From Dehalobacterium formicoaceticum (GTDB taxonomy: Bacteria > Bacillota > Dehalobacteriia > Dehalobacteriales > Dehalobacteriaceae), in NCBI RefSeq assembly GCF_002224645.1, contig NZ_CP022121.1:1184501-1248500 (forward strand): a DNA stretch of 64,000 bases, read 5' to 3'. The notes beneath the pieces were generated by a model, which did not search any database, was not told the DNA's origin, and saw nothing but the letters and a program-made list of their open reading frames with translations. Of this stretch, positions 1 through 64,000 are shown one piece after another (the stretch's first letter is position 1; the number at the start of each line of letters is the position of its first letter). The translations under genes were made by a program, and so were the position numbers.

Positions 1-1
1 A

Positions 2-421
2 AACTATCAGGTGGAAGACACTCGGGTGGGACAACAAACGGACTTTGATAAGCTGACCTTGGAGGTTTGGACGGACGGAACCATCGCCCCTGATGAGGCG
101 ATTAGTTCCAGTGCCAAGATCATCAATGAATACCTGAAGTTGTTTATCGGCTTAACTGAGACCATTGCCGACGAAGTCACCATGGTTGAAAAAGAAGAAG
201 AGAAAAAGGATAAACTTTTGGAGTTGACTATTGAAGAACTGGATTTGTCGGTTCGTTCCTATAACTGTTTGAAGAGAGCCGGCATCAATACTGCTCAGGA
301 ATTAATTCAACGCACCGAAGAGGATATGATGAAAGTGCGTAACTTGGGCAGAAAGTCCCTGGAAGAAGTCGAAGAGAAGTTGACGGAACTGGGACTCAGT
401 TTGAGGAAAAGCGACGAATAA
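2..421 (+). CDS. rpoA: RNA polymerase alpha subunit, C-terminal part (5' end outside window)
   Basis: The visible 139 codons are the end of the alpha subunit of RNA polymerase, which scaffolds the enzyme and contacts upstream promoter DNA and activators. The last third is the alpha C-terminal domain, recognisable from [17 protein letters not shown] and [16 protein letters not shown], a double helix-hairpin-helix-like fold. A charged EKEEEKKDK stretch before it is the flexible interdomain linker. The reading frame is open to the window edge, so the start codon lies upstream. rplQ follows after 27 bases, the standard order at the end of the ribosomal protein operon. Confidence 0.96.
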
Positions 422-448
422 TCAATCTCTGGCAAAGGAGGCTTAGAT

Positions 449-787
449 ATGGCATATCGTAAACTGGGGAAAACCAGCAGCCACCGACGGGCAATGTTTA
501 GAAATCTTGCCACGTCCTTGTTGGATAAAGAACGCATAACAACCACAGAACCAAAAGCCAAGGAACTGAAGAGCATCGCAGATAAAATGATTACCTTAGG
601 TAAAAAAGGAGATCTGGCTTCCAGACGTAGAGCGCTCGCCTATTTGATGGATGAAGATGTGGTCACTAAGTTATATGCTACCCTTGCTCCCCGCTATCAG
701 GATCGGCAAGGCGGGTATACGAGAATTATTAAAATGGAAAAAAGACGCGGGGATGCAGCGCAAATGGTTCTGATCGAGTTAGTGTAA
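449..787 (+). CDS. rplQ: 50S ribosomal protein L17
   Basis: L17 is a protein of the large ribosomal subunit. The 112-residue product begins [20 protein letters not shown], the hallmark N-terminus of bacterial L17, and the length is typical. The ATG at 449 has an AAAGGAGG ribosome binding site just upstream. It follows rpoA closely and is the last gene of that operon before a hairpin with a T-rich tail. Confidence 0.97.
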
Positions 788-817
788 TTCCGGAACCACA
801 ATGTATGGTGAAGTTAG

Positions 818-858
818 AGTCAGGAGTTAGGGTTCCTGGCTTTACTTTTTCTTTTTTT
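818..858 (+). terminator. Probable rho-independent terminator after rplQ
   Basis: A nine-pair stem with two G-T wobbles (818-826 with 833-841) and a TTAGGG loop is followed by the T-rich run TTACTTTTTCTTTTTTT. It sits between rplQ and the ECF transporter genes, so it likely ends or attenuates the ribosomal operon transcript. Confidence 0.6.
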
Positions 859-895
859 AATTGTTTGAGAGGGTACATGCAAGGGAGGGGACTGC

Positions 896-1723
896 TTGAT
901 TTCCATTAAAGATTTATCTTATGCATATAAAACGGCCCAGGGAAATAGCAAGGCCCTGGACAAGATTAATCTGGAGATCCATAAAGGAGAATGGTTAGCG
1001 ATCATTGGCCCTAATGGATCAGGAAAATCCACCCTGGCACGTCATTTAAATGCCCTTCTTTTACCTGATGAAGGCAGCATAGCAGTAGAAGGTATGGATA
1101 CCAGGATATCTGAAATGATCTGGAAAATCAGACAAAAGGTAGCCTTTGTTTTTCAAAATCCTGACAATCAGCTGATTGCCACTACTGTGGAAGAAGATGT
1201 TGCTTTTGGCCCGGAAAATCTCGGTTTTCCTCCTGATAAAATTGAGGAAAGGGTTTCCTTTGCTCTTCAGGCGGTAGGGATGGAAGAACATCGGGCAGCG
1301 GCGCCCCATCTTTTATCAGGGGGTCAAAAACAAAGAGTTGCCATTGCCGGGGCGCTTGCGATGAATCCGGGTTATCTGGTCATGGATGAAGCCACATCCA
1401 TGTTGGATCCCCGGGGCCGTAAAGAAGTCATAGAGACGCTACGGAAGCTAAATCAGGATATAGGACTGACCATCATCTATATTACTCATTTTATGGAAGA
1501 AGTGGTCTATGCCCATCGGACTGTAGTGATTGAAAAAGGACAAATCACCCATATGGGAACACCGCAGGAAATATTTTCCCTAGGGGATCTTTTATCCGAG
1601 AGTGGGTTAGATGTGCCGGAAATTATGATTTTGGCAGCTAAACTGAAGCAAAGGGGTTGGCTCTCATCCGGGGAGATTCTGACCTTAGATGAAATGGTGG
1701 CAGAGCTATGTCAATTGAAATAA
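896..1723 (+). CDS. ecfA1: Energy-coupling factor transporter ATPase EcfA1
   Basis: This is one of the two ATPases of an ECF-type vitamin/metal importer; with EcfA2 and EcfT it energises separate substrate-binding S components. The 275 residues hold a Walker A motif GPNGSGKST (about 38-46), a Q-loop (Q87), the ABC signature SGGQKQR (about 141-147) and Walker B LVMDEAT (161 on). The start is TTG at 896, preceded by AAGGGAGGGG. The gene overlaps ecfA2 by 16 bases, implying translational coupling. Location after rplQ is conserved in Firmicutes. No S component is in the window, so substrates cannot be read from context. Confidence 0.95.
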   Translation: MISIKDLSYAYKTAQGNSKALDKINLEIHKGEWLAIIGPNGSGKSTLARHLNALLLPDEGSIAVEGMDTRISEMIWKIRQKVAFVFQNPDNQLIATTVEEDVAFGPENLGFPPDKIEERVSFALQAVGMEEHRAAAPHLLSGGQKQRVAIAGALAMNPGYLVMDEATSMLDPRGRKEVIETLRKLNQDIGLTIIYITHFMEEVVYAHRTVVIEKGQITHMGTPQEIFSLGDLLSESGLDVPEIMILAAKLKQRGWLSSGEILTLDEMVAELCQLK

Positions 1724-2568
1724 AAAATCTATCTTATATTTATTTGCCCGGGACGCCCTATGAAAAAAAAGCCCTGAATCAGATCAACCTGAGTATTAAA
1801 GCAGGGGAGTTTATTGGTCTGATCGGTCATACCGGATCCGGCAAGTCTACCTTAGCGCAACATTTTAATGGTTTACTGAAGCCTTCTTCCGGCTCGATTG
1901 AAGTTGAGCGTCGCAATCTTTGGGCCGGTAAAAAGCCGCCCAAAGATATTTGCGGGAAAGTAGGTTTGGTTTTTCAATATCCGGAGTATCAGTTGTTTGC
2001 GGAAACGGTTTATGAGGATGTAGCTTTTGGACCCTTAAATTTGGGCTTCCCTCAAAGAGATATCGCTGAGATTGTGCAGCATGCTTTGGAAAGTGTTGGG
2101 CTGGACTATCTTCTCTTTAAAGATAAATCTCCTTTTTCTTTAAGCGGAGGGGAGAAAAGAAGAGTCGCCATTGCCGGTGTTATGGCGATGAATCCGGATA
2201 TCCTGGTTTTGGATGAGCCGACTGCGGGTCTTGACCCGGTTGGCCGCAAAGAAATCATCCGGCTCATACATCATTTTTTCCAACAAAAAGGCAAAACGGT
2301 GATCTGGATCTCCCATAACATGGATGAAATTGCCAGATTGGTGAATCGTTTGATTGTGATGGTTCAAGGAAAGATCTTGATGGATGGGTCACCCCAAGAG
2401 GTGTTTTCCCGGGAGAAGGAATTAATGGAGGTTGGATTAGCGATTCCTGCGGCATCATCATTAGTACGCAGATTGAAGGAACAGGGTAAACCGATACCGG
2501 GAAAGGCTATTACAGTGGATCAAGCTTTTCAGGAAATTGCGATGTGGCTGGAGGGTGGAGTCAAATGA
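1708..2568 (+). CDS. ecfA2: Energy-coupling factor transporter ATPase EcfA2
   Basis: This is the second ATPase of the ECF module, expected to pair with EcfA1 on the cytoplasmic face of EcfT. It has Walker A GHTGSGKS (40-47), the signature SGGEKRR (146-152), Walker B ILVLDE (165-170) followed by PTAGLD, and a switch histidine in ISHNMDEIA. The 286-residue length fits the family. The start ATG lies inside ecfA1, and the stop TGA overlaps the ecfT start as ATGA, so the three genes form a tightly coupled operon. Confidence 0.95.
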   Translation: MSIEIKNLSYIYLPGTPYEKKALNQINLSIKAGEFIGLIGHTGSGKSTLAQHFNGLLKPSSGSIEVERRNLWAGKKPPKDICGKVGLVFQYPEYQLFAETVYEDVAFGPLNLGFPQRDIAEIVQHALESVGLDYLLFKDKSPFSLSGGEKRRVAIAGVMAMNPDILVLDEPTAGLDPVGRKEIIRLIHHFFQQKGKTVIWISHNMDEIARLVNRLIVMVQGKILMDGSPQEVFSREKELMEVGLAIPAASSLVRRLKEQGKPIPGKAITVDQAFQEIAMWLEGGVK

Positions 2569-3365
2569 TGAAAAATTTCACCATTGGACAATATTATCCC
2601 GCAAAGTCGCTCATTCATGGTTTAGATCCCCGTACCAAAATTATTGGCGTTTTTTTATTTATCATCGCCTTGTTTTTTGCGGATGATTATTATAGTTATA
2701 TCGTTGCCCTGGCGTTCTCATTATTTCTGATCCTGGTCTCCAGAGTTCCCATCAAGACCTTACTTAGAGGAATTAGACCGATTATTATCTTTGTGATTTT
2801 AACCGCAATGATTCACGTTTTTTTAACTCCGGGAACGGAGCTTTGGCGCTGGAAGTTTTTAAAGGTGACAGAGGAAGGCTTAAACCAGGCACTCTTTATG
2901 GCTTGTCGTTTAATCTTGCTGGTGGGCGTTTCATCTCTTCTGACCTTAACCACCACCCCAATTTCCCTTACGGATGGGATGGAGAAACTACTCGGTCCTT
3001 TCAAAAAAATCGGACTGCCGGCCCACGAATTGGCGATGATGATGTCCATTGCCTTAAGATTCATCCCGACATTGTTGGAGGAAACGGATAAGATCATGAA
3101 AGCGCAGGTATCCCGAGGAGCGCAGTTCGCTTCCGGAAATTTGATGCAAAGAAGCAAGGCTTTAATTCCTTTGATGGTTCCTTTGTTTATCAGTGCTTTT
3201 AAAAGAGCGGAAGAGTTGGCTTTGGCCATGGAGGCCAGAGGCTATCATGGGGGAGAAGGTCGTACGAAAATGCGGGTTTTAAGAATGAAGCACACAGATG
3301 GGATTGCGCTCAGTCTGATGCTGATCTATTTTCTCTATATGATATTTTATTGGTGGAGAGGATAA
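2565..3365 (+). CDS. ecfT: Energy-coupling factor transporter transmembrane protein EcfT
   Basis: EcfT is the membrane scaffold joining the two ATPases to interchangeable S components. The 266-residue protein is hydrophobic with several membrane spans. It carries the coupling motif ARG in LAMEARGYHGG and a related SRG in QVSRGAQFASG, which dock into the ATPases. The ATG at 2565 is chosen because GGAGGGTGGAG lies at proper spacing and the ATGA overlap with ecfA2 is typical; an in-frame GTG at 2544 has no such site. Its stop overlaps the truA start (TAATG). Confidence 0.93.
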   Translation: MMKNFTIGQYYPAKSLIHGLDPRTKIIGVFLFIIALFFADDYYSYIVALAFSLFLILVSRVPIKTLLRGIRPIIIFVILTAMIHVFLTPGTELWRWKFLKVTEEGLNQALFMACRLILLVGVSSLLTLTTTPISLTDGMEKLLGPFKKIGLPAHELAMMMSIALRFIPTLLEETDKIMKAQVSRGAQFASGNLMQRSKALIPLMVPLFISAFKRAEELALAMEARGYHGGEGRTKMRVLRMKHTDGIALSLMLIYFLYMIFYWWRG

Positions 3366-4105
3366 TGCGAAATATCAAACTATTGATTGAATATGACGGA
3401 ACCAATTATATCGGATGGCAAAGTCAACCTAGTTATCAGGGCAAAAATATTCAAGGAATCATTGAAGCGGGGATCCGGAAAATGGTGCATCACGAAGTGC
3501 GTTTGAATGCGGCGGGTCGTACGGATGCCGGAGTTCATGCCCGGGGTCAGGTAGCTAATTTTTTTACAGAAAGCTTAATTCCTGCAGAGCGTTTTCCTTG
3601 GGCTTTAAAAGGGATTTTGCCCTATGACATCGTGGTCAAAGCAGCCTGTGATGTCCCGGAAGATTTTCATGCCCGATATCATGCCACAGAAAAAACTTAC
3701 CGTTATGTGATACGCCGGGCAGCTTTACCTGATGCTTTTGACTGGAAATATGGTTACCATTTTCCCTATCCGCTGAATATTTCGGAAATGGAGCAAGCTG
3801 CCCGTTTTTTTCTGGGAACCCATGATTATCGTTCTTTTTGTGCCAAAGGAAGCCCGGTGAAAAAATTTGTCCGCACGGTAACAAGAGCGGAACTGATTCA
3901 TGATGGAGATTATCTCTATTTTGATGTCACGGCAAAGGGATTTTTGTACCACATGGTACGGATCATGGTAGGAACCTTAGTTGAGATCGGACGGGGAAGA
4001 TGGCAGGCGGAGGATATTAAAAGAATTTTGGCAAAGAAAGAACGGAAATATGCCGGACCGACAGCCCTGGCCCATGGCTTGTATCTTCAGGAAGTAAAAT
4101 ATTAA
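3365..4105 (+). CDS. truA: tRNA pseudouridine(38-40) synthase TruA
   Basis: TruA converts uridines 38-40 of the tRNA anticodon stem-loop to pseudouridine. The 246-residue product has the catalytic motif AAGRTDAGVHARGQ with Asp54 as nucleophile, the N-terminal IEYDGTNYIGWQ, and the C-terminal GFLYHMVRIMVGTLVEIGRG typical of the family. The ATG at 3365 overlaps the ecfT stop and follows GGTGGAGAGG. An in-frame GTG 15 bases upstream falls inside ecfT and is less likely. Confidence 0.96.
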   Translation: MRNIKLLIEYDGTNYIGWQSQPSYQGKNIQGIIEAGIRKMVHHEVRLNAAGRTDAGVHARGQVANFFTESLIPAERFPWALKGILPYDIVVKAACDVPEDFHARYHATEKTYRYVIRRAALPDAFDWKYGYHFPYPLNISEMEQAARFFLGTHDYRSFCAKGSPVKKFVRTVTRAELIHDGDYLYFDVTAKGFLYHMVRIMVGTLVEIGRGRWQAEDIKRILAKKERKYAGPTALAHGLYLQEVKY

Positions 4106-4126
4106 TCAAGATTGCAGTCTGAACTC

Positions 4127-4155
4127 TTGACAGGACTGGTTTATTTTATTAAAAT
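4127..4155 (+). promoter_or_regulatory. Sigma-A type promoter of rplM-rpsI
   Basis: TTGACA (4127-4132) and TAAAAT (4150-4155) are separated by exactly 17 bases, a near-consensus housekeeping promoter. Transcription would start near 4162 and leave a leader of about 125 bases before rplM. Leaders at this locus carry an autoregulatory L13-binding RNA in some Firmicutes; I could not confirm that fold by eye. Confidence 0.7.
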
Positions 4156-4287
4156 GTTATTGTTTCTATTTATGCCTGTGATCTCCAGCCCCGTTGGTTA
4201 TGGGTCAGACAATAGATGATCTGTATGAATCAGAATTTAAAGAATCCAGTATTAAAGGTAATCGGAAGGAATAAGGAGGGAAAAAGC

Positions 4288-4722
4288 GTGCAAACATACA
4301 TGGCAACTCCCAAGGATATTGAGCGTAAGTGGTATATTCTTGATGCGGCTAATAAACCTCTTGGGAGAGTGGCAACGGAAGCCGCTCGCTTATTAAGAGG
4401 AAAGCATAAACCAATTTTTACACCCCATATGGATACAGGAGATCACGTCATTGTGATCAATGCTGAAAAGGTGGTCTTGACCGGTAATAAACTGACTCAA
4501 AAACGTTTATATCGTCATTCCGGTTTTCCCGGTGGCTTGAAATCTATTGATTATGCAACACTGTTAGCAACAAAACCCGAAAGAGCCATCGAAAAAGCTG
4601 TGAAAGGAATGATTCCTCATAATCGCCTGGGCAGTCAGGTGATGAAGAAGATTCGTATTTATCGCGGTGCGGAACATCCCCATACGGCTCAAATGCCGGA
4701 AGTTTGGAACTTTGAGGTTTAA
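4288..4722 (+). CDS. rplM: 50S ribosomal protein L13
   Basis: L13 is an early-assembly protein of the large subunit. The 144-residue product contains [18 protein letters not shown] near the start, [18 protein letters not shown] in the middle and MIPHNRLG toward the end, all L13 hallmarks. GTG at 4288 is preferred because AAGGAGGG lies 8 bases before it and the resulting N-terminus (MQTYMATP) matches the family. A longer in-frame start at 4216 would extend beyond usual L13. rpsI follows after 30 bases. Confidence 0.95.
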
Positions 4723-4752
4723 TAGAAAGATTTAGAAAGGAGGATGCGATAA

Positions 4753-5145
4753 GTGGCAGAGGCAAAATATTATGGTACAGGGCGGAGAAAAAACGCCATT
4801 GCGAAGGTTTGGATTGTACCTGGTGAAGGTCAAGTAGTTGTAAACGAGCGTCAGCTCGATCAATATTTTGGCAAAAAGACTTTGGAAATGATTGTGAAGC
4901 AGCCGTTAGAGCTGACCGGCACAATTTCCCGCTTTAATGTAATTGCAAGGGTGCGTGGGGGAGGAACCACCGGACAAGCTGGTGCTGTTAAACATGGGAT
5001 CGCCCGTGCACTGGTGCAGGCGGATGCCGGACTAAGACCGAAGTTAAAGGCAGCCGGTTTTATGACCCGTGATCCCCGGATGAAAGAAAGAAGAAAATAT
5101 GGTTTGAAGAAAGCCCGTAAAGCAAGCCAATTTTCCAAACGTTAA
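4753..5145 (+). CDS. rpsI: 30S ribosomal protein S9
   Basis: S9 sits in the head of the small subunit and its C-terminal tail reaches the P-site tRNA. The 130-residue product shows [15 protein letters not shown] at the start, [20 protein letters not shown] in the middle, and the basic end [15 protein letters not shown] start at 4753 follows AAAGGAGGATG. It is co-transcribed with rplM and ends at a strong terminator. Confidence 0.97.
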
Positions 5146-5160
5146 TATTTTTTGTAGTTC

Positions 5161-5190
5161 AAAGACCATGGAGAAGTCCATGGTCTTTTT
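5161..5190 (+). terminator. Rho-independent terminator after rpsI
   Basis: A perfect 12-pair stem (AAAGACCATGGA with TCCATGGTCTTT) around a GAAG tetraloop is followed by TT and further pyrimidines. It lies between the convergent rpsI and MFS genes and most likely serves rpsI. Confidence 0.9.
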
Positions 5191-5198
5191 GCGTGCCT

Positions 5199-6596
5199 TT
5201 ACAGCGGTTGGTTGCCTGCCTGGACAGGCTGTTTTTTGCCTCTGGCCCATGAAGCAAAGATTCCTACGAAGCAGATCAGGGCAAAGACGGCAAAAGAAGT
5301 CTTGGTAGATGTCAGCAGGCTGCCATATAAGCTGGGTGAGAGCTGGGCATCGCCTAAATAGACGGACATGATTAAGGTAACTATCGCCATACTTACCGCT
5401 TGGCCTGTCATTCTCATGGTGGCCAAGGTAGAAGAGGCAATACCGGAATAACGTATTTCCACGGAACTCATCACGGCGTGGGTATTGGGTGAAGAAAACA
5501 AGGCGAAGCCGATACCCAAGAAAATCAAATCTAGAATCAGCAGCCAAACAGGTGTAGATGGAGTAAGAAAACTTAAAGGAATTAAACCAACGGTGGTAAT
5601 TACCATGCCCAGAGTTGCCAGTACCCGGGGTTCAATTCGGTCGGACAAGGAGCCGCTAAATGGAGAAAGTAATGCCATGATCACCGGTTGAGAGAGCAGA
5701 ATCAGGCCGGATACCTGAGAATCATAGCCCTGAATTTCCTGAAGATAAAGAGAGAGCAGAAAGCCTAAGGCAAAGGTGGCACTATAACTGATAAAAGCCG
5801 CTAAGTTGGAAAAGGCAAAGGTGATATTCTTAAATAAGGACAGGTATAGAATCGGATGCTGAATTCTGACTTCATAAAAGCCAAAGACCAGGAGAATAAT
5901 AAAACCGGCCAGAAATACAAATTTTGCTGCCGGGCTGGTAGTCATGGCAGAGATGCCATACATGAAAGCAGTAATCCCAAGAACATAAAGGAATGAACCC
6001 ACACGGTCAAATTTTTCCCCTGCTGCACCGTGCCATTCCCCTTTCAGCCCGAAGGCAGTAAAAAGCACAACGATCAAAGCTAAGATAGAGGTAAATATGA
6101 AAATAGACTGCCAACCAAATTGATGATTTAAGAAGCCGCCGATAGCCGGACCAAAAGAAAGACCTGTATATACCGCGGCCACACTGATGCCGAATACTCT
6201 GCCGCGTTCTTGAGGTGAAAAAACAGAAGTCAGAATTGCCATGTTGGTGGAAAAGATCATTCCCGCCCCAATCCCCTGGATGATGCGAAATAGTATCAGG
6301 CTCGCCATGGACCAGGCGAAACCGCACATAAGGGAGGAAAGGAAAAATACGTTTACTCCCAGCAAGAAAATTTTCCTGCGCCCTACAATATCCCCTAAAC
6401 GGCCAAATGGCACCAAAAAAGCGGCGCAAGCCAGAAGATAGCTGGTCGCTACCCAGCTTAAAGAGGTGGTACTGCTTTGGAATTCATTTCCAATAGCAGG
6501 AATAGCCAGATTAATGGCGCTGCCGGTAATTGCTGTCAAAAAAGAAGCTAATGTTACCGCTAACAAGGTATATTTTTTAATGGATTGATCCTCCAC
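5199..6596 (-). CDS. DHA2-type MFS drug/metabolite exporter (14 spans)
   Basis: This looks like a proton-coupled efflux protein of the EmrB/QacA (DHA2) branch of the major facilitator superfamily. The 465-residue product is strongly hydrophobic with about 14 membrane segments. It has the loop motif FGRLGDIVGRRKIFLLG between spans 2 and 3 and RGRVFGISVAAVYTGLSFGP around span 5. The start chosen is GTG at 6596, where AAGGAG lies upstream on the minus strand; the longer reading frame to 6704 runs through the promoter region. It is transcribed alone toward rpsI. The substrate cannot be inferred. Confidence 0.85.
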   Translation of the reverse strand: MEDQSIKKYTLLAVTLASFLTAITGSAINLAIPAIGNEFQSSTTSLSWVATSYLLACAAFLVPFGRLGDIVGRRKIFLLGVNVFFLSSLMCGFAWSMASLILFRIIQGIGAGMIFSTNMAILTSVFSPQERGRVFGISVAAVYTGLSFGPAIGGFLNHQFGWQSIFIFTSILALIVVLFTAFGLKGEWHGAAGEKFDRVGSFLYVLGITAFMYGISAMTTSPAAKFVFLAGFIILLVFGFYEVRIQHPILYLSLFKNITFAFSNLAAFISYSATFALGFLLSLYLQEIQGYDSQVSGLILLSQPVIMALLSPFSGSLSDRIEPRVLATLGMVITTVGLIPLSFLTPSTPVWLLILDLIFLGIGFALFSSPNTHAVMSSVEIRYSGIASSTLATMRMTGQAVSMAIVTLIMSVYLGDAQLSPSLYGSLLTSTKTSFAVFALICFVGIFASWARGKKQPVQAGNQPL

Positions 6597-6908
6597 GATT
6601 TTCTCACTCCTTAGGTTAAATGTTTTTTTTGAAACTGATATTATCATAATATATTTTTTGCAGAAAATCCATCTAAGATTGATCTGATAACTAACCGGCA
6701 CCAAGATCTCCCGCTTCTTAGACGGTGGGATAACTTTTTCTTTGCATCAGAAGGCATAAAAGCTTCATCAAATGCTAAGAATGCTGTTTATAATTACGCC
6801 TTATTAAGATAGAATAGAGATGAAACCATCATAGGATAAAGATGAGCGGGAATATCCGATGCTGTTTATGAAAAAAGAATTGATGTATGTTTTTAAGGAG
6901 GAAATATT
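6597..6908. other. Intergenic region between divergent MFS gene and moaC
   Basis: This 312-base AT-rich stretch should hold the promoters of both divergent units. The only structured element I see is the 15-base perfect palindrome ATATTAT-C-ATAATAT at 6638-6652. No riboswitch or tRNA was recognised. A molybdenum cofactor riboswitch, known before some moa operons, could not be confirmed by eye. Confidence 0.4.
6638..6652. promoter_or_regulatory. Palindrome upstream of the MFS exporter, possible operator
   Basis: A perfect inverted repeat with 7-base arms (ATATTAT / ATAATAT) lies about 42-56 bases before the MFS start codon, where a promoter or repressor site is expected. On the minus strand it contains a TATGATAAT element that could serve as -10. 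No cognate regulator gene is adjacent. Confidence 0.35.
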
Positions 6909-7406
6909 TTGAAGGAATTTACCCATATCAATGAACAGGGCCGGGCCAAGATGGTGGATGTCAGCCAAAAGGATGATACGATCCGAATCGCCGTTGCTCG
7001 GGGAGAAGTGCGGATGCATAGAAAAACCCTTTCTTTAATTAAAACGGGGGGGATTGCGAAAGGAGATGTTTTAGCTGTCGCCCAGATTGCCGGGATTATG
7101 GGGGCAAAAAAGTCACCGGATTTGATTCCTATGTGTCATCCTTTGTTACTAACGGGGATTGACATGTCTTTTTTTATCAATGAAGAGGAAAGTAAGGTGG
7201 AAATCCAAGCCTCGGTTAAGCTTACCGGGAAAACAGGGGTAGAAATGGAAGCTTTAACGGCAGTATCCATTGGTGCCCTTACAATTTACGATATGTGTAA
7301 AGCGGTGGATAAAGGAATGGAAATCCAAAATATTAGATTGGTCAGTAAATCCGGCGGTAAAAGCGGAGATTTTCTGCGGAAGGGGGAAAAACTATGGGAA
7401 GTGTAA
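6909..7406 (+). CDS. moaC: Cyclic pyranopterin monophosphate synthase MoaC
   Basis: MoaC converts the MoaA product to cyclic pyranopterin monophosphate, an early step of molybdenum cofactor synthesis. The 165 residues include [11 protein letters not shown] (75-85) and [20 protein letters not shown] with the following CKAVDKGM, which form the active site. The start is TTG at 6909 after AAGGAGG. The 3' end overlaps the next gene by 13 bases, so the two are coupled. moaA and the other cofactor genes are not in the window. Confidence 0.95.
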
Positions 7407-7894
7407 TTACAGTAGGTATTATCACAGCCAGTGACAAAGGATCCAAGGGGGAAAGAGAAGATTTAAGCGCTCCGGTGATCAGAGAATTGGTACAATCTAT
7501 CCAAGGGCAGGTAATAGCTTACGATATGGTGGCAGATGAGCAAAGATTGTTAGAGGATAAAATGAAGGAATATGCCGACGAAAAAAAATTGGATCTGGTT
7601 TTTACGACGGGAGGGACCGGTTTTGCGTCACGGGATGTGACACCGGAAGCTACACGGGCGGTAGTGGAGCGGTTGGTACCCGGCATAGCAGAGGCGATGC
7701 GTTGGGAGAGCTTAAAAATCACGCCCAAGGCCATGCTTTCCAGGGCGGTAGCAGGAATCAGAGGAGGCACCCTGATTATCAACCTGCCGGGAAGTCCTAA
7801 AGCGGTAAGGGAATGCTTGGAAACCATTTTACCGGCGTTGTCCCATGGCATAGAAATTCTAAAAGGGGAAGCAGGAGAATGCGCCCGTAGTTGA
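7394..7894 (+). CDS. mog: MogA/MoaB family molybdopterin adenylyltransferase
   Basis: This family adenylylates molybdopterin before metal insertion. The 166-residue protein shows the nucleotide/MPT-binding [20 protein letters not shown] (71 on), the serine-containing [20 protein letters not shown], and [23 protein letters not shown] at 7394 lies inside moaC behind AAGGGGGAAAAA. Whether it is functionally MogA or MoaB cannot be decided from sequence alone. Confidence 0.9.
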
Positions 7895-7979
7895 TCTGAA
7901 CGAGGTCATTTCCTAAGATTGATGTCTATCTCCCCCTCGGACTGCATAAATATTTAAAGAAGGTTCGGGGGGTGTGATC

Positions 7980-8690
7980 ATGCAATTTGTTTTCTTTCGT
8001 ACTTTTAAGCTGCCAAAGTATATTATTCCTTCGATGGTGCTCATTATTGCCTTGGGTATGATCATTTCTTTTTCCGCATTTTATCAGTACATGAACAGAG
8101 AAAGAGCGGTTATTTCCTTGTCTTTGGTGCATCAGGTCGTTGTGGTGGATGCCGGTCATGGGGGCATTGATCCCGGGGCCGTTGGTCCTGCAGGTACCTT
8201 GGAAAAGGATATTAATTTAGCAGTTGCCAAGAGATTATGTGATAATTTGAGTCAGGCCGGTGCCATTGTAATTATGACCAGGGAAGATGATCAAAGCTAT
8301 AGTAATATAAAAAAGACGGATTTAGATGCCCGTATTGCTTTAGCCGAAAAACACCAGGCTCAGGTCTTTATCAGCATCCAGGGCAATGCGCTGAAGTCTT
8401 CCCGCTGGTCAGGGGCTCAAACCTTTTATCATCCCGGTTCCAAAGAAGGGGAAAGACTGGCGGTTTGTATTCAGGATGAAATGGGGCGGATTCTAAAGAA
8501 TACCAAGAGAAAAGCCCTCCCCCATACCGAGGCATATATTTTACGCCAGTTATCCATGCCTACAGTGGTTGTAGAGGTAGGTTTTATTTCCAATCCTGAA
8601 GAAGAAAAAATGCTTAATGATCCTCAATATCAAGGAAAACTGGCCTGGGCTATTTACTCCGGTCTGGCCAAGTATTTTACGGAAGAATAA
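7980..8690 (+). CDS. cwlD: CwlD-like N-acetylmuramoyl-L-alanine amidase, altered zinc site
   Basis: CwlD-type amidases cut peptides from spore-cortex peptidoglycan so that muramic lactam can form. The protein has an N-terminal membrane anchor (about 15-35), the zinc motif VVVDAGHGGIDPGA, and the C-terminal VEVGFISNPEEE with the catalytic glutamate. The segment WSGAQTFYHP is characteristic of CwlD. Oddly, the usual SIHxN zinc-ligand histidine reads SIQGN here (codon CAG), so zinc binding may be weakened. ATG at 7980 is chosen; GTG at 7974 is an alternative, since GGGGGG lies close before both. Confidence 0.82.
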   Translation: MQFVFFRTFKLPKYIIPSMVLIIALGMIISFSAFYQYMNRERAVISLSLVHQVVVVDAGHGGIDPGAVGPAGTLEKDINLAVAKRLCDNLSQAGAIVIMTREDDQSYSNIKKTDLDARIALAEKHQAQVFISIQGNALKSSRWSGAQTFYHPGSKEGERLAVCIQDEMGRILKNTKRKALPHTEAYILRQLSMPTVVVEVGFISNPEEEKMLNDPQYQGKLAWAIYSGLAKYFTEE

Positions 8691-8713
8691 ACCTACCTGC
8701 TTGATTGATGGAT

Positions 8714-8760
8714 ACCCAAAGGGCAGCTCAAGGATGAGAAGTGCTTTTGGGTTATTTTTG
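8714..8760 (+). terminator. Probable terminator after cwlD
   Basis: The complementary arms ACCCAAAGGGCA and TGCTTTTGGGT enclose a short loop and are followed by TATTTTTGTTTT. The stem has a bulge. It separates cwlD from the Memo-AMMECR1 gene. Confidence 0.65.
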
Positions 8761-8865
8761 TTTTCAAATGGGGAAAATTAGGTTATGATTAGGTTATGAT
8801 TAGATTAATATAAAAATGGCAGGAAAGGATCTATTGAGCCAAAAATACTGTGGGGAGGCGATTTG

Positions 8866-10218
8866 ATGAGTTTGATCAAAGGTATTATTTCCCCGCACCC
8901 TCCGATTATTGTTCCTGAGGTGGGTGGGGAGGAAAGAAAAAAGGCCCGGCAAACAATTGATGGGATGGAGAAAATGGCTTTAGCGGTCAAAGAGGCCGGA
9001 CCGGAGCTAATTATTTTTGTCACACCTCATGGCACGGTTTTTCGGGATGCCTTTTCGATATCCTTGCAGAACCCTTTGCAAGGGGATTTTCAGTCCTTTG
9101 GGGCAGGACAAGTTCGTTTTCATGAAGTGAATGACCGCCCTATGGGAGAGGAAATTATCCGTTTGGCTGCCGGACAGGGCATGCCGGTGGTTGGTCTTGA
9201 TGCTGACACAGCCCAAAAATACGGTATCTCTTTAAAGCTGGATCACGGCATCACCGTTCCTTTATATTTCCTGAAAAAAAACGGCATTGAATGCCCGATT
9301 TTACCTATCTCCATCGGATTTTTATCCTTTCAAGAGCATTATCAATTCGGCATGATCATCCGTCAGGCGATCAAAAACCTGGCACGACGTACGGTGTTTG
9401 TAGCCAGCGGTGATCTTTCCCATCGATTAACCCAGGATGCCCCAGCCGGATATCATCCCCAAGGTGAAAAATACGATCGTCTATTAATTAACCTTCTAAA
9501 AAAGAAAGACGTAACAGGGATTTTGGATCTTGACCCGGGATTTGTGGAGCAAGCGGGAGAATGTGGACTGCGTTCTTTCATTATGCTATTGGGTGCTTTG
9601 GACGGCTTGGATTTTGATTTTTATGATTTTTCTTATCAAGGTCCTTACGGTGTGGGCTATCTGGTAGGAGAAATTATTCCCGCTTCACCTCACGAAGAGC
9701 GGAAAGCAAAAGAAAGTCCGCCTGTGGCATTGGCTCGATTAGCTTTAGAGACTTATATCAATGAAGGAAAGGGGATAGATCCTCCGCCAAATCTGCCCGA
9801 AATTTTGTTAAAGAAGGCCGGGGTTTTTGTTACCTTGAAAATTAGGGGACAGCTGCGGGGTTGTATTGGAACCATCGAACCCACTCAGGAAAACATGGCT
9901 GGGGAAATTATTCAAAATGCCCTTCATGCGGGAACGCAGGATCCCAGATTTCCTCCCGTGACTAAAGGGGAGTTGAAAGATTTGACCTATTCGGTAGACA
10001 TGCTTTATCCGCCGGAGCCAATTACTGGCCTTGAGGAACTGGATCCGCAAAAATACGGTGTTATCGTGCGGCATGGCTATCGGTCCGGTCTTCTATTACC
10101 TCATTTAGAGGGTATCGATACGGCTGAAGAGCAAGTGGACATCGCCCGTCAAAAAGCAGGGATTAAGAAAGGTGAAGCCATGCAGTTGGAAAGATTTGAA
10201 GTGGTGCGTTATTTTTAA
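8866..10218 (+). CDS. AmmeMemoRadiSam proteins B and A fused (Memo-AMMECR1)
   Basis: This 450-residue protein joins two conserved but poorly understood families. Residues 1 to about 275 match the Memo/MEMO1 fold related to extradiol dioxygenases (PHPPIIVPEVGGEERKKA at the start, VASGDLSHRL in the middle, FDFYDFSYQGPYGVGY at the end). From about 290 on is an AMMECR1 domain (GVFVTLKIRGQLRGCIGTIE, then the PRFPPVTKGEL region). A radical SAM gene follows 59 bases downstream, which completes the AmmeMemoRadiSam set. Function is unproven; a role in modification or signalling has been suggested. ATG at 8866 follows GGGGAGG; TTG at 8863 is an alternative. Confidence 0.88.
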   Translation: MSLIKGIISPHPPIIVPEVGGEERKKARQTIDGMEKMALAVKEAGPELIIFVTPHGTVFRDAFSISLQNPLQGDFQSFGAGQVRFHEVNDRPMGEEIIRLAAGQGMPVVGLDADTAQKYGISLKLDHGITVPLYFLKKNGIECPILPISIGFLSFQEHYQFGMIIRQAIKNLARRTVFVASGDLSHRLTQDAPAGYHPQGEKYDRLLINLLKKKDVTGILDLDPGFVEQAGECGLRSFIMLLGALDGLDFDFYDFSYQGPYGVGYLVGEIIPASPHEERKAKESPPVALARLALETYINEGKGIDPPPNLPEILLKKAGVFVTLKIRGQLRGCIGTIEPTQENMAGEIIQNALHAGTQDPRFPPVTKGELKDLTYSVDMLYPPEPITGLEELDPQKYGVIVRHGYRSGLLLPHLEGIDTAEEQVDIARQKAGIKKGEAMQLERFEVVRYF

Positions 10219-10277
10219 TGAAGAAACTCAGGACTAGAAGATCATGCTTAACCATGTAGAAGAAAGGAAGAGTTGGC

Positions 10278-11138
10278 ATGAAAGAAGCGCTGTATTATCG
10301 GATCCAGGAAAAAAATCAGATCCTTTGTGAGTTATGTCCCCGCAGCTGTATTATAAAACCGGGGGCACGAGGGTTTTGCCGTGTCAGGGAAAACAGGGAT
10401 GGAGTGCTCTTCAGCCTGAATTATGGCCAGGTAACTGCATTGGCTTTGGATCCCATTGAAAAGAAACCTCTTTATCACTTCTTACCCGGAAGTAAAATTC
10501 TTTCCGTGGGTACCTTTGGATGCAATTTTCATTGTGGTTTCTGTCAGAATTGGCAGATTGCCCATCAAAGCACGGCAGGTGAGTATGTAACACCGGAAAA
10601 ACTGGCATCCTTGGCGGTGGAAATGGTGCCAAAAGGATCGATTGGTATCGCCTATACCTATTCGGAACCCCTGATGTGGTATGAGTATGTTCTGGCGGCT
10701 GCTCAAAAGGTACAGGAGGCGGGCTTAAAAAATGTTTTGGTGACTAACGGTTATATTCAGGAGGAGCCCTTCCGGAGCTTGTTGCCATATATCGATGCCC
10801 TCAACATTGATGTGAAGGGCTTTACGGAGGAGTTTTATCAAAAGGTTGTAAAAGGAAAACTAGCCCCGGTGCTGAAAAGTGCGGAGACGGCTTACCGGGA
10901 AGGAAAACACCTGGAGCTTACCACCTTGCTTATTCCCGGGTTGAACGACAGCGAAAAAGAAATCGAAGCTTTGGTCAATTGGATATCCGCTAATTTGGGG
11001 ACAGAGGTGCCTGTGCATTTTTCCCGTTATTTTCCTCAGTATCAGATGGACATCCCTCCTACGCCGATTGAGACCATGTATCGGGCCAGGGAAATCGCCG
11101 GGAAAAAGTTAAAACATGTTTACTTGGGAAATGTATAA
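10278..11138 (+). CDS. amrS: AmmeMemoRadiSam system radical SAM enzyme
   Basis: This 286-residue radical SAM protein carries the cluster motif CNFHCGFCQNWQ (Cys82, 86, 89), which differs from the plain CxxxCxxC context of pyruvate formate-lyase activators by its following Gln-Asn-Trp. An N-terminal cysteine set, CELCPRSC plus GFCRV, may hold another cluster. Further landmarks are IAYTYSEPLMWYEYV and LNIDVKGFTEEFY. It lies directly after the Memo-AMMECR1 fusion. The substrate of this enzyme family is not established. Confidence 0.88.
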   Translation: MKEALYYRIQEKNQILCELCPRSCIIKPGARGFCRVRENRDGVLFSLNYGQVTALALDPIEKKPLYHFLPGSKILSVGTFGCNFHCGFCQNWQIAHQSTAGEYVTPEKLASLAVEMVPKGSIGIAYTYSEPLMWYEYVLAAAQKVQEAGLKNVLVTNGYIQEEPFRSLLPYIDALNIDVKGFTEEFYQKVVKGKLAPVLKSAETAYREGKHLELTTLLIPGLNDSEKEIEALVNWISANLGTEVPVHFSRYFPQYQMDIPPTPIETMYRAREIAGKKLKHVYLGNV

Positions 11139-11215
11139 GTGATAGAATGAGGATGATTCAGAAACAGTAAAGTTAAATAGGGGAAAAATAATTTTTTAAG
11201 AGGAGGATGAGATCA

Positions 11216-11707
11216 TTGGCTAAGGATGAATCCTTTGATATTGTTTCCACGGTAGATATGCAGGAAGTGGATAATGCTGTCAATCAAACCAAAAAGGAAA
11301 TCAGTCAAAGATATGATTTTAAAAACAGTAAAGCTCAAATCACATTGGAGGAAGAAGGCATTAAAATCATTGCCGAGGATGATTTTAAGCTGCGCAGTAT
11401 GATTGATGTTTTGCAAACGAAAATGATTAATCGTAAGGTGCCGGTAAAAAACCTTGATTTGGGGAAGGTTGAAGATGCCTCTGGCGGGATGATGCGTCAG
11501 ACCATTAAGATCCAACAAGGGATCGAGATGGAAAAGGCACGCCAGGTGGTTAAGGATATCAAAAACATGAAAATTAAGGTCCAAGCCCAGATCATGGGGG
11601 ATCAAGTACGGGTTTCCGGAAAAAATCGTGATGATCTCCAGAAGGTAATCCAGTTTTTAAAACAACAGGATTACCAGATTGAACTGCAGTTTATTAATTA
11701 CCGATAA
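11216..11707 (+). CDS. YajQ family nucleotide-binding protein (UPF0234)
   Basis: YajQ proteins are small cytosolic proteins, some reported to bind cyclic di-GMP. The 163-residue product starts [20 protein letters not shown], a near-perfect family N-terminus, and continues with [14 protein letters not shown] and [22 protein letters not shown] at 11216 is chosen because AGGAGG (11201-11206) lies 9 bases before it; the ATG at 11207 overlaps that binding site and would add three unusual residues. Confidence 0.93.
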
Positions 11708-11746
11708 AGGAAAAAGCTTGAAGAGCTTTTTCCTGGTTTTTTCTTT
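11708..11746 (+). terminator. Rho-independent terminator after yajQ
   Basis: A perfect 11-pair stem (AGGAAAAAGCT with AGCTTTTTCCT) around TGAAG is followed by GGTTTTTTCTTTT, starting right at the yajQ stop codon. Confidence 0.92.
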
Positions 11747-11910
11747 TAGAGTGTAAGGCTAAAGGCAGTTTCCGAACTTCTGGTTAATGTTTTTTGACTG
11801 ATTCTTTTCCCGTAATCCCGAGGGTATTTTCTTTTATTAATCGGCAGAGAAAGGGAATCATTTTCTCCGGTGCCTAAACGATAAGGGGAATCACAAATGA
11901 GATCAAACAT
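11746..11910 (-). CDS. Small hypothetical protein (54 residues)
   Basis: I do not recognise this protein. The frame starts with ATG at 11910 behind a consensus CAGGAGGAAAAAG binding site and encodes a polar peptide beginning MFDLICDSPYRLGTGENDS and rich in Ser, Arg and Lys toward the end. It has no signal peptide or membrane span. It occupies the strand opposite to and between yajQ and argC, and its stop abuts the yajQ terminator. The good ribosome binding site is the main support; it could also be a chance frame. Confidence 0.4.
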   Translation of the reverse strand: MFDLICDSPYRLGTGENDSLSLPINKRKYPRDYGKRISQKTLTRSSETAFSLTL

Positions 11911-12003
11911 CTTTTTCCTCCTGTTTGGTATCATCATATTAAAACTATTTTCCCCAATATTAAATTAAATAAGCAATTTCTTTCATCACCCCAAAATCAA
12001 GGA

Positions 12004-12038
12004 TTGATAAATTATACATGATAATGTATAATTATAAT
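12004..12038 (+). promoter_or_regulatory. argC promoter overlapped by ArgR-like palindrome
   Basis: A promoter TTGATA (12004-12009), 17-base spacer, TATAAT (12027-12032) precedes argC. The spacer and -10 lie inside a perfect inverted repeat, AATTATACAT (12010-12019) and ATGTATAATT (12024-12033), separated by GATA. The half-sites resemble ARG-box consensus TGNATWWWWATNCA used by ArgR/AhrC, so arginine-dependent repression of argCJBDG is inferred. Confidence 0.65.
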
Positions 12039-12082
12039 ATAGAAAATTACAGCATAAATTGTTATTGTTAGGGGGCCAGTCA

Positions 12083-13123
12083 ATGATTAAAGTCAGTGTC
12101 ATTGGAGCAACCGGATATGCAGGAGTGGAGTTAATCAGATTATTGGTTTTACATCCTGATGTGAAATTGAGCTGCCTGACTTCAAAAACATATGCCGGGC
12201 AAAAGATCCAGGAAGTGTATCCTCATTTAAACGGGTTGCTGGATCATGAATTACAGGAACAAAATGATGAAGAGATCGGCGCTGTTTCCGATGTGGTTTT
12301 TTTAGCACTGCCCCATGGACATGCCGTTTCTACTGCCCAAAAGATCTGCCAAGCAGGGAAAAAAGTGATTGATTTGGGGGCGGATCTCCGTTTTAGGGAT
12401 ACGGATATTTATGAAGAATGGTATCATGTCAAACATGAAAATCCTGCTCTTTCACAAGAAGCTGTTTATGGTTTGCCGGAAATCAATCGGGGAAAAATTA
12501 AAGAAGCACAAGCCGTAGGCAATCCGGGCTGTTATCCCACCAGTGCCATTCTGGCAATGTATCCTTTGATCAAGGAAGGATTGATCGATTTAAACACCAT
12601 CATTGTGGATTCAAAATCCGGGATCTCAGGTGCCGGCAGAAATGCTGTGATCACCAGTCTCTATGGAGAAAGCGCGGAGAATTTAAAGGCATATAATGTA
12701 GGAAAACACCGCCATACCCCGGAAATTGAACAGGCTTTGGGAGAAGCGGCGGGAAAAGAGGTACTCATTTCCTTTACACCTCATTTAATCCCCATGACCA
12801 GGGGGATTTTAACCACTGCCTATGCCACTCTAAACCAGGAAGGCGCTGTCAGGAACCTCCATGATCTCTATCAAAGCTATTATCAAGATGAATATTTTGT
12901 GCGATTACATCAACCGGGCATTTGGCCTCAAACTAAATGGGTAACAGGAACAAATTTCTGTGATTTGGGCTTGATGGCAGATCCCCGCACCAACCGGGTG
13001 ATTGTAACTGCTGTGATCGATAATTTAGTGAAAGGTGCGGCAGGTCAGGCGGTACAAAACATGAATATTTTATTCAATTTGCCGGAAAAGGCAGGTTTGG
13101 AACAGGTGCCTCTTTATCCCTAA
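12083..13123 (+). CDS. argC: N-acetyl-gamma-glutamyl-phosphate reductase
   Basis: ArgC performs the NADPH-dependent reduction in the third step of arginine synthesis. The 346-residue protein starts with a Rossmann motif VIGATGYAGVELIRLL, has the catalytic cysteine in VGNPGCYPTSA (Cys150) and the segment DSKSGISGAGR. ATG at 12083 follows GGGGG and gives the usual length; TTG at 12059 would add eight residues. It is the first gene of argCJBDG, behind the palindromic promoter. Confidence 0.96.
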   Translation: MIKVSVIGATGYAGVELIRLLVLHPDVKLSCLTSKTYAGQKIQEVYPHLNGLLDHELQEQNDEEIGAVSDVVFLALPHGHAVSTAQKICQAGKKVIDLGADLRFRDTDIYEEWYHVKHENPALSQEAVYGLPEINRGKIKEAQAVGNPGCYPTSAILAMYPLIKEGLIDLNTIIVDSKSGISGAGRNAVITSLYGESAENLKAYNVGKHRHTPEIEQALGEAAGKEVLISFTPHLIPMTRGILTTAYATLNQEGAVRNLHDLYQSYYQDEYFVRLHQPGIWPQTKWVTGTNFCDLGLMADPRTNRVIVTAVIDNLVKGAAGQAVQNMNILFNLPEKAGLEQVPLYP

Positions 13124-13171
13124 TCATCAGGATCAATTGAAATTCACTTCATGATAGAAGGAGGTCGAAAA

Positions 13172-14397
13172 ATGGCAATCACGGTAATTTCCGGCGGTGT
13201 TACAGCGGCACAAGGATTTCAAAGTGCCGGGATCCATGCTGGAATCAAAAAAGTTCCAAGAAAAAACCGGATGTAGCTGTGATCTTTTCTGAGGTTCCGG
13301 CTGCTGCAGCGGGGGTTTATACTCAGAATCGCGTAAAGGCGGCCCCGGTGGTCCTCACGCAAAAAACAGCGGCTATGGGCCAAGGACAGGCGATTGTGGT
13401 CAACAGTGGTAATGCCAATGCCTGTACCGGTGAGGAAGGGGCCCAAAGCGCCCGTTTAATGGCAGCTTGGACTGCCCAAGGGTTAGGCATTGAGGAAGGG
13501 TTGGTGATGGTTGCTTCTACAGGTGTGATCGGTCAGCAATTACCCCGGGATATTATTCAAAGCGGGATCAAAAATGCGGTTGATCATCTCTCACCGGAGG
13601 GCGGTCATGAGGCCGCACTGGCGATTATGACTACAGATCTTTTCAGTAAAGAGATTGCTGTTCAATTTTCTCTGGGGGATAAAACAGTAACCTTAGGGGG
13701 AATGAGTAAAGGATCCGGGATGATTCATCCTAATATGGCAACGATGCTGGGTTTTATCACTACAGATGCTTCCATTGAACCGGAGATTCTGCAAAAATCA
13801 TTGAAAAAGGCTGTGGACAAATCCTTTAATATGATTTCCGTAGACGGAGATACCAGTACCAATGATATGACTCTTATCCTGGCTAACGGCCTGGCCGAAA
13901 ATAAAACCATTGAAAGTGACGGAGCCTTATTGGAACAGTTTCAGGAAGCCCTGGACTATGTTTGCATTGCGTTAGCCAAGATGATAGCTCAGGATGGGGA
14001 AGGAGCTTCCAAGCTCTTAGAGGTTCAGGTGCAAAATGCCTTAAGTGAGGCAGATGCGAGACTTGCAGCCAAAGCTGTCATTTCCTCCAGTTTGGTAAAA
14101 TCTGCTTTCTTTGGCGAGGATGCTAACTGGGGTAGAATTTTATGTGCAGTAGGGTACTCGGAAGCGAATATGGATCCGGATCGGGTCGAGATATTTTTGG
14201 AGAGTGCTGCCGGCAGGATCCAGGTGGCGGATCAAGGCACCGGGTTGCTCTTTAATGAGGAAGATGCGAAAAAAATTCTTCAGGAAAAGGAAATCCAGGT
14301 CATCATTGATCTTCATCAAGGGTCCCAGGGGGCAGTTGCCTGGGGGTGTGATTTGACCTACGATTATGTTAAAATTAACGCTGACTATAGAACATAA
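13172..14397 (+). CDS. argJ: ArgJ glutamate N-acetyltransferase, frame break near 13261-13267
   Basis: ArgJ recycles the acetyl group from N-acetylornithine to glutamate. The start ATG at 13172 follows AAGGAGG and encodes MAITVISGGVTAAQGFQSAG and then AGIKKVPRKN before hitting TAG. The family sequence resumes one frame over as PDVAVIFSEVPAAAAGVYT and continues intact to 14397, including the self-cleavage site HPNMATMLGF. One base is missing in an A run, or the ribosome shifts -1 at A-AAA-AAC, which lies exactly there. With the shift the product is about 408 residues, normal for ArgJ. The gene sits in the arg operon and is otherwise intact, so sequence error or frameshifting seems likelier than loss. 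Confidence 0.88.
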
Positions 14398-14411
14398 AAG
14401 AAAGGTTTTAG

Positions 14412-15323
14412 GTGAGGATGCAGGATTCTAAGTATACTCCTTTGGAGCGAGCTCAAGTTTTAATAGAAGCTTTACCCTATATCCGGAGGTTTCACGGCAA
14501 AACGGTGGTGATCAAATATGGCGGCAGCGCTATGCTCAGTGACGAATTAAAAAAAGCAGTGATGAACGATGTGATCCTTATGAAATTAGTAGGCATGAAC
14601 CCTATTCTGGTCCATGGGGGCGGTCCTGAAATTAATCACTTTCTAAAAAGACTGGATATCAAGTCGGAATTTGTCAATGGGCTGAGGGTCACGGATGAAC
14701 CCACGATGGAAGTGGTAGAAATGGTTTTGGTGGGCAAGGTAAACAAAGAAATCGTCGCTCAAATCAACCGGCTGGGCGGTCATGCCGTAGGTTTATGCGG
14801 TAAAGATGGTCAAATGATTTTGGCCCGTAAGCAGTATGAATGGACAAAAGACGCTGACGGCCGGGAAACTATGGTGGATATTGGTTCCGTTGGTGAAGTG
14901 GAAAAGATCAACACGGGTATTATTGAAAGCATCATGGAGACCAATGGTTACATTCCGGTGATCGCACCCATTGGGGCAGGGGTGAATGGTGAAAGTTATA
15001 ATATTAATGCCGACCTGGTAGCAGGAGAAATTGCCGGAGCTCTAGGGGCGGAGAAGTTGATTCTCTTAACAGATGTAGAAGGGATTTTCTATGATCTTCA
15101 AGATAAATCTTCCATCCTCTCTGTCATCAAAACCAGTGAAATTGATCAGCTGATGCAGGATGGAATTATTGCCGGGGGGATGATTCCCAAAGTGAAGTGC
15201 TGTATAAGGGCATTGGAGGCGGGAGTACAGGGAACCCATATTATTGACGGACGGTTACCCCACAGTATTTTATTGGAGTTATTCACCGATAAGGGAATTG
15301 GCACGATGGTGGAGAAAGATTAA
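14412..15323 (+). CDS. argB: Acetylglutamate kinase
   Basis: ArgB phosphorylates N-acetylglutamate, the second pathway step and usual arginine feedback target. The protein contains [10 protein letters not shown] near the start (phosphate binding), [37 protein letters not shown], and a C-terminal [18 protein letters not shown]. Start is GTG at 14412 or ATG at 14418; spacing from AAAGG favours the former slightly. Gaps to argJ (14 bases) and argD (59 bases) fit one operon. Confidence 0.95.
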
Positions 15324-15382
15324 GATTAAGGTAAGGTAATTAAAGTAAAGCATCAGGGTGTATTGTCAAGGAGGCGTTTTTT

Positions 15383-16570
15383 TTGAATAATCAAGAGTGG
15401 ACACAGGAAGGCCAAAAATATGTGATGAATACATACGGACGATTGCCTTTGGCCATTGTGCGGGGAAAAGGGGCTGTCGTCTGGGATGCAGATGGCAAGG
15501 AATATTTGGATTTTGTTGCCGGTATTGCCGTTAATAATCTGGGCCATTGTCACCCTAAGGTGGTTCAGGCAGTGAAGGATCAAGCGGAAACCTTGCTCCA
15601 TTGTTCTAATCTATACTGGATAGAACCTCAGATTAAGTTAGCAAAAATGTTGGTCAACAATTCTTGTTTTGATAAGGTTTTCTTTTGCAACAGCGGAGGG
15701 GAAGCCAATGAGGGAGCTATTAAACTAGCTCGCAAATATGCGAAAAAACATATGGGCACAGATAAATACGAAATCATTACCATGAAGCAATCCTTTCATG
15801 GCCGGACCTTAGCCACCCTTACAGCTACGGGACAGGAAAAATATCATCAAGGATATGAGCCTTTGCCGGCAGGTTTCTCATATTCCCCTTTCAATGATTT
15901 GGAAGCCTTGAAAAAAAATATTGGACCCCATACATGTGCTGTGCTTCTGGAGCCGGTGCAGGGCGAGGGGGGAGTCGTACCCGGGCAGGATGACTTTATT
16001 AAAGGAGTCCGGAAGCTCTGTGATGAAAACAAGCTTCTTTTTATCGTTGATGAGGTTCAGTGCGGCTTGGGGCGTTCGGGAAAACTTTTTGCTTATGAGC
16101 ATTATGATATTGAACCGGATATCATGACCTTGGCCAAGGCTTTAGGGGGAGGAGCTCCCATTGGTGCACTCCTGGCCAAAGAAGAGGTGGCCGGGGCTTT
16201 TCAACCGGGAGATCACGCGGCAACTTTTGGCGGCAATCCTTTGGTCACAGCGGCCGGAGTGGCGACCTTGACGGTCATGCTGGAAGAGGATCTGGCGCAA
16301 AATGCTCATATGGCAGGAGAATATTTTATTTGTAAATTGGAAGCATTAAAAAAGAAGTATCCTTTTATAAAGGAAATTCGGGGCAAAGGCTTAATGATTG
16401 GTGTGGAATGTGAAAAAGAGGTAGCCGGAATTATCAATGATTGCTTAGCAAAGGGATTATTGATCCTAAGTGCCGGACCGAAGGTACTGAGATTTCTGCC
16501 CCCCCTGAACATTACCTTTAGTCAGATTGATCAAGCCATGGAGATCCTGGAATCGGCTTTAGCCAATTGA
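15383..16570 (+). CDS. argD: Acetylornithine aminotransferase
   Basis: ArgD is a class III PLP-dependent transaminase giving N-acetylornithine. The 395 residues include [35 protein letters not shown], the PLP-aspartate region [15 protein letters not shown], the PLP-lysine region [13 protein letters not shown], and [13 protein letters not shown]. Start is TTG at 15383 with AAGGAGG 8 bases before it. The first residues of the argG reading frame overlap its end, but the real argG start is downstream. Confidence 0.94.
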
Positions 16571-16614
16571 AACATTTAAAAGAGCAGGATTTCATCAAGA
16601 AGGAGGAACTAGAT

Positions 16615-17817
16615 ATGTCAAAAAAAGTAGTACTTGCCTATTCAGGAGGTTTGGATACCTCCATTATCATTCCCTGGCTCAAGGAAACTTACGGATATGA
16701 AGTCATTGCCATGGCGGCTGATGTGGGGCAGGGTGAAGAGTTGGAGCCCCTTCAGGAAAAAGCGATTAAAACCGGGGCCAGTAAAATCTATATCGAAGAC
16801 ATGAAGGAAGAATTCATTACTGATTTTATTTATCCCACCCTCAAAGCGGGTGCTGTCTATGAAAGAAAATATCTTTTAGGTACATCCTTTGCCCGTCCTT
16901 TAATTGCCAAGCGTTTAGTTGAAATTGCCCGGGCAGAAAGGGCAGAGGCCATTGCCCATGGGGCTACAGGAAAAGGAAATGATCAGGTGCGTTTTGAATT
17001 AACGGTGAAGGCTTTGGCTCCGGATTTAAAAATCATTGCTCCCTGGCGAGAATGGAATATTCGTTCCCGAGAAGATGCCATTGATTACGCGGAAGCCCGG
17101 GGCATATCCGTACCTGTAACTAAAAAAAGACCGTACAGTATGGATCGCAATCTCTGGCATCTCAGTCATGAAGGGGCCGACCTGGAGGATCCTTGGAATG
17201 AACCTTTACAAGACCTTTATATGATTATCACTCCTCCAGAAAAAGCACCGGATCAAGCTACTTACGTGGAAATTGAATTTGAAAATGGCATTCCCATAGC
17301 TGTGGATGGAAAAGCCCAAAAACCTTTGGAATTAATGAACTATCTCAATCAGGTGGCTGCCGTTAATGGCGTGGGGATAACAGATATGGTCGAAAACCGT
17401 TTGGTTGGCATGAAATCCAGAGGCGTCTATGAAACACCCGGCGGTACAGTTCTTTATGCCGCCCATCAGGAATTGGAATATCTGTGCCTGGATCGGCAAA
17501 CGATGCATTTTAAAGAAATCTTAAGCGGTAAATATGCGGAATTAGTTTATGATGGTGTGTGGTATTCTCCTTTAAGGGAAGCCATGGATGCTTTTGTGGA
17601 CAAAACCCAGGAAGTTGTCACCGGTGTGGTGCGGATGAAACTATATAAAGGAAATTGTACCCCTGCCGGCGCCAAGAGCCCCTATTCCTTGTATAATGAG
17701 GAATTTGTTACTTTTGGTGAGGATGAAGTCTATAATCAAAAAGATGCCGAGGGCTTTATCAATCTCTTTGGCTTACCATTAAAGGTGCGGGCATTGATGA
17801 AACAAGGAAAAAAATAA
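16615..17817 (+). CDS. argG: Argininosuccinate synthase
   Basis: ArgG condenses citrulline and aspartate using ATP. The 400-residue protein starts [17 protein letters not shown], the PP-loop ATP motif at 8-15, and contains [16 protein letters not shown] and [20 protein letters not shown] at 16615 follows AAGGAGG; the frame is open further upstream into argD but without a binding site. argF, which would supply citrulline, is absent here and argH lies 35 kb downstream. Confidence 0.97.
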
Positions 17818-18120
17818 AAAGTATAATGTATTTTTTGGGGAGCATACTAACCAGGTAAAAAAAATTTTTTCAATTAAAGGAATTTAAGATTCAATGGCGA
17901 ATGTTCTATATGGTGGAATTTGAAGGAAAATGCTTGTTTTGTCTTGATCCCAACTTCTGCAAATGTGAATGAACGAATCATTGAAAGCTTTAGATCGTTG
18001 TAAATTTTCTACATATCTCATGGAACAGTGGCAGAAGAGCGGGACTTGAGCAAAAACCAGTGTCTTACAAAGCATCCATAAACAAGAACTAGAATGAAGG
18101 TAATGAAAGGGGCGGAATAT
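17818..18120. other. Intergenic region before fhs
   Basis: About 300 bases separate argG from fhs. I see a TATAAT at 17822-17827 without a well-spaced -35, a short A/T palindrome GGTAAAAAAAATTTTTTC near 17858, and no open frame with a binding site. A tetrahydrofolate riboswitch, known before folate genes in some Firmicutes, was looked for and not recognised. Confidence 0.4.
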
Positions 18121-19878
18121 ATGCTTGATCCAGTAGAATTTAAAGATTGGCAGATTGCTGAAGAAGCAGAAAAATCAATGCTTTCTCCGGAACAATGGAG
18201 AGATAAATTGGGTCTCACCAATGAGGAGCTTATTCCTTATGGCAAAACACCTAAATTAGACTTTATCAAAATTATGGATAGATTAAAAGATCGTCCTAAT
18301 GGCAAATTTATTGAAGTAACAGCAATTACACCCACTCCCTTGGGAGAAGGAAAATCCACCACTTCTTTAGGCTTAATCGAAGGTTTAGGCAAAAGGGGGA
18401 TGAATGTAGGCGGTTGTCTGCGTCAGCCTTCCGGCGGACCTACCATGAATGTAAAGGGAACTGCTGCAGGCGGCGGGAACGCTTTGTTGATTCCGATGAC
18501 TGAATTCTCCTTAGGGTTAACCGGTGATATCAATGATATCCAAAATGCTCATAACCTCTGTATGGTTGCTTTAAATGCCAGAATGCAGCATGAAGCTAAT
18601 TATTCTGATGAAGAATTGGCAAAACGCAACTTAAAGAGATTGGACATTGATCCCAAAAGAGTTGAAATGGGTTGGGTCATGGACTTTGCTGCTCAGGGAC
18701 TCCGTAATATTATTATGGGTCTTGGCGGCAAAAGAGATGGTTTCATGATGTCCTCCAAATTTGCCATTACCGTTAGTTCTGAATTAATGGCTATTTTAGC
18801 TGTTGCTACCGACTTAAAAGACCTGCGGGAAAGAATCTCCAATATGATCGTCGCCTATGATAAATATGGCAATTATGTTACTGCCGGTGATTTGGAAGTA
18901 GACGGCGCCATGGCAGCATTCATGAGAAACACCATTAATCCTACTCTTTGCTATACAGTTGAACACCAACCGGTATTGGTTCATGCCGGTCCTTTTGCTA
19001 ACATTGCCATCGGACAATCCTCCATCATTGGAGACCGTGTTGGACTTAAGATGTTTGACTATCATGTAACAGAGAGCGGTTTTGCTGCTGATATCGGATT
19101 TGAAAAGTTCTGGAACGTAAAGACTCGCTTAAGCGGCCTGGAGGCTAATGTTTCCGTATTAGTTGCCACAATCCGTGCTTTGAAGATGCATGGGGGCGGC
19201 CCGGCAGTTGTTCCCGGACGGCCGATTCCCGAAGAATATACCAAACAGAACATGGCATTAGTGGAAAAAGGCTGTGAAAACCTGCTCCATCACATGAAGA
19301 ATATCAAGAAATCCGGCATTAATCCGGTGGTTTGCATCAACAGCTTTGCCACTGATACCAAAGAAGAAATTGCTCTGGTTAAGAAAATCGTTGAAGAAGC
19401 CGGCGGACGCTGCGCATTGTCTGAACACTGGAAATATGGCGGAGACGGTGCGCTGGAATTAGCTGATGCAGTTATGGATGCTTGTAAAGAACCTGTGGAC
19501 TTCAAATATCTCTATCCCTTGGATATGCCTTTGCGTCAACGGGTTGATATCATTGCCAGAGAAGTATACGGTGCTGATGGTGTGGATTGGACTCCTGATG
19601 CTGAAGCAAAAGCAAAAGCCTTTGAAGCAGATCCTAAGTTCAATGATTTCCAAACCATGATGGTAAAATCCCATCTCAGCTTAAGCCACGATCCCACATT
19701 GAAAGGTGTGCCCAAGAATTGGAGATTGCCGATTCGTGACGTACTGGTATACGGCGGTGCTAAATTTATTTGTCCTATGGCCGGTGGAATTTCCATGATG
19801 CCGGGTACCGGTTCAGATCCCGGATTCCGAAGAATTGATGTAGATGTGAATACCGGTAAAGTGAGCGGCTTATTCTAA
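18121..19878 (+). CDS. fhs: Formate-tetrahydrofolate ligase
   Basis: Fhs makes 10-formyl-THF from formate, THF and ATP, the second step of the methyl branch of the Wood-Ljungdahl pathway in acetogens; it can run in reverse when methyl groups are oxidised. The 585 residues include the P-loop [16 protein letters not shown] (71 on) and [20 protein letters not shown], and end with [23 protein letters not shown] at 18121 follows AAAGGGGCGG; an in-frame ATG at 18094 lacks a site. Here it would connect methyl groups from the amine cluster downstream to formate metabolism. Confidence 0.97.
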
Positions 19879-19930
19879 AATTAAAACGATTTGATATATT
19901 TCCCTTTTAATGGGAAAATATGAGACGGAA

Positions 19931-19964
19931 AGAGCCTTAATCATGGGATTAAGGCTCTTTTTTT
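19931..19964 (+). terminator. Rho-independent terminator after fhs
   Basis: A perfect 12-pair stem, AGAGCCTTAATC with GATTAAGGCTCT, around ATGG is followed by seven T. It isolates fhs from the downstream pylD unit. Confidence 0.93.
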
Positions 19965-20000
19965 ACAGAAATGATCATTATCGTTAGAAGGAGTGGACCT

Positions 20001-20806
20001 ATGACACGCTTAGTAGAAAATGATATCGCCGGTTTAGAACGTGAACTTGATGTTTATGAAGAAGAACTTCTCAAAAAACAGGTTTGAATTTATCGGAAGT
20101 TGCTTGTGCCGGAGGGAATATTACCATTCATGATCTTCGGAAGGCAGCACAAAGCTATCGCGTTGCAGTGGTTCCGATTACATCGGGAGAAGGCGTGATT
20201 GGAGGTTTTACTCAATTTGTCGCAAGCATTATCAGAAAAATGGGTTTTCAGGCAACGGTGACAGAGGAAACAGACGTTGCCGGGTTTTATGAAGGGGTAT
20301 GCCAAGAAAACGAGATCATCTTTATGGCGGATGACAAGAAATTTATTGCTTTGAATCTGCGCACGAAAAAAGTGATTGACAATGGATATGGAACAGGCAG
20401 AGGTTTTGGGGCTGCTCTCGCCGGCATGGCTGATGGCTTGGCAGGACGAGAGGTTCTGGTCATTGGTTTTGGACCGGTAGGATCCAGTGCCGCAGAATAT
20501 CTTTTGGAATCTGGAGCTAAGGTTGCTGTCTATGATCAAAATGAATTGAGGATGAAAGAAACTAAGAAGGATATGAAACAGGAACCCAACTTGAAACAGG
20601 CATTGAAAATATATGATTTTCTGATTGATGCCACTCCGGAGGGCGAATTTATCTCACCGGAGGATTTGACCGATCAAGCAATGATTGCTGCACCGGGTAT
20701 TCCTCTGGGTCTTAATGCACAGGCCTTTGAGAAATATCGGGACAGAGTTATCCACGATCCCCTGCAAATCGGAGTTGCCACCATGCTTGCTTTAGCGGTG
20801 GGATAA
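20001..20806 (+). CDS. pylD: Pyrrolysine biosynthesis protein PylD, frame break near 20074-20083
   Basis: PylD is the NAD-dependent oxidase that closes the pyrroline ring in the last step of pyrrolysine synthesis. Family signatures are VAVVPITSGEGVIGGFTQF, IIFMADDKKFIALNL, the Rossmann motif VLVIGFGPVGSSAAEYL, IAAPGIPLGLN, and HDPLQIGVATML near the end. ATG at 20001 follows AGAAGGAG and encodes MTRLVENDIAGLEREL before a stop; the frame resumes with KTGLNLSEVACAG if one A is added to the A6 run at 20074-20079. The full product would be about 268 residues. PylS, PylB, PylC and tRNA-Pyl are not in the window. Identification is from remembered family motifs, not a search. Confidence 0.82.
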
Positions 20807-20863
20807 TTTAAATGCACTTCAATAATCATCAATTGGCATGTTTAGAAAAAAGGAGGGATTGGG

Positions 20864-22123
20864 ATGGAGAATATTTCATTGGGATACGGAAATGGGTCGC
20901 AAACCGTGCAGATTCCTGAAGAAAACTTATTAGGCTGTTTAAAACCCCAAAACAAGCCTGCAGAGATCCCAGGGGAAGAGATGATTAAAAAGGCGTTGGC
21001 AAATCCCATCGGGACCGCACCTTTAGGTAAAATCGTCGCGCCAGGAGAGCGGGTTGCGATTATCATTAGTGATATCACGAGACCTTGTCCCAGTTTTCTG
21101 CTCCTGCCACCGGTATTGGAAGAACTAAATCAGGCAGGAGTAAAAGATGAGGATATTACCATCGTATCCGGATTAGGAGTGCATCGGCCTCATACGGCCG
21201 AGGAAATGAAAAAATTGGTAGGACCTCAGGTTTATGAACGTTTTAACTGCATCGATTCCTATGGCGGGGAAGGGGATTTTATCCAGGTGGGACAAAGCCG
21301 GATTGGAACTCCTTTTCAGGTTTTTCGACCTGTGGCAGAGGCTGCAAAACGAATATGCTTAGGTAACATCGATTACCATTATTTTGCCGGTTATAGCGGC
21401 GGGGTAAAAGCCCTGGTGCCGGGGGTGTGTACGCGAGCTACCATTCAGGCAAATCACCGGATGATGCTCCATCCCAAGGCAAAAGTGGGAATTATTGAAG
21501 GAAATCCCGTCCGGGCGGATATGGAGGAAGTGATAAATTACCTGTCCATCGATTTTATTCTCAACGTGGTTCTGGATGAAGAAAAGAACCTGATGGCGGC
21601 GGTGGCTGGGGATTTTATCCAAGCCCATCGGGCAGGATGCAAAATACTTGATCAAGCATATCGTCTGCCGATCCGTGAGTTAGCAGATATTGTGGTTACA
21701 AGCCCTCATGGTTTTCCCAAAGATATTAATGTCTACCAGGCACAAAAAGCATTAGATAATGCCAGATGGGCGGCAAAGGCGGGGGGAATTATTATTCTTG
21801 TGGCAGAATGCGGGGAAGGTTTGGGAGAGAGCACGTTTAGCCGCTGGATTGAGGAGGCGCATCGTCCCCAGGATGTTTTGAAACGCATCGCCCAGGATTT
21901 TCAATTGGGAGGCCATAAGGCTGCAGCAATTGCCGATATGGCAGAGCAATTCCGGATTTTCCTCGTTTCCACCTTGCCGGAAAAGACGGTACATAAATTA
22001 TTTATGGAGCCTTTTCAGGAAGCAAATCAGGCTTTACAAGAAGCATTGCGCATCAAGGGAAGGGAAGCAAAAATTTGGGTGATGCCTACCGGTGGTACTA
22101 CTTTGCCTCAATTAGTTGTTTGA
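20864..22123 (+). CDS. larA: LarA-family nickel-pincer racemase-like protein
   Basis: LarA is lactate racemase, using a nickel-pincer nucleotide bound to a lysine; many relatives act on other 2-hydroxyacids. The 419-residue protein keeps the key pattern: SDITRP (Asp70, Arg73), GLGVHRPH (His107), NIDYHYFAGYSGGVKALVPG with His172 and the cofactor lysine Lys182. ATG follows AAAGGAGGGATTGGG. The cofactor-making larB, larC and larE genes are not nearby, so the true substrate and cofactor supply are open. It may be co-transcribed with pylD (57-base gap). Confidence 0.85.
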   Translation: MENISLGYGNGSQTVQIPEENLLGCLKPQNKPAEIPGEEMIKKALANPIGTAPLGKIVAPGERVAIIISDITRPCPSFLLLPPVLEELNQAGVKDEDITIVSGLGVHRPHTAEEMKKLVGPQVYERFNCIDSYGGEGDFIQVGQSRIGTPFQVFRPVAEAAKRICLGNIDYHYFAGYSGGVKALVPGVCTRATIQANHRMMLHPKAKVGIIEGNPVRADMEEVINYLSIDFILNVVLDEEKNLMAAVAGDFIQAHRAGCKILDQAYRLPIRELADIVVTSPHGFPKDINVYQAQKALDNARWAAKAGGIIILVAECGEGLGESTFSRWIEEAHRPQDVLKRIAQDFQLGGHKAAAIADMAEQFRIFLVSTLPEKTVHKLFMEPFQEANQALQEALRIKGREAKIWVMPTGGTTLPQLVV

Positions 22124-22184
22124 ATAATTCCTTAAATGGATTTGATGCATCGCCAACAAGATTTTAATGGTGGGTAAATTGATT

Positions 22185-22226
22185 AAAAAAGTAAAATAAG
22201 GGGCGCATAGCCCCTATTTTACTTTT
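22185..22226. terminator. Bidirectional terminator between larA and the 22.2 kb gene
   Basis: The arms AGTAAAATAAGGGGC and GCCCCTATTTTACT pair with one bulged A around GCATA, with an A-run before and a T-run after. It can stop transcription from both convergent sides. Confidence 0.88.
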
Positions 22227-22513
22227 TATTCTTCTTCCATGTAAGCTTCAGGAAAGTCGCAGACCCCTTTATTTGCCGTGGTGTTGTTTGCCAAAGCATT
22301 GATTACAGCAGCAATGGCTTTTTCTTTGACAGCTGATGCCAGAATCAAACATCTGAATAACTCAATCTTCTCCTCAACACAACGTCTGTTGTCATGCTTC
22401 AGCTCGTCCAAAACGCAGCAGACAAAGTCCGCCATACACTGGGCAATCTCAGCCTCAGCTTGGGCAATTTCTGAGAAAGCATTTTCCTTGTATCTGTTTG
22501 GGTTGTAGGTCAA
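22226..22513 (-). CDS. Small acidic Cys-containing protein (possible amber-linked second half)
   Basis: I do not recognise this family. From TTG at 22513, which has AGGAG ten bases upstream, it encodes 95 residues with ECMADF-like helix text (AQCMADFVCCVLDELK) and RCLILASAVKEKAIAAVINA. It resembles the upstream protein (22604-23023), where KFIQASADKEKALASSL occupies the same place, so the two are likely paralogous. The frame is open upstream through 31 codons to the TAG that ends the upstream gene, in the same frame, so read-through would fuse them. It ends in a bidirectional terminator. Confidence 0.65.
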   Translation of the reverse strand: MTYNPNRYKENAFSEIAQAEAEIAQCMADFVCCVLDELKHDNRRCVEEKIELFRCLILASAVKEKAIAAVINALANNTTANKGVCDFPEAYMEEE

Positions 22514-22603
22514 CTTAAACACGCTCCTATATTTTTTTATTTTATCAGACGGATCCATGGCTCCGTCTAACATTTTTGGCTCGGAAAATGGTGGTTGCAG
22601 ATG

Positions 22604-23023
22604 CTATACTTCCTCGTCCGGTTCATGGTCCAAATCGGTATGTTCAGGTGTGCATTTTGTATGTTCATGTACGCATTTTTTTTCAGGGCAGCCTGGTTTT
22701 TTTGATGCTGCCAGAGAACTGGCGAGGGCCTTTTCTTTATCAGCACTGGCTTGAATAAATTTTGCCGCAAGGGTAACAATGTCTGTCAAATCATCCAGGT
22801 TTCGGGCACAATCAATTTCTTTTGACAGGCGCCGGACCACCTCACAGAAAAAGTTTCCTTCGCATTGAATGACGGTTCTCAGGTCCACGTCTTTTTTTTC
22901 CTGTTTCACCTGAGTTTGAGGGACTTCACAGGGAATATTAATTCCTGCGTCTAAACCTGGATCAAGGTTTTCATTCTGAACTTCATCCCGATAATAGTAT
23001 CTTGCTTTCCGGCGTCTACGCAT
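22604..23023 (-). CDS. Small basic/acidic hypothetical protein ending in TAG
   Basis: This 139-residue product has an Arg-rich N-terminus (MRRRRKARYYYRDEV), a central helical part with scattered cysteines (CEGNFFCEVVRRLSKEIDC), then KFIQASADKEKALASSLAA, and a Cys/His/acid-rich tail with CPEKKCVHEHTKCTPEH. ATG at 23023 follows TAAGGAGGATCATAAAA, a strong site. It is related to the gene just downstream. The charge pattern would suit a spore-coat-type or metal-binding protein, but this is speculation. The stop is TAG, uncommon in this window. Confidence 0.7.
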   Translation of the reverse strand: MRRRRKARYYYRDEVQNENLDPGLDAGINIPCEVPQTQVKQEKKDVDLRTVIQCEGNFFCEVVRRLSKEIDCARNLDDLTDIVTLAAKFIQASADKEKALASSLAASKKPGCPEKKCVHEHTKCTPEHTDLDHEPDEEV

Positions 23024-23182
23024 TTTTATGATCCTCCTTAAGAGCGGTGAGGAGAAAGCCCGTTTCCATTTCTGATATATAATATTATTGGTTCGTCCGG
23101 AAGGTGCCAGGTTATCCGACTTTTTTTGCATGAGATGATAATATTTTGGGAGAATAGTATTATCATGGGCAGGAGGCAGGGT

Positions 23183-23977
23183 ATGTTTGGTTTGTTGTAT
23201 ACAGGGGACTTCTATCAATCGCAAACTGAATATCTGGTGGCCAGCACCTCAACGTATTTAGATCTATGCTATCAAAGCGCTTGTGCCATCTATGAATTGG
23301 CTTGGGAGAGCAAGGAATTACTGAAAACCAGGTGTTCTGAGCCGGAGAGACTTCCCATAGATCAGGTCTTAGATGAAAACATGGGAGCCAGGTATGAGGA
23401 ATTGGCCATGCATTCCTGTACGACCAAGCTTTATGTCACCTTTTCCTTAGAATCTTTCATCAATTCCTTGATCCCTTATTTGATTAATCAGAGAATTTTA
23501 ATTCATGTGGATGACGAAGTGAGAGATCTTGTTCTGCACAATATGAGCCGTTTATATGATCGGCTTAGTACTTTGGATAAATGGGAAGAGGTGGCCCAAC
23601 AGTTTGGCCGGAAAAAACTGAATAAATATAGTGTCCTTTGGAAGAAAGTTTGCCGTCTCTATCGTTATCGGGATAGTATGGTACATGACAAACCGGTTTT
23701 TATTTTACGCAGCGGAGATGCCGTTCGCGTAAAACGCGGCATGCTTGCTCAGGTACAGAAAGAAGAAATTGAGCCCATGACCATCGCCCAATATATGAAT
23801 GATGCTTATCAGGCTTGCAAGGCCCATGATGATATCATTCAAAAAATTTACGATATTCTTAGTGTGGAAAAAGAAGGGGAGCAAGCGATTTTTATATTAC
23901 CAAGGAATTATCATCGTAAAATAAAAAATATTATTAAAAAGATCGAGGATTTGGAGCAGGAGATTAGCCAGGACTGA
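23183..23977 (+). CDS. Hypothetical protein with HEPN-like R-x4-H motif
   Basis: I do not recognise the family. The 264-residue protein is mostly helical by composition, with no signal peptide or membrane span. Residues around RYRDSMVHDKP contain R-D-S-M-V-H, which matches the R-x4-6-H motif of HEPN domains, found in RNases of toxin and defence systems and in non-catalytic helical proteins. The C-terminal end is coiled-coil-like (KIKNIIKKIEDLEQEI). ATG at 23183 follows AGGAGG at good spacing; an upstream in-frame ATG at 23126 has none. It stands alone, divergent from the two small proteins. Confidence 0.6.
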   Translation: MFGLLYTGDFYQSQTEYLVASTSTYLDLCYQSACAIYELAWESKELLKTRCSEPERLPIDQVLDENMGARYEELAMHSCTTKLYVTFSLESFINSLIPYLINQRILIHVDDEVRDLVLHNMSRLYDRLSTLDKWEEVAQQFGRKKLNKYSVLWKKVCRLYRYRDSMVHDKPVFILRSGDAVRVKRGMLAQVQKEEIEPMTIAQYMNDAYQACKAHDDIIQKIYDILSVEKEGEQAIFILPRNYHRKIKNIIKKIEDLEQEISQD

Positions 23978-24083
23978 TGAAAAGATCAATTATAAAGGAA
24001 ATTTGAGTTTGATGTAGAACTTATCTAAGTTAGGGAGAACTTTATTGTTGATTGTTAAAATTTTTTAAAATGGGGTGGCTGGA

Positions 24084-25880
24084 ATGGAAGAAAAATTCAA
24101 AATCTTATTTTTGCCGGATGATAAAGAATTCGAGGTGACCGCAGGTATAAGTGTTTTACAGGCTGCCGGAATGGCAGGCGTGGAATTAGATGGTCCTTGC
24201 GGTGGTAATGGGACCTGTGGAAAATGCCGGGTACGTGTTATGAAAGAACAGGGCGGTGCTCAGTGGGCCTTGGCCTGCAAGACGATCATTGATCGGGATA
24301 TGACCGTAGAGATCCCACAGTTAGAGGTGTCTGTACATCGGAAAAATGAGCTGACTTTGGCAGACCTCAATGTCCAAATTGATTCCGGCATTAGTGCCAA
24401 GGTCGTTACCGTAAGTAAACCTTCTCTGGAAAATCAGCATCCGGATGCTAAACGTTTTTTAATTGCTATGGATAATGATACCTTGGAGCTTGGCACAGAA
24501 GTCCTGCGTGCTTTACCAAAAACAGTGCGGGATAAAGAAGCAAAAGGTATGGTGACAGCCATTCTTTGTGGAAATAAGGTTTTGGCTGTGGAGGCAGGAG
24601 ACACATCCCAAAGGCTTTACGGGATCGCAGTAGATATTGGGACCACCTCTGTGGTGGTGGCATTGATGGATCTAAGATCAGGAGAAACGGTGGCCATCGC
24701 TTCTGCCGGCAATCCCCAAACTACTTTTGGGGCGGATGTCATTGCCCGTATTGAGCATGTGATGAATAACGAGGATGGATTGGAAGTATTAAATCGGCGG
24801 GTGATTAAGACCATTAACCGCCTCACTGAGAAATTAGCCCAAGATATTGGGATCACACCCATGGAGATATATCAAATGACCATGGTGGGGAATACTACCA
24901 TGAGCCATCTCTTTATGAAGATTGATCCTACTTATTTGGCGGTATCGCCTTTTATTCCCGTTGTTTCCGAAAGAGTTTGGTTCGAAGCCAGGGAATTAAA
25001 CATTGAGATCGCCCCCCAAGCACCGGTTTATGTTACCCCCAGTGTTGCCGGGTATGTAGGAGGAGACACCATTGGTGTGATTATGTCCACTGACATTTAT
25101 CAGAAAAAAGGGATCTATTTGGCTATCGATATCGGAACCAACGGAGAACTGGTACTGTCCCGGGATGGGGAAATGGCTTCATGCTCCACGGCGGCAGGGC
25201 CGGCCTTTGAAGGAGCCCAAATTAAATTCGGGATGCGAGCTGCCGATGGGGCGATTGAAAAGGTCACCATTTTGGAGAACGGCGAAGTGGAGATTGGCGT
25301 GATTGGCAATCAGCCTCCCAAGGGAATTTGCGGATCCGGTCTGATGGACGTTGTCTCTGAAATGGCCCGGGCGGGCGTGATTGACTCCACGGGTCGTTTA
25401 TGCACCGCAGAAAATCCCGGAGATCTTCCCCCTGCATTGCAGAAACGGTTAGGCTCTAATGAAGAATACGGCCCCTACTTCATTCTCTCTTTTGCTGAAG
25501 ATAATATGGGAGAAGAAGTGGTCCTTACTCAGAAAGACGTTCGGGAGCTTCAGCTGGCGAAGGCTGCATTGGCCGCGGGAATTCAGGTGTTGTTACAGCA
25601 CTTTAACCTGAGTGCCCAGGATCTGGACGAGGTTTTACTGGCCGGTGCCTTCGGCAGTTATATTAATAAATACAGCGCTTTAGGAATCGGGCTTCTGCCT
25701 GCGATTGATGCGAACAAAATCAATTCTGTAGGGAATGCAGCGGGAACCGGAGCCCGTATGGAATTAATTTCTCAGGAAATACGACAGGAAGCAGAAAAAG
25801 TGGCGCGCCGGGTGGAGCATTTGGAATTATCCACCAGGGCTGACTTCCAGGAATATTTTATCAATTGCTTATCGTTTTAA
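24084..25880 (+). CDS. Corrinoid protein reductive activator (RamA/RACo-like, 2Fe-2S plus ASKHA)
   Basis: Proteins of this family use ATP to re-reduce inactive Co(II) corrinoid proteins to Co(I), which keeps methyltransferase systems running. The N-terminal ferredoxin domain has the plant-type 2Fe-2S pattern CGGNGTCGKC (Cys39, 45, 48) plus Cys65. The rest is an ASKHA-type domain with two phosphate loops, VDIGTTSVVVALMDL (about 180) and LAIDIGTNGELVLS (about 345), and GICGSGLMDVVSEMARAG. The length of 598 residues fits. ATG at 24084 follows GGGGTGG. It lies upstream of the mtt cluster and is the probable activator of the MttC protein encoded there. Confidence 0.85.
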   Translation: MEEKFKILFLPDDKEFEVTAGISVLQAAGMAGVELDGPCGGNGTCGKCRVRVMKEQGGAQWALACKTIIDRDMTVEIPQLEVSVHRKNELTLADLNVQIDSGISAKVVTVSKPSLENQHPDAKRFLIAMDNDTLELGTEVLRALPKTVRDKEAKGMVTAILCGNKVLAVEAGDTSQRLYGIAVDIGTTSVVVALMDLRSGETVAIASAGNPQTTFGADVIARIEHVMNNEDGLEVLNRRVIKTINRLTEKLAQDIGITPMEIYQMTMVGNTTMSHLFMKIDPTYLAVSPFIPVVSERVWFEARELNIEIAPQAPVYVTPSVAGYVGGDTIGVIMSTDIYQKKGIYLAIDIGTNGELVLSRDGEMASCSTAAGPAFEGAQIKFGMRAADGAIEKVTILENGEVEIGVIGNQPPKGICGSGLMDVVSEMARAGVIDSTGRLCTAENPGDLPPALQKRLGSNEEYGPYFILSFAEDNMGEEVVLTQKDVRELQLAKAALAAGIQVLLQHFNLSAQDLDEVLLAGAFGSYINKYSALGIGLLPAIDANKINSVGNAAGTGARMELISQEIRQEAEKVARRVEHLELSTRADFQEYFINCLSF

Positions 25881-25907
25881 ATAAGTCCAGACTTGTGAGC
25901 GCTGACA

Positions 25908-25936
25908 TGTCATTGGTTTTTTAAAAACGAATGACA
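25908..25936. promoter_or_regulatory. 29-base imperfect palindrome, possible operator
   Basis: TGTCATT and AATGACA bracket a GTTTTTTAAAAAC-like centre; only one symmetric position mismatches. It lies between the corrinoid activator and the phosphotransferase-like gene, just before a terminator hairpin. It could be an operator or part of a compound terminator. Confidence 0.35.
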
Positions 25937-25963
25937 AGGGGGCAGAGAAATAAGGTACGTGAG

Positions 25964-25992
25964 AAGCGCAACAATTCATGTTGCGCTTTTTC
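25964..25992 (+). terminator. Rho-independent terminator after the corrinoid activator gene
   Basis: A perfect nine-pair stem, AAGCGCAAC with GTTGCGCTT, around AATTCAT is followed by a T-rich run. It shows that the corrinoid activator gene and the next gene are separate units. Confidence 0.85.
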
Positions 25993-26067
25993 CTCATCCA
26001 ACAACATGAGATATCTGCTCATGGAATTAGATCGATCATTCTAGGGGATTATCGGGAGGAAAGAGTA

Positions 26068-28548
26068 ATGGACGAAATGATTTTACGGCTGACTGATGTG
26101 AAATTTCGTCATCAGGTCCATTTTGGCAGTAAAGCAGCGAATTTAGGCTTAATTGCTCGGGAATTAAAGACTCCGCCAGGGTTTTGCTTAAGCTCCCTGG
26201 CTTATACCCATACTTTAAAAAACTTGAAGATGCTGAGACATATCACGCGTCTGGCGGAGGGAGTGCAAAGTGAAAGCTTAGATCAAATCGACAAGGTGGC
26301 GGCCCAAATCAGGTCGGAGATCCTTGATATTGAATTTCCTGCAGAAATGTTAAATGCATTGGAAGATGCCTACGATCGATTGAAACTGGATCATGATAAT
26401 TTTATGGTAGCTGTGCGTTCCTCCGCCACTGCCGAAGATTTGCCCTCGGCTTCCTTTGCCGGACAAATGGACAGCTTTTTGAATGTCACCGGTTTTTCGG
26501 AGTTGGTAGTTGCCCTGAAGAAATGCTGGGCTTCCCTTTGGACACCCCGGGGGATATATTACCGTTTTCAAAAGGGAATTGGCCAAAGGAATATTGCTAT
26601 GGCCGTAATTGTTCAGGAAATGGTGCCGGCAGAGGTGGCGGGCGTGATGTTTACCGCCAATCCCATTACCAGTTCCCGTCAGGAATACTATATTGAAGCG
26701 GTCAAAGGCTTAGGTGATGCCTTGGTTTCGGGAGAAGTAAATGCAGACCGCTATCTGGTGGCAAAAAAGAATCTTCTTATTCAATCAAAAAATATTGTTG
26801 AGTCCCATCCCTACATGACCGATTTCCAGATAAAAACCTTAGCAGATTACGGGGCTAAACTTGAGTTTCTTTATGAGGAGCCTCAGGATATCGAATGGGC
26901 CATGACCAAAGGGGAGATTTATATTCTGCAAACCCGTCCCATTACAACTTTGGAGGATGAAGGACTGACCCCGGTACAAGCGGAAAAAATGAGCAAAATA
27001 CAAAAACAAATCTGGATTAACATCAATGAGCGTTTTCCTGAGCCGGTTTTGCCTATGGATGGAATTGTGGCCAAGATTTATTATATGAGCCTTTTTAATG
27101 CTTATCAGGAATTGGGTTTTCATGTCCCCTTTGTGGATTGGCACAATGTGGAGCAGGGGATTTTTCCCGAATTCTTTCTGCCGCCCAGGATCAAAAGGAT
27201 GCCACGCCGCCTGTTAAAACTAAAAAAGACCTCAGGTTGGGATTTGGAAAAAGAATGGAAGGATAATGAGGCTGCCTTTGATAAGTACTTACGCTTATTG
27301 AAGAACCCGGAATTACCTCAATTTCCTTTGGAAGTGATCCTGGAGTATGTGGAGGATGGTTTGCGGGATTTTCAGCGGGCCGTCACCTTTCGTTATGTGA
27401 TCTATATTCAGTATAGGTCATTGTACCATTTCCTTTCCCGCTATCTGGTCCTACTGTATGGGGAGGAAGGAAAGGCTGTTTTAGAAGGGCTGCTGTCTGA
27501 CGAGACCCATATCACCGGAGAATTAAATCAAGCTTTGCTGGATTTAGCATTGAAAGCAAAAATAAACACTCAGATCAAAGACTTGATTGTGGAAAAACCC
27601 CCACTGGAAGTGGAAACCACCTTAGGTGCTGTACCCCATGGGGAAGAATACCTCCGGGAATTTCAAAATTTTCTTGAACAATATGGAGATCGGGAATTAT
27701 CCCAAGGTCTGGGCGGGATCGCTGCCAAAACCTGGCGGGATCGCCCGGACGTGGTCTGGGGGATGATTAAGGGGATCTTGATTGCTGATGAAAGTGCCCA
27801 ACTCCAAAAGGAATACCTGCCGGATAGAAAAACAGAAGCGGAAGAGAAATTACAAAAGTTGAGCTCTAAAGGTATTTATAAGGTGTTAAGAGTAGGCCCC
27901 TTTTCAGAAAGCTTGATTGATACGGTGCGTAAATACAATGTTTTTCGGGAGAACAGTCATTTTTATCTGACCCAAGGGATGACAATATTCCGTACCCTGT
28001 TTTTAGAAATAGGCCGCCGCCTGGTAAACCGGGATTTATTGGAACATCAGGAAGATATCATGTATTTAACTTATTTTGAAATGAAAGAGCTTATTTATGC
28101 CTTATACAGCTGTCGTAAGGTAAGCAAATTGGAGCTTAAGGAGAAAACTTATGCCAGAAAACAAAAGCAGGAGCGCCGCCGCAAACAATGGGCAGGACGC
28201 CAGGTGGTCTTTTCTCCGGAAGAAGAAAGTACGATTCAAGGAGTGGGAGCCAGCAGCGGAGTCGTCTCCGGCCCCTGTAGAATCATTACGGATCCCCAGG
28301 ATTTTTACCGGCTGCGCCCCGGCGATATCCTAGTGGCACCTTACACCAACCCTGCCTGGACTCCTACATTTTCTTTTATTGGCGGACTGGTGGCGGAATT
28401 CGGCAGCACCGTATCCCATGCCGCCATTATTGCCCGGGAATATGGGATTCCGGCAGTGATGGGGATAAGCGGAGCCACGCAAATTCTAGAGGACGGGGAA
28501 ATGATCACGATCGACGGCTCCAGAGGGTTGATTCAAAGGAGTAAGTAA
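26068..28548 (+). CDS. Rifampicin phosphotransferase-like PEP/pyruvate-utilising protein
   Basis: The 826-residue protein has an N-terminal ATP-grasp domain like PEP synthase (KAANLGLIARELKTPPGF, VRSSATAEDLPSASFAGQ, IEAVKGLGDALVSGEVNADR, DIEWAMTKGEIYILQTRP), a long middle domain (about 330-740) I cannot match, and a C-terminal swivelling phosphohistidine domain with GSTVSHAAIIAREYGIPAVMG, His784 being the phosphocarrier. It lacks the C-terminal PEP/pyruvate barrel of PEP synthase. That order and length match rifampicin phosphotransferase, but the family has many members of unknown substrate. ATG at 26068 follows GGGAGGAAAGAG. Confidence 0.75.
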   Translation: MDEMILRLTDVKFRHQVHFGSKAANLGLIARELKTPPGFCLSSLAYTHTLKNLKMLRHITRLAEGVQSESLDQIDKVAAQIRSEILDIEFPAEMLNALEDAYDRLKLDHDNFMVAVRSSATAEDLPSASFAGQMDSFLNVTGFSELVVALKKCWASLWTPRGIYYRFQKGIGQRNIAMAVIVQEMVPAEVAGVMFTANPITSSRQEYYIEAVKGLGDALVSGEVNADRYLVAKKNLLIQSKNIVESHPYMTDFQIKTLADYGAKLEFLYEEPQDIEWAMTKGEIYILQTRPITTLEDEGLTPVQAEKMSKIQKQIWININERFPEPVLPMDGIVAKIYYMSLFNAYQELGFHVPFVDWHNVEQGIFPEFFLPPRIKRMPRRLLKLKKTSGWDLEKEWKDNEAAFDKYLRLLKNPELPQFPLEVILEYVEDGLRDFQRAVTFRYVIYIQYRSLYHFLSRYLVLLYGEEGKAVLEGLLSDETHITGELNQALLDLALKAKINTQIKDLIVEKPPLEVETTLGAVPHGEEYLREFQNFLEQYGDRELSQGLGGIAAKTWRDRPDVVWGMIKGILIADESAQLQKEYLPDRKTEAEEKLQKLSSKGIYKVLRVGPFSESLIDTVRKYNVFRENSHFYLTQGMTIFRTLFLEIGRRLVNRDLLEHQEDIMYLTYFEMKELIYALYSCRKVSKLELKEKTYARKQKQERRRKQWAGRQVVFSPEEESTIQGVGASSGVVSGPCRIITDPQDFYRLRPGDILVAPYTNPAWTPTFSFIGGLVAEFGSTVSHAAIIAREYGIPAVMGISGATQILEDGEMITIDGSRGLIQRSK

Positions 28549-28640
28549 GGATATGAAGCTACCGGAGAAGCATTTGTTGCAGATGGATATGACAGTAAAA
28601 CTTCTTGATGGGCTGTTTTGTAAAGAACGGGGGTGGCTTA

Positions 28641-30389
28641 GTGGTAAAGAAGCATTCTTTGATTAAAGACTTGTTTGCAGCATTCATTTCTGAAATTAAC
28701 CAGGGATTAGCTGTTATAAATGTAGAGTCAGGCTTATTGGAAGTATGCAATCATCGATTTGCAGAAATAATACGGATAGACCATTCCCTCTTAAGGGGAG
28801 AAAAAATTGGTGAAATAATTCCGGGATTCGATGTGTACAAAAATGAAACAGATAAGGTTTTAAGAGTTGCCGGGCAGCATCAGGTTCGTTTTAAATTCGT
28901 GGACATAGGAAATGAACAGCTTGGTTCCTTTATTCTGGTGTTTGTTTCGGAAGTGCTGCCTCAGGAGCAGGAAGACATGACCTTTATGAATGAGGCTTTT
29001 CGCACCGTTTTAGATCACATTGACGAAGGCGTTCTGATTGCTGATGATCAGAATCGCATCACTTACTGCAATCAAGTACAGCTGAATTTTGACGGTTTAA
29101 AATTGAAAGATATTTTGGGTAAGTATTCCTGGGACGTTTATGACTTTAATGCGGAAATCAGTATGATGCGTAAATGTGTAGAAACAGAAAAGCCGATTGA
29201 TACCTATGTCCAGTATTATATTTCCAATAGCGGTCAATATGTTCGTGTCACAGGGAATAACCTCCCCGTGCGTCATAATGAAAAAACCGTGGGTTCAGTG
29301 GCAATTTACAGAAACTTGCGTAAAAGTGAGGATATGGCCTGCAAAATCATTGAATTGCAGAAAAAAATCAGTGAAGATCAGCCGGATCTGGAAGGTGCAT
29401 TGATCAGCGGCGGGGCCTCGAAAAAGAAATATTTTTCCTTTGACGATATCCTGGGTGTCAGTCATGGAATATCCCGCAGTATTGAGGTGGCCAGATTAGC
29501 CGCCCAGTCGGATTCTCCTGTATTTATTTACGGAGAAACGGGTACGGGGAAGGAAATGTTTGCCCAAAGCATTCACAGCGAAAGCGATAGAAGCAATAAG
29601 CCCCTTGTTTCCATTAACTGTGCGGCCATCCCGGAAAATTTACTGGAGGGTATTATTTTTGGCACGTTGAAGGGTGTATTTACCGGGGCCGCAGACAGAA
29701 AGGGCCTTTTTGAGGAAGCGGATGGGGGTACCATCTTTTTAGATGAAATAAACTCTATGCCCATTGCCTTGCAGAGTAAATTATTAAGGGTTTTGGAAGA
29801 AAGAAAAGTGAGACGATTGGGAGGGAAGGAAGAGATCCCAGTCGATGTGCGTATCATCAGCTGCAGCAATGTGCCGCCCCAACAAGCAATCACAGAGAAC
29901 CAAATCCGTAATGACTTATATTATCGTCTGGCCGTGATCAATATTGAAATTCCACCCTTGCGGGAGCGCAGGGAAGATATCCAGGTGCTGACACAATTTT
30001 TTGTGGGAAAATTTAATTTAAAATTTAAGAAGCACGTTTGCCAAATCAGCCCGGAAATATTTGAGCTCGTAAAGTCATATGACTGGCCGGGGAATGTGCG
30101 GCAGCTGAAACACTGGGTAGAATCGGCCATGAATATGATTCCGGCAGATGAACCAATTTTCAGCGAGCAATATGCTCCCCAGGGACTGCATGTATTTTAT
30201 GGAAAGGTTAGGAATACAGAAAAAAGTGACAAAAAGGGAGAGGTATTTACTCAGATCCATGAAAATGAACGGCTAAAAATCGAAGAGGCATTGAAGCGTA
30301 ACAGCGGAAACATTTCAAAGACAGCCCAGGAATTGGGTATCAGTCGTCAGGTTCTTTATTATCGTATGCGCAAATTTGAAATCAGATGA
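28641..30389 (+). CDS. PAS-containing sigma-54-dependent transcriptional activator
   Basis: This enhancer-binding protein is expected to drive RNA polymerase with sigma-54. The N-terminal half (about 1-240) has two PAS-like sensor segments (LFAAFISEINQGLAVINVES, and VLDHIDEGVLIADDQNRIT). The central AAA+ domain has Walker A GETGTGKE (298-305), the sigma-54 contact loop as GVFTGA (345-350, usually GAFTGA), and Walker B GGTIFLDEI. A Fis-type helix-turn-helix ends the protein (SGNISKTAQELGISRQVLYY). GTG at 28641 follows GGGGTGG. The sigma-54 promoter before mttB, 250 bases downstream, is the obvious target. Confidence 0.88.
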   Translation: MVKKHSLIKDLFAAFISEINQGLAVINVESGLLEVCNHRFAEIIRIDHSLLRGEKIGEIIPGFDVYKNETDKVLRVAGQHQVRFKFVDIGNEQLGSFILVFVSEVLPQEQEDMTFMNEAFRTVLDHIDEGVLIADDQNRITYCNQVQLNFDGLKLKDILGKYSWDVYDFNAEISMMRKCVETEKPIDTYVQYYISNSGQYVRVTGNNLPVRHNEKTVGSVAIYRNLRKSEDMACKIIELQKKISEDQPDLEGALISGGASKKKYFSFDDILGVSHGISRSIEVARLAAQSDSPVFIYGETGTGKEMFAQSIHSESDRSNKPLVSINCAAIPENLLEGIIFGTLKGVFTGAADRKGLFEEADGGTIFLDEINSMPIALQSKLLRVLEERKVRRLGGKEEIPVDVRIISCSNVPPQQAITENQIRNDLYYRLAVINIEIPPLRERREDIQVLTQFFVGKFNLKFKKHVCQISPEIFELVKSYDWPGNVRQLKHWVESAMNMIPADEPIFSEQYAPQGLHVFYGKVRNTEKSDKKGEVFTQIHENERLKIEEALKRNSGNISKTAQELGISRQVLYYRMRKFEIR

Positions 30390-30454
30390 GCGAATTGTTT
30401 GACAGATAACAATAATAGAATTAGATAAAAAACATCATTATTAAAAAGAAAAGA

Positions 30455-30494
30455 AGTGTAGAAAATTGTATTTGACAGTACAAAAGTCTACACT
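30455..30494. promoter_or_regulatory. 40-base inverted repeat: enhancer site and/or terminator
   Basis: AGTGTAGAAAATTGTA and TACAAAAGTCTACACT are 16-base arms (13 of 16 paired) around TTTGACAG. The centre lies about 190 bases before the predicted sigma-54 start site, a normal enhancer distance. Because a T-rich run follows, it could also end the regulator transcript; both uses are possible. Confidence 0.55.
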
Positions 30495-30591
30495 ATTTTT
30501 CTTTTTTTTACTTTCTGTGAAGATTTAAAAGAGCAATGTGTTTCGGTGCAACTAATAATGAAAGAAAAAAAGACGGCAATCCCTTGTGGGG

Positions 30592-30603
30592 GAATGGCCA
30601 TTC
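30592..30603. promoter_or_regulatory. 12-base perfect palindrome before the sigma-54 promoter
   Basis: GAATGGCCATTC is a perfect palindrome about 36 bases upstream of the -24 element. It could be a second binding site or chance. Confidence 0.3.
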
Positions 30604-30638
30604 GGATAAAAAGAATAATTGAACAAAAAAATTGAGTT

Positions 30639-30655
30639 TTGGCATAATAGTTGCA
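30639..30655 (+). promoter_or_regulatory. Sigma-54 (-24/-12) promoter of the mttB operon
   Basis: TTGGCATAATAGTTGCA matches the consensus TGGCAC-N5-TTGCA, with GG and GC exactly 10 bases apart. The predicted start is near 30666, leaving a 113-base leader before mttB. A sigma-54 activator gene lies directly upstream, which makes this assignment strong. Confidence 0.85.
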
Positions 30656-30696
30656 TTTGTATAGAGGTAAATCCTCAATAACCGACCGCGATAAAG

Positions 30697-30719
30697 AGAA
30701 CCCAAAAAGATTTGGTTCT
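30697..30719 (+). other. Hairpin in the mttB leader
   Basis: AGAACC (30697-30702) and GGTTCT (30714-30719), extended by CAAA/TTTG pairing with one bulge, form a stem-loop in the predicted mttB leader RNA. There is no T tail, so it is not a terminator; it may stabilise the transcript. Confidence 0.35.
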
Positions 30720-30778
30720 TGAACAAGATACGCAAGCTGAAAGTTTTTTGAGGAATCATAAAATTTGAGGTGAAACAA

Positions 30779-32257
30779 ATGTCAAGGAATACTCATGCAA
30801 GTTATACCAGAACGAATGGCTTTGGCGTGGATGTTTTTTCCCCGGATGAGCTCTATGCAATTCACTGCGCAACCTTAGATGTTTTAGAGCATGTAGGCGT
30901 ACGGGTCGACAGTAAGAACGCCCAGGGAGTTTTTGCCTCGGGGGGAGCCAGGGTAGATCAGAAAACAGATATCGTAAAAATCCCGCCCTATCTTGTGGAG
31001 GAGGCAGTGCAATCCGCCCCATGCACTCTTCTCTTGGCGGCCAGGGACCCCAGAAAGGATTATATTCTGGAAAGCAATCGGGTGGGTTTTGTTAATTTCG
31101 GTGAAGGGGTTAATGTGATTGATCCGGTGACGAGGCAGTATCGTCCCAGCACCAAGCAGGATGTAGCCAATGCGGCAAAAATGAGTGACTATCTTTCCGA
31201 GATGGATATTAGTTATCGGGCGGTAGTAGCTCAGGATTATCCGGGACCGGCCCAGGCATTGCATAATGCGGAAGCAATTTTCCCTAACACCGCGAAACAC
31301 TTTTTCATTGGCGCCGACGGGGTGCGCAATGCCCGGAAATTGATTGAGATGGCATCAGCGGTAGTTGGCAGCCGCGAAGCTTTGAGAGAAAGGCCAATTA
31401 TCAGTTTTAACGTCTGTCCTACCAGTTTATTAAAGCTGATCCCGGAATGTACGGATGTGGTAATTGAAGCAGCTCAAGCCGGGATTCCCGTTAATATCAT
31501 TTCCATGGCCATGGCCGGAGCTACCTCACCGGTAACCCTGGCAGGATCCTTAGTGACACACAATGCTGAGGTATTAAGTACCATCGTGCTCAGTCAACTG
31601 ACTCGAAAAGGAGCACCTTGCATTTATGCCAGCTCTACGACGATTATGGATATGAGGCATACAACGGCACCGGTTGGGGCACCTGAGCTGGGCATGATCA
31701 GTGCTTCCGTGGCTAAAATGGCTCAATACTATAATCTACCCAGTTTTGTAGCCGGTGGGTAGGCAGACAGCAAAATACCCGATGCCCAGGCTGCTCACGA
31801 AAAAACCCTCACAGGTCTCCTTGCTGCCCAGGGTGGCGCGAATCTGATCTATGGGGCAGGCATGCTGGACATGGGCATGACTTTTGATTTTGCCCAGTTT
31901 GTTATGGATAATGAGATCTTTAAAATGATCCGAAAGGTAATCGGCGGTATTGATGTAACTGATCGGAACATGGCTGTGGAGATCATCAAGGAGATTGGTC
32001 CCGGCGGCGAGTTTGTAAGCCATCAGCATACCTTTGATAACTTCAAAGCAGAACAATCCCATAGTAAATTGTTTGACCGCTCCATGCGGGAAACCTGGGT
32101 TCTTGGAGGATCAACTGATTTAACAGAACGAGCTTACGAAGAAGCAAACTTGATTTTAGAGCAACATCGACCCTCGCCTCTAGCGAAAGGTGTCATTGAA
32201 ACGATTCGGAAGATTGTCGAAGAAGCGGAAAAAGAGTACGCAGCGGAACAGGAATAA
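30779..32257 (+). CDS. mttB: Trimethylamine methyltransferase MttB with in-frame amber (pyrrolysine) codon
   Basis: MttB moves a methyl group from trimethylamine to the corrinoid protein MttC. The frame from ATG 30779 (site GAGGTG) has one internal TAG at 31760-31762, codon 328, and continues unbroken to 32257 for 492 residues. The context is SFVAGG[TAG]ADSKIPDAQ; the non-Pyl paralogue at 36260 has NGGQTDSKIVDAQ, so the TAG sits exactly where pyrrolysine occurs in MttB. The part after TAG has good family matches (GAGMLDMGMTFDFAQFVMDN, EIGPGGEFVSHQHT). Conventional annotation would split this into two pieces. It heads the sigma-54 operon with mttC. Confidence 0.93.
31760..31762 (+). other. In-frame TAG codon predicted to encode pyrrolysine
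   Basis: This amber codon is at the conserved MttB active-site position and is followed by 164 in-frame sense codons of clear family sequence. Pyrrolysine's imine is thought to hold and orient the methylamine for transfer to Co(I). Confidence 0.9.
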
Positions 32258-32302
32258 CAACAGGATTTCAACAAGCTCATGATATATAAAGGAGGAAATT
32301 AG

Positions 32303-32953
32303 ATGTCAAATACAGAGATTTTAGAAAAACTGAGTGAAGGTGTACGAGAAGGAGATGTTGAGCAGGTTCAGGAATGGACTCAGAAAGCCATCGATGCGGA
32401 GATAGCACCTCTTGATGTGATCAATGACGGATTAACTAAAGGAATTCAGGAAGTCGGAGCCTTGTTCTCTGCCGGAACTTATTATTTACCGGATTTATTA
32501 TTGGGAGCCAAAGCCATGGAAAGCGGTATTAAAATCTTAGAACCCTTAATGGCTGACGGCAATCGAAAGTTCTTAGGGAAAGTTTTAATGGGAACCGTTC
32601 AAGGTGACCTCCATGAAATTGGCAAGAATATTGTCATTATGATGCTGAAGACAGAAGGATTTGAAGTATTTGATCTGGGTATTGATGTTCCTGCAGAAAA
32701 ATTTATTGCAGAGGCAAAAACGATTCAACCGGATATTATTGGCATTTCAGCCTTGCTCACAACGACAGTAGGCCGACAGAAAGAAATTATTGAACTGCTC
32801 CAGGAAGAAGGTATGCGCAAGAATATTAAGGTCATGATCGGAGGTGCTCCTATTAACCAGAATTGGGCAGACAGTATCGGTGCCGAAGGCTATGCGGAGG
32901 ATGCCACAGAGGCTGTGCGGGTTGCAAAAAACCTAGTGGGAAAAGTGAACTAA
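32303..32953 (+). CDS. mttC: Methyltransferase corrinoid protein MttC
   Basis: MttC carries the corrinoid that takes the methyl group from MttB-type enzymes. The 216-residue protein has an N-terminal helical cap (about 1-90) and a Rossmann-like B12 domain with GDLHEIGKNIV, giving the D-x-H-x-x-G motif (Asp102, His104, Gly107), His104 being the lower cobalt ligand. VMIGGAPINQNWADSIGAEG is the nucleotide-tail region. ATG follows AAGGAGG. It lies between mttB and a second MttB-family gene and could serve all three methyltransferases here. Confidence 0.94.
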   Translation: MSNTEILEKLSEGVREGDVEQVQEWTQKAIDAEIAPLDVINDGLTKGIQEVGALFSAGTYYLPDLLLGAKAMESGIKILEPLMADGNRKFLGKVLMGTVQGDLHEIGKNIVIMMLKTEGFEVFDLGIDVPAEKFIAEAKTIQPDIIGISALLTTTVGRQKEIIELLQEEGMRKNIKVMIGGAPINQNWADSIGAEGYAEDATEAVRVAKNLVGKVN

Positions 32954-32997
32954 TTCATTCATAAAGCGCTTTTTTTAGAAAAAAGGGAGGATGGAAG

Positions 32998-34419
32998 ATG
33001 AGATTCGATTACTATACTGAAGAGCAGCTTCAGCAAGTGCATGAAGCAAGTCTTGATCTGTTAAAAAAGGTAGGGATTAGTACCAGTTCGGAAAGATTTC
33101 GCACCCTTCTTTTAGACCATGGTTGTGTGGAAAAGGGAAACAGAATTCTTTTTACTCAGGATGTAATTGATAAAGGGATGAAAACAGTACCCCCTGTTTT
33201 CAATCTCCACGGACGCAACAACGGACCGGTATTAGAAATTGGAAAGAAAAAAGGATATTGCCAGACTTTGGTAGGAGCTCCCTCTGTGATTGACCTGGAA
33301 AGCGGCGTACGGCGGGACTGCATGGTGCAAGACCTGGCAGATATTACTCGTTTGGCGGATGCTTTGGAAAATGTGGATATCATTTCACCCCTTTTTCCCC
33401 GGGACGTACCCCAGGAAATCATTTTAACCATGGAGACCGCGGTTTGTTTGCGCAATACATCAAAACCTTTGAGCATTTGTGTGGAATCTTCACGAGAACT
33501 CCAATTTATTAAAGAGCTGTTAATCGCGGTGGCAGGAAGCGAAGAAGCTTTAAGAGAAAAACCCCTGGCTACCTTACCGGTATCACCGGTAAGTCCTTTG
33601 GAATACGGATTTGATCCGGCGGAAGCGCTGCTGGATGTGGTAGCAGCGGGCCTGCCTTTGGGGGTGGAACCATGCCCCCAGATGGGTGCCACCGGCCCCA
33701 TGAGTATGAACGGCCTAGTGGCTATGCATAATGCGGAAATTTTGGCCGGTGTCATTGCCGCCCAATTGTATCAACCGGGCTGTCCCCTAACCATGTCCTC
33801 TCGTGCCACCTTTATGGATATGAGATCAGGTCTCGGCCTTTGGGCCATGCCGGAGATGGGGATGATGTCGGCAGGTCTGAATCAATTGGGACGCTATTAT
33901 CAAATTCCCGTCGCACCCGGGGGTTATTGCGGGAGTTCCAAGGTAGCCGATATGCAAAGCGCATATGAACATTTATACAATGCTTTGATGGAAGGGCTGG
34001 CCGGCAGTGATATTATCGGGTCCGCCGGCTCTCTGGACAATGCTTTGATATCCTGTTATGTCATGCTGGTCGTGGATGATGAATTATCTTCCGTGGTAAA
34101 AAGAACCATAAAAGAAATTGAGGTAAATGCAGACAACCTGGCTGTGGATGTAGTAGCGGAAGTCATTGAAAATCAGGATAATTTCCTGGGCCACAAGCAT
34201 ACGCGCAAATATTTACGTTCCGGGGAATTATGGAAACCGGGTATCAGTCAGAGGCAAACCTTTGAAAAATGGGCACAGCAAGGACAAAAATTAGAGGATG
34301 TCGCGAAGGAAAAAGCTGCTTATTTGCTGGCAACCCATCAGTCTGCTCCTTTAAGCAGTGAGATTGAAAATGAATTTGATAAGATACTTGCCAGTGCAAA
34401 AAAAGCCTTAATGGAGTAA
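32998..34419 (+). CDS. MttB-superfamily methyltransferase, divergent non-pyrrolysine type
   Basis: This 473-residue protein belongs to the MttB superfamily (YTEEQLQQVHEASLDLLKKVG, GATGPMSMNGLVAMHNAEIL, FMDMRSGLGLWAMPEMGMM) but is clearly distant from the other two copies. Where pyrrolysine sits in MttB it reads APGGYCGSSKVADMQ, with Tyr/Cys near residue 309, so it does not use the Pyl chemistry. Relatives without Pyl demethylate glycine betaine, proline betaine or carnitine; the substrate here is unknown. ATG follows AAGGGAGGATGG, 44 bases after mttC, likely in the same operon. Confidence 0.82.
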   Translation: MRFDYYTEEQLQQVHEASLDLLKKVGISTSSERFRTLLLDHGCVEKGNRILFTQDVIDKGMKTVPPVFNLHGRNNGPVLEIGKKKGYCQTLVGAPSVIDLESGVRRDCMVQDLADITRLADALENVDIISPLFPRDVPQEIILTMETAVCLRNTSKPLSICVESSRELQFIKELLIAVAGSEEALREKPLATLPVSPVSPLEYGFDPAEALLDVVAAGLPLGVEPCPQMGATGPMSMNGLVAMHNAEILAGVIAAQLYQPGCPLTMSSRATFMDMRSGLGLWAMPEMGMMSAGLNQLGRYYQIPVAPGGYCGSSKVADMQSAYEHLYNALMEGLAGSDIIGSAGSLDNALISCYVMLVVDDELSSVVKRTIKEIEVNADNLAVDVVAEVIENQDNFLGHKHTRKYLRSGELWKPGISQRQTFEKWAQQGQKLEDVAKEKAAYLLATHQSAPLSSEIENEFDKILASAKKALME

Positions 34420-34446
34420 ATCAGAAATAAAGAACTTGGATGCCAG

Positions 34447-34483
34447 GAGGTTGCTTCTTTTTCCTAAATAAAGAGAAGCACCT
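34447..34483 (+). other. Imperfect hairpin before the first BCCT gene
   Basis: GAGGTTGCTTCTTT and AAAGAGAAGCACCTC pair with mismatches. It lies in the 135-base gap before the BCCT gene and is followed only by TTCATCTAAT, so termination would be weak. It may attenuate transcription into the carrier. Confidence 0.35.
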
Positions 34484-34554
34484 CTTCATCTAATATTCCG
34501 GGATTGAGCAGAATGGGGACAAAATTTTGAGATGAAAAATTAAGGAGGCATAGT

Positions 34555-36153
34555 ATGAACGACTCCAAAAAAGCAGTTGAAAAATTGGAAATTGATAAGA
34601 TCTTGTATTTTTTTCCGATTGTGATTATTTTATCTGCTTGCGTTTATCTGGGTTTCAATCTGGAAAAGGCCAACAATATCATCAATGTGATCTTTGCTTA
34701 TATCACGGGGAATTTCAGCTGGTTTTATCAGTTCTTTACTTTTGGCTGTTTAGCCGTATGTATTTACTTAATTTTTGGTAAATATGGCAGTATGAGATTT
34801 GGTGATGAAAAACCGGAGTTTTCTACTTTTAGCTGGCTGTCCATGATCTTTACTGCAGCCTTAGGCGGTTCCTTAGTTCTGTGGGCGACCATTGAGCCCT
34901 TTTATTATGTCATGGGTCCTCCCTTCGGTGTAGAGGCATATTCCTATGAAGCCTATCAATGGGCTACCACATATCCTTTATTTCATTGGGGATTTACCGG
35001 TAATTCCATGTATTGTGCCCTGGGTGTCACTTTTGCCTATATGTTTTGGGTACGAAAAAAGGATGTGAACCGAGCCAGCACTGCCTGTGCTTTGGTCCTG
35101 GGGGATAAAGTCACCTCCGGCTGGGCCGGCAAAATTATTGATATTCTTCTGATCATTTCTATTGTCGGCGGAATTGCCACAACCTTAGGATTATCCACTC
35201 CTCTGGCCAGTGAACTGATCGTTGCTCTTTTTGGCATCCCTCGCACCTTGACGATGGATATCGCATTAATCATCTTCTGGGTTATTCTCATTTCCATCAC
35301 TGTATACAGCGGTTTGAACAAAGGGATTCGCATCGTCAGCAATGTCCGGATGTGGCTGATTTTTGGCATTCTGGGTTATATCTTTCTGGTGGGTCCGAAG
35401 GTTTTTATGCTCAATAACTTTTGTGAAGGCTTGGGCAATATGATGAATGATTTCTTTAAAATGAGTTTTTATACGGAACCTTTTGGCAATCCGGATTTTA
35501 ACGGTTTTCCTCAGTGGTGGACAATTTTTTACTGGGCCTGGTGGGCCAGTTATGCTTCTCAAATGGGTATTTATTTTGCCCGTATTTCCAAAGGACGCAC
35601 TGTAAGAAGCTTCTGTCTGGCCATTTTAACAGCTACCGGTTTGGGCGTATGGATTTTCTTTGCTGTTTTCGGCAACTATACCCTCCACGCATTTATTAAC
35701 GAAAAGCTGCCTCAACTGCCTGATATATTAAATAATGCGGGGAATGCTGCTGCCGTCGTGCATGTTTGGGAATCCTTGCCTTTACCTACCTTAGTTTTGT
35801 CTGCCATACTTTTGCTGACCATTTTAGCAACCATTACTTTATTAAACGGTTCCGCGTATACCTTGGCTATGTTAAGCACAAAGAAACTGACAGGAGAACA
35901 AGAACCGGCCGGGTGGAACCGAATCTCTTGGGTGCTCGTTCTTGGTACCTTAGCATTAATTCTCATGGCCATCGGTGGTTTGAAAGCTGTGCAAACCTCC
36001 AGTGTGTTGGTATCCTTCCCCATGCTTTTTATCTTTATTATCATTATCGCTGGTTTCTTCAAAGTTACCAGGGATGATAATTGGGGCAATCTCAATGGGA
36101 AAACGACGCAAAACATTGTTGCCAAAACAGATTCAGAATCAACCAATATTTGA
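34555..36153 (+). CDS. BCCT family betaine/carnitine/choline-type transporter
   Basis: BCCT carriers import quaternary ammonium compounds with sodium or protons, or exchange them. The 532-residue protein has about 12 membrane spans and the family landmarks PEFSTFSWLSMIFTAALGG, IEPFYYV, YPLFHWGFT and WWTIFYWAWWASYASQMGIY, followed by FARISKGRT. The Trp-rich segment forms the substrate's aromatic box. ATG follows AAGGAGG. Its position after three methyltransferase genes supports uptake of a methylated amine as growth substrate rather than only osmoprotection. Confidence 0.92.
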   Translation: MNDSKKAVEKLEIDKILYFFPIVIILSACVYLGFNLEKANNIINVIFAYITGNFSWFYQFFTFGCLAVCIYLIFGKYGSMRFGDEKPEFSTFSWLSMIFTAALGGSLVLWATIEPFYYVMGPPFGVEAYSYEAYQWATTYPLFHWGFTGNSMYCALGVTFAYMFWVRKKDVNRASTACALVLGDKVTSGWAGKIIDILLIISIVGGIATTLGLSTPLASELIVALFGIPRTLTMDIALIIFWVILISITVYSGLNKGIRIVSNVRMWLIFGILGYIFLVGPKVFMLNNFCEGLGNMMNDFFKMSFYTEPFGNPDFNGFPQWWTIFYWAWWASYASQMGIYFARISKGRTVRSFCLAILTATGLGVWIFFAVFGNYTLHAFINEKLPQLPDILNNAGNAAAVVHVWESLPLPTLVLSAILLLTILATITLLNGSAYTLAMLSTKKLTGEQEPAGWNRISWVLVLGTLALILMAIGGLKAVQTSSVLVSFPMLFIFIIIIAGFFKVTRDDNWGNLNGKTTQNIVAKTDSESTNI

Positions 36154-36190
36154 TGCTCCAGCATTAGAAACCTGGGATGTTGTTTTCAGA

Positions 36191-36226
36191 AAGATGAAAA
36201 GAGTGGGTTTCCGCTCTTTTCATCTT
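36191..36226 (+). other. Strong hairpin between the BCCT and MttB-family genes
   Basis: A perfect 13-pair stem (AAGATGAAAAGAG with CTCTTTTCATCTT) around TGGGTTTCCG is followed by AAATGG, not by T, so it is not a standard terminator. It could be an RNA processing or stability element giving different levels of the two products. Confidence 0.5.
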
Positions 36227-36259
36227 AAATGGCAACGAAACAAAAAAGGAGTGATCCTC

Positions 36260-37735
36260 ATGTGCGCCAGAACATTACGAGCGGGAATTCCCATGATGTC
36301 CGGCTTTAGTTTAAATACCTTTACCGAAGAACAATTGGATCTGATTCATTTTGCTACTTTGGAAATTTTACAGGATGTTGGGGTTAAGGTGGAGTCGTCA
36401 GAGGCCAGCCAAATTTTTGCCGATGGCGGCTGCAGGGTGGAAAAACATGGGGAATATGATATTGTAAAAATCCCCGGTTATGTGGTGGAAGATTGTCTGC
36501 GCTGGGCACCCAGTAATATTGTTTTTTACGGCCGGAACAAAAAGGATGATTTTCCGGCAGACGGCAAGAGAACGGGTGCCAGCCCCTTTGGCGAAAATGT
36601 CCAGGTCATTGACAGAAAAAACCGCAACGTGCGTAAATCCGTCAAACAGGACTTGGCAGAAGCAACCTTGTTATGCGATTACTACCAGCAGGTGCCCATG
36701 GTGGAGAGGGCATTATGTTCCGGTGATCAAATCCCAGCAGCCCAGGCCTTGCATAATTTCCAGGCGATGGTCGCTAATACTTCCAAGCATATCCTGCTTT
36801 CTTTCGGCATGGCAGAAAGTGCTCAGAAAATCATTGAGATGGCTTATGGGGTTGCGGGGAGCAAAAAGGCTTTCGAAGAACGACCTTTTGTGACCGCTTT
36901 TGTCTGTCCCACCAGCCCGTTGGTCTTAGTCAAACAATGTTGTGAAGGCACCATCACCGCGGCCAGGGGCGGTGCAGGTGTGGCCATTATCCCTATGGCC
37001 TTAAGCGGAGCAACAGCACCTGCCACCTTGGCCGGTACCCTGATACAGCATAATGCTGAGGTGTTAAGCAACCTGGTTCTTGCTCAGTTAACAAGAAAAG
37101 GTACGCCGACCATGTACTGTACCTGCAGCACGATTATGGATTTGCGCTTTACCCTTGCCGCTGTCGGGGCTCCGGAATGGGGCATTCTCAGTGCTGCCTT
37201 GGCCAGTGTTGCTCAATATTACAAACTCCCTTTCTGGGGGAACGGAGGGCAAACCGATAGCAAAATTGTGGATGCCCAAGCCGGTTATGAATCATCTCTG
37301 ACCATGCTTTTAACCACCTTATCCGGGGCTAATATTACCTATGGGGCGGGCTGTCTGGAATCAGGACTGACTTTTGATTTTGCTAAATTTGTCTTAGATA
37401 TGGAAAATTTCACACGGGTACAAAAGGCTGTAGCCGGCATTGAGCTTAACGATGAGCAGATGGCCCTGGATGTGATTAAAGAGGTGGGCCCGGGGGGAGA
37501 ATTTATGACCCATCCCCACACCTTTAAGCATATGAAGGAAATGTCCATGTCTAAAATCTTTGATCGGCGTAATCGTTCTTTGTGGGGAGAGTTTACAGGA
37601 GGTAAAGATGTTACTGAGGGCGCTTACAAGGAAGCAGAAAGAATCTTAGCAGAGCATCGGCCGGTGCCTGTATCCTCATCGGCAATGGACACCATGGGTG
37701 AAATCATACGGGAATTTGAAGGTCAAATCAAGTGA
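36260..37735 (+). CDS. MttB-superfamily methyltransferase, non-pyrrolysine (MtgB-like)
   Basis: The 491-residue product aligns closely with the Pyl-MttB at 30.8 kb along its whole length (TEEQLDLIHFATLEILQDVG, AATLAG-type core, GPGGEFMTHPHTFKHM) but has Gln331 (NGGQTDSKIVDAQAG) in place of pyrrolysine. Such enzymes include glycine betaine:corrinoid methyltransferase MtgB. The neighbouring BCCT genes fit a betaine-type substrate, but proline betaine or carnitine cannot be excluded. ATG at 36260 follows GGAG by 8 bases. No frame-breaking feature is seen. Confidence 0.87.
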   Translation: MCARTLRAGIPMMSGFSLNTFTEEQLDLIHFATLEILQDVGVKVESSEASQIFADGGCRVEKHGEYDIVKIPGYVVEDCLRWAPSNIVFYGRNKKDDFPADGKRTGASPFGENVQVIDRKNRNVRKSVKQDLAEATLLCDYYQQVPMVERALCSGDQIPAAQALHNFQAMVANTSKHILLSFGMAESAQKIIEMAYGVAGSKKAFEERPFVTAFVCPTSPLVLVKQCCEGTITAARGGAGVAIIPMALSGATAPATLAGTLIQHNAEVLSNLVLAQLTRKGTPTMYCTCSTIMDLRFTLAAVGAPEWGILSAALASVAQYYKLPFWGNGGQTDSKIVDAQAGYESSLTMLLTTLSGANITYGAGCLESGLTFDFAKFVLDMENFTRVQKAVAGIELNDEQMALDVIKEVGPGGEFMTHPHTFKHMKEMSMSKIFDRRNRSLWGEFTGGKDVTEGAYKEAERILAEHRPVPVSSSAMDTMGEIIREFEGQIK

Positions 37736-37843
37736 ATAAAAAAGATGGGCCTTCACTGGGATTTTTATAATCATGCCGATCGCAACACTATTTATTTCTG
37801 AAAATATAAATAAGAGAAATAACTGATCAGGGAGTACTTTTAG

Positions 37844-37862
37844 CATCCCATATTTTGGGATC
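37844..37862. repeat. Short inverted repeat upstream of second BCCT gene
   Basis: ATCCCA and TGGGAT flank a TATTT-type centre, about 30-45 bases before the TTG start of the second BCCT gene. It may be an operator or an mRNA leader hairpin. Confidence 0.3.
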
Positions 37863-37890
37863 CTGCGATTGGTGAATAGGAGGGGTAGTT

Positions 37891-39461
37891 TTGGATCAAG
37901 GAGAACATAAACCAGTCTATGCCAAGGTCAACTACCATGTTTTTGGCATTGCCGCAATCGCGTGTTTCTTGTTTTTCATACCGTTAATCTTAATGCAGAA
38001 TGCTGCTCAAGGTGTGATCAATCAGATCATGTATGTTATTACCCATACCACGGACTGGTTTTTCCAGGTTGTCGTTTTTGGTTGTCTGGTGTTTTTAGCT
38101 TGGCTGGCTTTCAGTCGCTATGGCAAGGTGAAATTAGGCGGTCCTGATGATAAACCTGAATTTTCTACTTTTACCTGGGTTGCCATGATGTTTTGCGGTG
38201 GTACCGGGGCGGGAATTGTATACTGGTCTACGGTCGAACCGATTTATTATTTGCAATCTCCTCCCTTCTGGATAGAACCTTTTTCACCGCAAGCCGCTCA
38301 GTACGCTCTTTCCTACGGTATTTTTCACTGGGGGTTCAGCGCTTGGGCCACTTTTGCTCTGCCAGCTGTTGTTTTTGCCTATATTTACTACGTACGGAAA
38401 AGACCGGTGCTCACCGTGAGCTATGCCTGCCGAGGTGTGATCGGGAATTTGGCGGACGGTTGGTTGGGAAAACTCATTGATGCCATTGTTGTCATCGGTT
38501 TGGTTGGCGGTATGGCTACCGCTTTGGGTTTTATTGTCCCTATGCTATCTACAATTTCTGCTGATTATCTGGGTATTGACGAAACACTGATTTTTAAAAT
38601 GCTGGTATTGTTAGCAATCACCGCTGTTTACAGCTGGAGTGCTTATCATGGCTTGAAAGGTGGTATTGCCAAGCTGGCAGATTTTAACATGTATTTAATG
38701 TTTGTATTACTGGCATTTGTCTTTCTGGTCGGCCCGACAAGCTTTATGCTTTCTTTGTTCGCGGACAATATTGGAGTATTGATTCATGACTTTGTGCGCA
38801 TGAGTTTTTATACAGATCCCATCACCAAATCCGGCTTTCCTCAAAGCTGGACGGTTTTCTATTGGGCATGGTGGATTGCCTGGTCCATGTATATCGGCCT
38901 TTTTGGAGCCAGAATCTCCAAAGGACGTACCATTCGGGCGGTGATTTTTAATATGCTTTTTTCCACAACCGCCGCATGTATGCTCTTTTATCTGATTTTT
39001 GGCGGCTATCAGGTAGATGCCATCTTAAATCAAGGGCTGCCTGTTTCAGACATTTTGACGAATCAGGGGGGGCCGGCAGTTGTATCTTGGTTTTTAAATG
39101 CTTTGCCTTTAAAAGCGGCAGTCATTCCCTTTTTTGTTTTGTGATGGTGATTGCCACTGCAACGGGAACCGATGCCGCGTCCTTTACCTTAGCCAATATG
39201 ACCTGTGTTGAAGTTAAAGACGGGGTGGAACCTCCCCGTTGGACTCGTTTATTTTGGGCCGGTATGATCTGCCTGGCTTCTGCCGCAATCTTACTTGTCG
39301 GCGGCATGGATGTGATACAGCTTTCTTCGGTGTTAACCGCGGTACCCATCTTGCCGGTGATGGTAATTCTGGCGATTTCATTAGTGAAATGGCTGCGGGA
39401 GGATTTTGGTGATATACAGCCGCTGACCTTGGATAAGTATTCTGAAGATCATAATAAATAA
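37891..39461 (+). CDS. Second BCCT transporter, frame break in a T run near 39130-39135
   Basis: This carrier of about 523 residues is a paralogue of the one at 34.6 kb (PEFSTFTWVAMMFCGGTGAG, YGIFHWGFSAWATFALPA, SWTVFYWAWWIAWSMYIGLF, ARISKGRT). After AVIPFF the frame runs into TGA; one extra T in the T6 run at 39130-39135 restores CFVMVIATATGTDAASFTLA, a normal BCCT continuation, to the stop at 39461. So either the gene is freshly broken or the sequence lacks a base. TTG start at 37891 follows AGGAGGGG. Substrate probably betaine-like, by context with the MtgB-like gene before it. Confidence 0.85.
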
Positions 39462-39464
39462 AAT

Positions 39465-39512
39465 AAAACCGACTCTGAAACTCAAAACTGAATTTTAGAG
39501 TCGGTTTTATTT
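39465..39512. terminator. Terminator after the second BCCT gene
   Basis: AAAACCGACTCT (39465-39476) pairs perfectly with AGAGTCGGTTTT (39497-39508), with extra inner pairing, followed by ATTTTAC. It closes the methylated-amine region. Confidence 0.88.
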
Positions 39513-39696
39513 TACAGCGATTGATTCTTTTTAAAAATTCCTAAGGATTTTCAGTGTTCCACGATTGCCGACCCCGTTTTTGAACTTTTTTAAAAAATTT
39601 CCTAGAAAAAGAAGGATTTTGGAAAAATGCGCCTAATATAGCACAATATTTGGCAATATGACAAAATATATTAATTATGTAAAGGAAGAGATATTT

Positions 39697-42600
39697 TTGA
39701 GGAAATTTGTCAATTACACACTTGTTTGTACGCTGTTCCTAATGTTGTGCCTGATAGTTCTGCCAGGCACGTCCAAGGTGTGGGCGGAAGGAGAGACTTC
39801 CCTTCTTGAGCAAAAAACCCCTGATCAAATGTTAAAGGAAATGACAACAGGGTTAGATCCTAAGCTAAGGGAGGACTACCTGCCGGAGGAAGCCTGGACG
39901 GATAGAATGCTGGTACAATACGCTGCCGGAAAAAAAGAAACCGGACGCAAAGAAATCATTACTGCTCTGAAAGGATCCTTTAAAGAATTTGATACTATTA
40001 GTTTAGATGGGTGGGATCTGATCCATCTTACAGCAAAGCAGAATCCCTTGAAAGTGATCAAAGAATTGGAAGGCAAGGAAGGAATAATACATATTCAGCC
40101 GGATGAATTACTGTATCTGGCGGGAGCGGATCCGAATCTAAAACAGCAATGGAGTCTGGGTTTGGATGTGACTTTGGAACGTGCCTCCCTCAATCAGGAT
40201 CAAGGATCTTCTCAAGTTATAGAAGAGAAAGAAGAACTCAGTCAAAGGGTTGGTGCTGATTTCATCACTGCCTGGGAGAAGTATCAGGGTAAAGATATCT
40301 TAATTGCCTTGATTGATACGGGAGTGGATGTCACCCATCCGGACCTGGCGCAAAACATTTGGAGCAATCTCGGGGAAATCGCCGGTAACGGCATTGATGA
40401 CGATCATAATGGATATATTGATGATCTTCAAGGCTGGGATTTTGTCGAGGGGAACCATGATACAAACATAAAGGAAGCGGAAGAATGGCATGGGACTGCC
40501 CTGGCCGGCGTGATCAGCGCCGTGAAGGATAATGATCTGGGAATTGTGGGAGGGGCGCCTCGGGCAAAGATCCTGCCCCTTCGTGTCTTCAAAAACGACT
40601 CTGCCTATACCAGCGATGTGATCGAGGCCATTTTTTATGCAGAGTCAATGGGTGTTCAAATTATCAACTGCAGCTGGGGTAGCAGCAGGGAAAATAAAGC
40701 GCTGCGGGAGGCGATGGAGCAGAGCACCTGCTTTTTTACAGCCGCAGCCGGCAACAATGGCTGGAGTATTGATCATCAGCCCATCTATCCTGCCTCTTTT
40801 GATCTGGATCAAATAATCACGGTTACCGCGATAAATCGGGAAGGTTTCCTTTCTTCCTTTGCCAACTATGGAAAATCATCCGTGGACACAGCAGCTCCCG
40901 GGGAAGATATTTTAAGTACAGCCCCCGGAGGGAAATATGAATCACGGCAAGGCACCTCCTTTTCCGCCGCTTTGGCGGCAGCAGCCGCTGCCCTGCTCCT
41001 TGAACAAAATCCGGACATGCAGCCCGGTGAGATCAAAAAGGCCCTGATGGAAACGGGGGACTTGTTGTCAACCTTAACAGAGGGAACCCAAAGCGGCAGA
41101 AAGCTGAACGCGGGGAATGCCCTTGAAAAAATCATGCCGGATAAAATGACAGATATTGAAGGCAGCGTTTTACCGATTGATAGAGATATACAGGTAACAG
41201 AAAGTATGGGCATGACCGCCCTCCGGCAGGGTGACGGTGGTAAGCCGGTCAGGGTTACAGGGGGCTTTGGTTTCAATATGATGATTGTGGACGGCACCGT
41301 CTGGACTTGGGGCAGAAATTGGACAGGTCAATTGGGTAACGGGACCAATATAGATCGCACCATACCGGGTCCTGTCTTTAATTTATTCCATGTTATAGCT
41401 GTGGACGGCGGTTTTGAACACAGTATCTCCTTAAAAAAGTGACGGCACTGTCTGGGCCTGGGGTAACAATAGCTATGGGAAATTAGGCGACGGAACAACC
41501 ACCTCACGCTACGCACCGGTGCAGACAGCCGGATTATCCAATGTTACTGCTGTTTCAGCCGGGTATGATTTTAATATTGCACTAAAAAGCGACGGTACTG
41601 TTTGGTCGTGGGGCAGAAATCGGTATGGCCAATTGGGTGACGGCACTACTGTGTCCAGGTCTTTACCGGTGCAGGTCAGCGGTTTGCAAAACATCATTGC
41701 GATCAGTGCCGGTTGTGAACATGCCTTGGCCATAAAAAGTGACGGAACCGTCTGGGCTTGGGGCAAAAATGGAAAAGGTCAACTAGGTGACGGGACAAAC
41801 ACTACGCGCAATACGCCAGTGCAGGTGACGGGCTTGGATTCTGTCACCGATATCTCCTGCGGCGTGGATCATACCCTGGCCGTAAAAGAAGATGGTACTG
41901 TCTGGGCCTGGGGAGACAATTCTTATGGTGCGTTAGGGGACGGCAGCCTGGTGGGCCGTAATATACCGGTCCAGGTCGATGGTTTACTCAATGCCCAAAA
42001 GGTCATTGCGGGATATTATTATAGTCATGTGCTGAAAGGTGACGGTACCCTATGGTCGGCAGGCTTCAATAATAGTGGAAGCCTGGGCGACGGTACGACA
42101 GCAGACAGCAGCGTATTCAAAATGAATCCATTTCTCACTCAAGTAACAGAGGCGGGGGAGCATAACGGAAGGAACACCATGATCTTAAATGCAGATGGTT
42201 CATGCTTTCTGTGGGGGCCTAATAATTATGGTCAGCTGGGACCCGGCACCGATGCCTTTTATGAGAGTGTACCGTTGGAGCTGGGCCTCCAGACATCCAT
42301 CGTCAAAGGAGTGGCCGGAAGCTATCACTCCATGGTCGTGGAAAACGGTGAAGTCCTGGCCTGGGGATATAATGGAACCGGTGCCTTGGGGGACGGAACA
42401 ACAACGAATCGCAATACACCGGCAAAGGTACTGCAGCTGCAGCAGGTAATGGGCATTTCCGGCAAGAATCTGCACAGTCTGGCCTTACTGAGTGACGGGA
42501 CTGTTAAAGCCTGGGGTAATAACAGCCAGGGACAAATAGGTGATAATACAAGAACAGACAGACTCACCCCGGTGTCGGTGTTAAACCTGAATCATGCTAT

Positions 42601-43432
42601 CGGAATAGGTGCCGGTTACTATCACAGTGCTGCCCTGAGAAGCGACGGTACCGTCTGGACCTGGGGGATGAACAGTTCCGGCCAGCTGGGAACCGGGGAT
42701 TATTACTTTTATCTGGCTCCGGTGCAGGTGAGCAGTCTGAGCGGTGTCAAAGCCATTTCCGTGGGCAGGCAGCATAATCTGGCTCTGAAAAACGATGGTA
42801 CTGTCTGGGCTTGGGGAGAAAACACATATGGTCAGTTGGGTGATAATACGACGACGAGGCGATCAGTTCCGGTGCAGGTTCTGGCCCTAACCGATATCGT
42901 TGCTGTATCAGCCGGCGATAGAAACTCATTGGCCTTGAAAAGCGACGGTACGGTCTGGGCCTGGGGAGGCAGTACGACTCCTTATCCCCCAACGCAAATA
43001 TCCTCCTTAAGCAATGTAACAGGAATATCCGCAGGGGGTGTGCACAACCTGGTTTTAAAAAGTGATGGCACAGCCTATGCCTGGGGGCAAAACTACTACG
43101 GTCAGTTGGGGGACGGCACTACTACTACCAGGGGTGTACCTGTAAAAGTGCAGCGCTTCGGAAACGGTGTTTTGGCGGCGGCCGGATATGATTTTTCTTT
43201 AGGTATCAGCAGTGACCAGAATATCTGGACCTGGGGACAGAACACATATGGGCAGTTGGGCGATGGTACCTTTATATCCAATGTCTGGCCCAAACCCAAT
43301 ATTTCTACGGGTCCCAGTTTCTATTATCAATATGACCATAACAATCGTTTAATTATGAGGCAAGGCAATACGCTTTGGCAGTTTATATATGATCAGAACG
43401 GAAATCTTTTGTCCAAAGAACCGTTAAATTAA
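39697..43432 (+). CDS. Secreted subtilase with 14 RCC1 repeats, frame break near 41436-41442
   Basis: The product of about 1244 residues begins with a signal peptide (basic MRKFVNY, hydrophobic core, cut near VWA-EGE). A propeptide follows, then an S8 protease domain with Asp (LIALIDTGVDVTHPDL), His (EEWHGTALAGV), Asn (TAAAGNNG) and Ser (GTSFSAALAAAAAAL). From about 520 on are 14 RCC1-type repeats (SDGTVWAWGxNxxGQLGDGT, then PVQVxGL), enough for two seven-bladed propellers, and the end resembles a YD repeat (YQYDHNNRLI). An extra A in the A6 run at about 41436 breaks the frame in repeat 2. TTG 39697 has GGAAGAG upstream. A YD-repeat gene follows 29 bases later. Confidence 0.85.
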
Positions 43433-43461
43433 TATTCAAGGGATAGAAAGGCGGGTTGATA

Positions 43462-46400
43462 TTGAAAAAAATTATTGCGTGGATATTATTAGTGACATTT
43501 TTATTCGGCAGTATGCCGGTACCATCCCTGGCGGCCACTCCATTCAAGGGCTTGGATATCGAAGAGATCTTTAAGGAAGATGACACAACCACCGCAGAGC
43601 CAAAATCGATTGTGAATCACCAATATGTGGGCCTGGGCGATGAAGAAGAGGACGATACCCTTGATTTATCCCTGCCCGAAGGCACTGTCCGTATAAATGC
43701 ACTAAGCGTGTTGGTAAAAAGTATCTTAGAAGAAAATAACAGCTGGGATCGTTTACGAGATTATCCTTTTGAAGGAACGGGTTTTTTACTCCCTTCCAAA
43801 ACTGGGCTTCCTTCTCCGGAAAAGCCGGTTTCGGAGCCGCTGCCGATTGAAGAAGACGTAGAAGAAGTAAGTGAAGAGCCAGTCTCTGAGCCTGTTAACG
43901 ATGTGCATGAAGATATTATCCCTGACCCGGATGACGATATGGTTGACGATATAAATGAAGAAACCGTCTCTGACCCGGTTGAATCAGACAGCAGTGAAAG
44001 TACCGAAAAAGCTGTGCCGGCTGAAGAAAGCAGAGCGACCCCCGACACATCAGACACAGCGCTTAATGATGAAGATATTGTAACGGAAGAATCCAATCCG
44101 GAGTCAGCAGACTATAAGGGAGAGGAAACGGAGCATAACCAAGCAGCTGAAACCGCACCCGAAGGGGCCCCGGCAGGGGATGAGTCTGCCGGTGATGATT
44201 CCTCCGACCCTGATATGGATAAACCAAATGAGGAAATACTTGAAGGTAAACCGGATATCTCCCTTGACCCTGCATTATACCCGGAATCAGAGGCAATCAT
44301 GCAGCAAGTAAGCGAAGAACAGAGCTGGTTCAACAGCCTGGTGGGTCCTTCCATTGCTAATAATGTCCGTAACAATAAATACACAGTTTGGGATGATACC
44401 AGTGAAATTGTATCACCCCAAACAGGTGAATTAACCCTGCGCTTCGATGATATCCATTTACCGGGGAGAAACGGTCTGGACTTAAGGATTAGCAGAATTT
44501 ATCAAAGCAGCCAGGCGCGAACGGGGAAATAGGATATCTCCCCGTTCGAAGATCAGCAAAACAGTTTTTCTTCATATTTTCAGGAGCGTTATAATTTAGG
44601 CACCGGCTGGTCCTTCACCTTTCCCTCTGTTCAGGTAGAACAAGACAGCGATCAAGATATTGAAAGCCGAGAGTTATATTATCATAGCGGTAACGGTGAG
44701 GTATACCTGGTTAAAATGACTTCACAAACCGGGGATAGCAATCTGGAGAATTATTATCGCAAAGATTGTGAATTCAGGGAAGATACCACCTATGTGTATA
44801 TGGACGGTACGGAAGGAGACGGTTTGGAAAGTATCCGCTCCCAGTATGTTTTTGAGACGGCGGATAAAACAAAGCAATATTTTGCGGCGGATGGCCGTCT
44901 GATGGCGATTATTGACCGATTTGGCAACAAAATTGAGTTTAAGCATAAATTGTTTCCCGTAACCAACCGGGTTGTGAATTACGATTTTGACGACAGCAGC
45001 CAGATGGATAGCGGTGTACCCTGGACCTTTAATGAAGGGTACCTTAATATAGCAACTGATAATGGATACCAGGATAATACCTCCTTGCGGTTTGAGCACA
45101 CTTCTTCAAGAACCACCCAATCTGCTTTTTCCAAGCCGATTAAAGTGACACCCAACCGCAAGCATCGTATCAGCGGTTATTTGGCGGATGCCTTGGATGC
45201 GGGAGCCGCCTCTGTGCGCATTCATCAATATTCAAAATGGCGCGGCATCCATTATAATGCATATTTGGGCGGCTGGGTGTCCGGATATTTCCTGGATAAG
45301 TCGCCGAACAGTTCACTTGAAATTGCCGAGTCCCGTAACGGCGATAGAAATTGGCGCGGTTTTGAGGAATATTTCACCGTCGACGATGATACCGATTATA
45401 TCCAGATTGAATTCTTAGCCAAGAGTGCTAAGGGAGATGCCTGGCTGGATAAGGTTTGTGTGGATCAAGTGTACCCTTTGATCACAGAAATCACGGACAG
45501 TATCGGCAGGAAGGTTAATTTTCAATACACGGATAATTTTTATGAAGAAGATGGCGAGGATGATAATAAAAATCCCATCACTGTAACCATAAAGGATCCA
45601 AGTCTGAGTCAAACAAAAACACTTACTTATCAGCGGGAGGTCATTAATACCCAATCTTATGATTATTTATTTCAAGGGGTCCTTTTAAGTTATAAAAACG
45701 GTGAATTGGATATGGATGATTACCAAGTCTATCCGGGGGATGACTATTCCGGTCAAAGAAGATATCCCAGTCTGGTAAGCTACCATGACGGGGAGGATTT
45801 ATACGAATATAAATACAAACTGAGAACGAACGAATTCTCTTTTGTCAATAAGGAATCTTCAGGAGGCTATGCAACGATTGGTGAGGTGCTAATAAGAAGC
45901 GTCTTGTTGCGCAACAGCAGGATCAATTACAATTTTAATGAAACAGGCATTAAGCATTTGGGGAAAAGAGGTTTTTATGAGCAATACTATCTGACCTCCC
46001 GGGAAGAACAATACTTAGTTAATAACGACTGGGACAGCGGAGGACATAATAAAAGAACCTACAGCTACGGAGGTACCTATCAGGGAAATCCCTATTACAA
46101 TGAAACCGGCTACTCGGAGACCTTTTACAGTAATCCTGATTTGCCTAAAAATACAGGGTTTCAATGGACCTGTACCGTAGAGCAGGAGGACGGATTAAAA
46201 ACTGATTACGTCTTCAAGGGAAGCAGCGTCATGGGCCTCCGTGAAGATCAAAGGGTCACCTACCATTCCGGGGGTGAAAAGGAAACCCTGTACTATGAAG
46301 AGTATGACGGGACCTACCATAACCAGCCCCTCCGCATCAAAAGTGTGCAGGAAAATAGCAGCGGCACCTATCTCCTCTATCAGGGCTATACCTATAATAC

Positions 46401-47787
46401 CTGGGGTGGCGTAGCAAAGGAAACGAAACCATTGACCCCGGCCCAATGGGAAGACAGCACCCAAAAGGAACTAAATACTGTGAGCTATACCTATCATCCC
46501 ACGTATAAGTTTCCTGCATCCACAAGCTATTATCAAAAAGAGGGTGTATTATTAACGGAAAATACCGCTTATACATCCTCCGGCGCTGTTCAGTCCACAA
46601 CCAATGCCAAGGGGGAAACCACCTATTTTGAATACACGGATGGGGCACACACCGGGAACTGCAGCAAAACCTGGAGGGCACTCCCGAACGGGCAGCAAGA
46701 GATCACGGAGTATCAGTATGATACTAATTATGCGGCCTATCCCACCCGGAATGTGCAAAAATATACGGAAGACGGGGTACCTAAAACCAGTACCACCACC
46801 CGGCAATATGATTTTCTATGGGGCCATCTGATAAGTGAAGCGGATGCCTTGGGCAATGAAACCACCTATCAATATGATACCCAGGGGCGATTGATGGCTG
46901 AATGGTCACCCTGGGATCTGGAAGATAAGAATGGCACCTATATGATTCTGCGTCATTTCGCATATGACAAAGTTCTATTGACGGATTATGGCTATAACGG
47001 TCGGGGGGCTTTTCGGGTGCAGACGTCGACCATCCATTTTCGCAGTATCATCGACCGGCCGACTATCAATCGCACCTACGATTATTATGATGATTACGGC
47101 AATCTTCTGGTGAAAGAGGAATGGGAGAATGTACAGGGTAATACCCGTGCAACCCAATTCCACTATGGCGACTACGGTCGGTTGGTTTCATCAAAAGATC
47201 CCCTCCAACGGGAAACTGTCTACAACATCGATGAATGGGGCCGTCTGAAATCCGTCACCGATGCCCAAAGGAATAAACATTTCTATGAATATGATATTGT
47301 ACAGCAAAGCAAGGACACCTATTTTCAACCGGCAGGAGGCAGCGGGGAAAACCATTATCGGGAGCGTCACGATGAAAGAGGACGGCTCATCGAGCGCAGA
47401 GCCTATCCCGTAAGCGGCGGCACTGGGGTACAGGAAAGCTACACCTATGACCTGAAGGATAATTTAATTCGCCTTACAGACGGGAAAGGAAACCAAACAG
47501 ATTTTCACTATGACGCTTTGGGTAATGTCAGCGGCATCACCAACGCCTTAGGAGAAAACACAGACTACGCTTACAACCACCTGAACCAAATCAGTGAAAT
47601 CAAGCAATATGAGAACAGCCAAAGCATCATTAACAGCAAAGCTTATGACGAAAGGGGCGCTTTACTCTCACAAACCAGGCCCATGGGTGAGACCCGGACA
47701 TATGTTAATAACGCCGCCGGATTGCCTGTTTTGATGACGGATGCCACAGGCAAATATAATGTACCCATAGAACAAGACACGATTTGA
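43462..47787 (+). CDS. Giant secreted YD-repeat (RHS-like) protein with in-frame TAG, 3' end cut by IS
   Basis: A signal peptide (KKIIAWILLVTFLFG, cut near SLA-ATP) leads to an acidic Glu/Asp/Ser/Pro-rich linker (about 120-270), a region with GLDLRISRIYQSS, then a carbohydrate-binding-like beta domain (about 510-670) and many YD repeats (GNETTYQYDTQGRL, DFHYDALGNVSGITNALG). TAG at 44530-44532 (codon 357) interrupts the frame, but the same frame then runs 1084 codons of clear family sequence. The gene ends inside the left end of an IS, so the last residues and the missing C-terminus are not native. TTG at 43462 with GAAAGGCGGG upstream is the likely start. Either a decaying gene or amber read-through. 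Confidence 0.78.
44530..44532 (+). other. In-frame TAG in the YD-repeat gene
   Basis: The flanking frame reads QARTGK[TAG]DISPFEDQQ with intact coding on both sides. In an organism that decodes TAG as pyrrolysine, partial read-through is possible; a nonsense mutation is the simpler view given decay further downstream. Confidence 0.6.
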
Positions 47788-47845
47788 AAAAATGAAGTGA
47801 CAATAGTAAAATGAAACGATATAAAAACTGAGGAGAAAAGCATAT

Positions 47846-48181
47846 ATGGAACGACGTCAATTTACACCTGAATATAAAACTAAAATCGTGCTTGAAATAT
47901 TAAAAGAAGAAATATCAATTGGCGAGATAGCCAGTAGGGAGAATATTAATCGAACACAGCTTCAAAACTGGAAAAAAGAGTTTTTAGAAAATGCAAGCCG
48001 TGTATTCGCGCAAAGCAAAACCGAACGTGAAGCTCAGCAAATGGTAAGGGAGGCAAATGAGAGAGAGCAGAATTTAATGGTTAAAATTGGTCAGCTCGCC
48101 GTTGAGAATGACTGGCTCAAAAAAAAATCTGCTCAAGTGCTCGGATCCAACTGGGAGAATAAATCTGGTTTCAAAAAATGA
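47846..48181 (+). CDS. IS3-family transposase OrfA
   Basis: The 111-residue protein has the OrfA helix-turn-helix (RRQFTPEYKTKIVLEILKEE, SRENINRTQLQNWKKEF) and a leucine-zipper-like second half (REQNLMVKIGQLAVENDWLK). OrfA binds the IS ends and is normally joined to OrfB by -1 frameshifting at an A-run, here AAAAAAAA near 48119-48126. It overlaps the orfB frame by about 90 bases. Confidence 0.85.
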   Translation: MERRQFTPEYKTKIVLEILKEEISIGEIASRENINRTQLQNWKKEFLENASRVFAQSKTEREAQQMVREANEREQNLMVKIGQLAVENDWLKKKSAQVLGSNWENKSGFKK

Positions 48182-49060
48182 GAAATTGCCTGTGAAGCGT
48201 CAATGTGAGCTACTGAAAGTAAATCGAACAAGTGAATATTACAAACCCATAAAGCCTTCAAATGAAGACTATGAAAGAGAAGAATATATAAAAGCAAGGC
48301 TTGATTATTGGCACACAAAAATGCCTTATTTAGGTGTCAGGCGGCTTGTTAGAAAACTGCGAGGGGAGGATAATATTACAATAGGAAGGAAGCTGGTAAA
48401 AAGGTATATGGCTGAGATCGGGATATATTGTATATTCCCAAAACCTAATTTGTCAAAACGAAATCTACAGCACAAAGTGTTTCCGTATCTATAAAAAAAT
48501 GTGAGTATATTTATGCCAAATCAAGTATGGGCAATAGACATCACATATATCAAAATGGGAAAGTCACATATGTATTTGACTGCAATAATTGATTGGTATA
48601 GCCGCTATATTGTAGGATGGGAGCTATCAGACAGCCTTGATACTGCCCCGGTTTTGGAGGCTGTTAAGAAAGCAATTTCCCAATATGGTATCCCGGTAAT
48701 TATCAATTCCGATCAAGGAAGCCAATTTACAAGTACTGAATATACAAGTTATCTTAAGGTGATGTTCCGGATCACTGGCCACGATGGAGATGTTCAAGTA
48801 CTGAATATACAAGCTATCTTAAGGGACAAAAAATACGTCAAAGCATGGATGGCAAGGCCCGTTGGGTTGATAATGTAATCATAGAAAGATGGTTTAGGAG
48901 TCTAAAGTGTGACAATATCTACATCAATGAATACGTAACACCAAGGGAACTCCGGCAAGGGATCAAGGCATATGTCAATGAATATAATAATGAACGTCCT
49001 CATCAAAGTTTAGGATATCAATATCCTACACAGGTATATAGTTCATTGTTTGCGGCTTAA
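48087..49060 (+). pseudogene. IS3-family transposase OrfB (DDE), broken by a stop and a frameshift
   Basis: OrfB is the catalytic rve-type integrase. The N-terminal part (VNRTSEYYKPIKPSNEDYER, YLGVRRLVRKL) runs to an in-frame TAA at 48492, where a leucine (TTA) is expected (PYL[stop]KNVS). The same frame then gives PNQVWAIDITYIKMG (first Asp), INSDQGSQFTSTEY (second Asp). A 65-base partial duplication at 48760-48824 shifts the frame, and the C-terminus with the last acidic residue (WVDNVIIERWFRSLK, YNNERPHQSLGY) follows in another frame to 49060. The element cannot make active transposase. Confidence 0.85.
48731..48824 (+). repeat. 29-base direct repeat around a 36-base insert in orfB
   Basis: AAGTACTGAATATACAAG and the following TTATCTTAAGG (48731-48759) recur at 48796-48824 with one change (T to C). 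The 36 bases between them (48760-48795) are not expected in orfB. The 65-base net gain causes the frameshift. Confidence 0.75.
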
Positions 49061-49380
49061 TATGGCTTCCGGCAGTAGTATAAGACCTTGGGGCTCTGCC
49101 CCAATCCCTGTCCTCGCCGGATGGCAGCCCGGTCTGTCATAACAGACCGGGAAACAACAGGATATGGATCCGCAATGGTTGTCAAGGGTCTTCGGCTACG
49201 CCTACGATGAACGAGCAGAAACCGCTCGCCCTTGACAATCCGGGCATTACATGGCATAAACGCTAAGAGAGTATTAGGAATACTTTGGAATAGATTCAGT
49301 GATTGTGGTGGCAATAGCTGAACTTGAAGTGTCACTTAAATTTTAAAAATTTTGTCTTGACAAGGAGGACACTTTAGTAA

Positions 49381-49521
49381 ACTAAGATTGATGGTGTAAC
49401 AGTTGATAGATTTAAAGAAATAACCATTTCGGAGGATCATGGGGACGGGGGAGCCACGAGGACTGTTCCTGAAGGATTCATCGGAAGTTTTGTTGTAAAA
49501 AAAGGCTCAACAGTCAGATAA
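49381..49521 (+). pseudogene. Remnant C-terminus of an unidentified protein beside the IS
   Basis: Directly after the right IS end an open stretch of 46 codons reads TKIDGVTVDRFKEITISEDH and ends FIGSFVVKKGSTVR. It has protein-like composition but no start codon or binding site, so it is probably the tail of a gene cut by the IS or by deletion. I do not recognise it. Confidence 0.4.
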
Positions 49522-49537
49522 GCACTAATTGTTGAGC
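49505..49537 (+). terminator. Hairpin repeat, copy 1
   Basis: GCTCAACA and TTGTTGAGC pair around a short loop, followed by TGTTCTCCCCTCT. A very similar hairpin recurs at 50241-50275. Position after gene remnants suggests weak terminators duplicated with the YD genes. Confidence 0.45.
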
Positions 49538-49662
49538 TGTTCTCCCCTCTCTTCAATTCCTTTGACAATCTGATACGGGCTTTCACCCCTATTATATTCA
49601 AAGAAACATCCGCTTTCGTTTATTTGAAGGCGGTTGTTTTTCTATATGAGAATGAAATTAAT

Positions 49663-50120
49663 AGCAAAGCAAGGATACCTATTTTCAACCGACAGGGGGC
49701 AACGTTGAAAACCATTACCGGGAGCGCTATGATGAAAGAGGCCGATCCTTTATGCGGGAGAGTACTATGATGAGGAGAGTGGGCTTTATTACCTCAGGGC
49801 TAGGTATTATGATCCCACCGAGGGCAGGTTTATTTCGGAGTACAGCAATGAGGGAAAGGTCACTAATCCCCTAAGCTTGAATTGATATACCTATTGCGAG
49901 AATGATCCCATCAAAATGTGGATCCAGATGGAAAACTCCAACAGCTGTTTACTTATATTTGACGGCAGTCGCAAATTCCCCTGTTACTCAGAGAGATCTT
50001 GCTTTTGTTTCTGATGACATTGCAAAGGTAATTATCTGGAAGCAGCCTTGGATGCAATTGGCGCATCCGTACCAGGCTAATCGAAATTTGGCAAAAAGGT
50101 AGTGACGCCATTAAATGGTT
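49663..50120 (+). pseudogene. Decayed RHS/YD core and pre-toxin remnant
   Basis: Bases 49663-49744 repeat 47303-47384 of the YD gene with scattered changes. From 49751 the frame gives [20 protein letters not shown] and [13 protein letters not shown], the RHS core C-terminal hallmark, then NPLSLN, a TGA in place of a codon, and YTYCENDPIK. Further on, NYLEAALDAIGASVPG resembles the hydrophobic pre-toxin segment behind RHS cores. Frameshifts and stops make it non-functional. It is probably the lost 3' end of the YD gene or of a paralogue. Confidence 0.7.
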
Positions 50121-50240
50121 GTCGGGAAAATCAACCTTTAGATAGGGGCTGAAACTAGTCAGCATATAGTTAGCAGAACATCTTTAACTTCGCCAACGAT
50201 CATATATTTTGCATTTCAGAAGGGTTTTTGCCTACAAAGT

Positions 50241-50275
50241 AGCTCAACAGTCAGAAAAACTCTGATTGTCGAGCT
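50241..50275 (+). terminator. Hairpin repeat, copy 2
   Basis: AGCTCAACAGTCAGA and TCTGATTGTCGAGCT form a 15-pair stem with two G-T pairs around AAAAC. It lies between the RHS remnant and the convergent nadE end. Confidence 0.55.
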
Positions 50276-50307
50276 GCTTTGACTAAGTCAAGTTTTTAAG
50301 TTTTAAA

Positions 50308-52230
50308 TTAAGATGGAATACAGGAATCTCCGCCTGAGACCAGAATATCTTGCTTTAATTGGGCATATTTTTTCGTAAAATAAGACCCGTTTTGCGCTTC
50401 CCGGTGATCTAGGCCAAAAGCACGGGGGCTTAAGGCCAGAATGGGCGGAGCTTGGATTCTTTTGGCAGCGCCCATGCCGGTGTATTGTTTCCACCAATAT
50501 TCCAAATCATCAATAAAATCCTTGTCCTCAGGAAATATTGATTTAATTAACCCGGGTTGACAGCCGATTTTTTCTTCCAGGATACCTTGCTGATACCATG
50601 CTAATATATCTTCCGGGGTTTTGCGTTCCCAAGGTTCAATAAAAGCACGGAAGAGGTAATCATGATAAGGATAACGGATGGGATCCCCTTTTCCTTCATC
50701 CACATTTTGCATGGGTGAGAGCTCGGCACTGGGTACTAAATCAATCATCTGTTGAGGGATCACTTCCGTGCCAAATATCTCCCGGTTTACATACTGAGCC
50801 AGGTCATAGACCTGATGTTTCCACAGATCTCCCAAGGCAGCCAAGAAACCGGCCTGATCCCCATAAAGGGTGGCATATCCTACTGTGGCCTCGCTTTTAT
50901 TGGCATTGCAGGTAAAACCCCCACCAAAGATCGCGGACAAACTAGCTAAGATGCGGGCAGAACGATCCCGAGCCTGGATATTTTCTTTGACAAAGGAGCT
51001 AACTGCAAGGTTGATTTCATTTTTCCCGGATAGATGGATTATGGGAGTCCCTTCAATTTGTTTGACGGTGTAATCCACCGCTTCCTGGATAGGAAAGACG
51101 GCATAATAACAGCCTAAATTTTCCGCCAGTTGATAAGCCAGACCTTTCGTTGTTTCCGAGTTATAGATGCTGGGCATATTCACCAGGAGTATGTTTTCAT
51201 GGCCTAAGATCAGGGTATACAGGCAGGCATTTAAGGCGGAATCTATTCCGCCGGAAAGACCGATCACTACCTTCTTCATACCGATGGAATCCAGGAACCA
51301 TTTCGTTCCATAGGTCAGTGCCTGGTAAATGGCTTTAATACCTCTATCATCGGGGATTTTAGGTTTTGGGACTCCGATGTCCTCCCTTGCTGCATAATCA
51401 ATAATTTTTAAATCAGGGGTAAAAGGTGCACAAAGGTCAACCAGTTCTCCTTGTCCGTCATAAAAAGAGCTTACACCGTCGTAGGGCAAGATGTTTTTAC
51501 CGTTGTTTTGGATCCCGGTATGATTGACATAGGCAAAGGGGACGCCCCATTCTTTCACCTGACGGGATAAAATTCGGTTTCTTTGATAGTTTTTACCTGA
51601 GGCGAAGGGGGAACTGGCAATATTGATAAAGAGGTTCACCGGGCTGTTCTGGAGAGTGGCAGCCATGCGTTGTTTTAGGATATCATCATCGTCCCGGCCA
51701 TCCTCACCCAGTAGACATCCCAGACGCAAGGGCTGGTTATTTAAAATGAGATGAACCGGTTGAAATAGCTGCTGAATATCCATTTTTTCTTCTGCGGCAA
51801 ACTGGGACAGGCTGAAAAAATGCCTGGAATCATCAAAGAGCCGGTAATCAGAGTTATCCGTCTTGATACGATAAGGATAAGGGAAATTATCATCGCCCCA
51901 TAATTTCCCTTGATAAGCAAAAAAGCAGGCATTATATTTCCGTACCCGCCCATCTGCTCCCCGGCGCTCCCAGTCAACAGCTACGTTACCAAAAACAATA
52001 CAGATATCCCGGGATAATTGAATGATTTCTTGACCCCAGGAAACACAGTCACTCAGATAAGATGATTGTTCCCAGGTATCTCCCAATAAATAGCCGGGAA
52101 TGCACAATTCCGGGAAAATGATTAATTCTGCTCCCTGATCTTTGGCTTCCCGGATCATCTTTTTCATGGTTTGGGTGTTCAGATCAGGTCTCCCAGGGAC
52201 GACCTGCATTTGCCCTAATGCGATTTTCAT
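50308..52230 (-). CDS. nadE: Glutamine-dependent NAD(+) synthase
   Basis: NadE amidates deamido-NAD in the last step of NAD synthesis, taking ammonia from glutamine. The 640-residue protein joins an N-terminal nitrilase-type glutaminase (IIFPELCIPGYLLGD with the Glu, LRLGCLLGEDGRDD with the Cys) to a C-terminal synthetase with the PP-loop VIGLSGGIDSALNACLY. ATG at 52230 follows GGAGGAATGCTAC on the minus strand; the frame extends upstream without a site. It is a single-gene unit. Confidence 0.94.
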   Translation of the reverse strand: MKIALGQMQVVPGRPDLNTQTMKKMIREAKDQGAELIIFPELCIPGYLLGDTWEQSSYLSDCVSWGQEIIQLSRDICIVFGNVAVDWERRGADGRVRKYNACFFAYQGKLWGDDNFPYPYRIKTDNSDYRLFDDSRHFFSLSQFAAEEKMDIQQLFQPVHLILNNQPLRLGCLLGEDGRDDDDILKQRMAATLQNSPVNLFINIASSPFASGKNYQRNRILSRQVKEWGVPFAYVNHTGIQNNGKNILPYDGVSSFYDGQGELVDLCAPFTPDLKIIDYAAREDIGVPKPKIPDDRGIKAIYQALTYGTKWFLDSIGMKKVVIGLSGGIDSALNACLYTLILGHENILLVNMPSIYNSETTKGLAYQLAENLGCYYAVFPIQEAVDYTVKQIEGTPIIHLSGKNEINLAVSSFVKENIQARDRSARILASLSAIFGGGFTCNANKSEATVGYATLYGDQAGFLAALGDLWKHQVYDLAQYVNREIFGTEVIPQQMIDLVPSAELSPMQNVDEGKGDPIRYPYHDYLFRAFIEPWERKTPEDILAWYQQGILEEKIGCQPGLIKSIFPEDKDFIDDLEYWWKQYTGMGAAKRIQAPPILALSPRAFGLDHREAQNGSYFTKKYAQLKQDILVSGGDSCIPS

Positions 52231-52478
52231 GTAGCATTCCTCCACAAAATAATTTATCTGATAACTAACTGCCACTAATACCAAAAACTCTGTTTATAAG
52301 TATTATCTCCTATTTTCGCGATAAAAAAGCAATATCCTTTTAAATGGAACCAGGGTGGAAAAATTCTTGATAAAAGCCCGTGATTATTTTCATTGGCTGT
52401 TTAATTTGATATACTACAGGAGAACAAGGATTTTCAGAAATTCTTCAAAGAAAATGAGGATGAAGCGGGGGCTTGATT

Positions 52479-53867
52479 ATGAAATTGTGGGGCGGACGGT
52501 TTGCCAAAAAAACCGATTATTTGGTTGAAGATTTTCATTCTTCGATCTCTTTTGATCAAAGATTGTATCGTCAGGATATTCAAGGATCCATAGCCCATGC
52601 CCGGATGCTGGGCAAACAAGGAATTATCACCATAGAGGAAGCGGATCAATTGGCAAGAGCGCTGGAATCTATTCAGCAGGATATTGAAGCAGGCCTGGTA
52701 ACATTTGAGGTAGATGCGGAAGATATTCATATGAATATCGAAAAAATACTGACGGAACGAGTAGGTGAGGCAGGTAAAAAGCTGCATACTGCCCGGAGCA
52801 GAAATGATCAAGTCGCCCTTGATATCCGTTTATACTTAAAAGAAGAAATTAAGGAAGTGGCAAGACTCCTGGTTGCTTTACAAGAAGTGCTGCTTGATTT
52901 GGCGGATCAGCATCTGACGACAGTGATGCCCGGTTATACCCATCTGCAAAAAGCACAACCCATAACCTTTGCCCATCATTTGATGGCTTATTTTCAAATG
53001 TTTACCCGAGATATCGAGCGTCTCCAGGATTGCTTTAAGCGAGTGGATGTGATGCCCTTAGGGTCCGGTGCTTTAGCTGGAACCACCTTTCCCATTGACA
53101 GAAATTATGTCCGGGAACAATTGGGCTTTGCCGGGATTACCATGAACAGCTTGGACGGGGTCAGTGACCGGGATTTTGCCGTGGAATTTTGCGGGGCAGC
53201 TTCTTTAATTATGATGCACCTATCCCGTTTTTCCGAGGAAATTGTCCTTTGGTCCAGTAACGAGTTTAGGTTTATTACCCTGGATGACGGCTTTAGTACC
53301 GGCTCTTCCATTATGCCCCAAAAGAAAAACCCTGATGTAGCAGAATTGGTACGGGGGAAAACGGGACGAGTCTACGGGGATTTAATGGGTCTCCTTACCG
53401 TATTAAAAGGGCTCCCATTGGCTTATAATAAAGATATGCAGGAAGATAAAGAGGCCTTATTTGATGCTGTGGATACAGTTAAAAAATGTCTCTTAGTCTT
53501 TGCCCCCATGATTGAAACCATGAAAGTCAACAAACAGGTGATGCGTTCAGGAGTTACCGACGGCTTTATCAATGCCACAGATGCTGCCGATTATCTGGCA
53601 GCCAAAAATGTACCTTTCCGTGAGGCTCATGAGATCGTAGGAAAAATGGTATTATTCTGTGAGCAAAAAGGCAAGTCTCTCGAGGAGCTGACTTTTGAGG
53701 AAATGAAAGAATTTTCGCCTGTGTTTGAAGAAGATATTTATGAAAAAATATCACCGGAAAAATGTGTCGAAGCAAGGAATGTGCCGGGAGGTCCTGCCCC
53801 TCAAGCAGTTTCAGCAGCTATAAATCTTGGGCGGGAAGCCTTGGCCAAAATTTTAGTTTGGTTATAA
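52479..53867 (+). CDS. argH: Argininosuccinate lyase
   Basis: ArgH splits argininosuccinate to arginine and fumarate, completing the pathway served by argG at 16.6 kb. The 462-residue protein begins [20 protein letters not shown] and holds [29 protein letters not shown], and the superfamily signature [15 protein letters not shown] at 52479 follows AGCGGGGGC; TTG at 52473 is an alternative. It lies apart from argCJBDG, which suggests the arg cluster was split by rearrangement or insertion. Confidence 0.96.
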
Positions 53868-53976
53868 AATTGAGCAAAATAAAACTTTGAAAATCAAGGG
53901 CAAAAGACCATAGCATTTAGTTAAAGATGATGCTTAAATAGGTAATTATTATTTTAATTAATGAGGAGGGATTTCT

Positions 53977-54822
53977 GTGGTCAGGAAAATTGCCCTTGTT
54001 ACGGATAGTACCAGTGACTTAACGGCAGATTACGTGCGCCAACATAATATCCATGTCATACCACTGAAAGTTGTATATCGGGACAGGGATTATTTAGACC
54101 GGGTGGAAATCCAACCCCAGCAGATATATGAAAGATTGGAACAGGAAGTACCGACCACATCCATGCCTTCGGTAGGGGAAGTTAGTAAATTTTACGCCCA
54201 ATTAATCAAAGAAGGTTATGAGGAAATCCTCTCTATTCATATTTCCAGCGGTCTGAGCGGAACCGTAAATTCGGCACGCTTAGCTGCGGATAATTTTCCC
54301 TACACAAATATTGAAGTTGTGGATTCCCGAACTATCTCCATGGGTACTGGGTTGTTGGTACAACAAGCAGCGGATTTTATCAAACAAGGGGTGAGCCTGG
54401 AGTCCATCGTAGCAAAATTACAAGAAATCAGAGCGCATATATCTGTCATATTTATTGTCAAGACTTTGGAGTATTTGAAAAAAGGCGGCCGTATCGGCTA
54501 TGTATCTGCAACTATGGGGAGTTTGTTGGATTTAAAACCGATTATTGCTGTCAATGAGGAAGGGAAATATTTTACAATGGCCAAGATCCGGGGCAGAAAA
54601 AGATCCCTGGAAAAAATATTGGAGTTGGCTAAAGAAGCAGCAGAAAAACAAAGACTCAAATTGATTGTCATGCATGGAGATGCTCTGGAAGAGGCAAGAT
54701 ATATTTTTAATGAACTAAAAAAAAGCAGTAGGTTCAAAGATATTAGTCTGGGAGAAGTAGGACCGGTAATTGGAGTCCATACGGGACCTGGGGTTGTAGG
54801 AATTGTTTTCCGTCCGGTATAA
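53977..54822 (+). CDS. DegV family fatty-acid-binding protein
   Basis: DegV (FakB-like) proteins bind a fatty acid and may present it to a kinase for phospholipid synthesis. The 281 residues include KIALVTDSTSDLTADYVRQH, TTSMPSVGEVSKFY, ISIHISSGLSGTVNSARLAA (as LSIHISSGLSG), VVDSRTISMGTG and GGRIGYVSATMGSLLDLKPI, all family signatures. GTG start follows GAGGAGGG. No fatty acid kinase gene is adjacent. Confidence 0.92.
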   Translation: MVRKIALVTDSTSDLTADYVRQHNIHVIPLKVVYRDRDYLDRVEIQPQQIYERLEQEVPTTSMPSVGEVSKFYAQLIKEGYEEILSIHISSGLSGTVNSARLAADNFPYTNIEVVDSRTISMGTGLLVQQAADFIKQGVSLESIVAKLQEIRAHISVIFIVKTLEYLKKGGRIGYVSATMGSLLDLKPIIAVNEEGKYFTMAKIRGRKRSLEKILELAKEAAEKQRLKLIVMHGDALEEARYIFNELKKSSRFKDISLGEVGPVIGVHTGPGVVGIVFRPV

Positions 54823-54854
54823 GGATTGAGTTTTTTAGATGTTTAGAACACTGT

Positions 54855-55535
54855 TTATTCCAGCAAACAGTCCGTCAATTGTTGAAGGTCTTTGATGTGA
54901 ACAGTGTTTTTTTTCATGTCGATCCATCCCTCGTCCCGCATTTTGATCATTTCCCGAGATAAAGACGGACGCTGAATACCCATATGTTCTGCAATTACTT
55001 CTTTGGAAAAAGGCAATTGAATGGTGAGTTTTCCTTGCTTCTGGTATTCCTCCAGGAGAAAATAGGCGATTTTTTGTCTGATGGTGCCCAGAGAAAGTTC
55101 TTTGATTTTTTTGTTCAGCATTAAGATTCTTTCCGAAAGCAGGTTCATAAAGCTTTCCAAAAAGACAGGATGTCTGCGGCATAAAGAGATAACAGCGCTC
55201 TTTTGAAGAAAGAGAATTTGAGCCGGAGTGCGGCTGACCACAGTGCCGGGATAGAGATGAACCTTAGAAAAGATCAGTGCTTCTCCAAAAATATTTCCTG
55301 TCTTAAGATGAGCCATGGTGACTGTTTTGCCTGAAGCGTAGATTTTTTGAATTTCGATTTTCCCGGACAGTATCATTCCCAGGCGATCGCAGTTTTCCCC
55401 CTCTTCGGCAATCAAGGCATCCTTGGGATATGTCATAACCTTGGCAGGAACATTTTCCATGAGTTCTTTGATTTCCCGGTCACTGAGTTGTTGAAAGAGA
55501 GGACTTTTTTGCAAGACAGATAAATACTGTTCCAT
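54855..55535 (-). CDS. Crp/Fnr family transcriptional regulator
   Basis: The 226-residue protein has an N-terminal cyclic-nucleotide-type beta roll (SGKIEIQKIYASGKTVTMAHL, GNIFGEALIFSK) and a C-terminal winged helix (FSKEVIAEHMGIQRPSLSRE). It has no Fnr cysteine cluster at the N-terminus. ATG at 55535 follows GAAAGGAAGC. The gene is divergent from a ferredoxin-type gene with one palindromic site between, so it likely controls that gene and perhaps itself. Confidence 0.9.
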   Translation of the reverse strand: MEQYLSVLQKSPLFQQLSDREIKELMENVPAKVMTYPKDALIAEEGENCDRLGMILSGKIEIQKIYASGKTVTMAHLKTGNIFGEALIFSKVHLYPGTVVSRTPAQILFLQKSAVISLCRRHPVFLESFMNLLSERILMLNKKIKELSLGTIRQKIAYFLLEEYQKQGKLTIQLPFSKEVIAEHMGIQRPSLSREMIKMRDEGWIDMKKNTVHIKDLQQLTDCLLE

Positions 55536-55572
55536 AAAGCTTCCTTTCTAATTCTAAAAAGTTTTTCTCTCC

Positions 55573-55586
55573 GTAACATTTGTTAC
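55573..55586. promoter_or_regulatory. Crp/Fnr-type palindrome GTAAC-N4-GTTAC
   Basis: A perfect 14-base palindrome lies between the divergent regulator and ferredoxin genes. Its centre is 41.5 bases before the start predicted from the TATAAT at 55609-55614, the standard class II activation geometry for Crp/Fnr proteins. Confidence 0.7.
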
Positions 55587-55608
55587 ATAGATCTATTATA
55601 AACTATCT

Positions 55609-55614
55609 TATAAT
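55609..55614 (+). promoter_or_regulatory. -10 element of the ferredoxin-type gene
   Basis: TATAAT stands without a good -35; instead the Crp/Fnr palindrome occupies that place, consistent with an activator-dependent promoter. Confidence 0.6.
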
Positions 55615-55646
55615 ATGGTTAAAGCTTAACGGAGGAGGAAATAAAA

Positions 55647-56384
55647 ATGAAAAGAAATATTATTCAGATCGATGAGGAAAAATGTAACGGTTGTGGATTA
55701 TGTGCTACCGCCTGCCATGAAGGCGCCATAGAGATTGTGGACGGCAAAGCCCGTTTAATTAGCGATAAATACTGTGACGGTTTGGGGGATTGTCTTCCTA
55801 CCTGTCCCACCGATGCCATTAAAATGATTGAAAGAGAAGCAGATGCATATGATGATGATGCGGTGCAGGCGTTAAAGAAGGAGAAAGAGGATAAAAGCAC
55901 TTCGGAAGAGCCTAAGCTGCCTTGCGGATGCCCCGGCACCATGGCCAAAATGATTAAAAGAGATAAAACAACGGAAGTTACCCAAAAGGAAGCAGCTCCG
56001 GATACATCGGGATCCAGACCTTCGGAACTGACTCAATGGCCGGTGCAGCTGAAACTCATCAATTCTAAAGCCGATTATTTACATGGAGCCAATCTTTTGG
56101 TTGCTGCAGATTGTACAGCCTTCTCCTATGGGGATTTTCACCGGAATTTCATCAAAGATCATACTGTAGTAATTGGTTGTCCCAAATTAGATGACAATCA
56201 GTATTATACTGATAAATTATCAGAGATTTTGGCAGGTAATGATATTAAAAGTATTACTGCAGTAAAAATGGAGGTTCCCTGCTGCAATGGTATTGTCCAG
56301 GCAGTTAAACAGGCCATGCTAAACACCCAGAAAATTGTCCCTTATCGGGAAGTAACCATCGGTTTGGATGGGAGCATTCGCTAA
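55647..56384 (+). CDS. 4Fe-4S ferredoxin-domain protein under Crp/Fnr control
   Basis: The 245-residue protein starts with a dicluster ferredoxin: first motif CNGCGLCATACHEGA, second KYCDGLGDCLPTCPTDA, the latter with a longer first gap. After a charged linker (CGCPGTMAKMIKRDK) comes a domain with LVAADCTAFSYGDFHRNF and VPCCNGIVQAVKQAM, of unknown role but conserved in anaerobes by my recollection. It probably acts in redox stress or nitrogen-oxide response, given the Crp/Fnr neighbour; that is inference. ATG follows GGAGGAGG. Confidence 0.8.
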   Translation: MKRNIIQIDEEKCNGCGLCATACHEGAIEIVDGKARLISDKYCDGLGDCLPTCPTDAIKMIEREADAYDDDAVQALKKEKEDKSTSEEPKLPCGCPGTMAKMIKRDKTTEVTQKEAAPDTSGSRPSELTQWPVQLKLINSKADYLHGANLLVAADCTAFSYGDFHRNFIKDHTVVIGCPKLDDNQYYTDKLSEILAGNDIKSITAVKMEVPCCNGIVQAVKQAMLNTQKIVPYREVTIGLDGSIR

Positions 56385-56425
56385 AGCTCCTCCCCTAATC
56401 ATGATGGAGAGATGTTTATTATATC

Positions 56426-56458
56426 AAAAAAGCCGGACGAAATTAGTTCGGCTTTTTT
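56426..56458. terminator. Bidirectional terminator
   Basis: AAAAAAGCCG and CGGCTTTTTT with adjoining GA/TT pairing form a stem with A and T runs on both sides. It serves the convergent ferredoxin-type gene and the pyruvate-kinase-domain gene. Confidence 0.9.
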
Positions 56459-56496
56459 GATTAATTTTAAGGGTATATGAGGTTTGATGTTCTTTC

Positions 56497-57045
56497 CTAA
56501 TGGCCTCGGGGCATGCAGATAATTTCTTTAATATTGGTTTGAAAGATATGAGTGCTGTGCGCCGGAGTAAGGACCATCCCGGTATCAACTCCTGTCCCGG
56601 TGCCACCTACTGCTATGATTTCATCACCGTAAGGGATCAGTCCGGCATCCAGAGCCATGACGGCTATTTCTACGCACACTTTTGCCCCTTGTCCAAACAT
56701 GCGTAAGGTATCGGCGATGATTTCAGCAGGATATACTCCCTGATGCTTCAAACGTAATGCCCTGTCTACACCTGCCAAGAGATGGGTAGTGGTTAAAACC
56801 TTGATCCCTTCCTTTTGGAATAAAAGGCGGTTTTCTTGAGAAAGTTCATCCTCGCCAGGATTACGAAAACCCACATGATGGGTAACACAAATAATATTCA
56901 AACCACAGCCGATATATTGCTGGGCTGTTTCACCGGTACATGATGCCACTACCAGGTGTTTGATTCCTAATTCCTTTGCTCTCTTAACTGTAGCTTCTAC
57001 GGTTTCCGAGGTGTTGGCCTTGCCCTTCTTTTCGAATAGTATCAT
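56497..57045 (-). CDS. Stand-alone pyruvate kinase C-terminal domain-like protein
   Basis: The 182-residue protein matches the alpha/beta domain that ends pyruvate kinases: ANTSETVEATVKRAKELGIK, VVASCTGETAQQY, and AVGGTGTGVDTGMVL near the end. It has no barrel domain, so it is not a kinase; such free-standing domains occur in Clostridia and may bind a phosphorylated ligand. ATG at 57045 follows AGGAGG. The stop codon is TAG, with TAA nine codons later. Confidence 0.82.
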   Translation of the reverse strand: MILFEKKGKANTSETVEATVKRAKELGIKHLVVASCTGETAQQYIGCGLNIICVTHHVGFRNPGEDELSQENRLLFQKEGIKVLTTTHLLAGVDRALRLKHQGVYPAEIIADTLRMFGQGAKVCVEIAVMALDAGLIPYGDEIIAVGGTGTGVDTGMVLTPAHSTHIFQTNIKEIICMPRGH

Positions 57046-57155
57046 GATAAGACCTCCTATGATAGTTTGGTATGCTTTATTTTACCAAAATGCATGGAAA
57101 AAGTCATTTTATCAAAGAAAAATTCAGAGTTTGCGAAAGGCTTCTAAAATCTATA

Positions 57156-57184
57156 TTGATGATCAATAAAGGTAGTGATATAAT
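57156..57184 (+). promoter_or_regulatory. Sigma-A type promoter of the GNAT gene
   Basis: TTGATG (57156-57161) and TATAAT (57179-57184) are 17 bases apart, 36 bases before the start codon of the acetyltransferase gene. Confidence 0.65.
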
Positions 57185-57219
57185 AAGCTTATTTTATTTT
57201 GGGGGGGAGGAGACAAAGC

Positions 57220-57678
57220 ATGATCTATAGGAAAGCAAAAATGACAGATGTGGAATCTATCCATCGATTAATTTATAATTATGCTAACCAAGGTTTAATG
57301 TTGGCTCGTTCGCGCAGCTCTATATATGAAAACTTGCGGGAATTTACAGTAGCAGAAGATGGGGGAACTGTGGCAGGCATCGGGGGCTTGCATATTTTGT
57401 GGCATGATTTAGGAGAGATTCGGTCTTTGGCTATTGATCCCTCTTATACAAAACAAGGTATTGGCCGTCACCTGGTGGAATTATTGGAGCAAGAAGCGCT
57501 GGCATTGGGCTTACCAAAATTATTCGCTTTAACTTATCAACCGGTTTTTTTTGCTAAATGCGGTTTCCAGGAGGTAGAAAACAACATTTTACCCCAAAAG
57601 GTCTGGAAAGAATGTATTAATTGTCCTAAATTTCCGGATTGTGATGAGCAAGCAGTGCTGAAAATTCTGCAAAAATAA
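57220..57678 (+). CDS. GNAT acetyltransferase, short ArgA-like N-acetylglutamate synthase
   Basis: The 152-residue protein is a single GNAT domain: IRSLAIDPSYTKQGIGRHLV carries the acetyl-CoA loop (Q/R-x-x-G-x-G/R), and YQPVFFAKCGFQEVE the C-terminal part. The ending KVWKECINCPKFPDCDE, with three cysteines, is typical of short ArgA-type proteins that prime arginine synthesis together with ArgJ. ATG at 57220 follows GGGGGAGGAG. It is its own unit with promoter and terminator, 3.4 kb after argH. Confidence 0.8.
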   Translation: MIYRKAKMTDVESIHRLIYNYANQGLMLARSRSSIYENLREFTVAEDGGTVAGIGGLHILWHDLGEIRSLAIDPSYTKQGIGRHLVELLEQEALALGLPKLFALTYQPVFFAKCGFQEVENNILPQKVWKECINCPKFPDCDEQAVLKILQK

Positions 57679-57696
57679 TTAAATAAATGGTTTAGT

Positions 57697-57725
57697 AAAA
57701 AGCACAACGTCTGTTGTGCTTTTTT
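57697..57725 (+). terminator. Rho-independent terminator after the GNAT gene
   Basis: A perfect 11-pair stem, AAAAGCACAAC with GTTGTGCTTTT, around GTCT is followed by TT and CAT. Confidence 0.92.
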
Positions 57726-57778
57726 CATATCTTGCCCTTCATTGGAATAAATTGTGATAAGGAAGGGGAGACGTTGGA

Positions 57779-58084
57779 TTGAAAAGGAATAAGCAAATAC
57801 TCAAAAGCCAGCGGGCTAAATTTAAAAGCGCCTTTGTCAATGTCCTGGAAATTCCTACGGATATTGCGTTAAATTTACCCCGGATCACTCTGCTGGGTAA
57901 TCTTCAATTGAATATAGAAAATCATAAAGGAATCGTGGAGTATGGTGAAAACAAAATCAGGATCGCCGTAACCAGAGGCTATCTGGAGATTCAGGGAAAA
58001 GACCTTGTTCTGAGGAATATACAATTGGATGAAATCATGATCAACGGAGAAATCACCCATCTGGAAATAAAAATTACCGGTTAG
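57779..58084 (+). CDS. yqfC: Sporulation protein YqfC
   Basis: YqfC is a small YabP-family protein made during sporulation. The 101 residues start with a basic stretch (MKRNKQILKSQRAKF) and carry NLPRITLLGNLQLNIENHKG and RIAVTRGYLEIQGKDL, the family core. TTG at 57779 follows AAGGGGAGACG. It stands directly before yqfD, the normal partner order. The stop is TAG, backed by TGA four codons later. Confidence 0.9.
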   Translation: MKRNKQILKSQRAKFKSAFVNVLEIPTDIALNLPRITLLGNLQLNIENHKGIVEYGENKIRIAVTRGYLEIQGKDLVLRNIQLDEIMINGEITHLEIKITG

Positions 58085-58095
58085 GAGAGACCGCC

Positions 58096-59328
58096 GTGAA
58101 AAAGCTGCTAAATTATTTATTGGGTTATGTGATCATCAGCATCAAAGGGGAAGGAGTAGAACGCTTTTTGAATATTGCCCTTCAGCGGGGCATGAACCTT
58201 TGGGATATTAAGCGGAAGAAGGATGGTACTGTCCAAGCCCAGGTGCATTTATCTGCCATCAAGCCATTGCGGCATGTAGCCCGAAAAAGCCGCTGTTCTT
58301 TCCGCATCGTGGGAAGGGCCGGTCTGCCCTTTCAATTGAAGTCTGTTAAGAAGAGAAAATCCATGGTCGTCGGCGGCATCCTTTTTTTGGCCGGTTTGTA
58401 TGTTCTCTCTTCTTTTGTTTTCTTTATTGATGTGACCAGCCAGGAACCGATCAAAAATGTGAGTTCGGAAACGGTGAAGCGTCTGGCCAGGGAAAAAGGG
58501 GTGGTGGTTGGACGTCCTAAATGGTTGATGGATTTTACGGATACGGAAAAATATTTAATGAATCAAATGCCCCAGTTATCCTGGGTAAACGTTAGCGCTC
58601 AGGGCACCAAGGTGGAAATTGAAATCGTGGAAAAGGTTCTGCCGGAGCCGGGGGAAAAGGACAAAACCCCGGGTAACGTGGTGGCGTTTAAAGATGGAGT
58701 GGTTACGGAAATCTTAGTAATGCGCGGCCAGGCCCGGGTTGCTTCCGGAGATACGGTTTCCAAAGGGGAGGTTTTGATTTCCGGTTTAATCTTGCCTCTA
58801 GCAGGGGAGGCGGCGCCTCCGTCATCGTCTCCATCTCCGGACACTGAACCGGAATTGGTGCGGGCTGATGGTATTGTCCGGGCTAAGGTTTGGTATCGGG
58901 GGTATGGGGAATGCCCCATCGTGGAAAAAGAAGAAAAGCTCACGGGAAAAAGTACTCGTTCCGTTACCTTAAAATGGGGTGATCGGCAGTTTGGTCTTTG
59001 GGGTGACAAAGAAAGCCCCTATCCATTAGGCACCGAGAAGATTACTTCGAAAAAAATCAATTGGCCTGGAGCTAAAGGTTCTCCTCTGGAAATCATCATT
59101 ACCACCTATGGGGAAGGAAAAATCACAGAAAAAAATTGGGGTGCTGAAGGAGCAAAGAGTCAGGCTGTACAAAAGGCACTGCTAACGATACAACAGAGAA
59201 TTCCTCCTCAGGCCCAAATCGTCAATCAGGAAGTTAAACCCTTAGATGAAGGTGGGGATGTGGTAAAGAGAGTTTTCGTGGTCATTGAAACTGAAGAGGA
59301 AATTGGCAAATTTCTTGCCATTGAGTAA
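58096..59328 (+). CDS. yqfD: Sporulation protein YqfD
   Basis: YqfD is a membrane protein required at the engulfment stage in sporulating Firmicutes. The 410 residues have an N-terminal cytosolic part (GYVIISIKGEGVERFLNIAL), one membrane span at about 92-112 (VVGGILFLAGLYVLSSFVFF) and a large external part with KVEIEIVEKVLPEP. GTG start at 58096 lies 11 bases after the yqfC stop, behind TTAGGAGAG. Confidence 0.92.
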   Translation: MKKLLNYLLGYVIISIKGEGVERFLNIALQRGMNLWDIKRKKDGTVQAQVHLSAIKPLRHVARKSRCSFRIVGRAGLPFQLKSVKKRKSMVVGGILFLAGLYVLSSFVFFIDVTSQEPIKNVSSETVKRLAREKGVVVGRPKWLMDFTDTEKYLMNQMPQLSWVNVSAQGTKVEIEIVEKVLPEPGEKDKTPGNVVAFKDGVVTEILVMRGQARVASGDTVSKGEVLISGLILPLAGEAAPPSSSPSPDTEPELVRADGIVRAKVWYRGYGECPIVEKEEKLTGKSTRSVTLKWGDRQFGLWGDKESPYPLGTEKITSKKINWPGAKGSPLEIIITTYGEGKITEKNWGAEGAKSQAVQKALLTIQQRIPPQAQIVNQEVKPLDEGGDVVKRVFVVIETEEEIGKFLAIE

Positions 59329-59386
59329 TAATTCAAAAGAATGTATAATGAGGTGAACTATAATTGCCAAATTTTATCGGGGAGGT

Positions 59387-60352
59387 ATGCGTTTTTTGAC
59401 GGTGCATCAGGAACTAAAGTTGACGATTGGCAGCAATGGGCAAGCGGCGAATTTGCTGGGCCAAAGAGATGAAAACTTAAGAATTTTGGAGAAAAATCTT
59501 CAGGCGGGGGTTGTGGTGCGCGGTGATCAAGTTATTCTCACCGGCTCTCCCGAGGAATTGGAGAAGGCCCAGCGTGTTTTTGAACATCTCCTTACTTTAG
59601 CGAAGGCAGGTGTGATGATTACACCTCCTGCGATCAATTACGCTTTGAGCGTGATCAGTCAGGATCAAAGACAAATTGCAGAAAAATTAACAGAAAATAT
59701 TTATGTCACGTCCCGGGGAAAACAAATTAAGGCAAAAACCTGGGGACAGTATCAATATATCCAGTCCATAAGAAATAACAGTCTTGTTTTCGGCATCGGT
59801 CCGGCGGGTACGGGAAAAACGTATTTGGCGGTGGTAATGGCGGTGGTAGCCTTAAAGAACAAAGATGTGAAACGGATCATCTTAACCAGACCTGCCGTGG
59901 AAGCAGGAGAAAAACTGGGTTTCTTACCCGGGGATTTACAGGATAAGGTAGATCCTTATTTAAGACCTCTCTATGACAGTTTGTACGACACCCTGGGTAT
60001 GGATGCCGCCCAGAGATTAATGGAGAAAAATACGATTGAGGTAGCACCTTTGGCTTATATGCGGGGCCGCACCTTGGATGATGCTTTCATAATTTTGGAT
60101 GAAGCCCAAAATACCACCCCTCAGCAGATGAAAATGTTTTTAACCAGAATCGGGTTTGGTTCCAGAGCCGTGGTAACCGGTGATATTACCCAGGTGGATT
60201 TGCCTCAGGGACAGCAATCCGGTTTGGTTCAGGTGCAAAAAATAATGCAGGATATTTCTGGGATCGATTTTTGTTATTTAACCCAAGCGGATGTGGTACG
60301 TCATCCATTGGTGCAGAAAATTATTCTCGCTTATGAAAAAAACGGAATGTAA
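59387..60352 (+). CDS. phoH: PhoH family P-loop ATPase
   Basis: PhoH-like proteins are cytosolic ATPases/possible RNA helicases found beside ybeY in most Firmicutes. The protein has an N-terminal KH-like part (GSPEELEKAQRVFEHLL), then Walker A GIGPAGTGKTYLAVVMA, Walker B FIILDEAQNTTPQQMKMFLT and RAVVTGDITQVDLP. ATG at 59387 is given, but GGGGAGG lies only one base before it; TTG at 59396 has better spacing and may be the true start (318 residues). Confidence 0.93.
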   Translation: MRFLTVHQELKLTIGSNGQAANLLGQRDENLRILEKNLQAGVVVRGDQVILTGSPEELEKAQRVFEHLLTLAKAGVMITPPAINYALSVISQDQRQIAEKLTENIYVTSRGKQIKAKTWGQYQYIQSIRNNSLVFGIGPAGTGKTYLAVVMAVVALKNKDVKRIILTRPAVEAGEKLGFLPGDLQDKVDPYLRPLYDSLYDTLGMDAAQRLMEKNTIEVAPLAYMRGRTLDDAFIILDEAQNTTPQQMKMFLTRIGFGSRAVVTGDITQVDLPQGQQSGLVQVQKIMQDISGIDFCYLTQADVVRHPLVQKIILAYEKNGM

Positions 60353-60371
60353 CTCCCAAGGAGTGATGACT

Positions 60372-62582
60372 ATGTTTAAGGGGCAGGATTTAAAAGGTTA
60401 TGCTCCCCCTTCCGTAGTAAAATTTTTCAATAATAATACTGCACGCCGTTTTCTCTGGTGGGTCATCTTTTTCTTACTAAGTTTTATGATTCTGAGCATG
60501 AATTTTCTGCCGGATCAAGAGGTTTTGGAAGAAGGGGCAATTGCCCCCAGGGATGTTTTTTATGGCGGAGGCACAGTTACTTTTACCAGTGAAATCAAAA
60601 CAGAAGAAGCGCGCAAAAATGCAGCCCAGGGAATACCCCAGATATACCGGGATGATCCCCAGGCTCTTTCTCGGATAACCGCTGAAATTAAGGAATTGTT
60701 TAAAAAGTTTCAGAGTATCCAAAACGATCAGACATTGGGAGCCGATGGGCAAAAAGTCCAGATTGAGACCCTCTTAGGAGAGACTTTAACCACGGAGCAG
60801 TTTAAAATTTTAATTCAAGGGAATGATGCTGCCCTTCAGGGACTGGAAGCGGGAATTATTGGGATTATTGAGCTCGCTATGGCAGAAGAGGTAAAAGAAG
60901 AACAATTGGAAGCGGTAGAAAAAGAAATTTCCGCAGAGGTTGCTGCTCTTAATATCAACGATGCTTTTAAGGTACTTTTAACCGGGATTGTGCACCAGGC
61001 CAAGCTTGAACCCAATCGTGTCTACGACCCGGTAGCCACAGCGAAAGAGGTGGAGCTAAAAATAGCCCAGGTAGAACCGGTACAGGTCACGGTGCGATCC
61101 GGAGAAAAGCTGGTGGAAAAGGGAACCGTTGTAACGGCAGGGCAAATTGAAGCGCTGCAATTTTTGGGTTTGCAGCGGGAAGGAACCTCAGCATTAATTT
61201 TTGTCGGCTTGTTTGGCTTTGTCGTCATTACTTATGGCTTACTGATGTACTATATCAGAAGCTATAAGCCCATCATTCAAAAACAAGATTCCAATATTAT
61301 TCTGATTGGACTTTTGCTTAATGTGACTTTAATAATCGCCAAAATTATCGGCTCAATTCACATCTCAGACAGGCCGGAAATCGCAGCCCAAGTGTTCTAT
61401 GCTATTCCCATTGCTGCTTGTTCCATGTTAGTCGCCATCTTAATGGATGTGCGCACTGCTTCCCTGATTACGGTTCTGCTTAGTCTGTATTTGGGTGTGA
61501 TGACTAACGGCCAAATGGTCTACAGCACCGTGGTCATAATCGGGGGCCTGGTTGCAATTTATCGGGTGGCGGGTCTCACTCAAAGATCCCAATTGGTCCG
61601 GGTCAGCATTGATATTGGCTTTGTCAGCGCTTTAACGGTGATTGTCTTTGGATTAATCTGGAGTCAATCTCCAACAGTGATTGGTATAGGTGCGGCCATG
61701 GGGATTTTGAATGGAATCTTGGCATCTATTTTTACCATTGGCACACTGCCTTTTTTAGAATCAGCTTTTGGTATTACTACCTCCGTCAAACTCCTGGAGC
61801 TTTCCAGCCCCAGTCACCCCTTAATGAAAAGATTGATGATGGAGGCCCCGGGCACATACAATCATAGTATTTTGGTGGGTAATCTGGGAGAAGCTGCGGC
61901 CGATGCCATTGGTGCCGATTCCCTTTTGGTGCGGGTCGGCTCCTATTATCATGATATCGGAAAAATAAAAAGGCCTTATTTCTTTACCGAAAATCAACCG
62001 GCTGCCGAAAATCCCCATGACAAAATTACCCCTACCCTGAGCACTTTAATTATTATTTCGCATGTGAAGGATGGCATTGAACTGGCCAAGGAACATAAAT
62101 TTCCGCGGCTGATCTTGGACATTATTGAACAGCATCATGGCAACAGTTTAGTCTCCTATTTCTATCATAAGGCCAAGGAAGGAGATAAAGGGGAGGGTAT
62201 TCTAGAATCTGATTTTCGCTATCAGGCACACAAACCTCAGAATAAGGAAGTGGCCATTATTATGTTAGCAGACAGTGTTCAGGCAGCAGTCCAGGCTATG
62301 GACAAACCAAGCAAGGGCTCTATTGAAACAAAGGTACGGGAAATTGTTAAAAGCAAACTGGATGACGGTCAATTAAGTGATTGTGATTTGACCTTTAGGG
62401 ATATTGAAGCCATTATCCAGGCTTTTTTAGTAGTTTTGAACGGCATGTTTCATAGCAGAATTGAATATCCTGACCAGATCGCGAAAGAAATGGAAAAGGG
62501 GAAATTGAAAAATGGAGTTAATCATCAGGAATCAACAAGACAAGATCAACCTTCCGCCGGAAATGGAAAAGCTGCTCTCTGA
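60372..62582 (+). CDS. pgpH: PgpH-type cyclic di-AMP phosphodiesterase (7TM-HD)
   Basis: PgpH-type proteins degrade c-di-AMP, controlling osmolyte and potassium balance. The 736-residue protein has one N-terminal span (about 25-45), a large extracellular 7TMR-HDED domain (about 50-285), seven spans (about 290-490), and a cytosolic HD domain with SYYHDIGKIKRPYFF, NPHDKITPTLS and EQHHGNSLVSYFYHKA. ATG at 60372 is 8 bases after AAGGAGTG; starts further upstream lie inside phoH. It overlaps ybeY by 71 bases. Confidence 0.93.
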   Translation: MFKGQDLKGYAPPSVVKFFNNNTARRFLWWVIFFLLSFMILSMNFLPDQEVLEEGAIAPRDVFYGGGTVTFTSEIKTEEARKNAAQGIPQIYRDDPQALSRITAEIKELFKKFQSIQNDQTLGADGQKVQIETLLGETLTTEQFKILIQGNDAALQGLEAGIIGIIELAMAEEVKEEQLEAVEKEISAEVAALNINDAFKVLLTGIVHQAKLEPNRVYDPVATAKEVELKIAQVEPVQVTVRSGEKLVEKGTVVTAGQIEALQFLGLQREGTSALIFVGLFGFVVITYGLLMYYIRSYKPIIQKQDSNIILIGLLLNVTLIIAKIIGSIHISDRPEIAAQVFYAIPIAACSMLVAILMDVRTASLITVLLSLYLGVMTNGQMVYSTVVIIGGLVAIYRVAGLTQRSQLVRVSIDIGFVSALTVIVFGLIWSQSPTVIGIGAAMGILNGILASIFTIGTLPFLESAFGITTSVKLLELSSPSHPLMKRLMMEAPGTYNHSILVGNLGEAAADAIGADSLLVRVGSYYHDIGKIKRPYFFTENQPAAENPHDKITPTLSTLIIISHVKDGIELAKEHKFPRLILDIIEQHHGNSLVSYFYHKAKEGDKGEGILESDFRYQAHKPQNKEVAIIMLADSVQAAVQAMDKPSKGSIETKVREIVKSKLDDGQLSDCDLTFRDIEAIIQAFLVVLNGMFHSRIEYPDQIAKEMEKGKLKNGVNHQESTRQDQPSAGNGKAAL

Positions 62583-62994
62583 TGTGGTGGCAGAAGTCCT
62601 GAAAGCAGAGGCCGAACATATGGAGTGGGAGGTGAGTATCCTTCTGGTCGATGACCGGGAGATCAGCTCCTTAAACCGGAACTACCGTGGGATTGACCGG
62701 CCCACAGATGTTTTATCCTTTGCAATGGAAGAGGATTTGGCGGGCGTTGATCTGCCGGAATTTATTGTCCCGGAGGACAACCCAATTTTGGGGGATATTG
62801 TCATCTCTGTAGAGACTGCGCAAAGGCAGGGGGAAGAATATGGTCATTCCCTGGAACGGGAAATGGGCTTTCTTACGGTCCATGGCATGCTTCATTTGTT
62901 GGGTTATGATCATGAGACGGAAGACGAACGGACGGAAATGCGCGGCAAAGAAGAAAAAGTTTTATTAAAATTAGGTTTATTCAGGGAAGAATAG
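62512..62994 (+). CDS. ybeY: Endoribonuclease YbeY
   Basis: YbeY is a metal-dependent RNase for 16S rRNA maturation and ribosome quality control. The 160-residue protein has YRGIDRPTDVLSFAM and the zinc motif HGMLHLLGYDHETEDE with three histidines. ATG at 62512 follows AAGGGGAAATTGAAAA and lies inside the pgpH 3' end. The stop is TAG. dgkA begins two bases later. Confidence 0.94.
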   Translation: MELIIRNQQDKINLPPEMEKLLSDVVAEVLKAEAEHMEWEVSILLVDDREISSLNRNYRGIDRPTDVLSFAMEEDLAGVDLPEFIVPEDNPILGDIVISVETAQRQGEEYGHSLEREMGFLTVHGMLHLLGYDHETEDERTEMRGKEEKVLLKLGLFREE

Positions 62995-62996
62995 CT

Positions 62997-63368
62997 ATGC
63001 ACAAGAAATCAAGTAATTTTTTAGAAAGCATAAGTTTTGCGCTCAGCGGCATTATTCATGCCTACCGTACCCAGCGCAATATGCGCATCCACAGTTTTTT
63101 TGTGCTGGTCGTTTTGTTTTTTGCCCTCTTGTTATCCCTGACCAGGATTGAAATGGCGATTTTGATTTTGACGATGCTGATGGTGCTTACTTTGGAAATG
63201 GTCAATACTGCCTTGGAAGCCGTTGTGGATATGGTCACGGAGGAGTACTTACCCTTGGCGAAAATTGCGAAAGATGTAGCGGCCGGGGCTGTATTTTTAG
63301 CTAGCCTGGGTGCGGTGTTAATCGGTATACTTATTTTTGGGCCGAATATTTGTCAGCTGTTCAAATAA
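62997..63368 (+). CDS. dgkA: Diacylglycerol/undecaprenol kinase family protein
   Basis: In Gram-positives this small membrane kinase phosphorylates undecaprenol for cell wall synthesis. The 123-residue protein has three membrane spans and the signature EMVNTALEAVVDMVTEEYLP followed by AKIAKDVAAGAVFLASLGA. Position after ybeY is the usual one. Confidence 0.92.
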   Translation: MHKKSSNFLESISFALSGIIHAYRTQRNMRIHSFFVLVVLFFALLLSLTRIEMAILILTMLMVLTLEMVNTALEAVVDMVTEEYLPLAKIAKDVAAGAVFLASLGAVLIGILIFGPNICQLFK

Positions 63369-63387
63369 GACATGGAGGGGGAAGCCC

Positions 63388-64000
63388 ATGAAACCCAAAG
63401 TTCAAGCTCTGGTCGTAGGAATAATCGTCTTTTTCGTCGTGCTTTTCATTGGGTTTGGCGTTTTCGGCCGTTACTTTTTTCCGGGACCCAACCCGCCAGA
63501 AGAGACGATGGTAGAGCATAATGAAGAAGATGCCACGGAGCCGCCGGCAGAAGAAATATTTCCTTATCGTTGTCCTTTTGACGGAACCCCGCTTAAAGAA
63601 CTGCCTCTGCGTCCGGTGGTAGTTGCTATTGATAATTTAGCCGCAGCCCGTCCCCAATCCGGTTTGAGTCAGGCAGATTTAATTTATGAGGTTCCCGCGG
63701 AAGGTGGGATTACCCGATTCTTAGCTTTTTATTATCATGGTCAGGCGGAAAAGATCGGTCCCATCCGAAGCGCCCGTCCTTATCTGGCTGCCATTGCCCA
63801 GGAATGGCAGGGGGTATTTATTCATGTGGGGGAAAGCCCCCAGGCTCAGACATTTTTTAAAAGAGAAGATCTGGATCATATCAACGAAATGTTTCATGCC
63901 CAGGGGTTTTGGCGGGAACGAAGCCGCAAGGCCCCTCATAATCTATATAGCAGCAGTAAAAACCTTTGGCAGGAGATTACAAAAAAGGGCTGGGATGAAC
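63388..64000 (+). CDS. DUF3048 (YerB-like) membrane-anchored protein, 3' end outside window
   Basis: The visible 204 codons encode one N-terminal membrane span (about 8-30, VGIIVFFVVLFIGFGVFG), a Pro/Glu-rich linker, and the start of a DUF3048 domain: RPVVVAIDNLAAARPQSGLS, EVPAEGGITRFLAFYYH, KIGPIRSARPYLAAIAQEW. There is no lipobox cysteine. ATG at 63388 follows ATGGAGGGGGAAGCCC. Function of YerB-like proteins is not established. The frame is open at the window edge. Confidence 0.88.
   Translation, partial: MKPKVQALVVGIIVFFVVLFIGFGVFGRYFFPGPNPPEETMVEHNEEDATEPPAEEIFPYRCPFDGTPLKELPLRPVVVAIDNLAAARPQSGLSQADLIYEVPAEGGITRFLAFYYHGQAEKIGPIRSARPYLAAIAQEWQGVFIHVGESPQAQTFFKREDLDHINEMFHAQGFWRERSRKAPHNLYSSSKNLWQEITKKGWDE

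Follow-up and report, generated by a model that had tools for sequence, protein, structure and literature searches.

We find that positions 30779-32257 of the window (the whole 64,000-nucleotide stretch of the Dehalobacterium formicoaceticum chromosome analysed here) very probably encode a pyrrolysine-containing corrinoid methyltransferase of the MttB type, which from its sequence appears to be a normal Pyl-MttB. This is a gene of a known type, in an organism previously listed as pyrrolysine-positive: pyrrolysine biosynthesis has been marked present for D. formicoaceticum DMC (CP022121.1, 3,766,545 bp, one contig; PMC6778437).

30779-32257, forward strand: mttB-type methyltransferase gene, 492 amino acids with the TAG counted as one residue, ATG start and TAA stop
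31760-31762, forward strand: TAG codon 328, in frame and aligned with the pyrrolysine of M. barkeri MttB (Pyl334)

A GAGGTG ribosome-binding site lies 5' of the ATG, from which translation runs for 327 residues to the TAG at codon 328 and then for a further 164 residues to the TAA, with no other disruption of the frame. An earlier note on this DNA had described the TAG as the sole break in the gene, with 164 residues beyond it, and our translation confirms the coordinates, codon number and residue count. In a profile search the read-through product gave a single match to TIGR02369, spanning residues 16-484 and scoring 722.2 bits against a cut-off of 525 bits, and phmmer aligned it with M. barkeri MttB over the full length at 406.7 bits. 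In this alignment the window TAG falls on Pyl334, given there as K in 7xcm and as X in 7xcl. Gly110 and Tyr364 are fully conserved among Pyl enzymes, and Met249 is an active-site residue (PMC9842639); their equivalents in the window MttB are G108, Y358 and M243, and the offset between the two proteins is six residues at both Pyl328/334 and Tyr358/364.

The gene has the following neighbours in the window:

24075-25880, forward strand: corrinoid reductive activase-like protein (AcsV/RamA type)
28605-30389, forward strand: sigma-54-dependent regulator just upstream of mttB
32303-32953, forward strand: MttC-like corrinoid protein of cognate type (TIGR02370, 225.8 bits; cut-off 215.3)
32998-34419, forward strand: second MttB homologue, a non-Pyl superfamily member with Cys (TGC) in the pyrrolysine column
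34555-36153, forward strand: BCCT (betaine/carnitine/choline) transporter
36260-37735, forward strand: third MttB homologue, with Gln (CAA, 37250-37252) in the pyrrolysine column
37891-39461, forward strand: second BCCT transporter gene, broken, one T short in the T-run at 39130-39135

The related clusters of 'Candidatus Formimonas warabiya' DCMF and of genome G003 also hold a sigma-54 regulator (about 34% identity).

The machinery for pyrrolysine is encoded in the same genome. A search for PylS gave one strong match, at C1:3663573-3664295, with the anticodon arm of a tRNA-Pyl just upstream; ARAGORN assigns this tRNA the anticodon CTA. Downstream of the tRNA follow pylSc (365 bits), pylB (506), pylC (459) and pylSn (141), all above their cut-offs, and beyond this pylT-Sc-B-C-Sn cluster come a corrinoid protein gene and another TAG-bearing MttB; hemA, which adjoins the cluster, is intact. 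The components that the earlier note had proposed seeking (pylS, pylB, pylC and tRNA-Pyl with a CUA anticodon) are thus all present, including pylS and tRNA-Pyl, whose absence would have spoken against its pyrrolysine reading of codon 328; that reading is supported both by this gene set and by the alignment of the TAG with Pyl334. The 64-kb window itself yielded no tRNA gene. pylD is absent from the pylT-Sc-B-C-Sn cluster and lies instead inside the window, about 10 kb upstream of mttB, where it scores 243 bits against a cut-off of 150:

18094-19878, forward strand: fhs (formate-tetrahydrofolate ligase), the gene directly before pylD
20001-20806, forward strand: pylD, apparently frameshifted, with codons 1-28 at 20001-20087 and the rest at 20084-20806 in the -1 frame

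The two loci are about 1.3 Mb apart around the circular chromosome (a single 3,766,545-bp contig), so that the single pylTScBCDSn-type cluster, which is usual though not obligatory, is not found in D. formicoaceticum. Split pyl clusters have a precedent in the pylB of 'Ca. M. alvus' (PMC3941956). The gene directly 5' of pylD is fhs in three genera (D. formicoaceticum, DCMF and G003). Because pylD is far from pylS in both D. formicoaceticum and DCMF, which have complete genomes, while pylSc and pylD lie about 100 bases apart or less in a neighbouring family (f7), the split was probably inherited within Dehalobacterium's family. We note that DCMF has a second tRNA-Pyl directly behind pylD (L076:7759-7830, C1 about 5,057,760), besides the one upstream of pylSc. 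G003 has pylD and a TAG MttB with no PylS match, and G001 has PylS and a TAG MttB with no PylD match; both assemblies are fragmented and the absences may be artefacts.

The state of pylD raises the alternative that survives best, namely that strain DMC no longer makes pyrrolysine, pylD being genuinely frameshifted and the TAG genes yielding truncated products or being read through by near-cognate tRNAs. The ATG frame of pylD reads MTRLVENDIAGLERELDVYEEELLKK and, with the shift at about codon 27, ends at a TGA at 20085-20087. One A is missing relative to G003, the window having CTC-A6-CAGG (A6 at 20073-20078) where G003 has CTC-A7-CAGG, so that the frame stops after codon 28; if this is true, pyrrolysine synthesis would be impaired and its supply cut. 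The description of strain DMC as an obligate dichloromethane user would fit such a loss. Against this, the frame is intact over the other 240 codons of pylD, which share 57% identity with DCMF, and translation could begin again at the TTG at 20084 that overlaps the TGA. Moreover, the assembly was built from PacBio RS II reads only, with Quiver polishing (PMC5597755), and because all three of the frameshifts in the roughly 214 kb sampled are single-base shortfalls in A/T runs, the pylD frameshift is likely to be a residual homopolymer sequencing error. The other two are the T-run shortfall in the BCCT gene at 39130-39135 and a frameshift at an A7 run, also one base short, in a radical-SAM-like gene near C1:1,783,070 (L026 about 1070). 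We therefore regard the loss of pyrrolysine from strain DMC as rather unlikely, and we give little credence to the broader proposition that pylD is truly one A short, with pyrrolysine arising by slippage on the A6 run, arising by restart at the TTG, or lost.

The pyrrolysine-containing MttB that we favour is borne out by conservation on both sides of the codon. Among the 17 MttB homologues in the genome, six have TAG in one identical alignment column, the others having Leu, Cys, Gln, Ala, Ser, Val or Gly there. A seventh TAG-flagged match (C1:1275392) was left out of this count, its TAG codons lying at the ends and its pyrrolysine column holding Ala. In a set of 76 sequences, all 37 TAG members carry the codon in the same MttB column; with six paralogues and 37/37 TAG members sharing one column, the agreement is far beyond chance. 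Two MtmB and two MtbB genes of the genome each contain one TAG inside a full-length match, which brings the TAG methyltransferase genes to ten (6 MttB, 2 MtmB, 2 MtbB), the exact column having been checked for MttB only. Orthologues of the window MttB keep one TAG at 80% identity in DCMF and G003 and at 71-72% in G041 and G040; the latter two belong to one genus, and the TAG-keeping orthologues span three other genera. Comparison with the DCMF orthologue gives a dN of 0.125 for the part before the TAG and 0.182 for the part after it, at a pS of 0.717 and 0.726, respectively, both saturated. With dN this low after the TAG at a pS of about 0.72, the sequence 3' of the codon is under strong purifying selection as protein. 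Proteomics of the sister organism DCMF has detected seven Pyl-MttB proteins (PMC9768040).

These observations bear on the possibility that mttB is a pseudogene whose TAG is a nonsense mutation and whose 164 codons beyond it are decaying. The window does hold a recent-looking nonsense TAG at another place, in an RHS gene (43456-47787), but for mttB the column shared by six paralogues and by orthologues from three other genera, a dN of about 0.18 after the TAG set against a saturated pS, the otherwise undisrupted frame and the full pyl gene set make decay very improbable. The RHS-repeat gene (forward strand) has its in-frame TAG at 44530-44532, inside a DUF6531 domain, and a 92% identical paralogue at C1:794592 has TGG (Trp) in its place; this TAG looks like a recent nonsense change, which tRNA-Pyl might suppress.

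Members of the family without TAG can also be placed with respect to the TAG enzymes. The earlier note had pointed to Gln at the corresponding site of the paralogue at 36260, and alignment bears this out (CAA at 37250-37252, within GGQTDSK). When a maximum-likelihood tree was built from 51 rows with the pyrrolysine column left out, this Gln protein clustered with proteins of DCMF and G003 that have Val or Ile in that column (100/100), and the Gln/Val/Ile group fell inside a set made up of 19 TAG rows and 3 sense rows (98/97). The residue label in the pyrrolysine column requires four changes on the tree, and a single clade of TAG sequences only is rejected by the AU test (p 3e-7); pyrrolysine and sense codons have likely been exchanged more than once within the Pyl clade. 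Moving only the Gln/Val/Ile group outside the TAG clade is not rejected (p 0.07), and for this reason we regard loss of pyrrolysine in that group as likely and no more than that. The Gln, Val and Ile proteins keep the active-site Gly, Met and Tyr. Three MttB proteins with Leu (two) or Trp (one) in the pyrrolysine column were also seen inside the TAG clade (L081, L082 and L083).

How the UAG is decoded may be addressed from the sequence that follows it, which contains one match to a known RNA family:

31760-31859, forward strand: match to Rfam RF02510 (PYLIS_3), 87 bits against a gathering threshold of 38, sequence-based

The PYLIS_3 model has only eight base pairs, and on 22 TAG sequences their pairing and covariation were no better than in shuffles, while RNAalifold predicted no pairs. 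A PYLIS stem-loop was rejected as the cause of decoding for want of covariation, and conservation of the coding sequence as protein best accounts for the match. With no support for a conserved RNA element 3' of the codon, the UAG is best taken to be read by ordinary amber decoding, with release as its competitor; TAG also serves this genome as a stop. Among 146 sampled ORFs (at least 150 aa, about 214 kb of the genome), the stop is TAA in 92, TGA in 33 and TAG in 21; seven of the TAG-ended ORFs are Pyl methyltransferases and 14 are not. Three of the non-Pyl TAG-ended ORFs were checked, and each stops where its domain stops. Candidate read-through in CorA/sigma-54, FecB-like/FecCD and HlyD/alanine-racemase-like pairs was dismissed, these being adjacent in-frame genes in which the TAG is a true stop. 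We note that TAG-ended genes with the next gene in frame occur at L028:12607-13542 (reverse strand), L024:14276-15424 (forward strand) and L026:10106-11086 (forward strand), and that read-through by tRNA-Pyl at these three stops would fuse two proteins. That an ordinary suppressor tRNA reads the UAG as Gln, Tyr or another standard residue finds an echo in the Gln in the same column of the paralogue at 36260, but is scarcely credible given a dedicated tRNA-Pyl(CUA) and PylS and a TAG column in which an enzyme of known crystal structure has its pyrrolysine.

In enzymes of this family, pyrrolysine binds the methylamine and holds a methyl group in position to be passed to the Co(I) corrinoid of a partner protein. 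We suggest that in D. formicoaceticum lysine would be converted into pyrrolysine by PylB, PylC and PylD, supposing pylD to work despite its apparent frameshift, and that pyrrolysine would be inserted at UAG codon 328 from a tRNA-Pyl(CUA) charged by the split PylSc/PylSn. The pyrrolysine would then bind and activate a methylamine, trimethylamine by analogy, and the methyl group would pass to the adjacent corrinoid protein (32303-32953), which from its sequence and position is most likely the partner of the window MttB, and from there into the folate/Wood-Ljungdahl pathway of this acetogen. It is by analogy, too, that we infer trimethylamine to be the substrate of the window MttB. DCMF, whose orthologue is 80% identical, does not grow on TMA (PMC8163858), and D. 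formicoaceticum has been described as growing only on dichloromethane (PMC9768040).

The system resembles several that are already known. M. barkeri MttB (PDB 7xcl, 7xcm, 7xcn; TIGR02369) is alike in its full-length homology, in the TAG at Pyl334, in its active-site residues and in having a corrinoid protein gene next door; the window gene differs in belonging to a bacterium, in which folate and the Wood-Ljungdahl pathway, rather than coenzyme M, would be expected to receive the methyl group. The closest parallel, 'Candidatus Formimonas warabiya' DCMF (PMC6778437, PMC9768040), shares an 80% identical orthologue with the same TAG, a pylD that follows fhs a few kb away, and the same split of the pyl genes; unlike in D. 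formicoaceticum, its MttB genes are far more numerous, and its pylD has an intact frame and is followed by a second tRNA-Pyl. The Pyl trimethylamine methyltransferase of Bilophila wadsworthia (PMC7593587) is also bacterial, has an in-frame TAG at the same site, is truncated in the public annotation and lies apart from the pyl genes, as here, although its host is a gut organism of a different phylum. The non-Pyl members of the MttB family (Desulfitobacterium MtgB, PDB 2qne and 9yce; MtcB; MtyB) belong to the same superfamily and, like the Cys paralogue at 32998 and other homologues of the genome, have no pyrrolysine; in contrast to the window MttB, they have no TAG, act on quaternary amines and reach only 228 bits against it.

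The correct annotation of the window mttB and of nine other genes of the genome requires reading through TAG. The Gln, Val and Ile paralogues would offer natural cases of Pyl-type enzymes with an ordinary residue in place of pyrrolysine. A single A-run in pylD decides whether pyrrolysine arises by the standard route at all; if the run is truly short, the contraction of one homopolymer would have silenced all ten TAG methyltransferase genes at once, in a strain that uses only dichloromethane. As it stands, D. formicoaceticum is equipped with the genes of the entire trimethylamine, dimethylamine and monomethylamine route, though it has been described as a dichloromethane specialist.
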